From Oceanospirillum multiglobuliferum (lineage in GTDB: Bacteria; Pseudomonadota; Gammaproteobacteria; Pseudomonadales; Halomonadaceae), in NCBI RefSeq assembly GCF_900167095.1, contig NZ_FUXG01000008.1, forward strand, positions 62,001 through 126,000: a DNA stretch of 64,000 nt. The letters run 5' to 3'. Of the stretch, positions 1 to 64,000 are shown in pieces; the first letter of the stretch is position 1, and each line of letters begins with the position of its first letter. Under the pieces are notes generated by a model. That model did not search any database. It had not been told where the DNA came from and worked only from the letters and a program-made list of their open reading frames with translations. Made by a program: the position numbers and the translations under genes.

Positions 1-2
1 TT

Positions 3-440
3 AACGATGGGGCTTGCGCCATTTTGGTCGCATCTCAAGAAGCCGTTGAGCAATATGGCTTAACCCCTAAAGCCCGTATTGTAGCGATGGCAACTGCGGG
101 TGTAGAACCTCGTATTATGGGGATTGGCCCTGCGCCAGCCTCTAAGAAAGTATTGGAAAAAGCAGGCTTAACCATTGATCAGATGGATGTGATTGAGTTA
201 AACGAAGCCTTTGCATCTCAAGGTTTAGCGGTTCTACGTGAACTGGGCTTGCCGGATGATGCGCCTCATGTCAACCCTAACGGTGGTGCTATCTCTTTAG
301 GACACCCGCTAGGCATGAGCGGTGCGCGCTTGGTGACCACTGCAATGTACCAATTGCACCGCACTGGCGGTCGTTATGCACTGTGCACCATGTGTATCGG
401 TGTGGGCCAAGGGATTGCGATGATTATTGAGCGGGTTTAA
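3..440 (+). CDS. paaJ: 3-oxoadipyl-CoA thiolase, C-terminal part (cut by window start)
   Basis: Thiolase of the acetyl-CoA acyltransferase family. It would cleave 3-oxoadipyl-CoA with CoA to succinyl-CoA and acetyl-CoA, the last step of phenylacetate (or beta-ketoadipate) breakdown. The reading frame is open from base 3 and begins inside the protein with [11 protein letters not shown], the usual mid-thiolase NDGA stretch, so the real start lies outside the window. Visible motifs are [23 protein letters not shown] with the catalytic His, and CIGVGQG with the second catalytic Cys near the C-terminus. The paaK gene just downstream favours PaaJ over PcaF or a fatty-acid thiolase; from this fragment alone the substrate cannot be told. 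Confidence 0.85.
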
Positions 441-449
441 CCGATCCGT

Positions 450-480
450 TGTTTTGGGCTGTGATGCACAGCCCAAAACA
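450..480. terminator. Strong hairpin between paaJ and paaK
   Basis: A perfect inverted repeat with 14-bp arms (450-463 and 467-480) and a 3-base loop, starting 10 bases after the paaJ stop. There is no T-run on either side, so it is not a textbook intrinsic terminator. It may dampen read-through or protect the upstream mRNA 3' end. The paaK start lies 83 bases further on. Confidence 0.55.
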
Positions 481-562
481 GACAAGCTATAAAAATTATA
501 ACGACCGAAATGACACAGACCTAACGACAACTATTATAAGAAGAATATTGGAGAGAATAGCA

Positions 563-1870
563 ATGATTCTTGACAGACCCTTGAAAGGCTCGCTAGACCC
601 TATGGAAGTTGCCAGCATTGATCAACTGCGTGCTCATCAGCTGGAGCGTATGCGTTGGAGTTTAATTCACGCCTACAACAACGTCCCACACTATAAAAAG
701 GCTTTTGATGAAAAAGGGGTTCACCCTTTTGATCTGAAATCACTGGATGATCTCGCCAAATTCCCATTTACGGGCAAAAACGATCTGCGTGAAAACTACC
801 CGTTCAATATGTTCGCAGTACCGATGAATGAAGTAGTACGTGTACATGCTTCAAGTGGTACTACAGGTAAGCCAACCGTTGTGGGCTATACCCAAAACGA
901 CATCAACGACTGGGCCAATGTTGTGGCTCGCTCTATCCGTGCCGCAGGTGGTCATGCGGGCGATAAGGTGCATATCTCTTACGGTTACGGCCTGTTCACT
1001 GGCGGTTTGGGTGCTCATTATGGTGCAGAGCGTCTGGGTTGTACCGTTATTCCAATGTCAGGTGGTCAAACAGAGAAGCAAGTACAACTGATCCGCGACT
1101 TCAATCCCGATATCATCATGGTTACGCCATCGTACATGCTGAATTTGGCAGATGAGATGGAGCGTCAGGGGCTGAACCCTCATGAGTTGGCGTTGCGTTG
1201 TGGTATCTTCGGTGCTGAGCCTTGGACAGGTGAGATGCGCCGTGAACTAGAAGCGCGTTTAGGTATTGATGCAGTCGACATCTATGGTCTATCTGAAGTA
1301 ATGGGTCCAGGTGTGGCTCAAGAGTGTATCGAAACTAAAGACGGCCCAACCATTTGGGAAGATTATTTCTATCCAGAAATTATCAACCCAGTTACAGGTG
1401 AAGTACTGCCAGATGGTGAGTACGGTGAGCTGGTGTTCACGTCACTCACTAAAGAAGCGATGCCAGTGATTCGTTACCGTACACGTGATCTAACCCGTCT
1501 GTTGCCAGGTACTGCGCGCCCAATGCGTCGTATAGACAAGATCACAGGTCGTAGCGATGACATGCTGATCATTCGTGGTGTGAATGTGTTCCCAACACAG
1601 ATTGAAGAGCAAGTGCTGAAAATGCCAGCGCTGGGTGGTCACTATGAGCTGACTGTCTTCAAAGAGGGTAACTTAGACCACGTTGAAGTGCGTGTTGAAT
1701 TGAAAGAAGCAGGTGTGAGTGATGGCACTAAGGCTGAGATTGCAGCTGAACTGCAACACCACATCAAGTCTTATATCGGTATTAGCACTAAAGTGAAAGT
1801 GGCCGATTTAGGCACTTTGGCGCGCTCAGAAGGCAAAGCCAAACGCGTTACTGATTTGCGTAACGCTTAA
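563..1870 (+). CDS. paaK: Phenylacetate-CoA ligase PaaK
   Basis: Adenylate-forming ligase that activates phenylacetate to phenylacetyl-CoA with ATP and CoA, the entry step of the aerobic phenylacetyl-CoA pathway. The product from 563 is 435 residues, the normal PaaK length. The ATG at 563 follows a GGAGAG Shine-Dalgarno at about 550 and begins MILDRPLKG; the frame stays open back to 449, but that extension runs through the intergenic hairpin and is not protein-like. The AMP-binding P-loop SSGTTGKPTVVGYT, the YGLSEVMGPG region and the C-terminal AMP-binding lid (GRSDDMLIIRGVNVFPTQIEE) are all present. It sits downstream of paaJ on the same strand and is closed by a terminator at 1881. Confidence 0.95.
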   Translation: MILDRPLKGSLDPMEVASIDQLRAHQLERMRWSLIHAYNNVPHYKKAFDEKGVHPFDLKSLDDLAKFPFTGKNDLRENYPFNMFAVPMNEVVRVHASSGTTGKPTVVGYTQNDINDWANVVARSIRAAGGHAGDKVHISYGYGLFTGGLGAHYGAERLGCTVIPMSGGQTEKQVQLIRDFNPDIIMVTPSYMLNLADEMERQGLNPHELALRCGIFGAEPWTGEMRRELEARLGIDAVDIYGLSEVMGPGVAQECIETKDGPTIWEDYFYPEIINPVTGEVLPDGEYGELVFTSLTKEAMPVIRYRTRDLTRLLPGTARPMRRIDKITGRSDDMLIIRGVNVFPTQIEEQVLKMPALGGHYELTVFKEGNLDHVEVRVELKEAGVSDGTKAEIAAELQHHIKSYIGISTKVKVADLGTLARSEGKAKRVTDLRNA

Positions 1871-1880
1871 TCAAAATCAG

Positions 1881-1906
1881 CCCCGTATGCCATGCATACG
1901 GGGTTT
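1881..1906 (+). terminator. Intrinsic terminator after paaK
   Basis: Inverted repeat of 10 bp (1881-1890 with 1894-1903) with a 3-base loop, GC-rich, followed by TTTA. It begins 11 bases after the paaK stop and lies between paaK and a convergent glycosyltransferase gene. Confidence 0.75.
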
Positions 1907-1931
1907 ATCCCGCGTGCTTTTGATGCCCACT

Positions 1932-2879
1932 TCACTTACCCAATCGTTTCTCTCGTGGTACTAGTCCCTTAATCAGATGGGACAGTAAGGCTCTGATATT
2001 ACGTTTATTGGGCAACTGATAGCAGGCTTGGCAATAAGCTTGTATCGCCTTCCAGTATCCACCTTTTTGCACTTGCCAATTTTCAGCTTGTGCCAGTTTT
2101 AAGCGCGCCACCGCTGGTGCATAGCAGTGTGGGTTAAGCTGCTGCATGGGTTGTTTAAACCTTTCTAGAATGCTTTGGAAGCTAGCAATACGCCGTTCAG
2201 CATTGCGTGAAATGGAGTTACTGCGCACTAAGTAGCCCATGTAACTCTGGTTAATGGCAACAAAGTCACCATAAGCCAGTAAGCGCAGCCATAAATCCCA
2301 ATCACTGGCAGAGTGCAGAGACTCGTCAAAGCCTTGAGCCAAACGCAAACACTCTGTTTTCACCATAACAGTTGAGGTGCCGATCACATTTTCTTCATAA
2401 ATTGCTGTTTTCAAACGATCTGCCAAGCGAAGCTGGTAAATACTGGGTTTAAGGTGGCGATAAAAACTAGGCCAAAACTGAAAGCATCGTCCAAGATCAG
2501 CACCTTGTTCAGAAAAATGGTCGTAGTCAGTAAAGCTTAATACCAGCTCAGGGTCTGCCAGATGTAGTGTTAACTGGTGTTGTAATTTCCCTTGATACCA
2601 AAGGTCATCCGCATCAATAAAAGCGACGTAATGCCCTCTAGCATGACTGAGTGCTAAATTGCGTGCAGCAGAAACCCCCTTATGCTGCCCTTTTAATACC
2701 ACCACATTCTGATGCTGAGCTTGTAGTTGATTGAGCCAATGATCACTACCATCAGTAGAACCATCATCAACGATGATCAACTCTAGATTCACGGCTTGAG
2801 AGAGTACGCTGTCAACCGCTGCAGGTAGATAATCCAAACAGTTCCAAGTAGGCATGATAACGCTGATTAATGGATTCAT
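1932..2879 (-). CDS. Family 2 glycosyltransferase
   Basis: Inverting GT-A sugar transferase of 315 residues acting on nucleotide-sugar donors at the cytoplasmic face. The N-terminal Rossmann-type part carries SVIMPTWN, the IIVDDGSTDGS nucleotide-binding motif and the FIDADD metal-binding motif. The C-terminal part has the SDWDLWLRLLAYGDF stretch typical of GT2 enzymes. It is transcribed away from the exopolysaccharide genes that start at 3115 and shares a 235-base intergenic region with them, so it probably adds a sugar to the same polymer. The sugar and acceptor cannot be read from sequence. Confidence 0.85.
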   Translation of the reverse strand: MNPLISVIMPTWNCLDYLPAAVDSVLSQAVNLELIIVDDGSTDGSDHWLNQLQAQHQNVVVLKGQHKGVSAARNLALSHARGHYVAFIDADDLWYQGKLQHQLTLHLADPELVLSFTDYDHFSEQGADLGRCFQFWPSFYRHLKPSIYQLRLADRLKTAIYEENVIGTSTVMVKTECLRLAQGFDESLHSASDWDLWLRLLAYGDFVAINQSYMGYLVRSNSISRNAERRIASFQSILERFKQPMQQLNPHCYAPAVARLKLAQAENWQVQKGGYWKAIQAYCQACYQLPNKRNIRALLSHLIKGLVPREKRLGK

Positions 2880-2922
2880 AATCTATTCCTCACTGATAAA
2901 GAGATTGCCAGCACTTGTTAAT

Positions 2923-2935
2923 GCACAACTTGTGC
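2923..2935. promoter_or_regulatory. Palindrome upstream of the sigma-54 promoter
   Basis: GCACAA-C-TTGTGC, a perfect 6-1-6 inverted repeat about 15 bases upstream of the -24 element. It could be an operator for a regulator of the exopolysaccharide genes, or of the divergent GT2 gene. No regulator can be assigned. Confidence 0.3.
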
Positions 2936-2949
2936 GTTGCATTTTGGCT

Positions 2950-2966
2950 TTGGCACTCCCTTTGCT
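2950..2966 (+). promoter_or_regulatory. Sigma-54 (-24/-12) promoter for the exopolysaccharide operon
   Basis: TTGGCACTCCCTTTGCT matches the RpoN consensus TGGCACG-N4-TTGCW at all but one position. The invariant GG (2952-2953) and GC (2964-2965) are exactly 10 bases apart. Transcription would start near 2977, leaving a leader of about 140 bases before the first glycosyltransferase at 3115. This class of promoter needs an enhancer-binding activator, so the cluster is probably controlled by a dedicated regulator outside the window (inference). Confidence 0.7.
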
Positions 2967-3114
2967 CTATCGGTATTAAGGCTCAAGAATCTATTTTGGT
3001 TTGCATTTTGAAATTGGTCGTTTGAAAACAAACCTTTTGTTCTTAATCAAGCATCTGCCGTGCCAGCTCATGACAGATCGACAACAGCCAAATCACTAGG
3101 CTGAGGAGTTGATC

Positions 3115-4335
3115 ATGAAAACCATCGCCTACTTAATGCCCAGCTTTCCTGTGTTGTCAGAAACCTTTGTTGGTAATGAAATACGCGCTATGCAGGCGCA
3201 AGGTCATCATATTGTGCCTTTCGCTTTTGAAAGAAATGAAGGTATAGCGCAACCCATTGATTTAATGTTGGCAGATCAGCTGCAACTATTAATTGAAGCC
3301 CCTGTAGCCAAAACTTTATGGCAACTCAGCGCAAGTCCTAGTCGTTTGCAATTTGCGATGCAGTTTGTCAATCAGCAACAGGGTTTACCTAAACGCTCAT
3401 TACTTTGGTATGGCGCGCGCTTAGCTGCTTTGGTTGAAAAACATGGCTGTCAGCACATTCATGCACATTTTGGTTTGGCTTCTGCTGCTACAGCGATTGT
3501 TGCAGCGCGCTTGGCGGGTGTAACGGTTTCGTTTACCTGTCATGGATACGATGTATACCGTGCGCCTGCAGATTTGCCGCTAAAACTGCGCGCGGCGAAC
3601 TTTGTGGTTGCAGTGAGTGATGAGATGAAGCGCGATATGTTGGCGATGGCTCCTCAGGCCAACATCAAGCGTATTCGCTGCGGCGTTGACCTCGCACAGT
3701 TTAAAAGTACAGTGCATAACCCATTTAATCAGAAACGGCTGCTGTATCTCGGTCGCTTGTCTGAAACCAAAGGGGTCGATCGGCTGCTCCATGCTCTGGC
3801 GAATATTCCTGCCCGTGATCGTCCGAAGTTAGACATTGTGGGCGACGGCCCGCTGCGCTTGCCTTTATTGAAGAAAATGATCGCGCTAGACCTGATCGGT
3901 TATGTCTATTTTGTAGGGGCTAAAAGTAGTACATGGCTCTGCAATAACTATCAACGTTATACCGCGTTGGTAGCGCCTTTCATAGTTACAGAAACGGGGG
4001 TAAGAGATACTGGCCCCCTAGTTATCAAAGAGGCAATGGCGCTGCACCTACCTATTATCACCACGAATATAGAAGCCTGCCGAGAGATGTTATGTGACGC
4101 ACAAGGGCAGTTTATTCCCGTTGGTGCAATGGTTGAGTTTGGTAATCACTTTGCCTTGTCAGCTGCCATTAGAAGCTTGTTAAACCAATCCCCTCAGGTA
4201 CTACGCGCAATGGGCGATACAGGCCATGAGCATCTACTGGCAAACTTTCAGATTAGTACACAAGCTGCGCAACTGTCTCAAGCTATCGCATCCTGTCAGC
4301 AGGAGGTACATCATGTGGCCAATGCCGATTACTAA
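3115..4335 (+). CDS. Family 4 glycosyltransferase, colanic acid type
   Basis: Retaining GT-B glycosyltransferase of 406 residues. It opens with MPSFPVLSETFVGNEI, typical of WcaL/EpsD-like exopolysaccharide transferases. HIHAHFG and FTCHGYDVY follow in the acceptor half; YLGRLSETKGVDRLL and the E-containing donor-site segment (TDTGPLVIKEAMA region) follow in the donor half. The ATG at 3115 has AGGAG at 3104-3108 and is preferred to the in-frame TTG at 3109. It is the first gene behind the sigma-54 promoter, and its end overlaps the flippase start by 23 bases, so translation is probably coupled. The sugar is unknown. Confidence 0.88.
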   Translation: MKTIAYLMPSFPVLSETFVGNEIRAMQAQGHHIVPFAFERNEGIAQPIDLMLADQLQLLIEAPVAKTLWQLSASPSRLQFAMQFVNQQQGLPKRSLLWYGARLAALVEKHGCQHIHAHFGLASAATAIVAARLAGVTVSFTCHGYDVYRAPADLPLKLRAANFVVAVSDEMKRDMLAMAPQANIKRIRCGVDLAQFKSTVHNPFNQKRLLYLGRLSETKGVDRLLHALANIPARDRPKLDIVGDGPLRLPLLKKMIALDLIGYVYFVGAKSSTWLCNNYQRYTALVAPFIVTETGVRDTGPLVIKEAMALHLPIITTNIEACREMLCDAQGQFIPVGAMVEFGNHFALSAAIRSLLNQSPQVLRAMGDTGHEHLLANFQISTQAAQLSQAIASCQQEVHHVANADY

Positions 4336-5800
4336 AAGCTTGTTAAAAGCTGATCAGCCTGTAGAGCGAAGCTCATCAATGCACCGCCAACTCAGCAGTG
4401 CTTTAGGTCAGCAAGCCTGTTATGCCGCAGGTTTGTTTGGCATGAAGGTGATTAGCTTTTTTCTGCTGCCCTATCTGGCCTCAACATTAGGAACCGCAGA
4501 GTTTGCGCGTATGGAAACGCTGCTGGCCTTGGTGAACGGTGCAACAGTTGTAGTGGGCTTTGGTTTAGTGAACAGTTTATATCGTGAGGCTGGTTTAGCA
4601 GATTCAAACCAACAAGCCCAGATCGCTGCCACTATTACAGGCAGTGCATTAAGCATTGCTGGTTCGGTGCTGCTGCTAGCCTTAGTGGCTAGCCCTTGGT
4701 CACTACCTTGGCTGAATCAGTACTGGCCTATATCAACCCTTGAGTACTGGCTTTTGATGGTCTTGATCAGCACAGAGGGCATTCTAGCCGTGCCTTTAGC
4801 ATGGCTAAGAATGCAAAACCGAGCAGGGCGCTTTTTACAAGTGATGCTCACTCGCACATTGCTTTATGCCCTGCTAGCTTGGGGATTGTTAAGCCAGAAT
4901 TGGGGCTTACTAGGGGTTTTAAGTGCTGCCTGTATAGCCGTTAGTTATCAAGTTCTGCATTTACTTTGGCTGCAATACCATGACAGTGGCATTAGATTTA
5001 AGGCTAAACCCTTATGGATGCAAATGCGCTATGGCCTGCCCTTTATCATCAGTGGATTGGCGATGTATGCCAGCCAAGGACTCGATATCGTTTTACTGTC
5101 GCAACAGATCGATGCGGAGTCTTTAGCGGCTTATAGTATTGCCATCAAGTTTTTTCTAATGGCTGCACTATTAAGCCAACCCTTTCAGTTGTGGTGGTAT
5201 CCCCGACGTATTCAGTTGCTCAAACAAGTTGATGGCCAACAGCAGGCTGCTGAAGGGGCGGTAAAAGGAGCATTACTAGCCTTAGTATTGGGCGTAATGG
5301 TGGTGGCGGTTGCGCCTGTGGCGATTCGCTTATTTTTTGCTGAAAGTTTTTGGGTGGCAGAGCAGTATCTGCCTTGGTTAGTCTGCGCAGGCATTTTAAA
5401 ACAGTGGGGGGCCTTGTTTAACTTAGGTTGCTTTACAACAGATAAAAGTGAAATTCAGATGAGCATTGAGTTGAGCACTGGATTGTTGTGCTTTTTATTA
5501 CTGCCATTTGCGATTGGCTATTATCAGATTACAGGAGCACTGGCTGTTTTGCTGGTCAGCCAAGCCTTGCGATTAAGTGCTTATATTATCATCAGCCAAC
5601 GCTTGTTAGCCCTAAACTACGCTGTCAAACGGTTACTTTACTTATCTCCTGTCGCCTTACTGTCGATGTTCTTTCCGCTGTACTTCGCACAAGCGTTTCC
5701 AAACTTGGCACAAGAGTTGACTGTATTGTTGCTATGGGCTGCTTTATGGAGTGGCGTCACGGTGTTAAGCCTATGGTGCTTATTCGTTAGGCACACCTAA
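4313..5800 (+). CDS. Lipid-linked oligosaccharide flippase (Wzx-like)
   Basis: Integral membrane protein of 495 residues belonging to the MOP exporter family. It would flip undecaprenyl-linked repeat units across the inner membrane. There are about twelve hydrophobic helices spread along the whole chain and an N-terminal QQACYAAGLFGMKVISFFLLPYLA stretch typical of polysaccharide flippases (shown here only as a position marker, residues about 30-55). The ATG at 4313 has a perfect AGGAGG six bases upstream, inside the end of the preceding gene; a longer reading frame back to 4226 lacks such a site. Its place between a glycosyltransferase and a polymerase-like gene fits a Wzx/Wzy-type pathway. 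Confidence 0.82.
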   Translation: MWPMPITKSLLKADQPVERSSSMHRQLSSALGQQACYAAGLFGMKVISFFLLPYLASTLGTAEFARMETLLALVNGATVVVGFGLVNSLYREAGLADSNQQAQIAATITGSALSIAGSVLLLALVASPWSLPWLNQYWPISTLEYWLLMVLISTEGILAVPLAWLRMQNRAGRFLQVMLTRTLLYALLAWGLLSQNWGLLGVLSAACIAVSYQVLHLLWLQYHDSGIRFKAKPLWMQMRYGLPFIISGLAMYASQGLDIVLLSQQIDAESLAAYSIAIKFFLMAALLSQPFQLWWYPRRIQLLKQVDGQQQAAEGAVKGALLALVLGVMVVAVAPVAIRLFFAESFWVAEQYLPWLVCAGILKQWGALFNLGCFTTDKSEIQMSIELSTGLLCFLLLPFAIGYYQITGALAVLLVSQALRLSAYIIISQRLLALNYAVKRLLYLSPVALLSMFFPLYFAQAFPNLAQELTVLLLWAALWSGVTVLSLWCLFVRHT

Positions 5801-5833
5801 GCAATCAGCCGCTGAAAGTCAGAGAGGTGGAGC

Positions 5834-7381
5834 ATGAAATTTAAACATATCTCTAATCCTATCTCTCAGCGTATGGCGGATGAGTCAACAGCAGTGATGC
5901 CAATGACCATCTGCTTAGCTCTTGGTTTTTTATGGTGGCTAATGCCCCACCCTCTACTGATTCTACCCCTTGCTATGTTGCCCTTATTGGCTTGGGTGGC
6001 GGTGAATAGCACCGTTTGGATCTGCCTAGGGTTTATTATCTTTTCTTTTTTTCGCATTCACGAAGCTTTTCCGATGCTCTACCCCTTTAAAATTCCACAG
6101 CTATTGGCCCTTGGTGCCCTTGCCGTAACGGCTTGGCATATGCTGATTACCCGAGAGATTCAGGTGTATTGGAACAGTCACTTTACGGGGATGGGTATTT
6201 TCTTTGGTCTTGTGACCTTGGGCTTGCTCTTTGCCAGCAATCGGGGGGAGGCGATTGCCTCTTGGAGCGGTAATTTCATCAAAATCGGTTTAATGACGCT
6301 GATTATTGCTTGGTTGCTAAAATGCAAACGAGATTTCGCAATTTGCAACTGGAGCATCTTATTGTCTGGAGTGTTGATTGCTATTGTCGCGCTCAATAAC
6401 AAAGCCAATGGGATAGGGCTGGTTGAAGGTACTAGGGTGACCATTGGTCGGAATATTGGTTCAATGTTGGGTGATCCTAACGACTTGGCTTTGGTACTGC
6501 TATTTCCCACCAGTTTTGCTTTAGCCTTGATCTTTGCTTACCAAGCCAGCAAGAAAAGCCGTTGTTTAGCACTGGTGGGGTATTTGATCATTGTTTCAGC
6601 CATTATAGCGACTCAAAGCAGAGGAGGGCTGTTGGGTATTCTTGCGGTCACAGGGGTATTTGCATGGCAGAAGGTTGAAAACAAAGTTTTGCTGATCTCT
6701 TGCGGTGGAGCTGCTGCGGGATTACTTCTGGTATTAGCAGGGATATCAGACCGTGCGTCCGGCGGCGCGGCTGAAGAGGGTATTGATGCTTCTGCAATGG
6801 GGCGTATTTATGCTTGGCAGGCGGCTTTTAATATGGCCCTAAGTCATCCGTTAAGCGGTGTCGGCTTGAGTAATTTTTATTTCAACTACTATCTTTATAG
6901 TCCTCATTGGGATGGTAAAAACCATGCAGTGCACAGTACTTGGTTGGGCGTTCTGGCAGAAACAGGTTTTGTTGGTTTTATTGTCTTCGTCACCGTGGTT
7001 ATTCGCCTATTAAAAAACAATATTCAACAGGTGCAACAGATCAATCGCTTGCTTTATCCCAAAGCTCCCGAGAATTTCAGCACAGGGAGACCTTTCGTTA
7101 AAAAAACTGTCCCTCAGCCTAATCTAGCCAGTGCTGACGCCCCTACGGCTATTGTCACCAGTGCCCAAGCCACATTAGCGGGTGTGATAGGCTTTATAGT
7201 TTCAGGTACTTTCTTAACCCAAGGTTTTACTTGGCCAATCTACATTCTCTTCGCACTCAGTATGGCGGTGTCTCATACCTTAAAACCTTGGCTAGAGCGC
7301 CATCAAGTAGAGCCTAGCGCAGTGCAAAATGCGAATGGCACAGAAGCTGCAATTATCCCTTCAGAGCCCAATGTAAAATAA
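5834..7381 (+). CDS. O-antigen ligase / polymerase family membrane protein
   Basis: Polytopic inner-membrane protein of 515 residues with the Wzy_C signature. The long periplasmic loop region holds GRIYAWQAAFNMALSHPLSGVG followed by a conserved His-rich stretch (HAVHSTWLGVLAETG), as in O-antigen ligases and exopolysaccharide polymerases. About ten hydrophobic segments come before and after it. The ATG at 5834 is preceded by GAGAGGTGGAG. Within this cluster it is more likely a Wzy polymerase than the lipid A ligase WaaL, but sequence alone does not separate the two. Confidence 0.8.
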   Translation: MKFKHISNPISQRMADESTAVMPMTICLALGFLWWLMPHPLLILPLAMLPLLAWVAVNSTVWICLGFIIFSFFRIHEAFPMLYPFKIPQLLALGALAVTAWHMLITREIQVYWNSHFTGMGIFFGLVTLGLLFASNRGEAIASWSGNFIKIGLMTLIIAWLLKCKRDFAICNWSILLSGVLIAIVALNNKANGIGLVEGTRVTIGRNIGSMLGDPNDLALVLLFPTSFALALIFAYQASKKSRCLALVGYLIIVSAIIATQSRGGLLGILAVTGVFAWQKVENKVLLISCGGAAAGLLLVLAGISDRASGGAAEEGIDASAMGRIYAWQAAFNMALSHPLSGVGLSNFYFNYYLYSPHWDGKNHAVHSTWLGVLAETGFVGFIVFVTVVIRLLKNNIQQVQQINRLLYPKAPENFSTGRPFVKKTVPQPNLASADAPTAIVTSAQATLAGVIGFIVSGTFLTQGFTWPIYILFALSMAVSHTLKPWLERHQVEPSAVQNANGTEAAIIPSEPNVK

Positions 7382-7419
7382 GTTTTATCGATCATCAGAA
7401 CATTGGGGTAGGAGGCGTT

Positions 7420-8133
7420 ATGACTCAGACCAGCTTAATGTTGCAGATGAAAGGCTGGGCAAAAACCAGCCCCAATCCTATCGCAAAATTTATTCGAAAT
7501 AATTGGAAGCAGTTAAACCGCATTGAGCTTCCGGTTATACCCGTGCTGCATCCTTTGCTTTTTCAAGTTCATCGCAGTATTAGCCAACTGAGTCATACAT
7601 TGGTTAGTCGACTGTACTGGTTACCGCTATTTAAAAGTCAAATCAAGGGCGGTAAGCGGCTTTACCTCTATTCTGGAATGCCACAAATATTAGCGCCGCT
7701 ACAGATCCAAATAGGTGATGACTGTCGCATATCCGGTGTTAGCACTTTTTCAGGTCGCTGGTTTAGTCAGAAAACCCCTGAGCTGATTGTAGGTAATAAC
7801 GTTGATATTGGTTGGCAAACCACTATCGCAGTGGCTGATCAAGTGATTTTAGAAGACAACGTGCGAATGGCAGGTAAAGCATTTCTGGCAGGCTATCCCG
7901 GACACCCTGTTGACCCCATCGCTAGAGCAGAGGGTAAACCTGATCTAGACAGCCAAACGGGCACTATTCACTTGAAACAAAACGTTTGGTTAGGCACAGG
8001 GGTTACGGTGCTTGCAGGCGTCACTATTGGTGAAAACAGCATTATCGGTAGTGGTAGTGTAGTGACTAAAGATATCCCTGCTAACGTTATTGCCGCAGGC
8101 AATCCTGCCAAAGTGGTGCGTCATTTACTCTAG
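7420..8133 (+). CDS. Hexapeptide-repeat acyltransferase (WcaF/WcaB-like)
   Basis: Left-handed beta-helix acyltransferase of 237 residues, probably O-acetylating the polysaccharide with acetyl-CoA. The last 110 residues contain the hexapeptide repeats (VGNNVDIG, ILEDNVRMA, IHLKQNVWLGTGVTVLAG, IGENSIIGSGSVV) and end with the VIAAGNPAKVVR motif shared by serine and sugar acetyltransferases. The N-terminal third is less typical and may form an additional helical part. It starts at the ATG at 7420 after GGAGG. Neighbours place it in exopolysaccharide decoration. Confidence 0.85.
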   Translation: MTQTSLMLQMKGWAKTSPNPIAKFIRNNWKQLNRIELPVIPVLHPLLFQVHRSISQLSHTLVSRLYWLPLFKSQIKGGKRLYLYSGMPQILAPLQIQIGDDCRISGVSTFSGRWFSQKTPELIVGNNVDIGWQTTIAVADQVILEDNVRMAGKAFLAGYPGHPVDPIARAEGKPDLDSQTGTIHLKQNVWLGTGVTVLAGVTIGENSIIGSGSVVTKDIPANVIAAGNPAKVVRHLL

Positions 8134-8210
8134 GTTGTTGGTACAAACCGAGCTTAATCAGAAAGTTGAATGTTATCCGTTATAAAAGCTACTTTGTCGG
8201 GGTCAGTATT

Positions 8211-9440
8211 ATGCGTTGGATCGTTTTTGGTGAAGATTGGGGACGCCATCCCAGCAGTACACAGCATCTGTTCAAACAGATTATCCCTCAAGATGAGGTG
8301 GTTTGGGTTAACTCTATGGGGTTACGTTTCCCACAGTTAAACAGCCATGATCTACAGCGGGCCAAAGAAAAACTCAGCGCAATGCTGAAACAGGCAAGCC
8401 ATCAGAAAGGCACTCACAACGATGAACTTCAACCACTGTTACAGCCTCAACATCTGATCCAACCTAACACTATCCCCCTGTTCAAAAGTAGCAAGGTGCG
8501 GCAGTTTAATTGTCATCAGCTGCGTAAACAGCTTGTGCGGCTACCGAAAGCTGAAACGTCACCCACGGTTTTATGGATCTCACTACCCAGTGCGGTAGAT
8601 ATGGTGGGGTTGTGCAACGAAGACTTCTCGATCTATTACTGTGGCGATGACTTTAGCTCACTAGCAGGTGTTGACCACGATGTGATCAGTAAAATGGAAG
8701 CGGAACTTGTTGAACGTTGCGACCTAATTTTAGCTGCCAGCCCAGCTCTCGCTGAGAAGTTTCCTGTTGGAAAAACACGACTGCTAGAACATGGCGTTGA
8801 CTATGACCTTTTTAGCCAGCCAAGAACTAAACCTTATCACTTTTCTGAGCGCCCAGTTATTGGCTTTTATGGCCAATTAGCCGATTGGGTAGATATTGAG
8901 CTATTAGGGAAAATAGCAGACCAATATCCTGAGTACGACTTGATGATTATTGGTGCAGTTAATTGCAGTACTCAAATCTCAACAGGCGATCTGCTGTCAA
9001 AAAGTAATGTGCACTGGATATCTGCTCTGCCCCACCATCAATTAGCCGCTTATTGTCAGCATTGGCAAGTGGCTTTGTTACCCTTTAAAGACTGCCCACA
9101 AATTCAACACTGTAATCCATTAAAACTACGAGAGTATCTAGCCTCTGGAACCGAAGTGCTCTCAACAGCTTACCCTGCTGCTGTGGCTTATCAAGGCTTG
9201 GTGCATTTAAGTCCAGATTATCAGCACAGTAGTTTTTTAAACAGCTTAAACACAGTGCTAGAACAACAAGCCTTACAATCAACTTTGGCCCAACAGCAAC
9301 GCAAGCAACAGAGACAGCAAGCGGTTATCAATCAAAGTTGGACGCAAAAAGCCATAGAGGTTAGACAGCATGTTCTGCAAGCTACGGGGGCAGCAGGCTC
9401 AATAAGCGCTCCGCTCAATACCCTCCACTATATGGGCTAA
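8211..9440 (+). CDS. Glycosyltransferase, GT-B fold (family 1/4 type)
   Basis: A 409-residue GT-B transferase in the exopolysaccharide cluster. The N-terminus MRWIVFGEDWGRHPSSTQHL is followed by the CDLILAASPALAEKF acceptor-side motif. In the C-terminal half come PVIGFYGQLADWVD, MIIGAV and PFKDCPQIQHCNPLKLREYLASG, the last being the donor-sugar binding region with the conserved KLREYLA. The ATG at 8211 is chosen; an in-frame TTG at 8166 lacks a ribosome site and adds residues unlike the family. Low overall similarity to named enzymes is expected and the sugar is unknown. Confidence 0.8.
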   Translation: MRWIVFGEDWGRHPSSTQHLFKQIIPQDEVVWVNSMGLRFPQLNSHDLQRAKEKLSAMLKQASHQKGTHNDELQPLLQPQHLIQPNTIPLFKSSKVRQFNCHQLRKQLVRLPKAETSPTVLWISLPSAVDMVGLCNEDFSIYYCGDDFSSLAGVDHDVISKMEAELVERCDLILAASPALAEKFPVGKTRLLEHGVDYDLFSQPRTKPYHFSERPVIGFYGQLADWVDIELLGKIADQYPEYDLMIIGAVNCSTQISTGDLLSKSNVHWISALPHHQLAAYCQHWQVALLPFKDCPQIQHCNPLKLREYLASGTEVLSTAYPAAVAYQGLVHLSPDYQHSSFLNSLNTVLEQQALQSTLAQQQRKQQRQQAVINQSWTQKAIEVRQHVLQATGAAGSISAPLNTLHYMG

Positions 9441-9443
9441 GTC

Positions 9444-11900
9444 ATGATAATTTATCCGCATTTGGCAATGTTTTATCTTGTATTAACTCTGACTCTGCTC
9501 AATAGCACTACAGCGCTGGCAACAGAGGCAGCGGCCAAAATACTCAGTCCTCTGACTGAGCCTTATGGCAAACAATATTGGACACTGCCTACAGGAATTG
9601 AAAAAGGGCAGCAGTTAATCATTCATGGACAAGTCATTGGCAATGAGGAAAAACCTCAGCGGCTATTAATCAGAATCGACAGTCAAAATAGCCATAATTA
9701 CCAAAGTCGTTTTAATTTAGAGCTGCTATTTCCTGCGGGAAATTTCCGCCATCAACTAGACTTGGACCAACTGTTCACCAGCGCCAAGAAAAGGTTGCTC
9801 AGCACAGATATTCGACAGCTTTATATTGTTCCCCTAGACCAAGACTTTCGTTTTCAGAAGATTCAATTACAAGTTAAACCTCAGGCACCTGAGGGGATAA
9901 TCGGTTGGGATTTTGGTGCAAAAGATCAAAATCCTGCTTGGGGATTTACTGCGGTCTCACCGGATAGCACAACAGCAGGCATACAGATTCAAGGGGCGAG
10001 TCGTGTACGTCAACGTCCCTATTTTGATGATCTAATTCAAGATGGCATTGAAGGTTTAACCGACCTTCAGCTGCCCTTAGCCAACGGTCTTTGGCACCTC
10101 AGATTATGGACTGAAGACATTGGCGAGTGGGAGTATTTTCCTCACGCCCTAGAACAACGTATTAAAGTGAATGGGCAGACTATTTATCAGCAAAACCTGA
10201 CGCCAACACAATGGATAGCAGAGCATTATCTAACAGCTCTACCGATTTTAAATACGGGGTTTGCCCCAAGTTTGAAACTGGCACAGCAGCGCTTTTGGTA
10301 CAGTATAGGCAGTAAGCGTGGCAGACCTGTCGACACATTGGTACAAGTCAATAATGGTCAGATTCATCTTAGTTTCAGTAGCCCTGACTCGGCTGGGCGC
10401 TTTATTTCAGCACTTATCGCTGTTCCAGTAGAGATGAAATATCCAGAAAGCCGAAAGATTTTGAACCGCTTTGAGCAACTACGTGCAGACCAGTTTGCCA
10501 ACCACTGGCCTGTAGTGAACAATCACAACCTGCTACAAGCTCTGCCCAAACCTTATCAAGGGGAAACCCTAGCTTATGCGGATCAAGAAAAACTGATTTT
10601 GCACTTCACCTTTGAACGGACTTTGCCCGCATTAAATGCCATTAATCTACCCGTTAATAACCTGCAGCTATATCAAGTACGCCAGCAGCTTAAACGTGTT
10701 GGCGGTCAAGAGCAGGCACTGCAACAAGAGGCTATTTTAGATCCGTTACCAATCGATAATCTAAGCCTACAACAGCTTCAGCCCAAAGCAGGCGAGCATT
10801 GGCTGTTAGTTGCTGATTTTGATGCGTCTCAATGGGTTGAGCATCAACACCGCAATGGAGCGCCGTGGGGGCTTGAGTTTGGCACGCAAACAAGAGCTAT
10901 CACCTTACAAGCACTAAATCTAAAGCTGCCACCTGCACCTGTACCCGTCGGTATCTATCTAGATTATGCGCCTCATCTCACTTGGTTTGACTCATCTGCC
11001 GCTCAACAACAAAGCCAATGTGACTATCGACTGCTCAAAAAGCTTGGTTTAACTGGAGTTGCGCCTGCATTACCCACACCTAGCCTGAACCAAGAGCAAG
11101 TGTTTAAACAGGCTGTGCAGCAGCCTCTGTTAGCTGGTTTATTACCACCTTTTCCCGCTTACACCCCCGTCAAACGCTTGCTTGCCCAATATGACCAATC
11201 CGCTAGTTTGCAACAACTGGCAAAACTCAGCTCAGTCTCTCCGTTACTGCTATGGTCATTGGCTGATGAACCTGGTTTACACCCTGAACAAGACCAACAA
11301 CTGAGTTTACTTGGCCAAAGCCTGCATCGCGTACTCCCCAAAGCACAACGCATGGCGCAGTTGAATCAAGCAGAACATGACGCAAGACTAGAGCAGTTTG
11401 ATGCGGTGTTATTGAATCAAGGTTATCGACTCAATGCTCAGCGTTTGGCGCAGCTACAACAGAAAAACAAAGCGCTTTATCTATATAACTTACCCAACTT
11501 GCGTTTAGCAGCGGGTTATTACCTATGGCGAAGCAATGCCAAAGGCTTTTGGCAATGGCATGGCCGAATGCCGACCGCTCACCCTTTTGACCCCACCGAT
11601 GGCCGAGAGGACGACGTACAGTTTTTGCTACCCAGCGCGGAAGTGTGCGGTGCAACCCAGATTAACAGCCGGCTCATCAGTTTAGTTCAAGGTATAGAGG
11701 ATTTACGCTGGCTCACTTGGTTAGAGCAACAAGCACAGCAAAACTTAGACGCTGCGTTATTACAACAGCAAATTCAGCAACAGATAAGCTTGAACTGGTC
11801 TCAAAACACCATGACCAACCAACAGCTAGACCAACTGACCCAGCAGATCAAGCATCTATGGCAAAATTTTAGTTTCGCTAAACTTCAAAAAATACAGTAA
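9444..11900 (+). CDS. Large secreted protein, DUF4091 / glycosidase-like C-terminus
   Basis: An 818-residue exported protein that ends the exopolysaccharide cluster, starting 3 bases after the preceding stop. A signal peptide is clear (hydrophobic residues 8-25, likely cut after ALA). The first 500 residues look like beta-sandwich, carbohydrate-binding modules. The last 300 contain GIYLDYAPHLTWFD, LLWSLADEP with acidic residues where TIM-barrel glycosidases keep catalytic ones, and a GYYLWRSNAKGFWQWH...LVQGIEDLRWLTWL ending that resembles DUF4091 proteins linked to glycoside hydrolases. It may trim or bind the exported polymer in the periplasm. This is inference; I do not recognise a named family for the whole protein. 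Confidence 0.6.
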   Translation: MIIYPHLAMFYLVLTLTLLNSTTALATEAAAKILSPLTEPYGKQYWTLPTGIEKGQQLIIHGQVIGNEEKPQRLLIRIDSQNSHNYQSRFNLELLFPAGNFRHQLDLDQLFTSAKKRLLSTDIRQLYIVPLDQDFRFQKIQLQVKPQAPEGIIGWDFGAKDQNPAWGFTAVSPDSTTAGIQIQGASRVRQRPYFDDLIQDGIEGLTDLQLPLANGLWHLRLWTEDIGEWEYFPHALEQRIKVNGQTIYQQNLTPTQWIAEHYLTALPILNTGFAPSLKLAQQRFWYSIGSKRGRPVDTLVQVNNGQIHLSFSSPDSAGRFISALIAVPVEMKYPESRKILNRFEQLRADQFANHWPVVNNHNLLQALPKPYQGETLAYADQEKLILHFTFERTLPALNAINLPVNNLQLYQVRQQLKRVGGQEQALQQEAILDPLPIDNLSLQQLQPKAGEHWLLVADFDASQWVEHQHRNGAPWGLEFGTQTRAITLQALNLKLPPAPVPVGIYLDYAPHLTWFDSSAAQQQSQCDYRLLKKLGLTGVAPALPTPSLNQEQVFKQAVQQPLLAGLLPPFPAYTPVKRLLAQYDQSASLQQLAKLSSVSPLLLWSLADEPGLHPEQDQQLSLLGQSLHRVLPKAQRMAQLNQAEHDARLEQFDAVLLNQGYRLNAQRLAQLQQKNKALYLYNLPNLRLAAGYYLWRSNAKGFWQWHGRMPTAHPFDPTDGREDDVQFLLPSAEVCGATQINSRLISLVQGIEDLRWLTWLEQQAQQNLDAALLQQQIQQQISLNWSQNTMTNQQLDQLTQQIKHLWQNFSFAKLQKIQ

Positions 11901-11933
11901 GTTAAAGAGACTATAGATCATTCTGAGGTGGTT

Positions 11934-12683
11934 ATGAAAACATCACTACAGCAGTTAAATGAACGCAAAACCATTGCTTTATTTGTTGATGGAGATAACT
12001 TCTCTGCCGAACTGGCACAACCTATGATCGAGCAGCTAAAAACCTTAGGCACGGTGCCCATTCGCCGAGTCTTTGGTGATTGGGCAAAACCTAATAACCA
12101 TCTTTGGGTAGAGCGCCAGTTTGAAGGTAACTTTCAGCTGGTACATCAATCTAGACTTACTTCACAAGGTAAAAACTCATCAGACATCGCCCTAGTGGTG
12201 GACGCCTGCATAGAAGCCTTTTCAGGACGCTATAACGCCATTGCCATAGCAGGACAAGATACCGACTATACCCCCTTGCTTATCCGTTTAGGGCAGCTAG
12301 GATTTGAAACCATATTGATAGGTGACCAAAGTAACACTCCAGACGTGCTGATCAGAAGCGCCAAACATTACATCCCCCTAGAACAACCCAAAACACAGTT
12401 TCAGCCATTAGTGCGAGTGATTGACGACATTGAAAAAGAACAGCGTAAAACCCTCACCAGCACTTACCATGAGGCTCTATCACTACAACAAAAAAAGAAA
12501 GCCGGACGCAGTTCAACCCAATGTAATTTCAGTATTTTTTGTGCCTTGATCAAGCGAAAGGGGCTATTCCCACAGGATTTTGTCGCCAACCAGAGTAAAT
12601 GGAAACCTGTGTTAGAACAGCTTTTTGGTAACAAAGTACAGTTTAGCGAGAACAACCAATACTTTAGCCTAGGTGGTAAATAG
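11934..12683 (+). CDS. NYN domain protein (LabA/DUF88 family)
   Basis: A 249-residue protein with an N-terminal NYN (PIN-like) nuclease fold, probably a metal-dependent RNase. The acidic residues expected in the active site are present: FVDGDNF (D19, D21), SSDIALVVDA and GQDTDYTPL. The C-terminal 90 residues (about 160-249) form a second small domain, perhaps an OST-HTH/LOTUS-like RNA-binding unit. The ATG at 11934 has TGAGG upstream; GTG at 11928 is possible. It follows the exopolysaccharide cluster with a 33-base gap but has no evident link to it. Confidence 0.78.
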   Translation: MKTSLQQLNERKTIALFVDGDNFSAELAQPMIEQLKTLGTVPIRRVFGDWAKPNNHLWVERQFEGNFQLVHQSRLTSQGKNSSDIALVVDACIEAFSGRYNAIAIAGQDTDYTPLLIRLGQLGFETILIGDQSNTPDVLIRSAKHYIPLEQPKTQFQPLVRVIDDIEKEQRKTLTSTYHEALSLQQKKKAGRSSTQCNFSIFCALIKRKGLFPQDFVANQSKWKPVLEQLFGNKVQFSENNQYFSLGGK

Positions 12684-12780
12684 CTTGTTATTTTTCAAGG
12701 ATCACGCGGGCATTTTTGTTACTCAGCGCCCGAACAATAGTATTTCGGTACTGTTTAAGTATTCTGCTAAAAAGTAGGTA

Positions 12781-13095
12781 TCAATCAATAGGTTCTCGAC
12801 ACTCATAAATAATGGTCCACGGGCTATATATAGACAGCGGTAACCAAGGAGAGTAAGAAGCTATGACATTAAAACCTGAAAGCTCTACCGTAACAGTATC
12901 CCATTGCTGATTAGCGCAGCTATAACTCACATCCAATGGTGGGCTATATTCAACTACGCCGCTTAAACCGAGGTGATGCCATGTTTCGCGCTCTACGGTA
13001 TCTTCCATTTCAGGACCGTTAACAAAGTTCATTGTACTACAGGCAGTAAGGGGTAAGGAGACAACTAGAAGTACCAACCGAAGCCATTTATTCAT
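12781..13095 (-). CDS. Small lipoprotein of unknown function
   Basis: A 104-residue protein with a type II signal peptide: MNKWLRLVLLVVSLPLTACS, lipobox LTAC, lipidated C19. The mature part has two further Cys (in SYSCANQQW and YECREPID), which could form a disulfide. I do not recognise the family. The ATG at 13095 has AAGGAGCG upstream and overlaps the end of the Bor-like gene by 8 bases, so it is the last gene of the two-component operon. Its position suggests an envelope role tied to the PhoPQ-like system. Confidence 0.7.
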   Translation of the reverse strand: MNKWLRLVLLVVSLPLTACSTMNFVNGPEMEDTVERETWHHLGLSGVVEYSPPLDVSYSCANQQWDTVTVELSGFNVIASYSPWLPLSIYSPWTIIYECREPID

Positions 13096-13390
13096 TTTTC
13101 GCTCCTTTACACCAAACTCGCGCAGATCTTTCTTCACGTATACCAAAAGTAATAATGGTAAAAAACAAGTTAGATAGTGTCGATACCGACTGCATCTGTT
13201 CAACTGCACGCCCCTGGCAAACTTCACGCACATTGACAGAATGTTCTCCTTTTAATCCCCACCACCAATAAACATAGGTTTGTTGGAAGTCTGGAGGCAC
13301 TTTTGTTTTCCCTGCACTATCTGTCCGAATAGTAACGGACGTGCATGCTGCCAGTGCAAGCACCAAAACTAAAACTAACATTCTTTTCAT
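13088..13390 (-). CDS. Bor/Iss family lipoprotein
   Basis: A 100-residue outer-membrane lipoprotein resembling phage lambda Bor and E. coli Iss, which raise serum resistance. The signal peptide MKRMLVLVLVLALAACTS has lipobox LAAC (C16). The Bor pattern follows: YWWWGLKGEHSVNVREVC, then LSNLFFTIITFGI and a closing RVWCKG, with two Cys spaced as in Bor. It overlaps the kinase stop by 4 bases (ATGA), so it is co-translated with the histidine kinase. Bor family genes are often mobile, but here it sits inside a conserved-looking operon. Confidence 0.75.
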   Translation of the reverse strand: MKRMLVLVLVLALAACTSVTIRTDSAGKTKVPPDFQQTYVYWWWGLKGEHSVNVREVCQGRAVEQMQSVSTLSNLFFTIITFGIREERSARVWCKGAKNE

Positions 13391-14730
13391 TCATCCCCCT
13401 TTTGAGTTGGAAAAGTCAGAGTAAAACAAGCGCCACCCAGTGTAGATCGACCAGCGGTAATACCACCGTCATAACTATTTACGATATCAAAAACTACAGA
13501 AAGCCCTATACCTTGACCAAAGCCTTGACTATCCAAACGCTCTCCTCGCTTAAATATATGTATGGCTTGATCGTTAGAGAATCCTTCGCCATCATCCTCA
13601 ATCGTCAGTATTAATTGCTGAGAATCTTGTTTGGCGTATATATTGATAGTCTTTTTTGCATACCGGAATGCATTGTCTAGCAGGTTACCTAATATTTCCA
13701 TTAGGTCATTTTCGTCACCATAAAATTGAGCATCTGAATCAACATCAATTTCAACGACTAGGTTGCTATCTCTGTAAGCATGATTAAGCACATCTATCAA
13801 GTCGTCTAATACTTCAGTGATGCTTGTACCTTGATGAAGTAAACTGTGTCCCGAAATAACTGCTCGGCGCAGTTGATACTCAATACTTTGATCAATACGT
13901 ACCATCGCTTTTTGTAGTACATCATTCTTATTAGGTAAAAGCTGTAGTTCGCCTTTTACTATCGCTAAGGGCGTTTTTAAGCTATGCGCCAAATCAGCCA
14001 TTGCGGCTCGGTATTTTTCCCTTTGTGTATGCTCTTTGCGAATCAATGCATTAAGGTTAGTTGTTACGCCGAACAGCTCAGCAGGATAAGTTCTAGATAG
14101 CTGTTTTTGTTCACCTTTCTCAAGGCTTCGAATTTCCTTCTCAAGCGTGTTAATTGGCTTAAAAGATGAGCGAAGCACCAAGTGTTGACCTAACAACAAA
14201 CTCAAGGTGATTAAGGAAAACCCACTACCCAACCACCAGCGGAATCCTGTTAGCTCTTGCTGGATAAACGTTTCATCTTCCGCTACAACAAATTGATAGC
14301 GCTCCAACCCATTAGGTGTATCCCAAGCAATTGTGTAACTCATTGTCAGCAATACTTGGCCGTTAATGGTTTGCTTTTGCCAGACCCAAGTACCGGTTTC
14401 TTGAGTGGTAGAATTGAGATCAGGTACTTGTCCCAGAGATAGGGAGTGCCAAAGAGGTTGTAGCTGATAATCTAGTACCAAAGCCCATAGGCCTGAATTT
14501 AGTGTATTAAAGCGTGGGTTACGTAGTATATCTGGTAACGATAAGGAGTGAGGCTTCTTTTCAGCAACTGATAATAGATTAAAAATATGTAGACGTAAGC
14601 GTTGAGCCGAAGACTGCTCAAGTTCGGAGCGATAGCTATAATCCATGACAAATAGGCTTACGCACATTACTATAACTAGCGTAATCGCGCTGTGTAAAAA
14701 AAAGCGTCGGCGCAAAGATATTTGAGTCAT
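13387..14730 (-). CDS. PhoQ-like sensor histidine kinase
   Basis: Inner-membrane sensor kinase of 447 residues. Two transmembrane helices (about 10-30 and 168-188) flank a periplasmic sensor of about 135 residues. HAMP-like linker and DHp follow with the phospho-accepting H249 in DLAHSLKTPLA, which is PhoQ-like rather than the usual HELRTPL. The N box (EILGNLLDNAFRYA), G1 (EDDGEGF) and G2 (GQGIGLSVV) are intact. It overlaps the regulator gene by 4 bases. The periplasmic part is short on acidic clusters, so a Mg2+/peptide sensing role like that of PhoQ is not shown by the sequence. Confidence 0.87.
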   Translation of the reverse strand: MTQISLRRRFFLHSAITLVIVMCVSLFVMDYSYRSELEQSSAQRLRLHIFNLLSVAEKKPHSLSLPDILRNPRFNTLNSGLWALVLDYQLQPLWHSLSLGQVPDLNSTTQETGTWVWQKQTINGQVLLTMSYTIAWDTPNGLERYQFVVAEDETFIQQELTGFRWWLGSGFSLITLSLLLGQHLVLRSSFKPINTLEKEIRSLEKGEQKQLSRTYPAELFGVTTNLNALIRKEHTQREKYRAAMADLAHSLKTPLAIVKGELQLLPNKNDVLQKAMVRIDQSIEYQLRRAVISGHSLLHQGTSITEVLDDLIDVLNHAYRDSNLVVEIDVDSDAQFYGDENDLMEILGNLLDNAFRYAKKTINIYAKQDSQQLILTIEDDGEGFSNDQAIHIFKRGERLDSQGFGQGIGLSVVFDIVNSYDGGITAGRSTLGGACFTLTFPTQKGDE

Positions 14731-15407
14731 AATTCACTTTTTATTGAAAAGCGATAGCCACGTCCGCGTAACGTCTCAATAGGCTTGATAGTGTTGGTTG
14801 GATCCAGCTTGCGTCTTAAGCGCCCTATAAGCACCTCGAGCACATTCATATCTCGATCATTGTCGTCATTATACAGGCAATCCATAAGCGCAGCCTTAGA
14901 TATAATGCGTTTAGAGTTCCTTAAAAAATAATCAAGTAACTTATACTCAAACGCAGTTAAATCTATTTCTTCATCATTCACCCAAAGCTCTTGGGTTTGA
15001 GTATCAAGTTTAATTGCACCATGTTGAATTATATGAGAACTATAGCCAGATGCACGTCTAAGTATTGCCTCTACCCGTGCCAATAGCTCTTCAATTTCAA
15101 AAGGTTTAACTAAATAGTCATCAGCTCCAGCCTTTAAGCCTTGCACTTTATCTCGCCAACTACTGCGAGCAGTCAAAATTAGAATCGGCAAGGTGTTGTT
15201 TTCTGAGCGCAGGCTTTTGATCACTTCCAAACCAGATATCTTAGGTAAACCAATGTCAATAATGGCCATATCATATTCATATTCACGAGCACGATATAAA
15301 CCATCGTCACCATCGGAGCTTATGTCTACTTCATATTGCTCTAAAACTAAGTTCTCAGCCAACTGGCGCTGTAATTCAAGGTCATCTTCAATGATTAAAA
15401 TTTTCAT
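14727..15407 (-). CDS. OmpR/PhoP family response regulator
   Basis: A 226-residue two-domain regulator. The receiver domain (1-115) has the acidic pair E7-D8-D9, phospho-acceptor D51 in AIIDIGLP, and LVKPFE with the conserved Lys. The winged-helix DNA-binding domain (about 128-222) ends with VLIGRLRRKLD...IETLRGRGYRF, as in PhoP and QseB. MKILIIEDD at 15407 is the standard family start; the 11 codons before it are not used because the preceding gene stops only 1 base upstream. The likely partner is the PhoQ-like kinase downstream; targets may include the divergent mipA-like gene. Confidence 0.9.
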   Translation of the reverse strand: MKILIIEDDLELQRQLAENLVLEQYEVDISSDGDDGLYRAREYEYDMAIIDIGLPKISGLEVIKSLRSENNTLPILILTARSSWRDKVQGLKAGADDYLVKPFEIEELLARVEAILRRASGYSSHIIQHGAIKLDTQTQELWVNDEEIDLTAFEYKLLDYFLRNSKRIISKAALMDCLYNDDNDRDMNVLEVLIGRLRRKLDPTNTIKPIETLRGRGYRFSIKSEL

Positions 15408-15408
15408 C

Positions 15409-15849
15409 TTACTTGCTCTCATCACTGGCGTTTGAAGCATTAACTGTAATAGTTTTTACCACACCTTCTTCAGAAATAATTCGAACGAGATAAGTCGCAA
15501 CACCATTTCTAGTTTGTTTTTCCGCATTAAGTACCGTGCCTGGGTAAAGGATAGAAGCTTGTTTAATCGCTGAACGTAAGTCCAAAGTTCTAGATGTGCC
15601 ATCTTTAGACAACGATCCCTTCGGCGTGCGAATCATGGGTGAGCGTTGCACACGTTCTTCAACCCAACGGGTAAATGGCCAAGTAATACGTTCGACTTTG
15701 TTCGTTACATCATCGTTATCGCTATTGTACTGTTGCTCAGTATCTGATAATGGCTTATCACCAACATTCGATGGCAGATTATCAGCTAACACAAAAGGAG
15801 GTAGTGCTAGGATATTGATTAATAACAACAAATTGAGGAAGAGTTTCAT
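15409..15849 (-). CDS. Periplasmic PepSY domain protein
   Basis: A 146-residue exported protein with a signal peptide (MKLFLNLLLLINILALPPFVLA) and a C-terminal PepSY domain (about 90-142: DLRSAIKQASILYPGTVLNA, then a YLVRII strand and KTITVNA). PepSY domains bind or inhibit periplasmic partners. The middle segment is polar and may be disordered. It is the first gene of the operon, ending one base before the regulator start, so it is probably an accessory sensor or modulator of the kinase (inference). Confidence 0.78.
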   Translation of the reverse strand: MKLFLNLLLLINILALPPFVLADNLPSNVGDKPLSDTEQQYNSDNDDVTNKVERITWPFTRWVEERVQRSPMIRTPKGSLSKDGTSRTLDLRSAIKQASILYPGTVLNAEKQTRNGVATYLVRIISEEGVVKTITVNASNASDESK

Positions 15850-15923
15850 CAGTGCAGTAACGACCGTAATGAGCTATATCTATTTTCTTGTGGGCTAAGG
15901 CACCCTTCACTAGACAGTATAAC

Positions 15924-16029
15924 CTCAGTAGTTGAACTGAGACTGACATTTGGTACAAGTGCTGCAAATTATTTCTGAAAAAAATACCACTTTCAGGTTC
16001 AGTTCAGCTTTTTGCCAGTTTGAGTTCAG
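15924..16029. promoter_or_regulatory. Repeat-rich control region between pepSY-phoPQ and mipA genes
   Basis: Two kinds of signal lie in this 257-base divergent intergenic region. CTCAGT-N6-ACTGAG at 15924-15941 is an inverted repeat close to the PepSY gene. TTCAG occurs four times in one orientation at 15992-15996, 15998-16002, 16003-16007 and 16025-16029, about 80-115 bases before the mipA-like start. Direct repeats of this size are typical of binding sites of OmpR-family regulators such as the one encoded next door. Autoregulation plus control of mipA is a reasonable inference. Confidence 0.4.
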
Positions 16030-16106
16030 GCGAGCGCTGTAAAATTCATCTTGTCATCAGATTTTAATCAGCTCATAGCGGCTAAGCTTAAATAAGAGAA
16101 CCTATC

Positions 16107-16943
16107 ATGCTAACCAACTATATCGACAAGACACAACAATCAGCAGCAAATAATGGTAAAAACTGTACTATTCGCACCTCTGCTAGCTTGTTACTCACAG
16201 GCCTAATTTCATTTAATGCAATTGCCAGCGATAGTGACTCATTTGCACCAGGTGATAGTGGTAGCAAATGGGTTGTTGGAGGTTATGTTGGCAGTTTTAA
16301 CAATCCTCTCATCGGTGAAGGTAGGGAAGGCTATGCTGGCTTGAATATTGAATATCGTGGCGAAAAACTTTTCGTCAAAGATAATGAGTTAGGTTACAAC
16401 TTGTATCGCAATGCTGAGTTTAGCGTGGGTGTACTACTGACAGGCAATGGTTCATTACTGTCGGATAAAAATGATTATAAAAATAATAGCAAGCTTGTAG
16501 GGCTGAAAGAGCGTGATGGTACATTAGATGCGGGCTTTTATCTAATGCATAAAAATGAGCGAGGCCGCTTAAAAGTTAAATTATTAGATGAAATAACAGG
16601 CAAGCATAGTGGCATGTCTGCGAATGTGGACTATATGTTTGACTACAAAGTAAGTGACTGGAATATTACCCCATACTTAGGTGCAAACTGGAATAGTGCC
16701 AATATGGTTAACCATTTTTATGGTGTGAGCATAGCAGAGGCCACTGTGAACCGTGCAGCTTACAGTGGTAATAGTACAGTCAACCTCTATACAGGTATTA
16801 ATGGCCGCTATGACATCACACCACATTGGGATATTGAAGTGGGTGCTAGTTATATTCATATTGGTAAGGGGATTCGTGACAGCAGTATTGTTAACGATAG
16901 TCATGTAATCGCAAGCCATGTTGGTGTGAACTATAACTTCTAA
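16107..16943 (+). CDS. MipA/OmpV family outer membrane protein
   Basis: A 278-residue predicted outer-membrane beta-barrel. The N-terminus is long for a signal peptide, with a hydrophobic stretch at about 27-40 and likely cleavage after AIA. GGYVGSFNNPLIG opens the barrel, alternating strands follow, and it ends HVGVNYNF with the C-terminal Phe needed for BAM insertion. MipA/OmpV proteins are scaffolds or small-molecule channels. The gene diverges from a PhoPQ-like operon whose regulator may control it, and is followed by a strong terminator at 17020. Confidence 0.82.
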   Translation: MLTNYIDKTQQSAANNGKNCTIRTSASLLLTGLISFNAIASDSDSFAPGDSGSKWVVGGYVGSFNNPLIGEGREGYAGLNIEYRGEKLFVKDNELGYNLYRNAEFSVGVLLTGNGSLLSDKNDYKNNSKLVGLKERDGTLDAGFYLMHKNERGRLKVKLLDEITGKHSGMSANVDYMFDYKVSDWNITPYLGANWNSANMVNHFYGVSIAEATVNRAAYSGNSTVNLYTGINGRYDITPHWDIEVGASYIHIGKGIRDSSIVNDSHVIASHVGVNYNF

Positions 16944-17019
16944 TTTTAAGTCAACAAACTGGCTATTATTGAATCGGTCGAAATTATATTTCAGTGGGTT
17001 CTAGCGTCAGGATTTAAAA

Positions 17020-17053
17020 AAAGGCGCAGATACAATACTGTATCTGCGCCTTT
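17020..17053. terminator. Bidirectional terminator between convergent genes
   Basis: A perfect 15-bp stem (17020-17034 with 17039-17053) with a 4-base loop. A-rich sequence lies to its left and TTTA to its right, so it can stop the mipA-like gene on the plus strand and the P-loop kinase gene on the minus strand. Confidence 0.85.
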
Positions 17054-17105
17054 ACTCTCAATATTGAACGAGATGTATAACAGAGGACAATGAACACTGA
17101 TGCTC

Positions 17106-17651
17106 TCAGTCTTTTTCAGGTTGTGCTGATGAAAAATAATTGTTCAACTGAGTCACCAGCATAGATTTATCCCCTTCGTTAAGAATAACTTTGATATTAC
17201 TGTCAGGTTGCTCAAAATCACGTCTCAAGGCTAAAGCGCTGGCGCCTGTAATACCGCCATTTCTAGTCGTTAAACGCTGAGAAATTACAGCATCAGAGGC
17301 ATCAATAAAGATCATCTCCATATTGGGTATATTTTTGCAAAGATACTCTCTATGACGTTGTTTATAAACGGCCTGTGTTACTACTAAAAAATTATGATGC
17401 TGACGTAAATGCAAAATTTTCTCAGTTATGATAGGAAAATAGCGATCTCTCATCTCATTGGTAAAAGGGCGCTTCTCTTGCAGCGCTAAAATCATTTCAT
17501 CGGTAATATCATCATCAGCATGATAGACATAACATCCTGTTAGCTCACCAATAAGATTGCCAACATAGGATTTTCCCGATCCAGACAAACCAAATAAGAA
17601 TAGAATTGCTGGTGCGGAACTAAGATCTAAAGTCTGACTCATGTTGTGCAT
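17106..17651 (-). CDS. P-loop kinase, gluconokinase-like
   Basis: A 181-residue P-loop phosphotransferase. The Walker A motif is FGLSGSGKS (residues 20-28). HADDD follows at the position of the substrate-binding acidic residues of gluconate kinase, then VVTQAVYKQRHR and a QRLTTRNGG lid region. Gluconokinase (GntK) is the nearest recognised group, but no sugar transport or Entner-Doudoroff gene is nearby and the HADDD motif differs from the usual GDxLHP. The substrate is therefore open. A second ATG at 17642 is an equally good start; neither has a strong ribosome site. Confidence 0.65.
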   Translation of the reverse strand: MHNMSQTLDLSSAPAILFLFGLSGSGKSYVGNLIGELTGCYVYHADDDITDEMILALQEKRPFTNEMRDRYFPIITEKILHLRQHHNFLVVTQAVYKQRHREYLCKNIPNMEMIFIDASDAVISQRLTTRNGGITGASALALRRDFEQPDSNIKVILNEGDKSMLVTQLNNYFSSAQPEKD

Positions 17652-18224
17652 AGCTCATTATCAAAACAAATTTTCTGGTGCAAATGTGATTTATACAGAC
17701 AAATCAGCAACCACTGTTTTTTAGCAGGCGTAGCCTACTTTTTGATGGCACCGAAGAAAAGCACATTTTAGTGCCAGATAGATGAAAATGCTTTTAAAAT
17801 CAGAAAGAAAAGAGGAAATCAGATATCCATAACGCAAAGTTAGGACTCAGACTAGACAAACGCCTTATTTAGTTATGGCACTCTTCAGTGCCACCCTAGC
17901 CAAATCTAGGTCTAGAATCGCTCCCCCCTTTAGATAAAAAAAATAGTCAAAATACTGCTCAATCTCAACGAATTAGACCAGTGGGTCACTAATGCTACAG
18001 AAATAATATATCTATTAACATATTATTACACTGTAACTCCTGATAGAATTTTGCACCAATTTTGGGCGTGCACCATCGCTATATGCTCTAAAGTGTCAAG
18101 GATATGACGCCCACCATGTGTTTCCCATTTTTGACCTAAAACAAAATTCCATTTTTAACTTGGCATATTTGGCCGAATTGTTCGCCCCTACCCCACAAAT
18201 GTACAAAGTATTGGAGATACTGTT
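17652..18224. promoter_or_regulatory. 573-base divergent intergenic region, little assigned
   Basis: No open reading frame with a credible start was seen. A small hairpin GGCACT-CTTC-AGTGCC sits at 17877-17892. TTGACC (18131-18136) and TTTAAC (18154-18159), 17 bases apart, form a plausible sigma-70 promoter for the chemoreceptor gene, leaving a leader of about 60 bases. GGAG lies just before the chemoreceptor start at 18225. Confidence 0.35.
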
Positions 18225-19859
18225 ATGGATTCCATTTTTGGAGGAATGACTGTAAAGCGTAAATTTTTGCTGATTATTAGCTTAACGGCTATAGGCATGC
18301 TGGTCATGCTGTCCATCGCACTGTTTGCGCTTAAAGCAAACCTGTTGGATGATCGTAAACTGAAAACTCGAAATGTTGTCGAAACGGCTCATAGCCTTGT
18401 TGTTTACTATCATGGTTTATCAGAGCAGGGGGTACTGTCCTCAACAGAGGCACAGGCTCAAGCCATGAATGCTGTCCAAGCACTGCGTTATGAAGAAAAA
18501 GATTATTTCTGGATTAACGACATGTCACCCAAAATGGTTATGCACCCATTTAAGCCTGAGCTTAATGGTCAAAATTTAACTGATTTCAAAGACCCTGACG
18601 GTAAGCGTTTATTTGTAGCCTTCACAGAGAAGGTGAAACAAGAAGGCTCAGGCTTTGTACCTTACCTATGGCCCAAGCCTAAATTTGACCAGCCTGTTGA
18701 GAAAATCTCTTATGTAAAAGGTTTTCAGCCTTGGGGCTGGGTTATTGGTTCAGGTATCTACATTGATGATGTAGATGCTATTTTCTGGAGTAAATCAGCA
18801 CAACTCTTGACAATAGTGACCGTTATTCTGGCAATGATGATGGCGCTGTCTTATTGGGTTGGCCGTACGATTACAGGGCCAATTCAAGTGCTACAGAACA
18901 TCATGCATGATGTTGAAACTAATGGTAATTTATCTAATCGTGCTCACATTGCCCAAAAAGATGAACTAGGCCAAATGGCGAGCACCTTCAACAGCATGCT
19001 AAACAAACTACAAAACTTTGTTTCTGGCGTAAATAATGCGTCTCACCATCTGACTGAGTCCGCACAAAAGCTTACAACAGTAAGTGAAGAAACCCATCAA
19101 GGCGTGATGCAGCAAAATGCAGCTACTGAGCAAGTTGCCGCAGCTATGAACCAAATGTTAGCAACGGTGCAACAAGTTACAATACATGCTCAAGATGCAG
19201 CATTTGCGGCACAAAGTGCCAATGGCGAAGCCCAAAGCAGTCAAGGTATTGTAGATGCAACTATACGTTCCATTAACTCGCTGGCAGATGAGGTTGAGGG
19301 CGCATCAACGGCTATAGCCAAACTAGAGAATGACACTCAAAATATAGGCCGAGTACTCGAAGTAATTGGTGGTATTGCAGAGCAAACCAATCTTTTGGCT
19401 TTGAATGCTGCTATTGAAGCTGCCAGAGCAGGCGAGCAAGGTCGCGGGTTTGCTGTAGTAGCGGACGAAGTTAGAACCTTAGCCCAAAGAACACAAACTG
19501 CTACTAAAGAGATTCAAACCATGATCGACTTACTACAAAACACCAGTAGTACAGCCGTTGATTTGATGAAAAAAGGTAACGCACAAACCGCTATCTGCGT
19601 TGAACAAGTCGCGAAAGCAGGCAGTTCTCTGGCAACAATTACGGAAGCCGTAAGTCATATTAATCAGATGAACACTCACATCGTAACAGCAGCTGAAGAG
19701 CAAGCAGCAACGGTTGAAGAGGTAAATAGAAGCATTGTACATATCAGCCATATTGCGCATAAAACCACCGATGGTGCCAGTAAAACTGCTACCACCAGTG
19801 ATGAGTTTATCTCTTTGGCTCTTAATCTTAAAAAGCTATCTAACCAATTCAGTGGCTGA
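18225..19859 (+). CDS. Methyl-accepting chemotaxis protein with Cache sensor
   Basis: Membrane chemoreceptor of 544 residues. A first transmembrane helix (about 14-35) leads to a periplasmic single Cache (sCache_2) domain with [16 protein letters not shown] and [14 protein letters not shown], the pattern seen in sensors of small organic acids. A second helix (about 188-207), a HAMP domain (about 208-262) and a full signalling domain follow; the hairpin tip is [20 protein letters not shown]. No C-terminal CheR-binding pentapeptide (ends NQFSG). It is monocistronic, with no chemotaxis genes around it. The ligand is not determined. Confidence 0.92.
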
Positions 19860-19953
19860 TATTAACTTATCTGCTAAGGATGTTTTGAGTCATTCGCTTG
19901 TATAGAGCTTTTTGGCAACACTAAAAGCTTAACTTAAGTAAACTCTGATCAGC

Positions 19954-20535
19954 CTAAAGCCGATATAGGTAAACTGGGGTTTGGTAAAAGTCAGACACTT
20001 TTACCTTCTCCAGCGCATTGTGATTAGGTAGTGCAAAGCAGATGCTGATTAAATAACTTGGACGCCAGTGCTGAACTCGTCCCTGATCAGCCAGTTTTGT
20101 CATCCCCTCAGGATAAAGATAACAAACAACAATATCTGCAGACGGTAATGGTTGTTGCAAAAAGTTTTGCCGATAGAGCTTTAGGTTATGTAGCCTGAGC
20201 ACCCTCTGTATGACTTTGGATGTAAACCAAGGTAACCAAGATAGTTCATAGCCTACAATTTGACATTCAGGAAAGCGTAAAGCGAGTGGAATGACCAACC
20301 CACCCCAACCTGAGCCTAAATCAACAATGGTTTGCTTGGGGCGGGGTGAAACTTGTGCTAAAAACTGCCAAACCTCTGCTCGTGCCTTAGCAGAGCTGGG
20401 CATTGGGGAAATGCCCGTTTTTAATGTGTAATAAACTATACTACAGAGCGCCAGCAAGGCGCTCGTCAACAATACAAGCTCAAAGGCTGATATCACAATA
20501 ACCTTATATGCTGTAATGCTTAGCCAGCTCTGCAA
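19954..20535 (-). CDS. Membrane-anchored SAM-dependent methyltransferase
   Basis: Class I methyltransferase of 193 residues. A single hydrophobic helix at about 12-36 should anchor it to the inner membrane, followed by the SAM-binding motif I IVDLGSGWGGL (about 69-79) and a VGYELSW acidic loop. The post-motif DIVVCYLYPEGM fits the family. Its start lies inside the end of sufE (32-base overlap), so it is expressed with sufE. Substrate unknown. A later in-frame GTG start would remove part of the anchor. Confidence 0.75.
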   Translation of the reverse strand: MQSWLSITAYKVIVISAFELVLLTSALLALCSIVYYTLKTGISPMPSSAKARAEVWQFLAQVSPRPKQTIVDLGSGWGGLVIPLALRFPECQIVGYELSWLPWFTSKVIQRVLRLHNLKLYRQNFLQQPLPSADIVVCYLYPEGMTKLADQGRVQHWRPSYLISICFALPNHNALEKVKVSDFYQTPVYLYRL

Positions 20536-20920
20536 TGCGCTGTAACATTGAGTGTAAGCCGTTGCTACGAGTAGGGCTTAAGTGCTTATCTAAGCCTAAT
20601 TGTGTGAGAAAAACAGGTTCAGTCGTCAAAATTTCTTGTGGGGTGCGATTGTCATAGACTTTCAGTAATAGAGCGATTAAGCCTGATACGATAGCAGCAT
20701 CACTAATGGCGAATAGCTTGATCTTTCCATCGTTCAACTCATGATGAATCCAAACCTGAGATTGGCAGCCTGTAATCTTATTGGCATCTGTTTTCCATTC
20801 ATCAGGAAAGCTAGGCAGCTGCTTACCTAAGTCGATGATGTACTGATATTTGTCCATCCAATCATCAAAAAAATCAAACTCATCAACTAAGGTTTGCTGG
20901 GCGCTATGAATATCCGACAT
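20504..20920 (-). CDS. sufE: Cysteine desulfuration protein SufE
   Basis: Sulfur acceptor of 138 residues that takes persulfide sulfur from a SufS/CsdA cysteine desulfurase for Fe-S cluster assembly. The catalytic Cys is C52 in KITGCQSQVW, in the conserved loop. LPSFPDEWKTDANKI and NGLHSMLQRI are also family hallmarks. No desulfurase gene lies in the window, so this could be the SufE or the CsdE paralog. It overlaps the methyltransferase gene downstream. Confidence 0.92.
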   Translation of the reverse strand: MSDIHSAQQTLVDEFDFFDDWMDKYQYIIDLGKQLPSFPDEWKTDANKITGCQSQVWIHHELNDGKIKLFAISDAAIVSGLIALLLKVYDNRTPQEILTTEPVFLTQLGLDKHLSPTRSNGLHSMLQRIAELAKHYSI

Positions 20921-20957
20921 TTAAACTCCAAGAGGGTTAAAATTTGCAATATTGTAC

Positions 20958-20991
20958 TTGAAACAAAAACCACCGCCATCAGCAGTGGTTT
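20958..20991 (-). terminator. Intrinsic terminator of the M20 amidohydrolase gene
   Basis: On the minus strand a 7-bp stem (20985-20991 with 20967-20973, loop 11 bases) is followed by TTTTTGTTT. It lies 20 bases after the amidohydrolase stop and before sufE. Confidence 0.7.
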
Positions 20992-21010
20992 GTAATTATG
21001 GTAAATAAGC

Positions 21011-22213
21011 TCAGATTTTTTTAACCAGCCCATGCTGATAAATTAACGAGACCCATAGACTGGCACCTATGGCTAAAATCTGGTCGTTAAAATCATAGTG
21101 AGGGCTATGTAGGCTGCAAGTGCCTTCTGTTGGACCGTTACCTATCCAGAAATAGCATCCGGGCACCGCTTGTAGGAAAAACGAAAAGTCCTCAGCGCCC
21201 ATGCTTGGTGCTAGCTTATTGTGTACTTTATCATCACCTAGCAGGCCAATTGCTACAGTTTCTAACGCTCTAGATGCCGCTCGGCTGTTAACTGTAGCAG
21301 GATAAGTACCGCCAAAAATTACTCGACCTGTTGCCCCATAACCTTCACAAATACCATGTACTAAATCAATCATGCGTTTATGTAGGTATTGATGGCTTTC
21401 ATTGTCGAGGGCACGTGTAGTGCCTCTTAATGTGACAGTATCAGGAATAATAGTTGCAGCAGTACCTGCTTCCATTTGGGTAATACTGATTACGCCAGAC
21501 TCTAAGGGGCTGATGTTACGGCTGATAATGGTCTGCAATGCCGTAATAATTTGTGCTGCAATCACCACTGGATCTGTACCCATATGGGGCATCGCGCCAT
21601 GAGTGCCATTACCATCAATAATAATATCAAAGGTATCCATACCTGCCATAACTGGCCCATCATGTACTGCAATTTCACCTGCCGCTAACCCTGGCCAGTT
21701 GTGCAAACCAAAAACATAGTCTGATGGATACTGATCAAATAGGCCTTGATTGACCATTACTCGTGCTCCACCTTCTCCTTCTTCGGCAGGCTGAAATATT
21801 AAAACAACCTCCCCTGCAAAATTAGGATGTTCAGCCAAGTAACGTGCAGCACCTAGCAGCATTGTCGTATGTCCATCATGGCCACAAGCGTGCATTTTTC
21901 CTTCATGGCAAGATTTGTGAGCAAAAGTGTTTTTTTCTGTCAGAGGCAACGCATCCATGTCTGCTCGTAGCGCAATAGTAGGCCCCTCACCCGCAAGCCC
22001 TTTAATGCGACCGACTACACCTGTTTCCGCCCATTGGGTACTGACTTCAATACCCCACTCTTTTAATAGACGCGTCACTAATTCAGCTGTTTTGAACTCT
22101 GCAAATGACAGCTCTGGATGAGCATGAATATGATGCCGCCATTCAATCATCTCCAAGTGGCGGGCAGATCCCTGCGCTATCACCGGAGTAAACCTTATAT
22201 TTTGATTAGACAT
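21011..22213 (-). CDS. M20 family amidohydrolase (hippurate hydrolase-like)
   Basis: Metal-dependent amidohydrolase of 400 residues, M20D group (HipO, IAA-amino acid and N-acyl-amino acid hydrolases). It would cleave N-acylated amino acids in the cytoplasm. Metal-binding motifs are intact: MHACGHDGHTTMLLGAA, PAEEGEGGA with the catalytic Glu pair, and GAEDFSFF near the end. HAHPELSF opens the domain. It starts 2 bases after the recombinase stop, so the two may share a transcript, an unusual pairing. A terminator follows at 20958. Confidence 0.9.
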   Translation of the reverse strand: MSNQNIRFTPVIAQGSARHLEMIEWRHHIHAHPELSFAEFKTAELVTRLLKEWGIEVSTQWAETGVVGRIKGLAGEGPTIALRADMDALPLTEKNTFAHKSCHEGKMHACGHDGHTTMLLGAARYLAEHPNFAGEVVLIFQPAEEGEGGARVMVNQGLFDQYPSDYVFGLHNWPGLAAGEIAVHDGPVMAGMDTFDIIIDGNGTHGAMPHMGTDPVVIAAQIITALQTIISRNISPLESGVISITQMEAGTAATIIPDTVTLRGTTRALDNESHQYLHKRMIDLVHGICEGYGATGRVIFGGTYPATVNSRAASRALETVAIGLLGDDKVHNKLAPSMGAEDFSFFLQAVPGCYFWIGNGPTEGTCSLHSPHYDFNDQILAIGASLWVSLIYQHGLVKKI

Positions 22214-22215
22214 TT

Positions 22216-23448
22216 TCAGGACTCTTCTACAAGGGGAGTTGGCGACGGATTAATTGCATTATGCCAAGCGTCGTCCTCAGCATGGAAATAAATCGCAGTA
22301 GTTTCAAGTTTACTATGTCGTGCTGTTTTACTCACTAGCCTTAAGTCTACACCTTGATCTGCAAGGTGGGTAATAGCAGTGTGTCTAAACCAGTGTGTTG
22401 ATGCTGTTCTTAATCGACTGGCTTGTTCTGGCTCGCTATGCTCTATTTGTGCTGCGGCATCCAAGAGTATCTTTTTACTAAGACGATATACCATATTGGC
22501 ACTGATGCCTGATGTTCCTGCAATAGAGCGAATGAAAGGTGTGTCGTCATTTGGCTCAGGTAAAGGTGACAATTCCAAATGGCTGCGATAGCGCTGAATA
22601 TAGCTTAATAATGCATCAGGCACTGGTATCTCAGCATATTTTTTACCTTTACCTAGCACTCGCCACCACCAGCGCCCTCTACGTTGAAAAAAGTCATTCA
22701 TTTTACAACTAGCTACTTCACTGGCTCGTGGTGCCAGATAGTATAGAAAGGCAAGTAAAGTACGCTCCCGCAGCCATTCACGGTGGCTTTTGGCGTTGTC
22801 AGCCTGCATAGGCAGCTGCTCAAATAGCAGCGCTATATCGGCCTGTTCTAAATAGCGCTTTGTTTTTCGTGGCGTAGTCTGTTTGGTTATCGACTTAATT
22901 AAGGCCAGAGGGTTTCCCCGTAGATAGTCAGCATCTCTCAAATAATTAAATAAGCCTTTTAATATGGTTAAGGTTTGCTTCTGACTGGCTAAACTTAATC
23001 CGCCTTGAAAAGGCCTCCAGTGTGGTGAGGTACGAGGGCGCTTGTCACCACACCAGAGGCTACGAGGTTGAGGATCAGCTAAAAAAATTTGATAGTTGGC
23101 AATATCTTGACGGTTAAGGTCAGACAGTGCCCGCCCTTGCTGCTGCCAACACCACAAAATCAAACGCTCAGCCTCTCTTTTATAGCTGCGTAAAGTTTCT
23201 GGCGAGTCTTTGTATTCATTAAGCCAGCTTTGTATTGCTTCAAGATCATGGTTTGCACCAATTTGCGGGGTGCTGTCTAAACGATTCTTGCCCCAGTAAC
23301 CTAACAGGCTTTCTGGTAGTTGATGGCTCATGGCAATCAGCTTTTCAAGTGGCAATATCGCTACAGGGTAGTTTGATTGGTCTTTTTCTAATCCCTGCTT
23401 TTCTGGCAGGGGTTCATCTTGCTGATGGCCAGCATGTTCAATCAGCAT
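22216..23448 (-). CDS. Tyrosine recombinase / site-specific integrase
   Basis: Phage-integrase family recombinase of 410 residues. It has an N-terminal SAM-like core-binding domain (about 68-175) and the catalytic domain with R241 (APRASEV), K268 or K270, H352 and R355 (HWFRH), H378 and nucleophile Y387 (TAIYFH), so it looks active. It is transcribed away from the KfrA-like gene across a 270-base spacer. No att repeats, tRNA or cargo genes are visible, so it may be a stably inherited chromosomal recombinase rather than part of a prophage. Confidence 0.87.
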   Translation of the reverse strand: MLIEHAGHQQDEPLPEKQGLEKDQSNYPVAILPLEKLIAMSHQLPESLLGYWGKNRLDSTPQIGANHDLEAIQSWLNEYKDSPETLRSYKREAERLILWCWQQQGRALSDLNRQDIANYQIFLADPQPRSLWCGDKRPRTSPHWRPFQGGLSLASQKQTLTILKGLFNYLRDADYLRGNPLALIKSITKQTTPRKTKRYLEQADIALLFEQLPMQADNAKSHREWLRERTLLAFLYYLAPRASEVASCKMNDFFQRRGRWWWRVLGKGKKYAEIPVPDALLSYIQRYRSHLELSPLPEPNDDTPFIRSIAGTSGISANMVYRLSKKILLDAAAQIEHSEPEQASRLRTASTHWFRHTAITHLADQGVDLRLVSKTARHSKLETTAIYFHAEDDAWHNAINPSPTPLVEES

Positions 23449-23654
23449 CTTTACCCTCTCGTTTATTCAATGCAGCTTAACTTTAACATTTTGCCTGTGG
23501 ACTGCAGTTTTGTCGCTTTTGGCCCAGTTTTTCGTAGCCTGCTTTCTTAGCTTATTTCGTAATGGCCTAGTGTAACAGTGTAAAACTAAAAATTCATGGT
23601 TATAGCCGTTACCGTGAAATTTAATGCATTTTAATAATTATTTTTACGTAATAC

Positions 23655-23668
23655 ATAATACGTATTAT
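23655..23668. promoter_or_regulatory. Perfect 14-bp palindrome, candidate KfrA operator
   Basis: ATAATACGTATTAT, 50 bases upstream of the KfrA-like start, within an AT-rich stretch that also holds a related TACGTAATAC element at 23645-23654. KfrA proteins are known to bind inverted repeats at their own promoter, so this is the likely autoregulatory site (inference). Confidence 0.45.
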
Positions 23669-23718
23669 AATGCATAAAATAGATCAGCCCACCCTATAAG
23701 CGTGAGAATTCGTGAAAA

Positions 23719-24699
23719 ATGGCTAGAACAGGCATTACTTATCAAGATGTAAAAACAGCAATCGACGAACTGCTAGCTGAAGGGATGAATCCAACAATTG
23801 CCGGATTAAGGGAACGACTTGGCACTGGCAGCTTCAGTACCATTTCAGAACATTTGAAACAGTGGCGACAAGAACAGCATGACCGACCATCGCTGACTTC
23901 TCGCACACCTGCTCCAGATGCACTAAGTGGATTGATGCAAAGCCTCTGGTTGCAAGCTAAAGATGAAGCCAGTAAAGAGCTGGCAGAATACAAAGAAAAA
24001 ATTGAACAAGAGTTGCGCAACGCGCTAGAAGAGAAAAATCAGGCGCTCAAAGCTGCATTAGATACAGAAAGCAAAAATCGCTGGTTAGAAGAGAAAAACA
24101 GCCAGCTCCAAACAGAGTGTCAAAGTCAGCAGCATGAAACAGGGCGGCTACAGGCTAAAATTGAGCACTTAAAAGAGGCTAATTCAGAGGCTAAAAAACA
24201 ATTAGATGCCAATAAATCTGAGTATAAGCAGCAACTTCAAGATTGGCAGGATAAAAATGCATCCCTACAGCAATTGTTGGCCGAGAACAGGCTTGAAATA
24301 CAAAAGCTGGCAGAGCAATTTCAACAACAACTGAAAGAAGAGAGAGATAGAGCAGAGCAAACAGATCAACGCTGGCTGGCGCAACTAGATGAAGCGCGTC
24401 AGAAAATAAAGCAACTTGAAACTGACTGGCTAGCATCTCAGAAAAAGCAAAGCCAACAACAGGCTGACCAACACAAACAGCTGGCAATACAGCAGGAACA
24501 TCTACATGCCAAACTTGAACAGCATTCTCAAAAATTGCAGCAGGTAGAGGAAGCGCAAATTGAGCGCGCAAAAACTATGCAGCAGGCTGTTGAGCAGTCA
24601 ATGTTGAAACTCCATCAAGAACAACAGGCTGACATTCAACAGTTAGAAATGTTATTCCGAAAGGCTAGTCTAGTAGGTATCAATTGGCAGTTGGTGTAG
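23719..24699 (+). CDS. KfrA-like DNA-binding coiled-coil protein
   Basis: A 326-residue protein with an N-terminal KfrA_N helix-turn-helix domain (about 1-55: TYQDVKTAIDELLAEGMNPT, then LRERLGTGSFSTISEHLKQW) followed by a nearly continuous coiled coil from about 75 to 315 rich in E, K and Q. This is the architecture of plasmid KfrA, an autoregulator and nucleoid-associated partition accessory. Here it is chromosomal and divergent from a tyrosine recombinase; pairing of the two may be functional. The ATG at 23719 has no strong ribosome site. Confidence 0.82.
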   Translation: MARTGITYQDVKTAIDELLAEGMNPTIAGLRERLGTGSFSTISEHLKQWRQEQHDRPSLTSRTPAPDALSGLMQSLWLQAKDEASKELAEYKEKIEQELRNALEEKNQALKAALDTESKNRWLEEKNSQLQTECQSQQHETGRLQAKIEHLKEANSEAKKQLDANKSEYKQQLQDWQDKNASLQQLLAENRLEIQKLAEQFQQQLKEERDRAEQTDQRWLAQLDEARQKIKQLETDWLASQKKQSQQQADQHKQLAIQQEHLHAKLEQHSQKLQQVEEAQIERAKTMQQAVEQSMLKLHQEQQADIQQLEMLFRKASLVGINWQLV

Positions 24700-24706
24700 T
24701 TAAAAC

Positions 24707-24928
24707 TTAATTGTTGCGTAGCGGCACCAGTAACGACTCAAGTCCGTTAATTTGCAATTCCAGCATTAAACCCATTAATACGCCAAGCTCACCGTTGGGG
24801 AAGCCTTTTTTACAAAACCAAAGTAAATAAGGCTCAGGTAAATCCATCAGCACCCGCCCTTGATACTTACCAAAGGGCATTTTTATCGTCGCCAATTTTA
24901 CTAGATGCTCCGGTCGCAACTCATTCAT
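24707..24928 (-). CDS. DUF3820 family protein
   Basis: A 73-residue cytoplasmic protein with the DUF3820 signature: KMPFGKYQGRVLMDLPEPYLLWF, then a helical C-terminus. The motif resembles an exonuclease-associated fold found in small proteobacterial proteins. The ATG at 24928 has GGA 6-8 bases upstream and is preferred to the TTG at 24940. It is convergent with the KfrA-like gene (7-base gap) and is separated from mqo by a terminator. Function unknown. Confidence 0.8.
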   Translation of the reverse strand: MNELRPEHLVKLATIKMPFGKYQGRVLMDLPEPYLLWFCKKGFPNGELGVLMGLMLELQINGLESLLVPLRNN

Positions 24929-24941
24929 TTTTAAATCCAAT

Positions 24942-24973
24942 AAAAAAGCCGATAGAGGCTATCTCTATCGGCT
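24942..24973 (-). terminator. Intrinsic terminator of mqo
   Basis: An 11-bp stem (24947-24957 with 24963-24973), loop of 5, followed on the minus strand by TTTTTTA. It lies 20 bases after the mqo stop. Confidence 0.88.
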
Positions 24974-24993
24974 AGATTTTAACGCTAAAGAAA

Positions 24994-26481
24994 CTAAGCT
25001 AGTCGATCCAGCTTCAAAGTACGCAAGGTGCGCTCACGAACTGTTTTCAATAACTCAGCATTACCTGTCAGAGATTGACCATAGGAAGGCACCATCTCTT
25101 TCATCTTCGCCTGCCATTCAGCAGATTGCATACGATCTGCGAAGCACTTCTCAATAATGCCGATCATCGTGTTCACTGACGTAGAGGCACCTGGAGAAGC
25201 CCCTAACAAAGCTGCCAGCGTACCATCTTCAGAAGAGATCGCTTCCGTACCAAACTCAAGCTTACCGCCACCGTTCGGATCTTTCTTAATGATCTGCACA
25301 CGCTGACCCGCCATTGCCAGTTCCCAGTCATCGTCTTTTGCTTCTGGGAAGAAGTTACGCAATGAATCACAGCGTGCCGTATGTGATTGACGCACCTCAC
25401 TAATCAGGTAGCGCGTCAAATCCATATTATTCATTCCCACCGACATAATTGGGAGCAAGTTACCCGCATTGATGCTCGAAGGCAGATCGAAGAAAGACCC
25501 CTGCTTCAAGAACTTTGTCGTGAAGCCTGCAAAAGGCCCGAACAACAGCGCTTTTTTGCCATTGATCACACGGGTATCTAAATGAGGCACAGACATTGGT
25601 GGCGCACCAATTGGCGCTAAGCCATACACCTTCGCCATGTGCTGTTCAACAATGGCAGGGTCTTTACATACTAGCCACATACCACTTACAGGGAAGCCGC
25701 CGTAACCTTTGCCTTCTTTAATACCTGACTTTTGTAGCAGCGGCAACGCACCACCACCGGCACCCAAGAACACAAAGCCTGCATTCACAACTACAGTTTT
25801 ACCTTGTTTGTTCTTCAGGGTTACAGTCCAGCGTCCATCCGAACCTTTTTTCAAATCTTGTACATTGTGACTCAACAACAGCTCAAAACCTTCTTGCTGT
25901 TGCAGATGCTTCACCATATTGCGAGCGACAGAGCCAAAATCCACATCAGAGCCGTAACGCACGCGCGTCGCTGCAACCTTTTCATTAGGGTCGCGGTTTT
26001 TCATCACCAGCGGCATCCACTGACTGATAATGGCATGATCTTCGCTATACTCCATATCTTCGAAGTTAGCGGTTGCTCTCATCGCTTCGTAACGGGCACG
26101 CAGAAACTGAACATTTTTCTCGCCCCATACAAAGCTGCTGTGCGGTGTTGGATTAATAAACTGTTCAGGAGAGGGCATCGCCTTCTGTTCAACAAGATAT
26201 GACCAGAACTGAAGACTGACTTCAAAAGCGGAGTTAATGGCAAAAGCTTTGGAGGTATTAATCGAGCCATCAGCTTGCTGAGGCGTATAATTCAATTCAC
26301 AGTAGGCCGCATGACCAGTACCAGCATTATTCCAGCCGTCAGTACTTTCGTGCGCAACATGGTCTAAACGCTCCACCATGATCATATTCAATGATGGATC
26401 TAGCTGCTTCAGCAGCATGCCTAAGGTAGTGCTCATCGCACCAGCCCCTATCAGCAATACATCTGTAGATTTTGCGGTCAT
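24994..26481 (-). CDS. mqo: Malate:quinone oxidoreductase
   Basis: FAD-dependent peripheral membrane enzyme of 495 residues that oxidises malate to oxaloacetate and passes electrons to quinone, an alternative to NAD-dependent malate dehydrogenase. The N-terminal dinucleotide fold LLIGAGAMSTTLGMLL and the following VERLDHVAHESTDGWNNAGTGHAA stretch are diagnostic of Mqo, as are FLGAGGGALPLLQKSGI and the LGASPGASTSV motif near the C-terminus. Length is normal. It has its own long upstream region and terminator, so it is monocistronic. Confidence 0.96.
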   Translation of the reverse strand: MTAKSTDVLLIGAGAMSTTLGMLLKQLDPSLNMIMVERLDHVAHESTDGWNNAGTGHAAYCELNYTPQQADGSINTSKAFAINSAFEVSLQFWSYLVEQKAMPSPEQFINPTPHSSFVWGEKNVQFLRARYEAMRATANFEDMEYSEDHAIISQWMPLVMKNRDPNEKVAATRVRYGSDVDFGSVARNMVKHLQQQEGFELLLSHNVQDLKKGSDGRWTVTLKNKQGKTVVVNAGFVFLGAGGGALPLLQKSGIKEGKGYGGFPVSGMWLVCKDPAIVEQHMAKVYGLAPIGAPPMSVPHLDTRVINGKKALLFGPFAGFTTKFLKQGSFFDLPSSINAGNLLPIMSVGMNNMDLTRYLISEVRQSHTARCDSLRNFFPEAKDDDWELAMAGQRVQIIKKDPNGGGKLEFGTEAISSEDGTLAALLGASPGASTSVNTMIGIIEKCFADRMQSAEWQAKMKEMVPSYGQSLTGNAELLKTVRERTLRTLKLDRLA

Positions 26482-26955
26482 ACGAGCTTCGCCATTGGTT
26501 TAGGTTGGGATTGAACCGACACCAGAAGTTAGCTTTTGGCTTCATCAAAAGGTCATAAAAAACCTTTAACGTCTCTGGATATCCCTGTTGTAATTATAAA
26601 TCAGGCACCTCATCTCTGGCCTTGTAACAGACGTAGAGATGTATCTTTTTGTCCATAATGCCTTTGGAATGCCGCGAATTATACGGATTCTAGTCCAAAT
26701 GTCTTGGTATAAAGCGGTAAAAAGCCTTATCAATTTGGCGAATAACACCTCTAAAGTCTTAGATATAACTTACTGTTAATACGTGACATTTTGAAAAATG
26801 TGACTCTACAGCCATTTCTTAGCACTTCAGGCCTGTAGGCTTGTGTAAACAAAAGTCTACAAAAAGAATTGCTAGCCGTATAAATGGCTATAAATGAGTG
26901 TTGCGGCTAAACTGCCAAGCAAATAAGTATTGTTGAGCAAACTAAAGGGGCTTTA
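26482..26955. promoter_or_regulatory. 474-base divergent region between mqo and globin, with a palindrome
   Basis: No credible coding region. The clearest signal is ACATTTT-GA-AAAATGT at 26786-26801, a perfect 7-2-7 inverted repeat flanked by GTGAC direct repeats, 155 bases before the globin start. The layout recalls operators of NO- or redox-sensing regulators that control globin genes, but it is not a match to the NsrR or FNR consensus. The rest has no clear structure. Confidence 0.35.
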
Positions 26956-27369
26956 ATGTCAATTTCCAATAGACAAATTAAGTTGATTCAGAAGAGCTTT
27001 GCTCAAGTTGAACCTATCGCGGATCAAGCTGCTGAGATTTTTTATAGTTATTTATTTAAGTTTGCGCCTCAAGTTCGCCCTATGTTCAAAGGCGATATGA
27101 GCTCGCAAGGTAAAAAGCTGATGGCAACTTTGAAAATAGCCGTAAAAAGCCTTGAGAATTTGGATGCATTAGTTCCAGTGTTACAGAATTTAGCTAAGGG
27201 CCATGTCAAATATGGCGTTAAAGCTGAACACTACACCCCTGTAGGTAATGCACTGCTTTATGCTCTACGAGACGGCTTGGGCGAAGACTTTACTCCAGAG
27301 GTACGCCAAGCGTGGATTGATGCCTATCGTTTAATGGCAAATGTTATGAAAGATGCAGCTTATCACTGA
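26956..27369 (+). CDS. Single-domain globin (Vitreoscilla haemoglobin-like)
   Basis: A 137-residue haem protein of the family that includes Vitreoscilla Hb and the globin domain of flavohaemoglobin. Proximal His is H83 in the LAKGHVKYGVKAEHY segment, which aligns with the VHb F helix. Y30 is near the B10 position and FAPQVRPMF is the C-D region. There is no reductase domain, so it depends on a separate reductase if it acts as an NO dioxygenase; oxygen storage or delivery is the alternative. Start ATG at 26956 follows AAAGGGG. Confidence 0.9.
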   Translation: MSISNRQIKLIQKSFAQVEPIADQAAEIFYSYLFKFAPQVRPMFKGDMSSQGKKLMATLKIAVKSLENLDALVPVLQNLAKGHVKYGVKAEHYTPVGNALLYALRDGLGEDFTPEVRQAWIDAYRLMANVMKDAAYH

Positions 27370-27395
27370 GCATCAAAAGCACCTGATATTCTCGC

Positions 27396-27430
27396 AAAAA
27401 AGCTGTAAATCTAGTGAGTTACAGCTTTTT
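27396..27430. terminator. Bidirectional terminator after the globin gene
   Basis: A 12-bp stem (27397-27408 with 27419-27430), loop of 10, with A-run on the left and T-run on the right. It separates the globin gene from the convergent TIGR02647 gene. Confidence 0.85.
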
Positions 27431-27448
27431 CATGGCTAGTTTAAATGC

Positions 27449-27697
27449 TTATGCAGCTGTAGTTTCTGTCGATAGGATTTGTTTCAATGCTTGTGCATGT
27501 TCAGCCGCTTTTAGACCTAATGAGGTCAGATAGCCACCGTCATGCAAGGTGATAAGCCCTTTGTCAAATAAGCGCTGTGTAGCCGCAACCAGTTCAGCAT
27601 CTGCGCCGGAGTGTACTTTAATGCCTTCTTGCATACTGGACAGATTGAACTGAAGCAAAATGTTCATTTCTTGGTGTTGAGCTTCTGATAGTCGCAT
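27449..27697 (-). CDS. TIGR02647 family protein
   Basis: An 82-residue protein conserved in gammaproteobacteria and resembling TIGR02647: MRLSEAQHQEMNILLQFNLSS, then GIKVHSGADAELVAATQRLFDKGLI (residues about 24-49) and GGYLTSLGLKAAEHAQ. The pattern is that of a small winged-helix fold, so DNA binding is possible but not shown. Free-standing, minus strand, with the globin terminator serving its 3' end. Confidence 0.78.
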   Translation of the reverse strand: MRLSEAQHQEMNILLQFNLSSMQEGIKVHSGADAELVAATQRLFDKGLITLHDGGYLTSLGLKAAEHAQALKQILSTETTAA

Positions 27698-27805
27698 AAA
27701 ATATCCTCTACGTTCTTATTTTTCTCTGGTTTTCCTTCTCTCCGAGAGTAGCACCCTTTTGGGGGGAATCACCAACAATATTATGCAGTTATCAGAAATT
27801 CTTAA

Positions 27806-30800
27806 TTACGCTTTCACAACTTTGTAACGGCTTTCCAGCTGACTAATCCCAAGCCCACCCAGTTTCTGTACCCGTATTTGCACTGGAATACGTTCCTTCA
27901 TCGCTTCGATATGACTAATCACACCTATCATTTTTCCGCTGGCATTTAAGCTGTCTAACGCATCTAGGGCAGTTTCAAGGGTTTCACTGTCAAGGGTGCC
28001 AAAGCCCTCATCTAAAAATAGTGAATCAATTTTCACTTTATGACTGACCATATCCGATAAGGCGAGAGCCAAGGCCAAACTCACTAGAAAACTCTCTCCG
28101 CCCGATAGGGTTTTAATATCGCGCAATACATCTGCCTGCCAAGTATCGATAATAGCCAGCGCTAACTCTTCATCGGCCTTGCGCTGTAATTGGTAGCGAT
28201 TGTGCAACCGCTGCAGTTGTCGATTCGACAGCATGATGAGATGGTCTAAGGTTAGCCCTTGGGCAAAACGACGGAATTTAGCCCCATCTGCCGAACCTAT
28301 TAATTGGTTCAAACGTTCCCAGTCGGCAAGCTGGCTACGTTGTTGATCGATTTGTTCAAAGAGTTGCTGCTGCCCCTGCCTGCGTTGTTGATCGGTGTCG
28401 AGCTGTTGTTGAATCTGCACACTTTGGGTTTTCAGCTGCTCTTGTTGCTGACTTAATTCTGCCAGCTGCTGCTCTAGGGTAAGTTGGGTTTGTAATGTGG
28501 CACAAGCCTGTGCGTGGGTTTGCTGCACCTCCAGTTGCGCTTGATAAAGCGCCTCTGCTTGATGCAAGGCTTTATCGAGTTGCTGTTTTAATTGTTGCAG
28601 TTGCTGTAGCTCATTTTCTGTTAGCAGGGCTTTTTGGTACTCCTCCTCAGTATCAAACGGGCTGGCTTGCAGGGTTTGCTGCCAAGTTTCAATATATTGT
28701 TGCAAAGTTTGTTGGCAGGCTTCATCTTGCAGTGTTAATTGCTCGACTTGGTCGCTCAATTTTTGCGCGGCTAACTGGCTTTTCTGCCACTGTTCACGAC
28801 TTAGGCTTAAGCGGCTTTCTGAATCGGCAACTTGTTCAGCTAAACGGGTGCGCTCTTCTGCAATGCTGGCAGAACCAAAGCTTAACATCCGCGCTTGCTC
28901 AAGCTGCTGTAGCTCCACTTTCTGCGTTTGTGCGCTTTCTTTCAGCTGATTCAGTTCAGGCTGATGCTGTTGTAACTGCAGATCAAGTTGAGTCAGGTTT
29001 TGTATCACCAGTTCATGCTGATGCTGCAATGCCTGATATTGCGTTTGATTGGCTTTAAATTGATCACAATCTAATTGACGAGTTTGTAACCATATCTCAG
29101 CTTTATCCGTCGTTGGCAGTGTTAAACCATAAACACTGAGTTGCGTTTGTAATGCTGACTCCAGTGTTGTGAGTTCATCCTGCGCACTGGTTTGCAATGC
29201 CTGTTGGTGCTTGATCTGCTGCTGCACAGAAGCAATATCAAGTTGCTGGCTATTGGTTTGATGCTCTAGTATCTGTAGATTTTTTTGCAGCTCAAAAAGG
29301 GTCTGCTGATTAGTTTGATACTGTTGCCATTGCTGGCTGAGCCGAACTTGTACCTCATGCCGCTGCGTTAACTCAGTGCTGAACTGGATGAAAGCCTGCT
29401 CAAAGCCTTCCTTATTTTCTAGAGCTAAGCAGGCTTGTGATTCGCTAGAGAGCGCCACTACTTGTGAGTTCCACTGTTGCGACAATTGCTGTAGCTGAGC
29501 CTTTAGTCTCTGCTGCTCGGTGTCAGCTTGCTGTAGGCTGAAGTTTAATCGCTCTATCGCTTGTTTATTACTATGACCCTCTTGCTCTAGCTGCTCTAAG
29601 GCGAGCTTTTGAGTCTTCAAGCGCTGCTCTGTTTCCGAGGATTCAATCTGCTGATAAGCCTCTACCGCAGGATGCTGACAGGAGCCACAGAGTGGACAAG
29701 GGCTGTCGGGTTGTAAACGGGCGCGCTCAGCTTGCAGACTGTTAATCAGCTTTTCTTGCGCCAGTAGGCGCTCAAGATCTTGAACTTGCTGCTTGCACTG
29801 CTTGTAATCAGCGCGTAATTTCTCTTGTTGTTGCTGTTTTTCTAATAACGCGGAGCGGTCAATGTGCTGCTGTTGTTCTAGCGCACGTAGCTGCTGCTCT
29901 AGCGGCTGATACTGTTCAACAGCCTGTTGCAGTTTTAACCAAACAGACTCTAGCTTTTGCTGTTGTTGCCAGCGCTCTACACTAAGTTGTGCCTGTTGTT
30001 GTAGAGTTGAGCTTTCCCCCTGCTGTTGAACTTTGAGCTGTATAGGCTGTAGCTCAAAGCGAGCTTGAGTCAGTTTATGCTCAAGATTGGTTAAGGGTAT
30101 TGTTTTGCTGTTTAGCGTTTGCTCAAGCGTTTGTAAATTACGCAGGCTTTCATGCAAGCTGTGCTCTATTTTCTGACGTGTTTTCAGTTGCTGCTGCCAG
30201 TGCGGCAGTTGTTCTGCCATAGCCTGCTGTGCTTGATGCTGTTGTAGAAACGCAGCTAATTGAACAAGCTGAGCACTGATACGTTGCTCTGTATTAAAAG
30301 CCTCTGTACGGCTCTCTTCGGTTTTGGCACACAGTTCTTCCTGCTTTGTTACTTGCGCCATCAACACCTGTTGCTGCTGTGTTAAAACTTGGATTTTCTG
30401 ATCCAGTGGCACCATGATGGTGTCAATTTCTTGCTCTGCTTTTACCTTATGCGCTTTGTCTGCGGCTAAAGCCTGCTCAGCTCGGGTGAGTTGTTGCTGG
30501 TACTGAACTTGTTCGGCCTTGCTTTGAATTTGCTGTTGCTGAACACGAATAAGCTCATTCTTTAGTGTTTGACTTAAGCTGTGTTGCTTTTGTAGCTGTT
30601 CAAATAGAGGCTTTAACTTTTGCGCAGGGGCATGAGCAGCTAAACGACCAAACGCGGGGGCCTGTTCGTGCAATGCCTGTTTGGCTTTTTCTAAGGTTTG
30701 TTGATGTTGCTCAAGCTGCACTGTGCTCTGGTTTAAATCGAGCCACAATTTAATTTCACGCTGAGCACTACTGATATTAGGCGTTAAAAGCGCTAGTTCA

Positions 30801-31486
30801 TTTTTTTTCTGTGATAATGTATCCGTAAGATCTGCAAGTTGCTCAGCGCTGAACAGTTCGACCCCTTCGGCTTTTGCTTGTAAGCGCTCTAAGGCGTTTT
30901 TTTCTATTTTGCAATTTTCAAACACCTGCTTTGAAACCGCACCATAGATTTCAGTCCCCGTGAGCTCTTCTAGTAAGTCTGCCCGCTCATTGGCACTGGC
31001 ATTTAAAAAGGCTGAGAAGCGACCTTGCGCTAACATCATTGACTTGGTGAAGCGGGCAAAATCGAGTCCGGTTAGGGTTTCCATTAAAGCCAGTTTATCT
31101 TTCAGGCTGCTGGCTAAAATTTTACCGCTGCTATCCGCCAGCTCAACCTTTGGCGCTTGCAGCTTACCTTCTGCACTATTTCTGGCTCGCCGTTGAGACC
31201 AGTAAGCACGATACTGCTGGCCTTGCACCTCAAATTCCACCTCTGCTTCTGACTCTGAAGTGTGGCGCGTCATCGACTCATTCTGAGAGGCGTTAATCTG
31301 TTGCAGGCGAGGTGTTTGGTGATACAGCGCTAAACAAATGGCATCAAGTAGGGTGGTTTTTCCAGCACCAGTAGCGCCTACAATGGCAAATAAGCTGCTG
31401 TTGTCAAAAGGAGCTTGGGTAAAGTCAATCTGCCACTCCCCTTTAAGCGCGTTAATATTTTTTAGACGTAGGCGTAATATTCTCAC
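27806..31486 (-). CDS. sbcC: Exonuclease SbcC
   Basis: Rad50-type ATPase of 1226 residues that partners SbcD to open and cleave hairpins and cruciforms during replication. The N-terminal Walker A is VGATGAGKTTLLDAI (residues about 36-50). Two very long Gln-rich coiled-coil arms flank the zinc hook C597-P-L-C600. The C-terminal head has the signature LSGGESFLVSLALALALSD and Walker B with LFLDEGFGTLD. It overlaps sbcD by 4 bases. The extreme Gln content of the arms explains the long spurious open frames on the opposite strand. Confidence 0.96.
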   Translation of the reverse strand: MRILRLRLKNINALKGEWQIDFTQAPFDNSSLFAIVGATGAGKTTLLDAICLALYHQTPRLQQINASQNESMTRHTSESEAEVEFEVQGQQYRAYWSQRRARNSAEGKLQAPKVELADSSGKILASSLKDKLALMETLTGLDFARFTKSMMLAQGRFSAFLNASANERADLLEELTGTEIYGAVSKQVFENCKIEKNALERLQAKAEGVELFSAEQLADLTDTLSQKKNELALLTPNISSAQREIKLWLDLNQSTVQLEQHQQTLEKAKQALHEQAPAFGRLAAHAPAQKLKPLFEQLQKQHSLSQTLKNELIRVQQQQIQSKAEQVQYQQQLTRAEQALAADKAHKVKAEQEIDTIMVPLDQKIQVLTQQQQVLMAQVTKQEELCAKTEESRTEAFNTEQRISAQLVQLAAFLQQHQAQQAMAEQLPHWQQQLKTRQKIEHSLHESLRNLQTLEQTLNSKTIPLTNLEHKLTQARFELQPIQLKVQQQGESSTLQQQAQLSVERWQQQQKLESVWLKLQQAVEQYQPLEQQLRALEQQQHIDRSALLEKQQQQEKLRADYKQCKQQVQDLERLLAQEKLINSLQAERARLQPDSPCPLCGSCQHPAVEAYQQIESSETEQRLKTQKLALEQLEQEGHSNKQAIERLNFSLQQADTEQQRLKAQLQQLSQQWNSQVVALSSESQACLALENKEGFEQAFIQFSTELTQRHEVQVRLSQQWQQYQTNQQTLFELQKNLQILEHQTNSQQLDIASVQQQIKHQQALQTSAQDELTTLESALQTQLSVYGLTLPTTDKAEIWLQTRQLDCDQFKANQTQYQALQHQHELVIQNLTQLDLQLQQHQPELNQLKESAQTQKVELQQLEQARMLSFGSASIAEERTRLAEQVADSESRLSLSREQWQKSQLAAQKLSDQVEQLTLQDEACQQTLQQYIETWQQTLQASPFDTEEEYQKALLTENELQQLQQLKQQLDKALHQAEALYQAQLEVQQTHAQACATLQTQLTLEQQLAELSQQQEQLKTQSVQIQQQLDTDQQRRQGQQQLFEQIDQQRSQLADWERLNQLIGSADGAKFRRFAQGLTLDHLIMLSNRQLQRLHNRYQLQRKADEELALAIIDTWQADVLRDIKTLSGGESFLVSLALALALSDMVSHKVKIDSLFLDEGFGTLDSETLETALDALDSLNASGKMIGVISHIEAMKERIPVQIRVQKLGGLGISQLESRYKVVKA

Positions 31487-32760
31487 AACGCATCTCCTTG
31501 CATTGTGCTTTGCGCAGTGTCTTGCAGCTGCTCTAGAGCTTGCTTAAAGCAAACTCGTAGGCGCGCTTGATATTGTTCATTCAATAGGGGGTCTTCAAGG
31601 CTAGGCTCTTGTTGCAGACGACGGTCAAATACTTCTTCAACGCTTAATTCATGCAACTGTTCTTGTTGTTGTGCTGTTATAGTTTGGTTTTTTAGAGCCC
31701 GCTCTCGACGTATCAACAAGACTTCAACGGGTAAGTCTGCGCAAAAAGCTTCTATTCTGGGCTGTAAGTCAGAGAGGTAATCTTGGTAGCTGATCACAAG
31801 ATCCAGCCAAATATCAACACCTGCACCTATTGATGAATGATCACTTACCAGTTGTTCTATTTGTCGTTCAATGCTGACAAGATCGCCTTTTAAACTTTGC
31901 ATGGGCTGGAAACAGGGGACTTCAATCGGGGTCACAGCGGTCAAAGCCCCCTCGCTGAAATCAACTTGTAAGATTGATTTGGCTTGTGTGCACTCGTCAA
32001 AACTCAGCATAAAAGGTGAACCGCTGTAACGGATATGATCACTTTTGGCCACCGCTTGGCTTCTGTGAATATGCCCAAGGGCAATATAGTCCGCAGGCGG
32101 AAAGGCCGAGGCTGGGAAGGCTTCTAAGCTGCCAATATAGATCTCACGCACTGAGTTTGAAGTGCTAGCCCCTACTGTGGTGAGGTGCCCAGTTGCGATA
32201 ATTGGTAGCTTGTGTGGCTGCTCGTTATTTTTGGCCTGCGCCTGTTGAAACAGTTGTTGATAGTAGTCCGCAATTGCGTACTGCAAAGTCTGTTGTTTAT
32301 CTTCCGCTGTCTGGCCAGCTTGGCTTAGCACCAAATCTTTGGCGCGAATAAAAGGAACCGCACACAACCATGCCCCGAGTTTCCCCATTCGTGTTGAGAG
32401 CGGAATCAGGGTACTAGGATCTGTTTCGGAACGGTCAATGCCTGTGACCAGATAAGCCCCTAAGCGACGAAATAGCGCTTGAGACTCGTTCAGCACTGCC
32501 ACTGAGTCATGATTACCCGCCAGTAAAACCAAAGTGCAGCCAGCGGTGGTTAATTTTAAGACAAACTCATTCAGCAGGGTGCGTGCATAACTGGGCGGTG
32601 TTCCAGTATCAAACAGATCTCCTGCCACAACTAAACAATCAATCTGCAAGGTTTCAATCTGTTGCAATAACCAATCTAAAAACGCGCTTTGCTCATGCAA
32701 ACGCGTTTTACCATAAAAATACTGGCCTAAATGCCAATCTGAAGTATGTAGAATGCGCAT
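31483..32760 (-). CDS. sbcD: Exonuclease SbcD
   Basis: Mre11-type Mn-dependent nuclease of 425 residues, catalytic subunit of SbcCD. Metallophosphoesterase motifs are intact: HTSDWHLGQ, VAGDLFDTG, LAGNHDS, ATGHLT and ALGHIHRSQ. The C-terminal part would bind the base of the SbcC coiled coils. It is upstream of and overlaps sbcC, the standard order. Confidence 0.96.
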   Translation of the reverse strand: MRILHTSDWHLGQYFYGKTRLHEQSAFLDWLLQQIETLQIDCLVVAGDLFDTGTPPSYARTLLNEFVLKLTTAGCTLVLLAGNHDSVAVLNESQALFRRLGAYLVTGIDRSETDPSTLIPLSTRMGKLGAWLCAVPFIRAKDLVLSQAGQTAEDKQQTLQYAIADYYQQLFQQAQAKNNEQPHKLPIIATGHLTTVGASTSNSVREIYIGSLEAFPASAFPPADYIALGHIHRSQAVAKSDHIRYSGSPFMLSFDECTQAKSILQVDFSEGALTAVTPIEVPCFQPMQSLKGDLVSIERQIEQLVSDHSSIGAGVDIWLDLVISYQDYLSDLQPRIEAFCADLPVEVLLIRRERALKNQTITAQQQEQLHELSVEEVFDRRLQQEPSLEDPLLNEQYQARLRVCFKQALEQLQDTAQSTMQGDAL

Positions 32761-32852
32761 TGCGATCCCTTGCAGAGTGTCAAATGATAAATGCAGTTGC
32801 CCTGCTAATGGCTTAGTTTTATGGCTATTGGCAGCGATAAACTCTGATCAAA

Positions 32853-33326
32853 TTAAGGTTTTAAGCCAACTTGCACTTGGCCATTGTCAAAAAATTGCGC
32901 CACTTGCTTACGCTTGCGACCGACTAAAATAGGGCCGTCATCCATAAACAGAAAGTTTTTCCAATATTTTTTGAAGATCAACCAAGTCGTTTCAATAACA
33001 TGGTCACTTTCATAACAAAAATATACCACCGTATTATCCTCCCACTGTAGATGGTCGGCTAGTAACTCTGGCAGGTCGTTATTGTCACTTTCCCAGCGCT
33101 TCTGCCAGTCCACACTTTCTAACCAAGTGGCGGTATCATAAGCCCAGTCTCCTTTTTGAAACTCAGAGTAGTGCTCACTTAACTCACTAATTTGTGTTTG
33201 CCAAAGTTGTGAGGCACGGTGAGGCGTCATCGGCTTGATAAGAGGCAGATCGGCCTCATCAACAGGAAGATCTTTATGGCGAAAAATCCATGCTTTGCTG
33301 TATTCAGTTAAAGGGATGTAACTCAT
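32853..33326 (-). CDS. DUF2947 family protein
   Basis: A 157-residue cytoplasmic protein matching the DUF2947 pattern (MSYIPLTEYSKAWIFRHKDLP, then PLIKPMTPHRASQLW and FKKYWKNFLFMDDGPILVGRK). The family is known mainly from Vibrio and marine gammaproteobacteria and has no assigned function. It is rich in Trp and acidic residues. It precedes sbcD on the minus strand, with a 92-base gap, and probably has its own promoter. Confidence 0.82.
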   Translation of the reverse strand: MSYIPLTEYSKAWIFRHKDLPVDEADLPLIKPMTPHRASQLWQTQISELSEHYSEFQKGDWAYDTATWLESVDWQKRWESDNNDLPELLADHLQWEDNTVVYFCYESDHVIETTWLIFKKYWKNFLFMDDGPILVGRKRKQVAQFFDNGQVQVGLKP

Positions 33327-33439
33327 CTTGGTCTCGGTTTATTTGGCAATAAGACTTAAAGCAATAAAGCTTGTCGTACGCTGTAAACAACCGCGTTTCA
33401 ACAAGCTTGTATGACTGGAAAGTAGGAAGTGTAAGCAGC

Positions 33440-34279
33440 TTACGGCTCACTTTTAGCAATAGCCCCTTTTTCGATACCTTCATAAGCACGTACTCGGGTA
33501 TTGGGCTGGTTGATCTGCTCACAAATAAAACGTGCAATCAACTCCACTGTGGTATCTGTGGGCATCAGTGTGCAAATTGACTTGGGCACTGTAATTTCAA
33601 AGTGCCCTTGGTTGGCTTGATAGGCGAAAGTCAGGCTGTGATCATCTTCTGCTTTGATATCTTCAACTGTGCCGATGTAACCATTTTTTAATTGCTTCGC
33701 CCACTGTGTTTCTAAAGCTGTATTGCGCTGGCCTGCAGTTAAAATTTCAATTTGTGAGCGATGCCCGTGTGCAATGCGCTGGCAGTTGCCTTCATGTTTT
33801 TTAAGGCCATGACTGTAATGATAATAGGCTTGTTCACTGGGCAGTTTTTCAGCATGTAGAAAAAAACGTACCGACTGAACATTAGGCGGTAAAACAGCAC
33901 GAGCAGACTGCTCCAACCAGTAAGCAACAGTTTCAGCACTGATGCGCTCTACGGCTAAACGCTGTACCGCACAATGCGGGCTTTTATGAATAAAAGTACC
34001 CACTTGGCTTTGAAACCGAAGGCTAAGTTGATCCTCGCACTCTTGTATTAATTGATAACTTGGAGCGCTCTCTGGCACCAGCAAGGCATGATCAACGGTG
34101 CTGTCGATCAACTTTTTTAACGTTTTTTTAACATGGCTAAAGTCAAACAACATTCCTTGTTCATTCAGCTCACCATCTAGTTCAACATCCACATACCAAC
34201 TCTCGCCCACTAAGCCAAGTTGATCATCAAGATAAGAGCAGTCAATAACAGTCAGTTGTCTAACAAAAAGCGTGGTCAT
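33440..34279 (-). CDS. Two-domain 6-pyruvoyl-tetrahydropterin synthase-like protein
   Basis: A 279-residue protein made of two T-fold halves related to QueD/PTPS. The second half (about 115-270) keeps the zinc and catalytic elements: C-x3-AHGHRSQIEI, TTVELIARFI and YEGIEKGA. The first half keeps LFDFSHVKKTL and VDHALLVPE, but GLVGESWYVDVEL replaces the LHGHSYRVEV zinc motif. It is therefore probably a fused homolog with one active site. Normal QueD is 120-140 residues. Queuosine or pterin synthesis is possible; the other queuosine genes are absent here. Confidence 0.72.
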   Translation of the reverse strand: MTTLFVRQLTVIDCSYLDDQLGLVGESWYVDVELDGELNEQGMLFDFSHVKKTLKKLIDSTVDHALLVPESAPSYQLIQECEDQLSLRFQSQVGTFIHKSPHCAVQRLAVERISAETVAYWLEQSARAVLPPNVQSVRFFLHAEKLPSEQAYYHYSHGLKKHEGNCQRIAHGHRSQIEILTAGQRNTALETQWAKQLKNGYIGTVEDIKAEDDHSLTFAYQANQGHFEITVPKSICTLMPTDTTVELIARFICEQINQPNTRVRAYEGIEKGAIAKSEP

Positions 34280-34419
34280 AAAAAGTGATATTCCTAGAGC
34301 CTATGCTGTAATAAGTGATGTGACAGATGCAAATCAATAAAGCTGATTGTACTTGTTTTTATGGACTGCCGCACATGCTGAACATGTCTTCATCTAAAGC
34401 TTAAATCAAGACTGTACTG

Positions 34420-35262
34420 CTACAAGCTATTTTTTGGGTGTTGGGCTAATGCGCGAATATCTTCACGTAATGCAGCAACTTGCATTTCAGAACGCTCATA
34501 AAGCTTTCTAATTTGACTTAGCTCATCTTTATAAGTCTTATTTTCTTCAGTTAATCTTTTGATTTCATTGGCTTGCTCCATCGAAAGCTCTAAAGCCCAA
34601 CGGCGATGTGCCTGGTCAGCTTTTAAAGCATCTTCTTTGATCGAGAGATCATACTGCAGATCTGATATTTCCTTTTGCAGTTGTTTAATTCTTACTTCTG
34701 ATTCGGTGTCAAAATCTAAAGCAGCATCAGGTTTAGGCGTGCTAAATTTAGACGTATTGACTGAGTTTACAATTGAGCTATTGCCATACAGCGCCTGCAA
34801 AGACCTATTTTTTATTTCAGACTCTAGCAATCTAACTTTCTCATCCATCTGTCTTTGAAGCTGTGCATTCTGCTTTAACGCTTGGTTCCGCTCATCTGCC
34901 AACCTTTCATAAGCTAACTTTTTTTCGCTGAGCTGTTCAGAAAGCGCTTTAATTTGCACTTTATCCTGTTGAGACTCTGCCTCCAGTAAATTAATGTCTT
35001 TCTGTTTGGCTAGCCATAAATCACGCCACACCTGATCTATAGCGCAAGTTAAAGCCTGTTTTACCGATTCGGGAGGTGTAGGAATGGCTGGGGGATTCAA
35101 CGTAGAGGTATAAGATTGGAGCGCTTCAACCGCCTGCTCAAACGACCCGCCCACTTGGTGCTTTAGCATATTTGCAGTTAATGACTCTAACGGCTTACCT
35201 TCTGATAACCAGCTGTTGATCTGTTCAAAGTAGCTTTCTTTTGGCATTGTAGACTGCGACAT
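34420..35262 (-). CDS. Coiled-coil protein with KfrA_N-like N-terminus
   Basis: A 280-residue cytoplasmic protein. The first 60 residues (YFEQINSWLSEGKP, then LKHQVGGSFEQAVEALQSY) resemble the KfrA_N helix-turn-helix, and a coiled coil covers about 95-175 and 205-275. The ATG at 35262 has GGGAGG 7 bases upstream; a longer frame from 35316 is rejected for lack of one. It diverges from znuA across a region with a candidate Zur site. I do not recognise it as a named protein; a nucleoid-binding role is inferred from architecture only. Confidence 0.65.
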   Translation of the reverse strand: MSQSTMPKESYFEQINSWLSEGKPLESLTANMLKHQVGGSFEQAVEALQSYTSTLNPPAIPTPPESVKQALTCAIDQVWRDLWLAKQKDINLLEAESQQDKVQIKALSEQLSEKKLAYERLADERNQALKQNAQLQRQMDEKVRLLESEIKNRSLQALYGNSSIVNSVNTSKFSTPKPDAALDFDTESEVRIKQLQKEISDLQYDLSIKEDALKADQAHRRWALELSMEQANEIKRLTEENKTYKDELSQIRKLYERSEMQVAALREDIRALAQHPKNSL

Positions 35263-35417
35263 TAGTAGACCTCCCGTTAATCTAATAAAAAATCTGGTGA
35301 ATAGTTTACATACCAACCTATCTGTGACGAATCCATATCGCTATTTTTTCCAACTTATCTTTTTAGTATCTACTCCCAAGCCCTCATTGAAACACTAGAT
35401 AACCAAGGAATTTTGTA

Positions 35418-35442
35418 GGCATTATGGTATCATAGTAACATT
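35418..35442. promoter_or_regulatory. Candidate Zur box upstream of znuA
   Basis: Read on the minus strand, AATGTTACTATGATACCATA resembles the gammaproteobacterial Zur consensus, AATGTTATA-N-TATAACATT: the AATGTTA arm is exact and the other arm is 5 of 7. It lies about 150 bases before the znuA ATG, where zinc-loaded Zur would repress the operon. Confidence 0.5.
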
Positions 35443-35589
35443 CAAAAAATTTTTGGCGGCCTGCTCATTCAGGCTGTTTTTTTGGGCTTAAATAGCGTCA
35501 ATACAGCGGCGCATTTCGCTATGATCACTTGGAGAGTTAGGGTGCGCGATCTACAGACTATTAGTGCAAAAGTTGTACATGAAAACCGA

Positions 35590-36525
35590 ATGACTAGATT
35601 AGCCGCTCTTTTAAAGCCTCTTATGCTGATATTGTCAGTACTTTTTGCGTCGCCTGTTTTTGCAGATAGTGCTAAACCGCAAGACTCTACGACAGTTAAA
35701 CCTCTGGTTTATGTCAGTGTATTACCGCAGAAATATCTATTAGATCAGATTGCAGGCAACAGTCTTGATATTGAAGTATTAGTGCAAGCAGGTCATAACC
35801 CTCACAGTTACGATCCTTCTGCCAAGCAGGTGGCGCAGTTATCTAAAGCGCAGATGCTAATGACAACCGGAGTGCCTTTTGAGCGTGCTTGGCTACCAAG
35901 GTTAACTGCACTGTATCCTCGTTTATTAGTAGTCGATACAGTAGCGGCGATACCTAAACCGGAACATACCGAAGAAAAACTTGAACACAAAACAGAAAAA
36001 GCACAAGCAGAGCACCATGGTCATGATCATAGCCATGATGGCTTAGACCCTCATGTTTGGATGAGTCCAGTAATGGCGCTTATACAAGCTGAGACTATGC
36101 TGAATGCGCTAAATCAACAGTTTCCTGAACAAAAAGCAGTGTTTAACCAAGGCTTTGCCAAACTGAAAACACAACTCACACAGCTAGACCAGCAAATACA
36201 TCATGACCTAGCGCCTTATGATGGCCGTAGTTTTATGGTGTTTCACCCTGCATGGGGTTATTTTGCTCAGCAATATCATCTAGAACAGTTGTCGATTGAG
36301 TTTGAAGGTAAAAGCCCAAGTGCGCGTAAGCTCGTTGAGCTTTCAGAGCAGGCTAAGGCTGAAAAAATAAAAGTGATTCTGGTGCAAAGCCAATTTAATC
36401 AACGTCCTGCGGAACGTATTGCAAGCCATATTGGCGCTGAGGTTATACATGCAGATCCTTTGCCTTATGACCTACCAGCAGCTTTAACACAACTGACTGG
36501 GCAACTATTGGAGTCCTGGCGTTAA
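35590..36525 (+). CDS. znuA: Zinc ABC transporter substrate-binding protein ZnuA
   Basis: Periplasmic zinc-binding protein of 311 residues. The signal peptide is MTRLAALLKPLMLILSVLFA with cleavage after FA. Zinc ligands expected in the family are visible (GHNPHSYDPS, a His-rich loop HHGHDHSHDG at about 139-149, DPHVWMSP, and VFHPAWGYFA). The ATG at 35590 gives a normal signal peptide; the frame is open upstream to 35482 but that extension is not protein-like. The stop overlaps the znuC start by one base (TAATG). Confidence 0.92.
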   Translation: MTRLAALLKPLMLILSVLFASPVFADSAKPQDSTTVKPLVYVSVLPQKYLLDQIAGNSLDIEVLVQAGHNPHSYDPSAKQVAQLSKAQMLMTTGVPFERAWLPRLTALYPRLLVVDTVAAIPKPEHTEEKLEHKTEKAQAEHHGHDHSHDGLDPHVWMSPVMALIQAETMLNALNQQFPEQKAVFNQGFAKLKTQLTQLDQQIHHDLAPYDGRSFMVFHPAWGYFAQQYHLEQLSIEFEGKSPSARKLVELSEQAKAEKIKVILVQSQFNQRPAERIASHIGAEVIHADPLPYDLPAALTQLTGQLLESWR

Positions 36526-37271
36526 TGGGTAAGTTTGCTAAAAACATTATTGAGTTTGATCGGGTGGGTTTTCGCTATCAAGCGGCTCCTGTGCTTAATA
36601 ATATCACTCTAGCGGTACGCGAAGGTGAGTTCATGGGGTTAGTTGGCCCTAATGGTGGTGGCAAAAGCACCCTGCTTAAGCTGATCATGGGCTTGATTAC
36701 ACCTGATACGGGCAATATACGAGTTTTTGGCACCAGCCCAAAAAAAGCCCGTGCACGCTTGGGTTATGTGCCACAATTTGCACGTTTCCCGTCTGACTTT
36801 CCCATCACGGTGGAAGAAACCGTTCTTTTAGGCCGTTTGCGCGCAGGCCGCATCTGGCAGCGCTATAACGCTCAAGACCGTGCTATCGCTGCTAAAGTGA
36901 TGACCGAAACGGGGATTAGCGAGTTTGCACAGCGCCCCATTGATCAGCTTTCGGGCGGTCAACTGCAACGGGTTTTAATTGCGCGAGCCTTAGCCTCTGA
37001 GCCAGAACTGTTACTACTAGACGAACCCACAGCCAGCGTTGATGCACACCAAGAAAAAAGTGTGTTTGACCTGTTTCGTGAGCTAAACAAGCGCATGTCC
37101 ATTATCGTGATTTCCCACGACATTGGTTTTATCACTGATTATGTGGATCGCGTAGCCTGCTTAAACAAAGAGCTACTCTGCCATGAAACACAAGCCATCA
37201 CCCCTGATGTGATAGAGCAAATGTACGGTGATCATGTGCATGTTATTCATCATCACTCCCACGCGCTATAA
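36525..37271 (+). CDS. znuC: Zinc ABC transporter ATP-binding protein ZnuC
   Basis: ATPase subunit of 248 residues powering zinc import. Walker A GPNGGGKSTL, signature LSGGQLQRVLIARAL, Walker B LLLLDEP and the H-loop SHDIGFI are all in order. The C-terminus is His-rich (DHVHVIHHHSHAL), which may sense zinc. It follows znuA with a one-base overlap and precedes znuB. Confidence 0.94.
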   Translation: MGKFAKNIIEFDRVGFRYQAAPVLNNITLAVREGEFMGLVGPNGGGKSTLLKLIMGLITPDTGNIRVFGTSPKKARARLGYVPQFARFPSDFPITVEETVLLGRLRAGRIWQRYNAQDRAIAAKVMTETGISEFAQRPIDQLSGGQLQRVLIARALASEPELLLLDEPTASVDAHQEKSVFDLFRELNKRMSIIVISHDIGFITDYVDRVACLNKELLCHETQAITPDVIEQMYGDHVHVIHHHSHAL

Positions 37272-37319
37272 GCAATAGTTTTAATATTTTATAAACCCAA
37301 TGACTCAGATTGAGAGATC

Positions 37320-38180
37320 ATGATGGAATTTTTTGCCGCCTTAGCCGAGCAAAGCTTTTTACAATACGCATTAATTGCAGGTGTACTGGCCAGCATCGCC
37401 TGTGGACTGATCGGCACCTATGTTGTGGTCATGCGCATCAGTTATCTTGCCGGAGGCATTGCACACTCCGTCATGGGCGGCATGGGTATCGCCTATTATT
37501 TTGGTGGCTCGCCTTTTGTAGGTGCATTAATCGCAGCGGTGATTTCCGCCTTATTGATTGGGCTAGTGAAGCTTTACTGGCAAGCCCGTGAAGACACCTT
37601 GATTGGGGCGTTATGGGCCTCTGGTATGGCGCTTGGTATTTTATTTATCAGCCAAACACCGGGGTATCAGGTAGACTTAATGAGTTATCTTTTTGGTAAT
37701 ATTTTATTGGTGGCAGATGGTGATTTATGGCTGATGGCGGGCATGGATGGCATTATTATTCTAACCATCCTAGTACTTTATCGACCCTTTCAAGCGGTAG
37801 CCTTTGACCCTGAGTTTGCCCGCTTACGGGGCTTGCCTGTCAATTTGCTATACCTGTTATTACTCTGCATTGTGGCACTAACAGTGGTGCTGCTAATTCA
37901 AGTCGTGGGGCTGATTTTAGTCATTGCCTTATTGACACTACCTGCTGCAATTGCTGGACATTATGTCCGCACTTTGTCCGCTTTAATGGGGTTAGCCACT
38001 TTACTTGGTTTGGCATTCACCTCAGCAGGCTTGGCAATCTCTTATCAGCCAGACTTACCAGCGGGCGCTACCATTATTTTATTAGCTGCTGGCAGTTTTA
38101 TTATCTCTAGTCTGATTTCGGCCCGTAAAAAACCGGTGCAAAGCCCTGACTCGGCCTCAAAATCAAACATAGCTAACTGA
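37320..38180 (+). CDS. znuB: Zinc ABC transporter permease ZnuB
   Basis: Inner-membrane permease of 286 residues in the ABC-3 family, with about eight hydrophobic helices. The conserved GTYVVVMRISYLAGGIAHSV region sits near residue 30 and FDPEFARLRGLPVNLLY carries the coupling-helix segment that docks on ZnuC. Two adjacent ATGs (37320, 37323) are possible. It is 48 bases after znuC. Confidence 0.93.
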   Translation: MMEFFAALAEQSFLQYALIAGVLASIACGLIGTYVVVMRISYLAGGIAHSVMGGMGIAYYFGGSPFVGALIAAVISALLIGLVKLYWQAREDTLIGALWASGMALGILFISQTPGYQVDLMSYLFGNILLVADGDLWLMAGMDGIIILTILVLYRPFQAVAFDPEFARLRGLPVNLLYLLLLCIVALTVVLLIQVVGLILVIALLTLPAAIAGHYVRTLSALMGLATLLGLAFTSAGLAISYQPDLPAGATIILLAAGSFIISSLISARKKPVQSPDSASKSNIAN

Positions 38181-38196
38181 ACCCAAAGGACGCACC

Positions 38197-38637
38197 ATGA
38201 GTGAATCATTCAATTGGAAAACCGTAGAAAAAGCGGAAACTAATCAAGGCTTTAACTTGCAAGAAGCCCTAAGTAACATTAAATATAATGCTGATGGTTT
38301 AGTACCTGCGATTGCTCAGCAATATGATACTGGCGAAGTTTTGATGATGGCGTGGATGAACTTGGATTCGATTCAAGAAACCCTACGCACAGGTCGAGTG
38401 TGCTACTGGTCGCGTTCACGTCAAGCCTATTGGCGTAAAGGAGAATCATCCGGTCAAGAACAACACCTAAAAGCGCTGCGTTTAGATTGCGATGCCGATA
38501 CTATCTTATTATCGGTTGACCAAACTGGAGCCGCCTGTCACACCGGACGTCGCAGCTGTTTTTATGCTGTGGTGGAAGGCGAACAGTTGAAGGTAGATCA
38601 AGATCCTTTGGTTGATCCTGCGCAACTTTATAAATAA
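38197..38637 (+). CDS. hisI: Phosphoribosyl-AMP cyclohydrolase HisI (possible zinc-starvation paralog)
   Basis: Enzyme of 146 residues for the third step of histidine synthesis, opening the adenine ring of phosphoribosyl-AMP. The metal sites are intact: D97-C98-D99-x-D101, C114 and C121 in the CHTGRRSC segment. The usual SGH of the KGETSGH motif is SGQ here (Q87), an unusual change. It has no HisE domain and lies 16 bases after znuB, not in a his operon. Comparative genomics has described HisI paralogs in Zur regulons, so this may be such a copy (inference). Confidence 0.88.
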   Translation: MSESFNWKTVEKAETNQGFNLQEALSNIKYNADGLVPAIAQQYDTGEVLMMAWMNLDSIQETLRTGRVCYWSRSRQAYWRKGESSGQEQHLKALRLDCDADTILLSVDQTGAACHTGRRSCFYAVVEGEQLKVDQDPLVDPAQLYK

Positions 38638-38692
38638 AGGCCCAAGGGTTACCACAACAAGTCGTTAAGGCCAAAACAGTAGGGCTAGCACA

Positions 38693-38968
38693 ATGAAATG
38701 GTTACTTAAATTACTGGTCAAGTTTTATCGCTATGTCATCAGTCCCGTGCTGCCTCAACGCTGTATTTATTACCCGACCTGCTCAGGCTATGCTCTTGAG
38801 GCTCTTGAAACGCATGGGGCAATTAAAGGTACATGGCTTACAATTAAGCGCATTGGCCGTTGCCATCCTTTTGCCAAGGGCGGCTATGACCCTGTGCCTG
38901 AAAAATGCTCATCTGCGCAGCCTTGCCAACACCATACCCAAACTCAGAAAAAAGAGCCGTTTGAATAG
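38693..38968 (+). CDS. yidD: Membrane protein insertion efficiency factor YidD
   Basis: A 91-residue peripheral membrane protein that helps YidC insert proteins. The family hallmarks [20 protein letters not shown] and [17 protein letters not shown] are complete, with three conserved Cys. The C-terminal tail ([10 protein letters not shown]) is extra. Normally yidD sits next to rpmH-rnpA-yidC; here it is in a different context, between hisI and a DUF1289 gene. Confidence 0.93.
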
Positions 38969-38973
38969 TTATT

Positions 38974-39402
38974 ATGGCGCGTATTGAATCCCCTTGTATC
39001 GGTTTATGTAGCACCACTTTGGGTGATGAATATTGCCGTGGCTGTAAACGTAGTGCAGATGAAATTTTATCTTGGGCAACACTGAATCAAAACCAACGTA
39101 ACCTTGTACAGCAGCGTATAGAGCAAGCCTCGGAGACAATTGTGGGGCGCTATTTCGTTTTACTTGATAAAGATCAATTAGAGCAGCAACTGCTTCAGCG
39201 CAGAATTCGTTATACTCAGCGTTTTTCCCCATTGTGCTGGGTGGTTGATTTATTGCGAGTAGGCGCACACCGTATTCAAAATATTGAGGCTTACGGTTTA
39301 GCGCTCACTGAACAGGGTCAAAATCAAAGTTTTGAACACCTTTACCGACAGCTCAATCAGCAGATTTTAGATGAAATAAACAGGCTAATTCGTGAAAAAT
39401 AA
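38974..39402 (+). CDS. DUF1289 domain protein
   Basis: A 142-residue protein. The N-terminal 55 residues are a DUF1289 domain with a probable metal site of four Cys: C8, C12, C21 and C24 (CIGLC then YCRGC), followed by ILSWATLNQNQR. The rest is an alpha-helical extension of unknown type, longer than in most DUF1289 proteins, which are under 80 residues. It starts 5 bases after yidD and overlaps miaE by 11 bases. Confidence 0.82.
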   Translation: MARIESPCIGLCSTTLGDEYCRGCKRSADEILSWATLNQNQRNLVQQRIEQASETIVGRYFVLLDKDQLEQQLLQRRIRYTQRFSPLCWVVDLLRVGAHRIQNIEAYGLALTEQGQNQSFEHLYRQLNQQILDEINRLIREK

Positions 39403-40045
39403 TATAGACCTATTACTTGAAGAGATGTATCAATTTCTACCTTGTCGTACCCCTGCGCTTTGGGTAGAGCAAGCGATCGAAAATCTTGATATTTTGCTGA
39501 TTGATCACGCGCAATGTGAGAAAAAAGCGGCATCTAATGCCATGAACTTGATGTATCGCTACGTAGATCGCACTGAACTACTGAAGAAAATGTCACAGTT
39601 AGCCCGTGAAGAGCTACTGCATTTTGAACAAGTGGTGGGCATTCTTGAAGAGCGTAAGATCCCTTATGTACACCTGTCCGCTGCACGTTACGCCAATGGC
39701 TTGCGCCAGCACATGCGTAAAGACCATAACGGATTAATTGATATTCTAATTATTGGGGCATTTATCGAAGCTCGCTCGTGTGAGCGTTTTATGGCGCTTA
39801 TCCCACACTTAGATGCACCACTGGCCAAATACTATCGTTCACTTGTGCGCTCTGAAGGTCGTCATTACCGCGACTATTTAGAGTTAGCCAAACTCTATTC
39901 GAAAGAGCCTATTGAGGATCGCATTGCGTTTTTTGCTGGTATCGAAAAAGAACTTATTGAATCTGACGACGATACTTTCCGCTTTCACAGTGGCCCAGTA
40001 GTGTTAAAGCCTGAGTTGGCAGCTACTGAGACAGCAGCTTCCTAA
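39392..40045 (+). CDS. miaE: tRNA-(ms2io6A37)-hydroxylase MiaE
   Basis: Diiron oxygenase of 217 residues that hydroxylates the isopentenyl group of ms2i6A at position 37 of tRNAs reading UNN codons. Carboxylate and His ligands sit in the ferritin-like fold: E43, E74-x2-H77, E126 and E155-x2-H158. A GTG at 39392, inside the end of the DUF1289 gene, is the longest start; ATG at 39425 (MYQFLPCRTP) is a credible alternative. Likely co-expressed with the upstream genes. Confidence 0.93.
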   Translation: MKNNIDLLLEEMYQFLPCRTPALWVEQAIENLDILLIDHAQCEKKAASNAMNLMYRYVDRTELLKKMSQLAREELLHFEQVVGILEERKIPYVHLSAARYANGLRQHMRKDHNGLIDILIIGAFIEARSCERFMALIPHLDAPLAKYYRSLVRSEGRHYRDYLELAKLYSKEPIEDRIAFFAGIEKELIESDDDTFRFHSGPVVLKPELAATETAAS

Positions 40046-40063
40046 ACGACTTTGAACTGGCCT

Positions 40064-40097
40064 AATCATGAAGCGCTAACGAAAGCGCTTCATGATT
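40064..40097. terminator. Strong hairpin between miaE and the Nudix gene
   Basis: A perfect 14-bp stem (40064-40077 with 40084-40097), loop AACGAA. It overlaps the last codons of the convergent Nudix gene, whose stop is at 40076-40078. Neither side has a T-run, so it may act as a 3'-end stabiliser or a weak bidirectional terminator. Confidence 0.5.
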
Positions 40098-40480
40098 GCC
40101 GAGGCGATTGTTTGGTCGGCCATTACTCGATTTAACTTATTTAATTCAACCCAGCAGCGTTTGCGCTCTTTCTGCTCTGGCCAACGGCGCAGTGTTTTTG
40201 TAACTTTAATAACAAAAACCCAAACCGTACGCTTTTTATTTTTCATACCCGAGCAAGTTGAAATTTTGAACTTTGAACTTTGACTTAACCTTCCAATCAT
40301 GCCCGCTTCTTCATAAGCCTCAAGCCGTGCAACGCCTGCTTTAGAAAGCTTTTTCTCTGTTTTACCCATCGGAATCATCCAGTGACCATGCTTTCTACTG
40401 GTTACTAAACATACCTCTGGTGCACGATTTTTCCGATGTCGAATCAGCAGAGCGGCTATACGTTCCTTGTGATCAGCCAT
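40076..40480 (-). CDS. Nudix hydrolase, DIPP-like
   Basis: A 134-residue Nudix protein of the group that includes diphosphoinositol-polyphosphate and diadenosine-polyphosphate hydrolases: HWMIPMGKTEKKLSKAGVARLE then AYEEAGMIG. Against the canonical GX5EX7REUXEEXGU box, the first Glu and the Arg are replaced, as in some DIPP-like bacterial proteins, but the E-x2-EE pairs at the metal site remain. The ATG at 40480 is the start, 5 bases after the parA stop. It is the last gene of the RHH-CHAD-ParA operon. Substrate unknown; polyphosphate-like molecules are an inference. Confidence 0.72.
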   Translation of the reverse strand: MADHKERIAALLIRHRKNRAPEVCLVTSRKHGHWMIPMGKTEKKLSKAGVARLEAYEEAGMIGRLSQSSKFKISTCSGMKNKKRTVWVFVIKVTKTLRRWPEQKERKRCWVELNKLNRVMADQTIASAIMKRFR

Positions 40481-40485
40481 AATAA

Positions 40486-41235
40486 TTATAAGCTCTCTAA
40501 CTGCTGTTGAATTTCTTGCCATAAGTTTAGATAGGCTTCCCCACCTGCTGTTTTGGCTGCAAAACAGGCAACAGGAGTGCGATGCTCGCCCATTTTTTCA
40601 ATATCACTTGAAAAGGGCACTTGGGTAATCAGCGTTCGTTTGTATCGACTCTGCATCCGCTCAATTGTCGTTTTATGTAGTTGCTTCTGCTTTTGAACCA
40701 TTGAAAAGAATGGGTAAACTTGACCAACAGGAAGGTCTTTATCACGGAAAAACTCTAGCAACTGCTCATAAGTGCGCTCAGAAAGAGTGGTTGGTATTAC
40801 TGGTACAACAATCATATCGGCAGCTTGAAACACCGCCTCACTGAGATAGCTTAAACTAGGTGGGCAGTCCAAGATTATCAAGTCGTACTCTTTTTTTAGT
40901 CCTTTCAGCACTTGGCGTAAGCGGCGTTGGCGTTTGTTTATATCACTTAGAAAAACATCAAAATGTCGGAACGACTGATGGGCAGGAATGATATCTAAAC
41001 CATCAAAGTCAGAGGCTTTAATTTGCTTTAAAAGACTCTCATAGGTATCAAAAAAACGCTTTCCCCATTGCTTTTTACCGGAGCGTACACGAAAGTAAAA
41101 AGAGGATGCGCCTTGTGAGTCTAAGTCTATTAATAGCGTGCGATAACCTGCTTGAGCTGCGTTATAAGCTAAATTCACAGAGGTTGCGGTTTTACCAACA
41201 CCGCCTTTAATACTGTAGCAAGCGAGTATCTTCAT
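40486..41235 (-). CDS. ParA family ATPase
   Basis: A 249-residue ParA/MinD-type ATPase. The deviant Walker A K10-GGVGKT, the LLIDLDSQGASS Walker A' and the LIILDCPPSL Walker B are complete. No N-terminal HTH is present, so it belongs to the short ParA (type Ib, McdA-like) class that positions cargo on the nucleoid. It lies 3 bases after the CHAD gene and before the Nudix gene. There is no ParB; the small ribbon-helix-helix protein at the head of the operon could be the adaptor. Confidence 0.87.
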   Translation of the reverse strand: MKILACYSIKGGVGKTATSVNLAYNAAQAGYRTLLIDLDSQGASSFYFRVRSGKKQWGKRFFDTYESLLKQIKASDFDGLDIIPAHQSFRHFDVFLSDINKRQRRLRQVLKGLKKEYDLIILDCPPSLSYLSEAVFQAADMIVVPVIPTTLSERTYEQLLEFFRDKDLPVGQVYPFFSMVQKQKQLHKTTIERMQSRYKRTLITQVPFSSDIEKMGEHRTPVACFAAKTAGGEAYLNLWQEIQQQLESL

Positions 41236-41238
41236 ACT

Positions 41239-42804
41239 TCAATCCTTTTGATGTGCAGGCAGGGTCGTAGTTTCAGGTTTTAAGTACAGCTGCGCTAGAG
41301 CTAGACTCATATCATTTTCAATAAAAGCCTTCAGTTGGATCTCTGCATCAAGACGTTGGTCTTGTTGTTTTACGAACAAAACGCCAGACAAGGCATGCAC
41401 TGCAGCAACAATACTGTCTGATGACTGGGCACCACTATGGTTTTCTAGCTCGCCAATGTCTGGGGAGCTGATCCAGTGCTCAAGATACTCTCGCTGTACG
41501 GCAAAATCGTTAAAATCCCCTAGGCTATCTTGTAATTTTTTCAGTGCCTTAAGTAGTGTTTTCAAGCTCTTTCTTGCCTGTTTTTCTTGAAATAGCCCAG
41601 TAAAAAACTCTAGTAGATAGCGAAGCTTTTTCGCCTCTAGACGAATATCATGGATCTCATCATCAACAGACTGCGGTGTAATAAGCTGAGCTTGAGCAAC
41701 GATTTTTTCGTAACTCTTAAGCAAACGCTTGGCGGCTAGCTTTTGAACGGGCTGAAGTGCTTGTTTACTTTCTTTAAAATCAAGGCTAGCAAGTTGCTGC
41801 TCGATTTCTTCAATTTTACTTTGATAGGCAGGGCTTTTTATCCAGCGCGCAAGTGAACGATGAGCCAACTTACGCTTATTAGCAAACTCGCTAAATAGTT
41901 CATCAAGCCCTTGATGAAACTGCTGTGGCAGCAGCTGTTTATATTCATCTTGACGCTGAAGATAAACGTCTAGGTCACGCAGGGTATTAGTTCTACGTGC
42001 CAGATCACCTAAACTGAGTTTAAAATACTGGCTCGCTTCTATACCTACAACCTGTTTAAGCTGAGTAAACAAAGCTCGGCTACGACGTAATGCAACACGG
42101 TATTGATGCAAAAATAGCTTATCCCAGTCAGCGGCAATACCTGTTTCGTTTAACCGTACATTCTGCCAAAGCGTCGTATGAATACTGGTTAGCGCTGTTG
42201 CGGCATTGTCATTCTCACCCATTATAAATACAGGTCTGCGGCTATAGCAGGTTGGGCAGATAGCCAACAGCTCTAAACTGAGCTGAAATATGTGACGCTC
42301 TAGACTGTCTGGCTCAGAGGATAAAATAACACCTAGTGCTTCTCGGTATTCCTTCTCATACCCACGCAAACCACTTAACTCCAGCATCGCGCCTAAGCCT
42401 GTTTGTGTGATATTCAAATCACACACTTTTTTCAGGTCTTCATTACGCAGTGCATATTGATAGTATTCAACCTCCATATCGGCCATTGGAAATAGACGAC
42501 GAATATCAGTATGCGCAGAGACATAGGCTTTTAGCTGAGGATCGACGCAGTTCTCTGCATAACTAGGCACAGGTTCTGCACGATAGACATTAAGGTCAAG
42601 GTGGTTAATAAAGAAGGTTAATCCTTTATGGTTACTGGCTAATAGTCTATTTTTTTTCCAAAGACGCCATTCAAAATCATCATAAAAGGTTAAGGTTTCT
42701 TGCTGAATCTGCATCGGCTCAAGGGTAAAGTGCGCTTGCAGTTTTTCCAGTATCTGTTCGGTTTTCTGACTATCCTGAACCAGCCACCGGGAATGCTTAA
42801 TCAT
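41239..42804 (-). CDS. CYTH-like and CHAD domain protein
   Basis: A 521-residue protein. The N-terminal part (about 1-190) is CYTH/TTM-like, with TFYDDFEWRLWKKNRLL matching the substrate tunnel strand region. A CHAD domain follows (about 215-500) with the basic His/Arg-rich helices FLHQYRVALRRSRALF and DIRLEAKKLRYLLEFF. CHAD domains bind polyphosphate and target its granules. A Cys pair CPTC lies near 205. The N-terminal half appears short of the usual ExExK start, so triphosphatase activity is doubtful. It overlaps the RHH gene by 4 bases. Confidence 0.82.
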   Translation of the reverse strand: MIKHSRWLVQDSQKTEQILEKLQAHFTLEPMQIQQETLTFYDDFEWRLWKKNRLLASNHKGLTFFINHLDLNVYRAEPVPSYAENCVDPQLKAYVSAHTDIRRLFPMADMEVEYYQYALRNEDLKKVCDLNITQTGLGAMLELSGLRGYEKEYREALGVILSSEPDSLERHIFQLSLELLAICPTCYSRRPVFIMGENDNAATALTSIHTTLWQNVRLNETGIAADWDKLFLHQYRVALRRSRALFTQLKQVVGIEASQYFKLSLGDLARRTNTLRDLDVYLQRQDEYKQLLPQQFHQGLDELFSEFANKRKLAHRSLARWIKSPAYQSKIEEIEQQLASLDFKESKQALQPVQKLAAKRLLKSYEKIVAQAQLITPQSVDDEIHDIRLEAKKLRYLLEFFTGLFQEKQARKSLKTLLKALKKLQDSLGDFNDFAVQREYLEHWISSPDIGELENHSGAQSSDSIVAAVHALSGVLFVKQQDQRLDAEIQLKAFIENDMSLALAQLYLKPETTTLPAHQKD

Positions 42805-42992
42805 TTTGACTTACTTCCATTTGTTTTCAGTTTTACCCTTCCAGCAAGATAATCTTCGACCAGTTGCTCAACAATTTTTTGAATGCTACTGTCTTGCTCT
42901 ATCGCTTTGATCTTTAAGGCTTTAAGGGTCTCATTTTTGAGCCTGAGCGATGTGTTTTTTTTGGTTTTTTCGCCAGATTCATCTTTATCCAT
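42801..42992 (-). CDS. Small ribbon-helix-helix DNA-binding protein
   Basis: A 63-residue protein with a CopG/Arc/ParG-type fold: basic disordered N-terminus, TSLRL beta strand (about 14-18), helix ETLKALKIKAIEQ and helix SIQKIVEQLVEDYL, then a basic Lys-rich tail. It heads the CHAD-ParA-Nudix operon and overlaps the CHAD start by 4 bases. RHH proteins next to ParA are usually centromere-binding autoregulators; TGAC repeats lie right upstream. Confidence 0.72.
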   Translation of the reverse strand: MDKDESGEKTKKNTSLRLKNETLKALKIKAIEQDSSIQKIVEQLVEDYLAGRVKLKTNGSKSK

Positions 42993-43013
42993 CAGGCGTT
43001 ACTCATTCCAATC

Positions 43014-43079
43014 ATGACATAATGACGTCATTTATTGTGCAAAAATTGGCATGCATAATCAAATGACAAAATAATGACA
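43014..43079. repeat. Iterated ATGAC motifs upstream of the RHH-CHAD-ParA operon
   Basis: Motif ATGAC(A/G) occurs at 43014-43019, 43022-43027, 43063-43068 and 43074-43079, with an inverted copy GTCAT at 43027-43031 that makes a perfect 12-bp palindrome AATGACGTCATT (43021-43032). The array lies 22-87 bases upstream of the RHH start in an AT-rich gap between nudC and the operon. This is the arrangement of operators and centromere-like sites bound by RHH proteins. Confidence 0.55.
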
Positions 43080-43113
43080 ACCTGCAAATATAACTGAAAT
43101 GCTTATATAGCCC

Positions 43114-43929
43114 CTATTGATCTAGCTGCTGCTGAAAGTAATCCATTAACTGGCCAGATATTGCGTAACTACCAGGACGTGCAGGAAAGTCCTCTAACCG
43201 CCCCCATCGTGCTTCGACAATCTCATGACCATCAACCTTAACTTCACCACCTGCATACTCACAGATAAACCCTAACATTAATGAATGTGGGAAAGGCCAA
43301 CTTTGGCTAGAAATATAATGCAGATTTTTAATTTCAACGCCCACCTCTTCTTTGACCTCTCGATGAAGCGCTTGTTCGGCACTTTCACCGGGCTCAATAA
43401 AGCCAGCAATACAACTGAAATAATTGCTCTTAAAGCTGGCATTTCGCGCTAATAACACTTGGTCACCTTGAGTAATCAACACGATGACACAAGGGTTGAT
43501 ACGTGGATATTGACGATAACCACAGGCACTACAGCACATTGCATTTTCGTGCTGATGAATATGAGTACGAGTACCACATCGGCAGCAATAGTTATGGTCT
43601 TGCTCCCAAGTCAATAGTTGGCTGGCACTGGCAATAAGTTCAAAACAGGATGCGTCGATACTCATCAAGAGCGATCTAAAACTGGCTTGACTGAAAGGCT
43701 TATCTTCAAGCCAGTCTTGCCATTCAGGACTGCGGGTACAATAAACAGGATAGCCTTGATATTCCGCCACAAAACGCCATGTTTGCTCTGGAAGTTCATG
43801 TGCGACTTGATTGGCAGCCAATAGCGGTGACGCTTGATCTACCTCTACGATTAGATTATGACCGATAAAAATCAAGAGTCTGCTTTGGACAGGTAGCTCT
43901 GCTGTTCCACAATGACGAGTCCACAACAT
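43114..43929 (-). CDS. nudC: NAD+ diphosphatase / decapping Nudix hydrolase NudC
   Basis: A 271-residue Nudix enzyme that hydrolyses NAD(H) and removes NAD caps from RNA. A zinc ribbon has C115-x2-C118 and C133-x2-C136. The Nudix box G176-x5-E182-x7-RE-V-x-EE-V-G is intact (GFIEPGESAEQALHREVKEE region). The NudC tag SQPWPFPxS is SQSWPFPHS here, one residue different. It is on the same strand as the RHH operon, separated by the 121-base repeat region. Confidence 0.93.
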   Translation of the reverse strand: MLWTRHCGTAELPVQSRLLIFIGHNLIVEVDQASPLLAANQVAHELPEQTWRFVAEYQGYPVYCTRSPEWQDWLEDKPFSQASFRSLLMSIDASCFELIASASQLLTWEQDHNYCCRCGTRTHIHQHENAMCCSACGYRQYPRINPCVIVLITQGDQVLLARNASFKSNYFSCIAGFIEPGESAEQALHREVKEEVGVEIKNLHYISSQSWPFPHSLMLGFICEYAGGEVKVDGHEIVEARWGRLEDFPARPGSYAISGQLMDYFQQQLDQ

Positions 43930-44072
43930 GATGTTTCCTTAATACATTTGATTAAAGCAGTTTATAACAGGGACAAATGAATGACAGCCCTAAAGTTATT
44001 TCTCTCACCGATTCATCGCGGTATGCTCAGATTCCGTTTATAATGTCCGCTCAATTAGTCAGCAGGTGTGTT

Positions 44073-44669
44073 ATGAGAGTTTGTGGTGTTGAACTGAAAG
44101 GCAATGAAGCTTTAATTTGTCTGTTATCCAAGTCTGGGGAGCTGTTTGATATCCCTGATTGCCGTCAAGTGCGCTTCAGCATCAAAGACAGTGATGATCA
44201 ACAGCAGATGCGCTTTTTTCAACAGTCTTTCCGTAAGCTAATGGAAGACTACAAAGTAGAGCAAGTCGTGATTCGCCAGCGCTTGCACAAAGGTAAATTT
44301 GCAGGCGGTGCAGTTGGTTTTAAGCTTGAAGGCGCTTTACAGGCTTTAAGCAATATGCCAGTTACAATCTTCGCTCCAAGCAAAATTAAAGAGCAGTTGA
44401 AGCACACTCCGCTGCCTATCGATTTCTCACAAACAGGCTTAAAAGCATTTCAAGAAGTTGCGTTTGTGACGGCTTTTGCGTTCCTCAACAAGCCTGAAAT
44501 TGTTGCTTTGGCTAACAAAACTAAACCCGAGCTTAATACTGCAAAAGCTAGTGATGCTGTCGAAACAGCAAAAACAAAACAAGCAGTGGAAACTCCGATA
44601 GAACAACCAGCTGCGGCTCAAGAGCCAGAGAATGCCTCAGCAGAAAAATTTAACCCATGGAAACGTTAA
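44073..44669 (+). CDS. DUF3010 family protein
   Basis: A 198-residue protein with a DUF3010 domain in the first 140 residues (MRVCGVELKGNEALICLL, VVIRQRLHKGKFAGGAVGFKLEGALQ), an RNase H-like fold without known function. The last 50 residues are a low-complexity Ala/Glu/Lys tail. The ATG at 44073 is the family start; the frame is open upstream to 43977 but lacks a site there. It diverges from nudC. Confidence 0.8.
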   Translation: MRVCGVELKGNEALICLLSKSGELFDIPDCRQVRFSIKDSDDQQQMRFFQQSFRKLMEDYKVEQVVIRQRLHKGKFAGGAVGFKLEGALQALSNMPVTIFAPSKIKEQLKHTPLPIDFSQTGLKAFQEVAFVTAFAFLNKPEIVALANKTKPELNTAKASDAVETAKTKQAVETPIEQPAAAQEPENASAEKFNPWKR

Positions 44670-44701
44670 TCTACCAATAGCGTTTTCTACATAGCATCAT
44701 T

Positions 44702-44738
44702 AAAGGTGTCGAGTGCCAAGGCGCTCGATACCTTTTTT
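44702..44738 (+). terminator. Intrinsic terminator after the DUF3010 gene
   Basis: AAAGGTGTCGAG (44702-44713) pairs with CTCGATACCTTT (44724-44735), one G-T pair, with an inner GCC-AA-GGC hairpin; a T-run follows. Confidence 0.82.
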
Positions 44739-44841
44739 ATGACCAAAAGAGATGCTGTACCAGACTTTTTCTCGACTTAATAACATGCTATTTTCAGCAG
44801 CATAACGTTTCTTATTTAGTCTTATGAGAAGGAGTTTTACG

Positions 44842-44955
44842 ATGAAAAAGCGGCCTCCTGGATTTTGGGGTGGTATTTCTATTGTCGCCGTTATGCTATT
44901 GATTTTAATCTGGTTTACACTTTTGGCCGATGAGTACGCGGCATATTTTAACTAA
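44842..44955 (+). CDS. Small single-span membrane protein (37 residues)
   Basis: A short ORF with a strong ribosome site (GAAGGAG at 44828-44834) and ATG at 44842. The product starts MKKRPPGFWGG, has one transmembrane helix (about residues 12-29) and ends DEYAAYFN. The basic N-terminus predicts an N-in orientation. It lies after a terminator and 20 bases before the YgjP-like gene, so the two probably share a promoter. Unknown function; no named family recognised. Confidence 0.6.
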   Translation: MKKRPPGFWGGISIVAVMLLILIWFTLLADEYAAYFN

Positions 44956-44975
44956 TCAAACTAAGGCGATAGACA

Positions 44976-45482
44976 GTGGCAGGCATTGCGTTTTTAAACG
45001 GTTATTCAGAGACTGTTCTACAGCAAGTGCAACGCTTACTCGATGATCATCAGCTGGATGCATACCTTAAGAAGAAATACCCCAGTAGTCACAACATAGT
45101 TACAGATGCACTTTTGTATGATTACGCTATGTCGCTAAAGAATAGCTACATGAAAAAAGCACCACCTTTGCGCCGTATCAGCTTTGATCCAAAGATCAGT
45201 GTCGAGCACCATGCACTTGGAATCAATGCCCATATTGCCCGTGGTCATGGCGGAAAGCTCAAAGCCAGTCATGAAATACGCATTGATCCTGTCTTTAAGC
45301 ACTGCCCAGAACTATTTTTACGCATGATAGTTGTACATGAGTTAGCGCATTTGAAAGAACGTGAACATAATAAAGCGTTTTATCAACTGTGCACTCACAT
45401 CGAACCTGACTATTTTCAGCTAGAACTTGATTTACGCTTGTTGCTACTTTGGCAGTCTCAGTCTAATGAACGGCTGTATTAG
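44976..45482 (+). CDS. YgjP-like M48-type metallopeptidase domain protein
   Basis: A 168-residue protein with a DUF45/YgjP-like zinc metallopeptidase domain. The zinc motif is H121-E-x2-H125 with a further H131 (VVHELAHLKEREHNKAFY), the WSS1/SprT-related pattern. No signal peptide, so cytoplasmic. The GTG at 44976 is the start; AAGG lies upstream. The family is proposed to act on DNA-bound or misfolded proteins; that is not evident from the sequence alone. Confidence 0.82.
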   Translation: MAGIAFLNGYSETVLQQVQRLLDDHQLDAYLKKKYPSSHNIVTDALLYDYAMSLKNSYMKKAPPLRRISFDPKISVEHHALGINAHIARGHGGKLKASHEIRIDPVFKHCPELFLRMIVVHELAHLKEREHNKAFYQLCTHIEPDYFQLELDLRLLLLWQSQSNERLY

Positions 45483-45576
45483 GTTGCTGAAGAAGAATCT
45501 GCAATAAAATCAGGCCGAATCTAGCCTATATTAATAATTAAAGTACCTTGGATATTGATCAATAAGGATTGGTGGC

Positions 45577-46443
45577 ATGAGCATGATCCACAGTTGGAAA
45601 AACCAAAAAGCTGGGCAGAAACCTTATGTCATTCCCTCTAGACCCGAGTCATTGGTTTCTATTGTTGAACTTATGAAGGCTCAGGAGCCAAATACTGAGC
45701 AGATAGCTGCTATTTTACGCAAAGATGTTTATCTATATAGCAGTGTGCTAGCCGCAGTAAACGTCCCAGTTTTCGCCCTCAATCATAAAATCACCGACAT
45801 TAATCACGCTATTACACTTTTAGGCTTAGACCGTTTATTTTCAATTGTGCGTTTAGCCGCCTTAAAGAATAGTTTAAGCACTACAGAGCGGTTAGACCGC
45901 TTCTGGGATAGTGCTACAGAGGTTGCGGAGATTTGCGCAAGCATTGCCGTAAAGTATACAGGTCTTGACATTCACACAGCCTACTCTATAGGGATGATGC
46001 ATGACTGTGGTATACCGCTGATGTTAGAAAGCCATCCTGATTTCAAAGCATTTTTACGCGAAGCAAATGCGCAAGACTTATTGTCATTGCAAAATGACGA
46101 ACAAAAGCGTTTTGGTAGCAACCACTTTCAGGTCGGCGCTGAAATAGCACATCTATGGTATATGCCAGATTCAATCTGTGAAGCGATCGCTTACCAACCA
46201 ACAGTTATAACTGTTTTAGAAGGCACGCTACCATGTTCGGATGAGGGCAAACTTCTACTATCAGTACTCACTTTAGCTAAAGACATCAGCACCGTTTATC
46301 GACGTTTCTGGCGTATTTATGACAGCAGTGAACCTGTGCCCCAGCTCAGTGTGGTTCTAGAATATATAGGGTTACCCGACATTGAGTATTTGGATCTGCG
46401 TGAAGACTTTATCAGCCTACTAGAAAGTCGAGAGAATGACTGA
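45577..46443 (+). CDS. HDOD domain protein
   Basis: A 288-residue signalling protein with an HDOD domain (about 10-215): PSRPESLVSIVELMKAQEP, ITLLGLDRLFSIVRLAAL and IGMMHDCGIPLML. HDOD domains have the HD-hydrolase fold but usually lack catalytic residues; HDC is retained here but the other HD-GYP motifs are not. It starts 27 bases before the hybrid kinase gene and is probably co-transcribed with it, suggesting an output or adaptor role in that pathway. Confidence 0.88.
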   Translation: MSMIHSWKNQKAGQKPYVIPSRPESLVSIVELMKAQEPNTEQIAAILRKDVYLYSSVLAAVNVPVFALNHKITDINHAITLLGLDRLFSIVRLAALKNSLSTTERLDRFWDSATEVAEICASIAVKYTGLDIHTAYSIGMMHDCGIPLMLESHPDFKAFLREANAQDLLSLQNDEQKRFGSNHFQVGAEIAHLWYMPDSICEAIAYQPTVITVLEGTLPCSDEGKLLLSVLTLAKDISTVYRRFWRIYDSSEPVPQLSVVLEYIGLPDIEYLDLREDFISLLESREND

Positions 46444-46470
46444 ATAGCAGCCATTTGAGGTGTTACTGCA

Positions 46471-49400
46471 TTGAGTATTATTGTGCGCACAGTTTTGGGC
46501 ACTGCCCTTAGTTATTTCATTCTGGGTATGCTTGGGCAGCTTATTGCTATCCCCCCTGGCTTTGCCACTATCATCTGGCCTGCATCAGGTATTGCTTTGG
46601 GTGCGGTGCTTCTTTTAGGCCGCTGGTCTTTATTAGGTGTCTTTCTTGGCTCTTTTTTAGTTAACACTTATATATCTTTAACCACTAATACACAAGAGCT
46701 ACAGTTTTTAATTCCAGCAGCAATTGCAATGGGAGCAAGCCTACAAGCATGGGTTGGCGCTTGGGCTATTAGATCTTTTGTAGGGTTTCCTTTTTCGTTT
46801 AACAACTTAGCTCTCTCAGCAAAATTTCTCTTCATTGGCGGCCCAATCAGCGCGTTGGTAAATGCCTCTCTAAGCTGTAGTACTTTATTAATGCTAGGTG
46901 TTTTACCTAAAGCACAGTTTTTAGGCAATTGGCTCAGTTGGTGGGCCGGAGATAGTATCGGCATTATTGTTGTAATGCCTTGGTTACTCGCACTGTTCCC
47001 TAAACTCACGCACTTTGAGCTGTCTAAGAAACCCCTATTAATTGTCGCTCTCGCAATTATTACCCTAGTGACCGCAGTATTATCTGTTATGGCCGCTGGT
47101 TTTGAACAAAACAAACAGGCCAATGAATTTAAAAACAACGCCAAATTATTGAGCGAATCATTACAAGCACAAATTCATAATGCAGCAGATGTACTCTATG
47201 GATTGAAAGGTTTACTGCGTGTCTTACCCAACCCAACCCCCGATGAGTTTTATCAATATACTCAGCCTATTCTAACGCGTAGCGACGTGCTACACGGCCT
47301 ATCTTGGAACGCCGTAGTAACAGGTTCAGACTTACCTAAGTTTAATCAAAAAATGCAGCAGCTTTACGCTTCGCAAGCACTATCTAAACCATTTCAAGCA
47401 ATGGAGCGCGCAGCACATGGGCAGTTAGTCCCAGCTCAGCCTCGTAAGCAACACGTAGTGGTCAGCTTAATTGAACCATTTGGTCGAAACCAGCAAGCCC
47501 TTGGCTATGATGTTTATTCACAAGCCGATCGAAAAGCAGCTCTAGATCATGCAGCAGAGCTTCGAATGGAGTACCCCACTGCGCCTATACAGTTGGTGCA
47601 AGCATCAGGTTCTCAGGCAGGCGTGCTAATGTTTTTACCTGTGTTTGAGTCAGAGTCCTATAACGCCTCATTACTAGGCTATGCCACTGCTGTACTAAAA
47701 GTAGGTGATATTGCTAAAAAAGCATTTTCTGACGAACTACTACCTAACACAAAGCTGGCATTGTTAGATATTGATGCGCCTGAAGGCAAAAAACTCTTAT
47801 TTCAATCGTCATGGAGCGATATTGACGCTGACGCTGTTGCCTTAGAGCACGACAGTGCTACCTTTCCCATGTACCAAAGTCACCATATTGCGGTTGGTGG
47901 CGACCAATGGTTACTTGTTCAAGTCAGCGAATCAAGCTTTATCCATCAACCTTGGGGCGTGCATTTATTACTTGCCAGTGGTTTTCTAGTATCGGGTTTA
48001 CTAGGCTGGCTGGTCATTATTGTCTCTAGCCATACAGCTGAAATTGAGCGCCAAGTGCGTGTCCGTACCGATGATTTAATATCTGCCAACCAACGTTTAA
48101 AGCGCTCAGAAATAGAGCAAACTAAAACAGCGGAGGCGGCTGAGGCAGCCAGTAAGGCTAAAAGCGAATTCTTGGCGAATATGAGTCACGAAATTAGAAC
48201 ACCTATAAATGGTGTCCTAGGCATGATTGATCTTTTACTAGACAGTAATCTATCAAATGAACAGCGCCAGTTAGCGCAGATCGCTCAAACAAGCACCCAG
48301 TCACTTTTGAGCATTATTAACGAAATTTTAGACTTTTCAAAAATTGAAGCTGGCAAACTTGAAATAGAAAATGAGCCTTTTGAACTGACAGAATTACTCA
48401 GCACAATTCACCAAAACTTCGCGCTACAAGCCAGCTCAAAGGGGCTAGGCTGGGCCTGCCCTGCTAATCACGTGCAAGCACAATGCTTTGAAGGCGATAT
48501 GAATCGCATACGTCAGGTACTGACCAACCTAGTGGGTAATGCCCTCAAATTTACCCATCAAGGGCGAGTTTCGGTTTATTGTGAAGTAGAGCCAATGCAG
48601 CTGGCACTTGAGAACGCAAAGCTATCGTTATTGCACTTCCGTGTTGTAGATACAGGGATAGGTTTAACTGTTGAGCAACAAGACAAGCTATTTGAGCGTT
48701 TCACTCAAGCTGATGGCTCTGTAACCCGGAAGTTTGGCGGCACAGGTTTAGGACTTGCGATTTGTAAGCAGCTTGTTGAAATGATGGGAGGACATATCAC
48801 TGTTGAGAGCATTCCAGAGATGGGCAGCAGTTTTATTATTACTTTACCGCTCAATATGCTTGAAAATACCTGTGATAAATGCAAACCAGTAGAGCCTAGT
48901 CAATCACAAGCATTAGTACAGCATTTTCCTGACAGTAATGCAGCGCCTAGCTTCGAGCAAGTAAACTCATGGCAAGGTCGAACAGTATTAATAGTTGAGG
49001 ACAACTTAACCAATCAACTTGTTGCCCAAGGGGTGATGAATAAATATGGCTTTGACGTAGATATCGCCAATAACGGCGAAGAAGCCGTCGAAATGATTAC
49101 AGAAAATCATTACGACCTTGTTCTAATGGATTGCCAAATGCCTGTGATGGATGGCTACGAGGCAACTCGTCGTATTCGAGCTAATGAAATTACCCGCGGA
49201 GTTCTACCAGAACAAGCCCTGCTTATCATCGCAATGACAGCCCATGCGCTACAAGGTGACCGAGAGGCATGTTTAACTGCTGGTATGAACGACTATATCA
49301 GTAAACCCATAGAAAGAAGTATTTTGGTACAAACCTTACAAAAATGGCTACCTGCCAATGCAGAAGGCACCATTGAACAACCTTATGTATCATCGAATAA

Positions 49401-49794
49401 TGCGCAGGTAAAGACATCCATAAAGTCTACAGAGCCTGTAAAAACGCCTACCGATTTTGACATTAAAGCAATGGAAGCGCGGCTATTGAATGAGCCTGAG
49501 CTGATTCGAAATGTGCTGGAGGTTTTTCAACAAGATTGCGACATTGATATTATTGCTTTACGAGAAAGCTTTACAGAACAAAAGCTTACGGCAACCGCCA
49601 AGCTTGCTCACAGAATTAAAGGTGCTTCCTCTAACGTGGGGGGCATTAAAGTACAGCAATTGGCATTAGAGCTAGAACAAGCGGTTAAGAATAAAGACAT
49701 CGAAAAGAGCAACCTGTTGCTAACAGAGTTAGAACAAAGCTACCAAACACTTAGAGAAGCAATGACTGAGTATCTATCCAGTCAAAAGCGATAA
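46471..49794 (+). CDS. MASE1-CHASE hybrid histidine kinase with REC and Hpt domains
   Basis: An 1107-residue membrane sensor. MASE1 (about 8-205, eight hydrophobic helices) is followed by a periplasmic CHASE domain (about 225-480), a further helix (about 498-517), DHp with H573 in [18 protein letters not shown], an HATPase domain with DTGIG and GTGLGLAI boxes, a receiver with D887 ([12 protein letters not shown]) and a C-terminal Hpt with H1047 ([14 protein letters not shown]). All phosphorelay residues are present. The start is a TTG at 46471 with GAGG 12 bases upstream; GTG at 46483 is an alternative. The ligand is unknown. Confidence 0.92.
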
Positions 49795-49800
49795 AACGTA

Positions 49801-49833
49801 ACTAGGGCTTACCTTTGAGAGGTGAGCCCTAGT
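49801..49833. terminator. Hairpin between the hybrid kinase and terB genes
   Basis: A 13-bp stem with one G-T pair (49801-49813 with 49821-49833), loop of 7, 6 bases after the kinase stop. T-runs are weak on both sides. It may serve both convergent genes. Confidence 0.6.
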
Positions 49834-49906
49834 CACTTAAAAACCAAGCTTTAACCTTTACCGCTGCTCATACGATTGAACCTAGTAAAGAATGCATCAC
49901 GCCAGC

Positions 49907-50410
49907 TTATTGAGACAATGACACCTGAAAACCAGGTGCATTTTTTGGATGGTTTTCTTGAGTAAAGACACCACGGTCATTTTTCAGTGCAAGCACTTCA
50001 AAGAAGGGACGGAAGCGATCTTCTGCAATGCCAAATGCTTGTAGGAATTTGGCAAACATAACTTGCTCTTCAGGCTCTGCTTGGCCATCAGAAAGAGAAG
50101 AGTCTACCAAGTTTGTCAGAATGCACATCTTCTGAGCGTCAGACAGCAAAGGCGCTGCCTCTTGCAAGAACTGCTCAACCGTATGGCTACGGATATAACG
50201 CTGAGCAGAGTCTAGTAACGCACGGTTATTGGCGCCAACACCAATAGAACCACCACTTTTCTCACCACCTAGCACTGACAGTAGCTGGCCAACTTCTTCA
50301 TTATCAAACTCGCCATCTGCTGCAATCATGTACAATAAAGAGGTCGCAAACGCCAGATGAGGTGTCATCTGAGTGCCAGTATCCCCTTTAAACATATCAA
50401 ACAAACCCAT
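49907..50410 (-). CDS. TerB-like protein
   Basis: A 167-residue cytoplasmic protein with a TerB (tellurite-resistance/DjlA N-terminal) domain: FATSLLYMIAADGEFDNEEVGQL and SDGQAEPEEQVMFAKFLQAFGI, where the conserved DGE and acidic residues bind metal in family members. It stands alone, with no other ter genes, so tellurite resistance should not be assumed. The gene is the last on the left of the integron remnant. Confidence 0.82.
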   Translation of the reverse strand: MGLFDMFKGDTGTQMTPHLAFATSLLYMIAADGEFDNEEVGQLLSVLGGEKSGGSIGVGANNRALLDSAQRYIRSHTVEQFLQEAAPLLSDAQKMCILTNLVDSSLSDGQAEPEEQVMFAKFLQAFGIAEDRFRPFFEVLALKNDRGVFTQENHPKNAPGFQVSLSQ

Positions 50411-50631
50411 TTCGTGACTCCTGTTGATAGTGATATTACTTTGCGACAGGCTTGGTTTCGCCTGTTTGCCCTATCGTAGGCCATTAATTTGCGTAAAAGT
50501 TCCTAACACAAGAAGAATATTTTAAAAGCTATGCGAGGAGTAAGCGCTATTGCAATGTTGATTTTTCAGATATAAATGAGTGAGTGTCCGAATTTTCCGT
50601 TAGTAAATTGGTTATCATCAAGGATGTAAAC

Positions 50632-50877
50632 ATGATGAGTTGCAGTGATTATGACTACATTGAGATAGTTTGTTTGTTCAAGTATCCAGTGGAGCTGACG
50701 ATGAAGTCGGGCTCAATAATCAGTGGAAAAGCTATAGATACAGCTCGAAATCAAGCTAATGAAGAATGTATCAAGCTTCAAACTAAAGGTGTTGATCTCT
50801 TAGTGGTTTTAGATTCAATAAGTAAGCTGAAGGTGTCGGTCAATAACCCACATTTTCAAGAGGTCTCCTTTGATTGA
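50632..50877 (+). CDS. Rof-like Rho-binding antiterminator (integron-associated)
   Basis: An 81-residue protein resembling Rof/YaeO, which binds Rho and blocks its action: SCSDYDYIEIVCLFKYPVELTM matches the CDDYDNLELAC start of Rof and LLVVLDSISKLKV its C-terminal strand. The ATG at 50632 (second ATG follows) has AAGGA upstream. An attC-like core begins 6 bases after the stop, so it looks like an integron cassette gene. It lies on the far side of the truncated integrase, an unusual position. No matching cassette start was found upstream. Confidence 0.75.
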   Translation: MMSCSDYDYIEIVCLFKYPVELTMKSGSIISGKAIDTARNQANEECIKLQTKGVDLLVVLDSISKLKVSVNNPHFQEVSFD

Positions 50878-50883
50878 GAGCCA

Positions 50884-50915
50884 GCACCTAACAAAGCGTT
50901 CAAGAGGGATTCGAT
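50884..50915 (+). other. Partial attC-like site (left half)
   Basis: GCACCTAACAAAGCG (50884-50898) followed by TCAAGAGGGATTC looks like the left arm of a Vibrio-type attC (R'' core RYYYAAC, then L''). It is cut off a few bases before the remnant of intI at 50919, so the right arm is missing. Confidence 0.55.
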
Positions 50916-50918
50916 AGA

Positions 50919-51050
50919 TTATGTATGGCGTTTTTGATGAAAAAAGATAAAGCGCTTAATCCAGTGAATATACGTTTTCTCCGTTCGCATACTGTAGCCG
51001 CGCAGCCGTATCTCTGATCGGATACCTTCCAGAAATGGACTTTTAGCCAT
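50919..51050 (-). pseudogene. intI: Truncated integron integrase (intI, first 43 codons)
   Basis: On the minus strand, ATG at 51050 with a strong GGAGGGTG ribosome site begins MAKSPFLEGIRSEIRLRGYS, followed by the MRTEKTY and WIKRFIFFHQKRH stretches and a stop at 50919. This is the N-terminal core-binding start of integron integrases of environmental type (usual length about 320 residues). Everything after residue 43 is missing, including all catalytic residues; the gene ends abruptly at an attC fragment. Orientation, divergent from the cassette at 51371, is that of a normal integron. Confidence 0.85.
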
Positions 51051-51079
51051 AAATCACCCTCCATGTGATACTTGTGCTT

Positions 51080-51103
51080 TTATGGTTTAATATACAGTAT
51101 ATT
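51080..51103. promoter_or_regulatory. SOS/LexA-like operator and palindrome at the intI promoter
   Basis: The 15-base palindrome AATATAC-A-GTATATT (51089-51103) and, on the minus strand, TACTGTATATTAAACCATAA (51099-51080), which matches the LexA box in its first half (TACTGTATAT) and poorly in the second. It lies 30-50 bases upstream of the intI start. LexA control of intI is established for several integrons. Confidence 0.45.
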
Positions 51104-51369
51104 TTGGTTTTTGCAGGAAAATGTGCTCAGTTTGCTCGACTTAATACTCGGTTTACCAGTACGATGAAACCGGATAAGCTGCAAAATCAATGATTTATAG
51201 AAATCGTGACCGAAATAACAGGCGCACGGTTATTTGTGATAACGCGCATGCGCGTTTAGCAGGGAAGCAGTCAGGTCAGAAAATGGATTTTTCCTTTCTA
51301 ATCAAACACTTCTTTGTTTATATGTCGGTATATTGAAATCGGCAAAATGAGCATGCCTGATATTAAAAT

Positions 51370-51378
51370 GTTATGTGC
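51370..51378 (+). other. Cassette start / attI-type recombination point
   Basis: GTTATGTGC. This is the exact reverse complement of GCACATAAC at 51883-51891, which begins the attC of the same cassette. Integron cassettes show this complementarity because the two ends join in the excised circle. The cassette would start at 51371 and its gene at 51405. The sequence between 51104 and 51370 should hold attI; no other structure was recognised there. Confidence 0.6.
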
Positions 51379-51404
51379 AAAAGAACCAACCGGACACGTA
51401 AATA

Positions 51405-51890
51405 ATGGAGAAAGTAATTACCTCGTTAATTGAGCAATGGCCCGCATTGACGGGATTGATTGTGATTGCTGGCGTATTCTGGGTGTTGTTTAGGCGCTAT
51501 CTTGATGAAAATAAAATATTGTTAGAGGGCGTAAAATCACTCTCCTCGGAACATAAAGATAGCATTAACCAAGTGCTGGATAGGTATCGCGTTCTTTCCG
51601 AAGACCAAGTTAAAGAAATTGATCGGCTGCGAATTCTGGTGTCATCACTAGTTACTGAAAATGAAAAAATCGGGAAGAGATATGATGATATAAAGTCAGA
51701 GTTTCATAAGGTGGCTTTAGAAAATGGAGCATTAAAAAGAGCCATAGACAACCTTGAAGAAATGATGCGAGCAACTGGTGGGGACGTCAAAGTCATATCT
51801 ACTCAATTAAGAAAAACACAAGAAGATATAGAAGATGTTTCAAGCAAAATCATGCTGTTGGAGCGACATTCAGATGAATCCAGCACATAA
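51405..51890 (+). CDS. Integron cassette ORF: membrane-anchored coiled-coil protein
   Basis: A 161-residue protein of unknown function. One N-terminal transmembrane helix (about 14-30: ALTGLIVIAGVFWVLFRR) is followed by a long coiled coil (about 35-155, ending ISTQLRKTQEDIEDVSSKIMLLE). No ribosome site is visible before the ATG, which is common for cassette genes. The stop codon lies inside the attC core at 51883. No family recognised; a membrane scaffold or an anti-phage/toxin-type role cannot be told apart. Confidence 0.7.
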   Translation: MEKVITSLIEQWPALTGLIVIAGVFWVLFRRYLDENKILLEGVKSLSSEHKDSINQVLDRYRVLSEDQVKEIDRLRILVSSLVTENEKIGKRYDDIKSEFHKVALENGALKRAIDNLEEMMRATGGDVKVISTQLRKTQEDIEDVSSKIMLLERHSDESST

Positions 51891-51973
51891 CAATGCCATA
51901 AACTCGGACGTCAAAAAGTTGCGCCGCTCGTTCCTTGCTCTGCAATTTTTTGCCTCCGGTTATGGCTGGCGTT
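51883..51973 (+). other. attC site of the cassette
   Basis: Begins with GCACATAAC (R'') and ends GGCGTT (R'), about 91 bases. Its inner parts pair: GCCATAA near the left end with TTATGGC near the right. Downstream bases belong to the insertion sequence, which seems to have entered right at the R' core. Confidence 0.65.
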
Positions 51974-52461
51974 CAGGCTGTAGAAAAACCTCCAGAACTA
52001 TGCTCTGATCGGGTTTTCAAACGCAGGAGGCGGTGATGGCTCGATTCAGGCACTACGACTACAACCAAACGTCGATGGTGGTGATCAATTATCAGGATCA
52101 GTTGCAGCTCGGTACTTTTGAGCATGCCCTGCATTATCTGATCTCTGAAAAGTTGAATCTTTCCGCGTTTCATCAGCCTTACAAAAATGACCGAGAAGGC
52201 CGTCCGGCTTATGATCCGGCTATTCTGCTGAAAATTATCCTGTTTGCTTATTCTAAAGGCATCACCTCCAGCCGTGAGATCCAGTGGTGTTGTGAAACCA
52301 ACATCATCTTTAAAGCCCTATCCTGCGATACGGTGCCGCACTTTACGACAATCGCTCATTTTGTCAGTAGCCAACCCCAGTCTATTGAAGATCTGTTTGA
52401 ACAGGTACTGTTGGTCTGTTCTGCTCTAATCAAACAGGACACTTTGAGCTTTGGCTGCTAG
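51971..52461 (+). mobile_element. IS1182-family element remnant (left part only)
   Basis: Left terminal region beginning near 51971 and the 5' part of the transposase gene. The element is truncated at about 52440, so it is immobile. It separates the first cassette from the third gene fragment, showing that insertion happened inside the cassette array. Target duplications cannot be recognised because the right end is lost. Confidence 0.7.
52036..52461 (+). pseudogene. IS1182-family transposase, truncated
   Basis: The first 134 residues match the N-terminal part of IS1182-type DDE transposases: MARFRHYDYNQ, YDPAILLKIILFAYSKGITSSREI and PHFTTIAHFVSS. The frame then runs 7 codons into unrelated sequence and stops at 52461; a full-length enzyme has about 450-500 residues with the DDE core, all absent. 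The ATG at 52036 has GGAGG upstream. The left end of the element probably starts at about 51971 (TTCAGGCTGTAGAAAAACC), next to the attC. No right end was found. Confidence 0.85.
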
Positions 52462-52489
52462 GGCAAACAAAGGATGTTCAGATTAGTTT

Positions 52490-52666
52490 TTGGAAAAAAT
52501 TGAGAAGTGGGTAGACGAAGATTCAATGCCAGAATGGTCAGTCTTTGAAGTTGTAATACTCGCCAATCCTGATTTTGACAATATCGAGAAGTTATCAGTA
52601 TCTATTCACAGTTTATTTGTCGAACTATCAAAGGAGATTTTTGAAGCGCTAGAGGCGTACGAGTAG
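52490..52666 (+). pseudogene. C-terminal fragment of a cassette gene
   Basis: A reading frame open from 52487, giving 58 residues if a TTG at 52490 is used: ends KLSVSIHSLFVELSKEIFEALEAYE. No convincing start or ribosome site exists, and the upstream sequence belongs to the broken IS, so it is likely the 3' end of a cassette gene whose 5' end was lost. A complete attC follows 3 bases after its stop. Family not recognised. Confidence 0.5.
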
Positions 52667-52668
52667 TG

Positions 52669-52761
52669 GCGCATAACAAACCAATTAATCCGACCGCAAT
52701 ACGCTGTACTCCTTTCGGGGCTGGGTCTCGCTACGCTCGGCCGCTGCTTTGTGCGTTAAAT
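52669..52761 (+). other. attC site, complete (end of cassette array)
   Basis: GCGCATAAC (52669-52677) opens the site and GTTAAAT (52755-52761, fits GTTRRRY) closes it, about 93 bases. Inner L-type elements CCGACCGC and CGGCCGCTG are imperfectly complementary, and the middle can fold into a hairpin. It is followed directly by chromosomal sequence and the DUF1513 gene. Confidence 0.65.
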
Positions 52762-52841
52762 ATTTAGAAAATCTAATCTAGCGATGAAATACCCATAGAG
52801 CTGACTAAAATCTTATGCAACTCGCTTATTAAGTTTGCGAT

Positions 52842-54014
52842 TCAACCAATCCACGTCAGATGGTTATCCCAGTGCAACTGGTCAAAGCGCGTTTGCCACA
52901 TGATGTTGCCAGTGCTGGCGTGATACACCACTAGATCGCCCTCTCCATTGCTGACAATGTAAAAGGGTTTCGAAGGATGGGCGCAAACCCCAGCACAATC
53001 GCTTAGTTTTTGCCTTGCAATAAGTTGTCCTGTAGTACGTTGCCAAAAGGTGACGCTATTGGCTTTAGGCGCGGTAATGCAGAGAGTGTCTTGTTTGGGA
53101 TGTGCCGACACACTGGCAATATAGCCTTGCAGCTCTGCCCAAAGTGCTGGCTGTGCATCAACCTCTTGCAGCTTTTTTTGCCCTATGCGGTGATTAAAAA
53201 TTAATGTTGGGCTTTCATGAACCAAGCCTTGATACTGAGCGCCCACCCAAACCTGACCATCTTCTGTCACATCAAGGTGCCTTAAAGAAAGCTGATGATG
53301 GTCGGGTTTAACCTGATCAATTAAAGCGCCACTCTGATCAATGTAACTGAGATTAGGCTGCATACTATCAGGGTTAAGGATGATGCGCGGATAGTCTGGA
53401 TGAGTTTCTAAACCGCCATTGGCAACCACCATAATTGGATTTGGTTGCTGGTCGGCTTTAGGCAGCCATGCTATTTGATGTGGGCCTATGCCGTAGCTAC
53501 TCCACTCATTAATACGCTTAAAGCCCGCATTGACATCATAAACACCAATAACGCCACGGGCATTATCGTAATCATTCTCAGGGCAATAGAATCTGCGTTG
53601 ATCGGCAGAGAATATGCCATGCCCGTAATAATGACGCTGCTCTGCGGCTTGTACTCTAAAATGTTGCCCTGTAGTTTGGTCTAAAACTAATAACTGTCGC
53701 CCCGGACGACGAGCAATCGAAACCAAATAGCGCTGATCTGGGGAGACGGCAACTTGGTGTCCCCGCCAGCCACTTATCGTTTGCCCTAGGGTAGCCCCCT
53801 GCAAGCTGAGTAGCTGATGTTGTTTATCTTTCTCTATCTTTTGGGTTGCGCTACTAGCGAGCTGCAAATACTGCTGCTCTGGCTGGCTAGATGCTTGTGT
53901 ACTTTGGCTGAATAATGTCAGGCCAGCCCCTCCTAGGCCGCTAGCAGACAAGCCAACTGCGGTGCTGCCTAGCGTTGAAAGTAGCTGTCGTCTAGAGAGG
54001 GATTTGCTCAACAT
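52842..54014 (-). CDS. DUF1513 family protein, Tat-exported
   Basis: A 390-residue periplasmic beta-propeller-like protein. The N-terminus SLSRRQLLSTLGSTAVGLSASG has a twin-arginine motif, so export is folded, via Tat. The DUF1513 domain (about 60-385) contains QVAVSPDQRYLVSIARRPGR, GHGIFSADQRRFYCPENDYD and IGPHQIAWLPK. DUF1513 genes are almost always found with imelysin and DUF1111 genes, as here. It is the last gene of the operon, 3 bases after the second imelysin-like gene. Its role in iron uptake is inferred. Confidence 0.86.
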   Translation of the reverse strand: MLSKSLSRRQLLSTLGSTAVGLSASGLGGAGLTLFSQSTQASSQPEQQYLQLASSATQKIEKDKQHQLLSLQGATLGQTISGWRGHQVAVSPDQRYLVSIARRPGRQLLVLDQTTGQHFRVQAAEQRHYYGHGIFSADQRRFYCPENDYDNARGVIGVYDVNAGFKRINEWSSYGIGPHQIAWLPKADQQPNPIMVVANGGLETHPDYPRIILNPDSMQPNLSYIDQSGALIDQVKPDHHQLSLRHLDVTEDGQVWVGAQYQGLVHESPTLIFNHRIGQKKLQEVDAQPALWAELQGYIASVSAHPKQDTLCITAPKANSVTFWQRTTGQLIARQKLSDCAGVCAHPSKPFYIVSNGEGDLVVYHASTGNIMWQTRFDQLHWDNHLTWIG

Positions 54015-54017
54015 AGC

Positions 54018-55109
54018 TTAGTCTCCATCTTTAGAGTTAAAGCGTTGCGCTAAGCCGAAGTGCGGTAACGTTTGCTTCAGCGCCTTTTCAAACTCTACAA
54101 GATGCTGCTGTAATTGCTCGGCTTGCTCACGACCTTGCTCATCAATAAAAGCATGTTCGCCTAATTGCTCAAGCTTTAAACCTTGCTGTTTGAGTTGGTT
54201 AAACGCCTGTTCAATTTGAGTCGCCTCATCAGCGTAGCCCAGATGGATTAAGAGCTGATGTAGTGAAGCCTGTTGAGGTTTTGAGCCAAAGTAAATTTGG
54301 CCTAAGCTGTTAATGTTAAGGTTTAGATTGGATAAGCTCTGACCACTACGCCAGTTTTCAGCTAAGTATCGGTTGGTTTGTCCGCCTTTTTTGTCTAATC
54401 GAAACGGCTTAGTTAATTTATCCTTGGCAATTGTTTCCGCACTTTGGGCTAAGCCCTCTAGTAAGTATCCTGCCGCCTGCTTGGCACTGGCAAAGCTTTC
54501 ATTACCTAAAGCTGCGTCGTGCCAGTCCGACAAAAAGACACTTTCTTGCCAACGGCTGAGTAGATCTTGGCTATTGAGTAAGCTTTTTTCACTGATCGCT
54601 ATCAGGCTGGGACAAATTTCGGTATTACGTTTTTGCTGTAATAAGACAGGGTCAAATAGTAAATATTCACTGGCAGCAAAACCTTGTACTGCAACGCCGC
54701 CCTTATCAAGCTCAGGCTGTTGACCTTGAGCCAGCAGCCCCTTTAGCTTTTTCTCAACCAAGTTTTTACGATCAGGCCAGAATGTAATGTTCAGGCGCAC
54801 GCTAGCATCGGTGTTAGGGCCAAGCGGGTAGACCTCAAGTTGCTGCCAAATGTGTACGCTATTTAGCCACTTTTGCTGTAGTTCAGGTAGAAATGACCAC
54901 TGCGCCATCACTGTGGGTGCTGCTCTGGTACTACAGGCCATACGAACCTGTGAACCGAACTGCCGATTAGTTTGAATCAGCTGTCGCATCAACTGTTCAG
55001 GATAATGAACGCCCTCTGCAATCATCTCGTCGTAGTCAAAGGCAAAGCTTGATGAGCTAATCAATGCAACAGCAATACCGCTGCACAACGCATGGCGTGA
55101 AAATAACAT
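54018..55109 (-). CDS. Imelysin-like periplasmic protein (diverged paralog)
   Basis: A 363-residue exported protein with a signal peptide (MLFSRHALCSGIAVALISSSSFA). It has the overall imelysin (M75/EfeO C-terminal) helical pattern, with VQGFAASEYLLFDP at the place where imelysins carry GxHxxExLLWG; the His is lost but the Glu is kept. It starts right after the DUF1111 stop (TAGATG). The companion gene at 56593 keeps the motif. Its function is thought to be iron-related binding, not proteolysis. Confidence 0.78.
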   Translation of the reverse strand: MLFSRHALCSGIAVALISSSSFAFDYDEMIAEGVHYPEQLMRQLIQTNRQFGSQVRMACSTRAAPTVMAQWSFLPELQQKWLNSVHIWQQLEVYPLGPNTDASVRLNITFWPDRKNLVEKKLKGLLAQGQQPELDKGGVAVQGFAASEYLLFDPVLLQQKRNTEICPSLIAISEKSLLNSQDLLSRWQESVFLSDWHDAALGNESFASAKQAAGYLLEGLAQSAETIAKDKLTKPFRLDKKGGQTNRYLAENWRSGQSLSNLNLNINSLGQIYFGSKPQQASLHQLLIHLGYADEATQIEQAFNQLKQQGLKLEQLGEHAFIDEQGREQAEQLQQHLVEFEKALKQTLPHFGLAQRFNSKDGD

Positions 55110-56522
55110 CTATAAAGACTCCAAAAATTGAATCAGTTGTTGCCGTTGCTCTAAAGAAAGAGCTTTAAAGCCTTCCCGACTACTTTGAGCCTCACCACCA
55201 TGCCACAGAATCGCTTCTTCTAGTGTGCGTGCTCGGCCATCATGCAGATAGTTTTCTTGCCCTGTCACAACTTGATTTAAACCTATTCCCCAAAGTGGTG
55301 GCGTACGCCACTCTTGACCATTGGCAAGAAATTCTGGGCGCTGGTCTGCTAACTCTGATCCCATATCGTGCAGAAGCAAGTCAGTAAAAGGGCGAATACT
55401 TTGTTGTGACAGCTCTGGCCTGTCAGCGGCTTGCCCTGTTTGCCAATGTTCAATATGGCAGCTCTGGCAACCGAGGGCATTAAACTGCTGATAGCCTGCC
55501 TGCACTTCAGGTTTTTGAGTGTTGCGCTGTGCGGGCACTGCTAAGTGTTGAGTATAGAAGGTGACATGGTTGAGTATTTTATCAGAGACTTCAGGCTCAC
55601 CACCAGATGCACTCAAATGACAAGGTTGTGCAGCGGTACAGTCTGTTTCAGGATGCAGCCGAGTGGTTAAACCCATATCGCCTGCAAAAGCCCCTGAGTT
55701 TTGTTGTTTCAGTGTGGGTTGACCGGCTTTCCAGCCAAAACGACCTAGTTGACTAGACTGTTGCTCAATATCCCACACGCGATTTGCTTTACCTGATATA
55801 CCGTCTTGGTTGTTATCCTCTGGATCTGCATTGGCTAAAATAGCCGCTTCTGGGATCAGTTCTAGCAGACCTAAACCAATCATCGCAGGCGCAATACGTG
55901 GAGACTGCTCTAGCCCTGCTGAGGGCTGCCCATAAGCCAAGCGAATGATCTCATAGTGAGGAACACGCAGCTCAACCTGATGACCATCAGCGTAGCGCAC
56001 CTGACGAGGCTGATAGCTCAGTTTCATTTCTGCTTCTGGCGTGATCTGCGTGGTTGCAAAGTTTTGCAGCTGCCCCCCATAAACAGGATCATTCAGCGGG
56101 CCAAATTTTTCCTGCTGCTGCCTCTCTTCTGGCGTTAATGCAGGTCGACTTAAGCGTAGAAACAAACTTATAGCCTGTTCTGTATTGGCCTCACGCTGAG
56201 CATTGTGAGTCGGCACCAACCCTCGGCCATCTTTCACATGACAGTTTTGGCAAGCATTGGTATTGAAAAGAGGCCCCAACCCATCACGAGCAGTAGTGCT
56301 AGAAGGTGCCAGCACCCAAGGTGCTTTGAAAAAGCTGTTACCTACTTTGAAATCCAACTGGCGCATAGGAGAAAGATTAGCAGCAGGCAAAGAGAACGCG
56401 TTGCGATCCTGCTGATCTACACTGGTTTGGCCCCCTAAACGGGCTTCAGGCGCAATACCTGCAATAGCGGAGTGGCTGATAAGGGTGCCAAGTAGAAAAC
56501 AAGTTGATAAATTGATCTGCAT
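55110..56522 (-). CDS. Di-haem oxidoreductase, DUF1111 family
   Basis: A 470-residue exported protein with two c-type haem sites, C91-x2-C94-H95 (NCHVKDGRG) and C352-x2-C355-H356. GLGPLFNTNACQNCH and LHDGRARTLEEAILWHGGEAQ are marks of the DUF1111 thiol-oxidoreductase family, related to di-haem peroxidases. Signal peptide cleavage would be after AIA (about residue 21). Often found in iron-regulated operons with imelysins, as here. Enzyme activity is unknown. Confidence 0.88.
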   Translation of the reverse strand: MQINLSTCFLLGTLISHSAIAGIAPEARLGGQTSVDQQDRNAFSLPAANLSPMRQLDFKVGNSFFKAPWVLAPSSTTARDGLGPLFNTNACQNCHVKDGRGLVPTHNAQREANTEQAISLFLRLSRPALTPEERQQQEKFGPLNDPVYGGQLQNFATTQITPEAEMKLSYQPRQVRYADGHQVELRVPHYEIIRLAYGQPSAGLEQSPRIAPAMIGLGLLELIPEAAILANADPEDNNQDGISGKANRVWDIEQQSSQLGRFGWKAGQPTLKQQNSGAFAGDMGLTTRLHPETDCTAAQPCHLSASGGEPEVSDKILNHVTFYTQHLAVPAQRNTQKPEVQAGYQQFNALGCQSCHIEHWQTGQAADRPELSQQSIRPFTDLLLHDMGSELADQRPEFLANGQEWRTPPLWGIGLNQVVTGQENYLHDGRARTLEEAILWHGGEAQSSREGFKALSLEQRQQLIQFLESL

Positions 56523-56546
56523 CAGAAAACTATCCTTGCTGAAAGC

Positions 56547-56572
56547 AGAAAACGACCCGTAGGCCGTTTTCT
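56547..56572 (-). terminator. Intercistronic hairpin before the DUF1111 gene
   Basis: Arms AGAAAACG (56547-56554) and CGTTTTCT (56565-56572), extended inward by CC/GG around an A-C mismatch. It lies in the 70-base gap between the imelysin stop and the DUF1111 start. No T-run follows on the minus strand, so it may lower expression of the downstream genes or stabilise the first cistron. Confidence 0.45.
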
Positions 56573-56592
56573 ATTGGAAAAATAGGCTGTGA

Positions 56593-57867
56593 TTAGAACT
56601 CGTGATCAGCCGTGTCAGGGTTTAATGCATCAACCTTTAAACTTTCTGCCACCTGTTCAATGGCGCGTGTTTGTTCTACTAAGGCGAGAATACTTTGATT
56701 TAATAACGCTTGGCCTTCTTCATTGTCAGCGGCAATCATCATATCAAACTTAATCTGACGTGGGCCTTCTGCCAAATCAACAATGGCTTGCAACGCTTTG
56801 TCAGTGTTATCGAAATGATTACGTACTTGCAGATCAAGACTTGAGTTTTGCGCGGCTACTAGATCGCTCAAACTTGCGCCGCTCACTAAAGAGCCGTCCA
56901 TACGCTTATACTGACCTAAGTAAATATTCTGGATACCTTTAGCATCATAGTAATGCGAGTAATGGGTGTTGTCTGAGAAGCAATCGTGTTCGTCCTCTGT
57001 TGAGTTAGCCTCTAACGCCACTTTGATGCGCTCGCCCGCTAGTTCGCCTAAAGATAAACTACCCATGCCGTATAGCATTTTACGTAGCCCTTGTTCGGCG
57101 GGTTCTGACAGCAGTGTTTTACGGTAGTTATCTCCACCTTCGGCCCATTGCTGGCGCATCCAATCTAGATCACTCACCAATAGTTCAACGGCTGCTTTTA
57201 AGTATTGACCGCGACGACTACAGTTGCCCCCTGTGCAATCTGCACCTTGCAGATAGTCGGTATAAGGACGTTCACCAGCCCCTTTATTGCTGCCATTTAA
57301 GTCTTGCCCCCACAGCAAAAACTCAATGGCATGATAACCTGTTGCCACGTTTGCTTCTGATCCGCCTAGTTCATTTAAGCTGGCCAGCTTCTCTGCCGTG
57401 ATTTCTGTGAGCGACAGGGTTTCAGAGCCAAACTGAACGTTTTGATTGGCAATAATGTTCAATTCTGAACCAGGGTTTCCAAGCTCATGCTGGTAGTAAT
57501 CAGCGCTAACGTAGTCAATTAACCCCTCATCTAGAGGCCATGCGTTGAGCTGGCCTTCCCAGTCATCAACCACGGCATTACCAAAGCGGAACACTTCACT
57601 TTGTTGGTAAGGTATGCGAGCTGTTTTCCACTTATTTCTCAGCTCATCTAAACCTGCAGCGCTTGGTTGCGCTAAGAACATATCCACTGCGTTTTGCAGA
57701 TCAAGTGCGGTTAAATAGGCATCATCAAAGGTGGCATAAGCTAAGTTAGCATAGTTTTCGACCACTGCTTGCTCAGCACTTTTAGGGGCATTTGAGGTGC
57801 TCATCAGGCTGCAACCGCTTACGCTGACGGCCAATGCAATTGCTAATGATAGGGTGCGCTTTTTCAT
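56593..57867 (-). CDS. Imelysin family lipoprotein (IrpA-like)
   Basis: A 424-residue lipoprotein of the imelysin family (COG3487, iron-regulated IrpA). The signal MKKRTLSLAIALAVSVSGCS has lipobox VSGC (C19). The canonical G177-x-H179-x2-E182-x-LLWG motif (GYHAIEFLLWGQD) is intact. SIHYYDAK-like and Asp/Glu-rich regions follow in the second helical bundle. First gene of the operon; a Fur box lies about 90 bases upstream. Iron binding is an expectation from the family. Confidence 0.9.
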   Translation of the reverse strand: MKKRTLSLAIALAVSVSGCSLMSTSNAPKSAEQAVVENYANLAYATFDDAYLTALDLQNAVDMFLAQPSAAGLDELRNKWKTARIPYQQSEVFRFGNAVVDDWEGQLNAWPLDEGLIDYVSADYYQHELGNPGSELNIIANQNVQFGSETLSLTEITAEKLASLNELGGSEANVATGYHAIEFLLWGQDLNGSNKGAGERPYTDYLQGADCTGGNCSRRGQYLKAAVELLVSDLDWMRQQWAEGGDNYRKTLLSEPAEQGLRKMLYGMGSLSLGELAGERIKVALEANSTEDEHDCFSDNTHYSHYYDAKGIQNIYLGQYKRMDGSLVSGASLSDLVAAQNSSLDLQVRNHFDNTDKALQAIVDLAEGPRQIKFDMMIAADNEEGQALLNQSILALVEQTRAIEQVAESLKVDALNPDTADHEF

Positions 57868-57954
57868 AAAAATCCTTTGATGATTTATTGAATCTGAGTG
57901 CTTGGCAGTTAATGGGAGTGCTGCCTAATTAATCCATAGTTTTTATTTTAAATA

Positions 57955-57975
57955 CAAATGATAAATATTATCAAT
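57955..57975. promoter_or_regulatory. Fur box upstream of the imelysin operon
   Basis: TGATAAATATTATCA (57959-57973): arms TGATAA and TTATCA are perfectly inverted around ATA and fit the 7-1-7 Fur model TGATAAT-N-ATTATCA with one mismatch. It is about 90 bases from the imelysin start and 107 from the divergent glutamate-synthase-like gene, so either or both could be repressed by iron. Confidence 0.7.
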
Positions 57976-58080
57976 AGTATTTTTGAAGATAAATCATATC
58001 AACTGATTAACAGAATCAATTTTTTTAAAAATTTAGTATGATCAGCCACTTCTAACCTAATGCACCGAAAAAGGACGTTT

Positions 58081-59583
58081 ATGGATCAGTTTGCTATTTT
58101 GATTTTGGATGTTGCGGTTATTCTTTTTGGTCTTGTCTTACTGGCAGGTATTGTCTCAGTGCTGGTGATGTACATAGTGGACAAGAACCAAACTGACCAC
58201 ACAATTCGTCGAAACTTCCCTGTACTTGGGCGCTTCCGTTATTTCTTTGAGTATATGGGGGAGTTTTTCCGTCAGTATTTTTTTGCAATGGATCGCGAAG
58301 AGTTGCCTTTCAACCGCGCCCAAAGAAGCTGGGCCTATCGTGCCGCTAAGAACGTTGATAACACCGTTGCTTTCGGCTCAAGCCGTGATATTCATAAGCC
58401 TGGTGCGGTATTTTTTCTAAATACGCCATACCCGACATTAAAAGAAGATGCGGTTGAGTCTCCAGCCCTAGAGGTTGGCCCTTACTGCCGCCAACCATTT
58501 ATGGCTAAATCAATTCTGAACATCTCAGGTATGAGCTACGGTGCATTGTCTATTCCTGCGGTTACAGCTTTGTCTACCGGCGCTAAAATGGCTGGCTGCT
58601 GGATGAACACGGGCGAAGGCGGGCTGTCCCCTTACCATCTTTCTGGTGGCTGCGATATTGTGATGCAAATTGGTACGGCTAAATATGGCGTACGTGATGA
58701 ACATGGCCAGCTTAGTGATGACAAACTGCGTCAGTTGGCCGCTATAGAACAAGTTCGCATGTTTGAAATCAAGCTCAGCCAAGGTGCCAAACCTGGTAAG
58801 GGTGGTATTTTACCTGCTGAAAAAGTAAATGCTGAAATTGCAGAGATTCGCGGTATCCCAGTAGGTAAAGACTCCATCAGCCCTAATCGTCATCCAGAAA
58901 TTAACAGCCCACAAGACTTGTTAGAGATGATTGCTCGCGTGCGTGAGGTAACAGGCAAGCCCGTGGGTATTAAGTTTGTGTTAGGCACACACGATTGGTT
59001 AGATGAGTTATTTACCGAAATTAACCATCGCGGTGAAGCTTCTGCCCCTGACTTTATAACCATTGATGGTGCTGAAGGTGGTACTGGTGCGGCGCCAATG
59101 CCACTGATGGACAGCGTCGGCTTATCCTTGAAAGAAAGCCTGCCTTTGGTTGTCGATATGTTAAAAGCCTTTGGCTTGCGTGATCGTGTACGCGTTATCG
59201 CATCTGGCAAACTGATCAATCCAACAGAGGTTGCTTGGGCTATCGCCATTGGTGCAGATTTCTGCGTAACTGCCCGAGGTTTTATGTTTGCTCTGGGTTG
59301 CATCCAAGCACTTCAGTGTAATAAAAATACCTGTCCGTCAGGCATTACCACCCACGACACTAAACTTAACGGCGGTTTAAACCCTGCGGATAAATCTGTG
59401 AGAGTGAAGCAATACCATCAAAATTTAATCAATGAATTGGGCGTTATTGCACACTCTTGTGGTGCAAAAGAGCCAAGAGGACTGCACCGCCACCATGCTC
59501 ATATGGTGACTGCAACGGGCTTATCAGAAAACCTTGCTCGACTCTATCCAGGAAATTACATCCCGTTGCGAGAAAAAAACTGA
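58081..59583 (+). CDS. Membrane-anchored FMN glutamate synthase family protein
   Basis: A 500-residue protein. A hydrophobic N-terminal helix (about 5-30) is followed by a glutamate synthase FMN-binding (alpha subunit, GltB central) domain: NISGMSYGALSIPAVTALSTGA, TGEGGLSPYH, then a phosphate/Fe-S region DGAEGGTGAAP and CNKNTCPSGITTHD. The glutaminase domain of true glutamate synthase is absent, so the substrate is unclear. The ATG at 58081 has AAGGA 8 bases upstream; an earlier ATG at 58060 has none. Confidence 0.87.
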   Translation: MDQFAILILDVAVILFGLVLLAGIVSVLVMYIVDKNQTDHTIRRNFPVLGRFRYFFEYMGEFFRQYFFAMDREELPFNRAQRSWAYRAAKNVDNTVAFGSSRDIHKPGAVFFLNTPYPTLKEDAVESPALEVGPYCRQPFMAKSILNISGMSYGALSIPAVTALSTGAKMAGCWMNTGEGGLSPYHLSGGCDIVMQIGTAKYGVRDEHGQLSDDKLRQLAAIEQVRMFEIKLSQGAKPGKGGILPAEKVNAEIAEIRGIPVGKDSISPNRHPEINSPQDLLEMIARVREVTGKPVGIKFVLGTHDWLDELFTEINHRGEASAPDFITIDGAEGGTGAAPMPLMDSVGLSLKESLPLVVDMLKAFGLRDRVRVIASGKLINPTEVAWAIAIGADFCVTARGFMFALGCIQALQCNKNTCPSGITTHDTKLNGGLNPADKSVRVKQYHQNLINELGVIAHSCGAKEPRGLHRHHAHMVTATGLSENLARLYPGNYIPLREKN

Positions 59584-59644
59584 GCTATTCCGCAAAAGCT
59601 GCGACAATAGCCCAAAATAGGTGATTGATAGTACATAAAGAGAG

Positions 59645-59692
59645 GGCAGAACTGCGTGTTCTGCCATACCAAGCCCCGCTAGAACGGGGCTT
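59645..59692 (+). promoter_or_regulatory. Two tandem hairpins in front of rhlB
   Basis: GGCAGAAC/GTTCTGCC (59645-59652 with 59658-59665) and AAGCCCCG/CGGGGCTT (59671-59678 with 59685-59692). The ribosome site AGGAG follows within 2 bases of the second arm. They may form a structured leader that controls rhlB translation, or a terminator of the preceding gene; no T-run follows. Confidence 0.45.
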
Positions 59693-59709
59693 CAGGAGAC
59701 GAGATACAA

Positions 59710-61023
59710 GTGACCAACCCAACTGAAAACCAGCCACGTCGTAAACATTTCAGAAAGAAAAACCATCAACGTCGCCGTCCAGAGCACCACTCACGACAGA
59801 GTGCACCTAACACTGATCAACAAACATGGGATATTTCACAGTTTGAAGTGCCTGAGGCAGAAGGCCAGTTAAGATTCCATGACTTTGACCTGCCAGCTGA
59901 GTTGATGCGTGCCATTCAAGACTCCGGCTTTCATTACTGCACACCGATCCAAGCCCAATCTTTACAGCATACTTTGTTAGGTAAGGATCTGATCGGAAAG
60001 GCGCAAACAGGAACAGGCAAAACAGCGGCATTCCTGATCAGCATTATGAGCTACTTCCTAGAAGAGGAAGCGCCTGGCTTACAGAAAAACGGTGCACCAA
60101 GAGCGTTAATCATAGCGCCAACGCGAGAACTGGTGATGCAGATTGCCAAAGACGCGGAGCAACTGAACACTTACTGCAAGCTCAATGTAGTGACGATTGT
60201 TGGTGGTATTGACTATCAACGTCAGCGTGAACAGCTACGTGGCAAAATCGATATTATGGTGGCAACACCGGGACGCTTGATCGACTTTTACCAGAAGCGC
60301 GACCTAAACCTAGGTGAAGTTGAAGTATTGGTACTAGACGAAGCTGATCGCATGCTCAGCATGGGCTTTATTCCAGACGTAAAACGCATTATTCGTGCTA
60401 CGCCACGAAAAGAAGAGCGTCAAACCTTCCTGTTCAGTGCAACCTATCCACAAGATGTTGAAAACCTTGCCTCGATGTGGACGCTGGAACCTGCTCGAAT
60501 TGAAATTGAGTCTGAAGAGCAAACCAACGTTAATGTTGAGCAACATGCTTACATCGTAGCCGACTCAGACAAAGAAAAGCTCTTAATCAGTCTAATGCGC
60601 AAAGAGGGTTGGGATCGCGTTATCGTATTTGCCAACCGTCGTGATCGTGTGCGTGATTTATGCGAACAGCTCACCAAAGCCAATGTCAGTGTTGCCATGT
60701 TGTCTGGCGAAGTTGAACAGCGTAAACGCATCTCAACGTTAGAGCGCTTCCGTGAAGGCAAGATTCAAGTACTGGTTGCAACAGATGTTGCAGGCCGAGG
60801 CATTCATATCGACGACGTCAGTCATGTTGTGAACTTCACACTACCCGATGATCCAGAGGACTATGTTCACCGTATTGGCCGTACAGGCCGTGCTGGCTCA
60901 CTGGGCGTTTCAATCAGCTTTATTGGCGAAGAAGATGCTTTTGTACTGCCAGACATTGAAGAGTTCATTGGCCGTAAGATCGAGTGCCAACATCCCGACA
61001 TGAGCTTAATTGATAACGATTGA
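59710..61023 (+). CDS. rhlB: ATP-dependent RNA helicase RhlB
   Basis: DEAD-box helicase of 437 residues, RNA-degradosome member in gammaproteobacteria. A basic, disordered N-terminal extension (about 1-45) precedes a Q motif (HYCTPIQAQ), [20 protein letters not shown] (LFSATYP) and [10 protein letters not shown], all intact. The order and the GLNV-type core match RhlB rather than RhlE or SrmB. The GTG at 59710 is preceded by AGGAG; two hairpins lie in the leader. A terminator closes it at 61061. Confidence 0.9.
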
Positions 61024-61060
61024 AGGCTACTTCGATTAGCTCAGAATAAAAGTGAGTCAT

Positions 61061-61103
61061 AAAACAACCCCGCAGCTCAATGAGTTACGGGGTTGTTTTA
61101 TTT
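61061..61103 (+). terminator. Intrinsic terminator after rhlB
   Basis: AAAACAACCCCG (61061-61072) pairs with CGGGGTTGTTTT (61088-61099), with an inner CTCA/TGAG pairing; TTT follows. It is strong and nearly bidirectional (A-rich left flank). Confidence 0.88.
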
Positions 61104-61151
61104 GGTGAGCAACCCCGTTCTGTAACATCCTTTTATAAAGATTTTAGTGAT

Positions 61152-61176
61152 AAAAAAACCGACTCATTGAGTCGGT
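61152..61176 (-). terminator. Intrinsic terminator of the quinoprotein accessory operon
   Basis: ACCGACTC (61158-61165) pairs with GAGTCGGT (61169-61176); on the minus strand a run of seven T follows. It lies about 180 bases after the zinc metallohydrolase stop. Between them (61177-61356) no gene was found; a small inverted repeat AACAAGCA/TGCTTGTT is at 61203-61220. Confidence 0.82.
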
Positions 61177-61356
61177 AATAAGAGCGGGTTAAAACCCTGA
61201 ACAACAAGCAACTGCTTGTTAAGGAGAACCACATCACAACCTACAGCCCTTAGAGGCCTGAGTGAACAGCACAGGCGCTTTCATTTCGGTGCGTAGTTAT
61301 CACTTTAGTTGGCTTTTTTAATTTGTGCTTAAAAAATTGCGTGTTTTAGCTGAATT

Positions 61357-62307
61357 TTATTTTAAAGCTGCCACTTCGTAAGCGGGATACCAGTGCGCTA
61401 AAGAACGGACAAACTCATATTCGCTTAGCGCAATCTCTCTCAAAGGGTTCTTGCGCCACTGGCTTAGCATCTCCGCCATGCTCAACCCCTGTTCAGCACC
61501 TTGTTGCATCACCTTATCAAGCCACAATAGATATTGCCGAGTTTGGGCTGTAGCCGATCGGGTTTGATCTATAGGGCCATGACCTGCAATTAAGGTTTTG
61601 TAAGGTAGTTGATCCAGCTGATCTAAACTGGTCAACCAGTCTTTTAGTACAGCATGAGGGGTTGTAAGCGCCCGTTGGTAGAACACCAAGTCGCCAGTAA
61701 ACAACACACCTGTGCTGTGATCAAACAGCACTAAATCGGCGTTGGTATGGCCGTTTAAGATTTTAATCTCTAGCTGATGCTCCCCCAAATTAAAACGTTG
61801 GTTGGTGGCAATTTTTTCAGGGGTGACCGACTGCGTGCCTTGCATTTTGGCACCCACCATACGGTAAAGATTTTCCGCCAGATCAGAACCCTCTTCAGCG
61901 ATAGCATCACGGGTGGGTGCTGCGGCCATGAGAGCAGACTTTTGAAACACCTGATTGCCCAAAAAATGATCAGGGTGTGCATGGCTATTGAGCACATAAC
62001 GCACAGGACCGCCCCCTTGCGTTTTAATCCAAGCGTTGAGCGCATCGGCAAAGCCTTTTGATGGGCCAGAGTCAAAAACCAAGCTGGCTTCTGCCGTAAT
62101 AATAACGCCGATATTGGCGATATGGCCGCCATTTTTAGCGCTGAATATCTCATTAGCCCCCCAAAGCACCCAAGTGTCTTTGGCAATTTTTTCAGGGGCA
62201 ATGGGGTAGTCGATGTTGGCATATAGCGAGCAACTGAATAACAACGCTAAGCTGACTAAGCACTGGTGCAACACTCTAGACGGCAAGGTTTGGGTGATCT
62301 GTACCAT
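61357..62307 (-). CDS. Quinoprotein relay system zinc metallohydrolase
   Basis: A 316-residue metallo-beta-lactamase fold protein with a signal peptide (MVQITQTLPSRVLHQCLVSLALLFSCSLYA). The zinc motif is NSHAHPDHFLG (HxHxDH) and ILNGHTNADLVLFD and IAGHGPID follow as expected. The neighbours (SoxYZ-like carrier and a substrate-binding protein) match gene sets of the quinoprotein alcohol dehydrogenase relay (TIGR04558/04559 group). Real substrate unknown. Overlaps the preceding gene by one base (TAATG). Confidence 0.84.
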   Translation of the reverse strand: MVQITQTLPSRVLHQCLVSLALLFSCSLYANIDYPIAPEKIAKDTWVLWGANEIFSAKNGGHIANIGVIITAEASLVFDSGPSKGFADALNAWIKTQGGGPVRYVLNSHAHPDHFLGNQVFQKSALMAAAPTRDAIAEEGSDLAENLYRMVGAKMQGTQSVTPEKIATNQRFNLGEHQLEIKILNGHTNADLVLFDHSTGVLFTGDLVFYQRALTTPHAVLKDWLTSLDQLDQLPYKTLIAGHGPIDQTRSATAQTRQYLLWLDKVMQQGAEQGLSMAEMLSQWRKNPLREIALSEYEFVRSLAHWYPAYEVAALK

Positions 62308-63179
62308 TAGCGTTCTCCCTTGCTGTGTTGAGTTGTGGTTTCCAAGGCGTTGCTATTCACAGCAGATTGATAAAGCGGTGACTGAAAGTGATTGCCATCA
62401 TTGTCTCGCATCGACAATTGAAGACCTTGGTTCTGCACCTGCTTAAAGTTTAAAGTGAGTCTTGGATTAGCACTGACAGGTTCAGAGAGTCGCAATAGCC
62501 CCAAAGCGGTGCCTTGTTCGTTCTGTACCTCAATCTCGTTCAGCCAAAATGCAGGCGTGCCGTCGATTAATCCTGTATCCATTGGATGGAATATTTGCAC
62601 TTTTAAACGCTGTTGATTGGCATTTTGAAAGAGCCGCCCGTTAACTTGTCCTAAATTGCTCGACCAGTCCTCATTATTGGCCGCTACTTTGGGGGCGCTA
62701 CAGCCTCCCCCTGCCGCATCAACATAAGCGCGCCCCACATGCCAAAGTCCGGTTTGGTCTTGTACTAGTGCATGTACAGGGGTGGCTTGTTGGACACGAA
62801 ACTGTAACGCAACATCGGGCAGCTCACCTTGCTGCACCTGATATTGGGCGATTTTTTGAATGGGGTTAAGGTCAGCAAACAAAATCAGCTGTTGTGCCTG
62901 CGGAATGTTGGCACTGACCATGACAGGCACTTGTGTAGAATCTTCGGCAAAACTAGGCAGCGTGATTTTAACCTGATCGCTATATTGCCAAGGCTGGCTG
63001 CCAATGAATTGCTCGCGCATAAAATCCCACATCACATCCATCAGTGGGTTGGCGTTTTGGGTAGTTGGCGCATGGCTTTCAGCATTGAGGCTGTGATTGT
63101 CGCTGTAGGCGACACCTGAACCTAGCACACCGCTTAACGTGAGCAGTAAACAACTGTCCCTGAGTTTCTGTTTCAACAT
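62307..63179 (-). CDS. Quinoprotein dehydrogenase-associated SoxYZ-like carrier
   Basis: A 290-residue exported protein fusing a SoxY-like and a SoxZ-like domain. A signal peptide (about 1-25) is followed by the SoxY-like part (VKITLPSFAEDSTQVPVMV), a possible carrier Cys in DAAGGGCSAPK (about 160), and the SoxZ-like part with FHPMDTG and FWLNEIEVQNEQG. In sulfur oxidation SoxYZ carries intermediates on Cys; the quinoprotein variant probably carries another electron or substrate group. A GGAGG lies before its ATG. Confidence 0.84.
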   Translation of the reverse strand: MLKQKLRDSCLLLTLSGVLGSGVAYSDNHSLNAESHAPTTQNANPLMDVMWDFMREQFIGSQPWQYSDQVKITLPSFAEDSTQVPVMVSANIPQAQQLILFADLNPIQKIAQYQVQQGELPDVALQFRVQQATPVHALVQDQTGLWHVGRAYVDAAGGGCSAPKVAANNEDWSSNLGQVNGRLFQNANQQRLKVQIFHPMDTGLIDGTPAFWLNEIEVQNEQGTALGLLRLSEPVSANPRLTLNFKQVQNQGLQLSMRDNDGNHFQSPLYQSAVNSNALETTTQHSKGER

Positions 63180-63304
63180 TTTTGCCTCCTTGCACCGCTT
63201 ACTAGGCCGTCTTTGGGCTTTTGGTCGGTGCGCTATGTTTTTATTGTTGTTCTTATAACAGGCTTGATACCTGTGAGGTCTTACGCAAGCTTATTGACCG
63301 AGTT

Positions 63305-64000
63305 TCACTGAGTCGTTTTATAAAGGTCTGGCAGTAGATAGCTTACGCCATACTTCTGGTTAATTTTTTCGATTACACCGTTTTTAGCCGCTGCTTCAAC
63401 CACATCACCTAAGGCATAGGCCAATTGACGATAGTTGTTGTGAACCGCTAAACCAATATCCCAATCCAGCTTATGTAACCCTTGTAGTGCTACGGTTGCC
63501 AGTTGGAATTTTTGCTCAGGGTGCTGAACTTGTAACCATTGAAGTTGGCCCTGCATTCCCATTAATGCCGCCACTTCTTTCTGGCTTAACGCCTCAAAAG
63601 CGGCCATTAAATCAGGAAAGTGCTTCACTTGATTACGCATCTGACCGTTGAAAACCGACAGCAGATAGATATCTGGTAGGCTGTCAGTTTCTACACCAAC
63701 GGGGTAATAGCGCAACACTGCAAGGGTTTCTAGGCTTTCTATTTGATCTTGATCAAAGCCAACACGCCACCGCTCCTTTTGATAGGGCGCAAACATGTGG
63801 ACTAGATCGTTTTTAACTTGCCCGAATTCATCCGTTTGAAAGGAATACTCTCGGTCATAGGGTACGCGCATCATCACATCGGCAATACCGCCACCTAGAT
63901 AGTGGCCTTTCCAAACATGGTTGCGCAGATCATCGTCAAGGGTTTCATCTGGTGTGATCCAGCGCAAACGTAGATCTAGGTTCATCTCTTTAGCGATGTG
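63305..64000 (-). CDS. Quinoprotein dehydrogenase-associated ABC substrate-binding protein (cut at window end)
   Basis: Frame open to the window edge on the minus strand, so the start and signal peptide are missing. Codons just before the internal ATG at 63985 read H-I-A-K-E, continuing the protein. LRWITPDETLDDDLRNHVWKGHY and IADVMMRVPYDREYSFQT match the XoxJ/MxaJ-type periplasmic substrate-binding proteins linked with methanol/alcohol dehydrogenases (TIGR03871-like). The PQQ-dehydrogenase and cytochrome c should lie beyond the window end. Confidence 0.82.
   Translation of the reverse strand, partial: HIAKEMNLDLRLRWITPDETLDDDLRNHVWKGHYLGGGIADVMMRVPYDREYSFQTDEFGQVKNDLVHMFAPYQKERWRVGFDQDQIESLETLAVLRYYPVGVETDSLPDIYLLSVFNGQMRNQVKHFPDLMAAFEALSQKEVAALMGMQGQLQWLQVQHPEQKFQLATVALQGLHKLDWDIGLAVHNNYRQLAYALGDVVEAAAKNGVIEKINQKYGVSYLLPDLYKTTQ

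Follow-up and report, generated by a model that had tools for sequence, protein, structure and literature searches.

Layout of the operon and its products

Four genes lie tightly packed on the minus strand of the 64,000-nt stretch analyzed here (the window: Oceanospirillum multiglobuliferum assembly GCF_900167095.1, contig NZ_FUXG01000008.1, positions 62,001–126,000 of the forward strand), as an earlier note on this DNA had described, with neighbors overlapping by 4 nt or standing 3 to 5 nt apart (Table 1). The RHH and CHAD genes share a 4-nt overlap (ATGA), 3 nt separate the CHAD stop from the ParA start, and the ParA stop is followed after 5 nt by the corrected Nudix start. The range originally assigned to the operon, 40076–43079, does hold the four genes; beyond 42992 it takes in DNA upstream of them, with a conserved palindrome. 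Also consistent with the initial description of a ParA without ParB, a Pfam scan of eight operon and neighbor proteins returned no ParB-like match. An upstream NudC-type gene (43114–43929) was rejected as an operon member, as a 121-nt gap containing the palindrome separates it from RHH; when compared to the set-1 loci by phmmer, it exhibited a single match, a Nudix ORF of L036, distant from the operon of that locus. A promoter scan yielded three promoter-like sites, as compared to 5.9 expected, and none of the three is on the minus strand of the operon but each on the plus strand. The window operon adjoins housekeeping genes (e.g., miaE).

Table 1 Features of the operon and of the DNA upstream of it
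Feature	Position	Strand	Description
DIPP-like Nudix hydrolase	40076–40480	-	134 aa; start corrected from 40522, inferred from relatives
ParA-type ATPase	40486–41235	-	249 aa; Pfam AAA_31/ParA 1.5e-36
TTM/CYTH-fold + CHAD protein	41239–42804	-	521 aa; degenerate TTM ~1–187, CHAD ~192–511
RHH-like protein	42801–42992	-	63 aa; short hydrophilic N-terminal tail
TGACGTCA palindrome	43023–43030	.	30 nt from RHH start codon; likely RHH operator

The CHAD assignment is supported by Pfam (9.5e-49, residues 214–441) and by an AF2 model (pLDDT 93.5), in which the CHAD fold was confirmed by comparison with CtCHAD (6qv7/6qva; Z 34, rmsd 2.0/1.8, 313/306 residues aligned). Mutation of CtCHAD residues H253, R256, R260, R296, R418, or Y419 weakens polyphosphate (polyP) binding; these correspond to H233, R236, R240, R276, R395, and Y396 of the window protein, each at least 90% conserved among 53 CHAD proteins. 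Residues 1–189 of the model resemble TTM proteins (Z 10–12, rmsd 3.8–5.3, 147–170 residues), while Pfam detected no CYTH match in the protein, such that the CYTH half of the CYTH/CHAD protein named in the earlier note is seen as a fold only. Active CYTH/TTM enzymes carry ExExK as their metal/phosphate-binding motif. This motif was absent from the first 60 residues of all CHAD proteins compared (0/53), whereas 14/16 stand-alone CYTH ORFs displayed ExE[RK]K within the first 45 residues. Judged by this motif, the TTM domain of the CHAD protein is degenerate, having lost ExExK.

The nearest solved relatives of the ParA are the “ParA family protein” 8ray (3.8e-34) and Soj. Its KGGVGKT, D37, D39, and LDC were invariant in 35/35 sequences, as were K10, K15, T16, D37, D39, and D123, covering the deviant Walker A motif (KGGxGKT) and the Walker A′/B aspartates; ATP cycling is expected given this invariance of the active-site motifs. 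The protein has a pI of 9.3, which is no test of DNA binding.

The Nudix ORF as listed (40076–40522) has a start that overlaps ParA, and ATG 40480 is its likely start codon. The product matched Pfam NUDIX at 1e-5 and, when its profile (A4) was compared to the PDB, the best 19 of 42 matches were DIPP1/2/3, DDP1, or MS0616 (E 2.6e-19 to 1.2e-16), with the next Nudix protein at 2.3e-7, bearing out the DIPP-like label. DIPP/DDP1 is thus the nearest solved family by profile. The canonical Nudix box reads GX5EX7REUXEEXGU. In the window protein G39, E54, E57, E58, and G60 are kept (E54, E57, and E58 invariant in 12/12), but L45 and L53 replace the first Glu and the Arg.

The RHH assignment is more qualified. 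Pfam similarity was weak (CopG_antitoxin 5.6e-4, RHH_1 9.1e-3, both under the curated cut-off). Its relatives form a 16-member alignment (A3), and an RHH profile gave no significant match to PDB sequences. The AF2 model consists of two helices behind a low-confidence tail (pLDDT 80.6, pTM 0.54), and its first Foldseek matches were ParG (top; prob 0.94, E 0.27), YiiF, CopG, CdbA, MatP, and Arc. The small RHH protein first proposed is thus a likely rather than a proven identity, since all of these matches have E of at least 0.27.

CHAD–ParA as the conserved core

Loci of the ParA family (n = 127) were drawn from a genome_contigs set (34), a class sample (34), and a phylum sample (59). A 29% identical outlier, L041, was left out of the 35 genome_contigs loci, and in the tree it and L002–L004 acted solely as outgroup; in the phylum sample, 61 places minus the window and one locus already in the set left 59 to be read. 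CHAD was scored as linked when it was on the same strand and its end fell no more than 1000 nt ahead of the ParA ORF start or 200 nt beyond it. On this definition CHAD lies just upstream of ParA in 64/127 loci and is adjacent in none of the other 63. In all tests related genomes are treated as independent, species may recur between the sets, and contig ends truncate some of the loci. A candidate cargo-specific partner encoded with the ATPase is accordingly found in the window and these 64 loci, and is lacking in 63. By set, the linked loci numbered 30/34 (genome_contigs), 28/34 (class), and 6/59 (phylum), or 27, 22, and 5 with a narrower distance range on raw ORF starts. The two genes usually overlap (median gap −4 nt; ≤20 nt in 56/64 and ≤174 nt in all 64), and their tree distances are correlated (r 0.80 over 54 loci, as compared to a maximum of 0.14 in 1000 permutations).

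CHAD also tracked ParA at the genome level, being present in 31/33 ParA-positive genomes (in G143 only as a fragment) versus 46/199 ParA-negative genomes of the class sample, and in 50/60 versus 160/337 of the phylum sample. Where ParA was not CHAD-linked, 42/52 phylum-sample genomes still had CHAD. The link is not universal, given the 63/127 loci without an adjacent CHAD; near-universal adjacency was rejected on the 6/59 of the phylum sample. With 63 such loci, among them a clade of 28 parA genes that stand solo, ParA can serve some function in the absence of an operonic CHAD.

The conserved core is CHAD–ParA. Conserved co-occurrence of all four families, the check proposed in the earlier note, did not hold: RHH, CHAD, ParA, and Nudix occur together in just 10/127 loci, and the exact four-gene set was rejected as a conserved unit. 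No CYTH gene accompanies the full set in the window, in four Oceanospirillum loci, or in one Desulfobulbaceae MAG (L028); Mariprofundus, two Colwellia, and one Paracoccus carry the set plus a CYTH gene. In a fifth Oceanospirillum (L011) the contig stops 443 nt past ParA.

The RHH gene and ties to polyphosphate and phosphate genes

The palindrome TGACGTCA occurs once in the 64-kb window, as compared to 0.54 expected from shuffles, of which 43/100 contained at least one copy; its presence in the window alone therefore proves nothing, and the case rests on relatives. The exact sequence lies upstream of RHH in 15/16 RHH loci, versus 3/111 loci without RHH at the same place, and also in 2/2 Paracoccus plasmid copies read. 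RHH itself accompanies ParA in the window and in 16/64 CHAD-linked versus 0/63 other loci; being present in just 16/127 overall, it is not a feature of the ParA family. With this distribution, and paired with a single palindrome before its own gene, RHH is more likely an autoregulator of the operon than the DNA/ParA adaptor envisaged in the earlier note. A universal ParA adaptor was rejected, RHH being missing from 48/64 CHAD-linked loci, as was an RHH regulon, as the extended site (≤1 mismatch) was found once in the organism’s own genome and a backward control also once.

Neighboring genes point to polyP, although only in part as expected of ppk/ppx links: PPK1 lies within 8 kb of 15/64 CHAD-linked versus 1/63 other loci, but the contrast for PPX is weak (9/64 versus 2/63, p 0.054). 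HhH proteins with Lys-rich tails (one with Pfam HHH_5 at 2e-9) occur at 9/64 CHAD-linked versus 1/63 other loci. The profiles for accessory genes were seeded from set 1 and could miss divergent versions elsewhere. PPK1 is away from 49/64 CHAD-linked loci and is also not in the window. In the class sample it is present in 31/33 ParA-positive versus 112/199 ParA-negative genomes, and the two ParA-positive genomes without it carry PPK2 and PPX. On a Paracoccus marcusii plasmid, RHH–CHAD–ParA–CYTH–Nudix stands beside pstCAB-phoU-phoB. An AlgP/H1-like HhH protein in the window’s genome was considered and rejected; the sole match to the tail-protein profile is a 500-aa frame, which we take to be NusA.

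Proposed granule positioning, its alternatives, and known systems

Recurrence of ParA with a polyP-binding CHAD protein, together with the polyP and phosphate gene ties, leaves the polyP link of the operon well supported; of the polyP-granule operon first proposed, this part stands, the full set is not the conserved unit, and the adaptor role of RHH is less likely. Granule positioning and a ParA–CHAD contact are inferred, and it is somewhat more probable than not that ParA, acting via CHAD, positions polyP granules across the nucleoid. The operon would then be an ATP-driven positioning system. CHAD would coat polyP via its basic pore and surface, as shown for a relative, and ParA, like its family, would bind ATP and the nucleoid. 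Granule-bound CHAD may serve as the cargo adaptor that recruits and releases ParA, directly or via the degenerate TTM domain, an arrangement by which granules would be spaced along the nucleoid and apportioned when cells divide. The DIPP-like Nudix and, elsewhere, stand-alone CYTH, PPX, and PPK1 may trim, break down, or make polyP, and RHH, as its pairing with the site suggests, would bind TGACGTCA and control operon expression. When overexpressed, CHAD proteins can give polyP granules a polar location (Tumlirsch and Jendrossek 2017, related in excerpts of PMC6537752); against positioning, the same excerpts report no apparent phenotype upon deletion of CHAD genes in Ralstonia, or of ygiF, genes that may or may not be linked to a ParA. 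A wider reading, on which we place a little less than an even chance, is that a horizontally spread, self-regulated ParA–CHAD cassette moves and segregates polyP granules, with modules added by lineages and the RHH operator possibly doubling as a centromere-like site tying granule inheritance to chromosome or plasmid. The added modules would be the RHH autoregulator, the CYTH and DIPP-like polyP hydrolases, and the histone-tail DNA binders.

Several other explanations may be weighed against positioning. ParA could act through CHAD as a nucleotide-dependent switch on polyP metabolism (granule nucleation, PPK/PPX access, stress response), and linkage to PPK1, histidine-phosphatase, CYTH, Nudix, and pst/pho genes fits metabolism as well as positioning; in L100, ppk1 is found directly upstream of parA with no CHAD. 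The switch is nonetheless unlikely: what most often partners ParA is not an evident enzyme but a polyP-binding protein with no ExExK in its TTM domain, and characterized members of the ATPase family position cargo (PMC10241942, in part). Still less probable is that CHAD–ParA only anchors polyP to DNA, without ATP-driven movement; the Lys-tailed HhH proteins do recall the tether proposed for AlgP (excerpts of PMC9239181), but a passive anchor sits poorly with ParA active-site motifs that are invariant in 35/35.

A DNA partition module of the ParF–ParG type (ParA, RHH, and a site), with CHAD as passenger, would account for ParG heading the Foldseek matches, for the one palindrome upstream, and for operon copies on Paracoccus plasmids. 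It is very improbable, as CHAD is a commoner partner than RHH, which is confined to a quarter of the CHAD-linked loci, the extended site forms no array, and the window copy sits beside genes such as miaE.

If ParA does position the granules, a mineral-like storage polymer would be a new cargo for ParA-type ATPases, a kind of machine already known; on the cassette reading, no ATP-driven transport system would have preceded it for a polyP body. Spacing and inheritance of polyP granules is an open question, for which the operon supplies a named ATPase and a named candidate adaptor in cultured genera (Oceanospirillum, Paracoccus), making it a matter of gene deletion and imaging. In the available part of a 2025 review (PMC13052382), AlgP is the sole entry for polyP positioning, with ATP dependence unknown, and the proteins behind Caulobacter granule positioning are not identified. 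AlgP of Pseudomonas aeruginosa shares the proposed outcome, even granule spacing on the nucleoid, and HhH proteins with Lys-rich tails appear in some related operons, but AlgP is not a ParA system. A related published arrangement, known here by description, is the Acidithiobacillus folD-ppk-parA-CHAD cluster, where parA adjoins a CYTH-CHAD gene and ppk1; excerpts of PMC10892726 and PMC6416229 read it as cAMP signaling or copper resistance, name ParA a plasmid or chromosome partition protein, mention no RHH or Nudix, make no positioning proposal, and, unlike the window’s TTM, describe the CYTH active-site residues as conserved. The exact set is undescribed in the literature searched, as the earlier note held, but this adjacency is not new. 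The window CHAD protein shares its fold and the mutagenized polyP-contact residues with the CHAD phosins (CtCHAD, Ralstonia CHAD proteins, Escherichia coli YgiF), and differs in its fusion to a TTM domain that lacks ExExK and in its close coupling to ParA. As in carboxysome (McdA/McdB) and chemoreceptor (PpfA/ParC) positioning by ParA/MinD ATPases, a ParA-type ATPase is encoded with a protein of the proposed cargo and nucleoid-based spacing is expected; here, in contrast, the cargo would be the polyP granule and the adaptor the CHAD protein.

Architecture of the operon and its encoded proteins

The four-gene minus-strand set described in an earlier note was borne out, with its tight packing, by open reading frames and sequence: the RHH and CHAD genes overlap by 4 nt, CHAD and ParA lie 3 nt apart, and ParA and Nudix lie 5 nt apart. 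A convergent MiaE gene follows the operon, and a NudC-type gene lies 121 nt upstream, in a genome of 3.5 Mb in 46 contigs.

Features of the RHH–CHAD–ParA–Nudix operon in the window
Feature	Position	Strand	Basis
Nudix	40076-40480	minus	start shifted from 40522 per the Nudix alignment (A4)
ParA	40486-41235	minus	ORF and sequence reading
CHAD protein	41239-42804	minus	ORF and sequence reading
RHH	42801-42992	minus	ORF and sequence reading
Palindrome TGACGTCA	43023-43030		

The window ParA is 76 to 82% identical to those of five Oceanospirillum loci, and the deviant Walker A motif and catalytic aspartates of ParA were present in 35 of 35 relatives. The DIPP-like designation of the Nudix protein held in a profile search, which returned DIPP/DDP1 phosphohydrolases as the closest solved relatives of the family by a wide margin. 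Three Nudix-box glutamates are invariant (12/12 family members), but two residues of the canonical box, its first Glu and its Arg, are absent from the window protein.

CHAD was the only domain detected by Pfam in the CHAD protein. An AF2 model (53-row CHAD-protein alignment, A2; pLDDT 93.5, pTM 0.90) matched polyP-free and polyP-bound Chlorobium tepidum CHAD (CtCHAD; 6qv7 and 6qva) with Z 34.1 and 34.0 and rmsd 2.0 and 1.8 over 313 and 306 residues. Since residues 1–189 of this model also matched TTM/CYTH proteins (Z 10 to 12, rmsd 3.8–5.3, 147–170 residues), the earlier name “CYTH/CHAD” is right by fold. The ExExK motif of active TTM enzymes was found in the first 60 residues of 0/53 CHAD proteins, whereas ExE[RK]K is retained in 14/16 stand-alone CYTH ORFs near CHAD–ParA operons (one confirmed in Pfam; CYTH, 2.7e-7), suggesting that the TTM domain fused to CHAD is probably not an enzyme. 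Mutations described in PMC6537752 as weakening polyP binding by CtCHAD affect H253, R256, R260, R296, and R418/Y419; these align with H233, R236, R240, R276, and R395/Y396 of the window protein (numbered by hand), each at least 90% conserved.

Recurrence of the CHAD–ParA pair and its genomic surroundings

Three sets of ParA loci were compared, between which species may recur and in which contig ends cut some loci: 34 from a contig search (35 less the outlier L041); 34, including the window, from the 33 of 232 gammaproteobacterial genomes with a ParA profile match at E <= 1e-50; and 59 new loci examined from a phylum-wide sample, in which the profile matched 60 of 397 genomes. CHAD lay just upstream of ParA in 30/34, 28/34, and 6/59 loci, respectively, or 64 of 127 in sum; with a narrower interval and unadjusted ORF starts, the counts were 27, 22, and 5. 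CHAD positions in the second set agree with Pfam coordinates. The gap in linked loci has a median of −4 nt and is <=20 nt in 56/64.

In a FastTree phylogeny of ParA, CHAD-linked loci are scattered across the family; 34 of them, including the window, fall in a clade of 39 (support 0.96), and another clade of 28 (support 1.00) consists throughout of solo parA, with CHAD elsewhere in 27 of its 28 genomes by comparison of searches. Solo-clade parA genes (e.g., L118, L130–L134) are often adjoined by opposite-strand truA (PseudoU_synth_1), cysM-like (PALP), and rnfH (Ub-RnfH) genes, families found near 15, 12, and 8 of the 63 non-CHAD loci (one member each confirmed in Pfam). Relatedness ignored, CHAD occurred in 31/33 ParA-positive versus 46/199 ParA-negative gammaproteobacterial genomes and in 50/60 versus 160/337 of the phylum sample. 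CHAD and ParA tree distances correlated with r 0.80 over 54 loci, as vertical descent alone could also yield.

Accessory genes within 8 kb were counted for the 64 CHAD-linked and 63 other loci, using profiles seeded from the first set; Pfam upheld the name for one member each of PPK1, PPX, CYTH, and histidine phosphatase. PPK1 was found near 15 CHAD-linked loci versus one other; if one PPK1 gene is assumed per 3.5 Mb, chance would place about 0.25 in the DNA of the CHAD-linked loci. The PPX contrast is weaker (9/64 versus 2/63, p 0.054). SixA-like histidine phosphatases (15/64 versus 1/63) and stand-alone CYTH genes (15/64 versus 0/63) were also counted. Of the four families in the earlier note, the CHAD–ParA pairing recurs, whereas RHH (16/64 versus 0/63) and DIPP-like Nudix (13/64 versus 0/63; the L122 copy 4.6 kb away) accompany only part of the CHAD-linked loci.

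PPK1 was present in 31/33 ParA-positive versus 112/199 other gammaproteobacterial genomes; the two without it, from one genus, have PPK2 and PPX. PPK1, PPK2, and PPX of the window's genome all lie outside the window. A PPK2-like gene of that genome (G000:C26:22740-23418) comprises two overlapping match pieces, one with a stop, and may be broken; its contig also bears an uninterrupted PPK2 match. Elsewhere, parA directly follows ppk1 with no CHAD in between (L100, 4771-7789), and two Desulfocapsa MAGs (L038, L039) have a CHAD-less parA near an opposite-strand PPX/GppA gene.

The RHH-associated palindrome and plasmid copies

Exact TGACGTCA starts 24 to 75 nt upstream of RHH in 15/15 loci first inspected (start codons hand-picked; divergent L027 left out). 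Across the corresponding stretch of all 127 loci, it occurs in 15/16 with RHH, L027 being the exception, versus 3/111 without. Of these three, L022 retains an RHH-like remnant (E 5e-3), and L040 and L108 have the palindrome directly before CHAD. An extended site occurs once in the window's genome, as does a backward control, and the RHH profile matched that genome and, weakly, one other of the 397-genome sample. The plain reading of these sequence patterns is autoregulation of the operon, in which RHH would act as repressor; a centromere-like role for the site is also conceivable.

ParA relatives at E <= 1e-40 were found in 9 of 72,556 plasmid records, six of them Paracoccus, and three records were examined. 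P. marcusii pCP157_03 has the order substrate-binding protein, pstCAB, phoU, phoB, small ORFs, RHH, CHAD, ParA, CYTH, Nudix, CYTH. A PhoX phosphatase is encoded farther out; together with a histidine phosphatase, these genes form a plasmid phosphate island (L172 and L174). P. aestuarii p296221 has RHH, CHAD, ParA, CYTH, Nudix, and the locus region of the Halomonas record is unannotated. TGACGTCA lies at −27 in both of two plasmid loci.

A putative granule-positioning system and candidate AlgP analogues in related operons

Gene packing, family assignments (a likely one for RHH), conserved polyP-binding residues, linkage to polyP genes, and RHH–site pairing are established at the sequence level, and granule positioning by the ParA–CHAD operon is, on balance, a probable reading. 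CHAD would bind polyP granules and serve as the adaptor taken by ParA, which on the nucleoid would space and segregate them, while Nudix and CYTH would act on polyP. No proposal of ParA–CHAD or ParA-driven polyP positioning appeared among the matches listed (titles and abstract openings, with subscription papers and bioRxiv preprints mostly outside reach). In Acidithiobacillus, parA is named beside ppk and CHAD in PMC10892726 and again in PMC6416229, with no positioning proposal in the parts of either paper examined, and the main text of a ParA/MinD survey (PMC10241942) contains neither “polyphosphate” nor “CHAD”.

Loci of Desulfuromusa, Malonomonas, a deltaproteobacterium, Colwellia, and others encode two further proteins. 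One is small and RHH-like by eye; this possible RHH family, with a Lys-rich N terminus, occurs near CHAD–ParA in L013, L014, L017, L018, L019, L023, and L034 (the last with a long Pro/Ala/Glu-rich C-terminal extension), and one member had no Pfam match. The other is an HhH protein with a long, histone H1-like Lys-rich tail (HHH_5, 2e-9 for one member), located near the end of the operon in L013 (7407-7796), L014, L017, L018, L019, L023, L026, and L076; none was found in the window's genome. These Lys-tailed proteins are reminiscent of Pseudomonas aeruginosa AlgP, which spaces polyP granules according to PMC9239181, and are candidate AlgP analogues.
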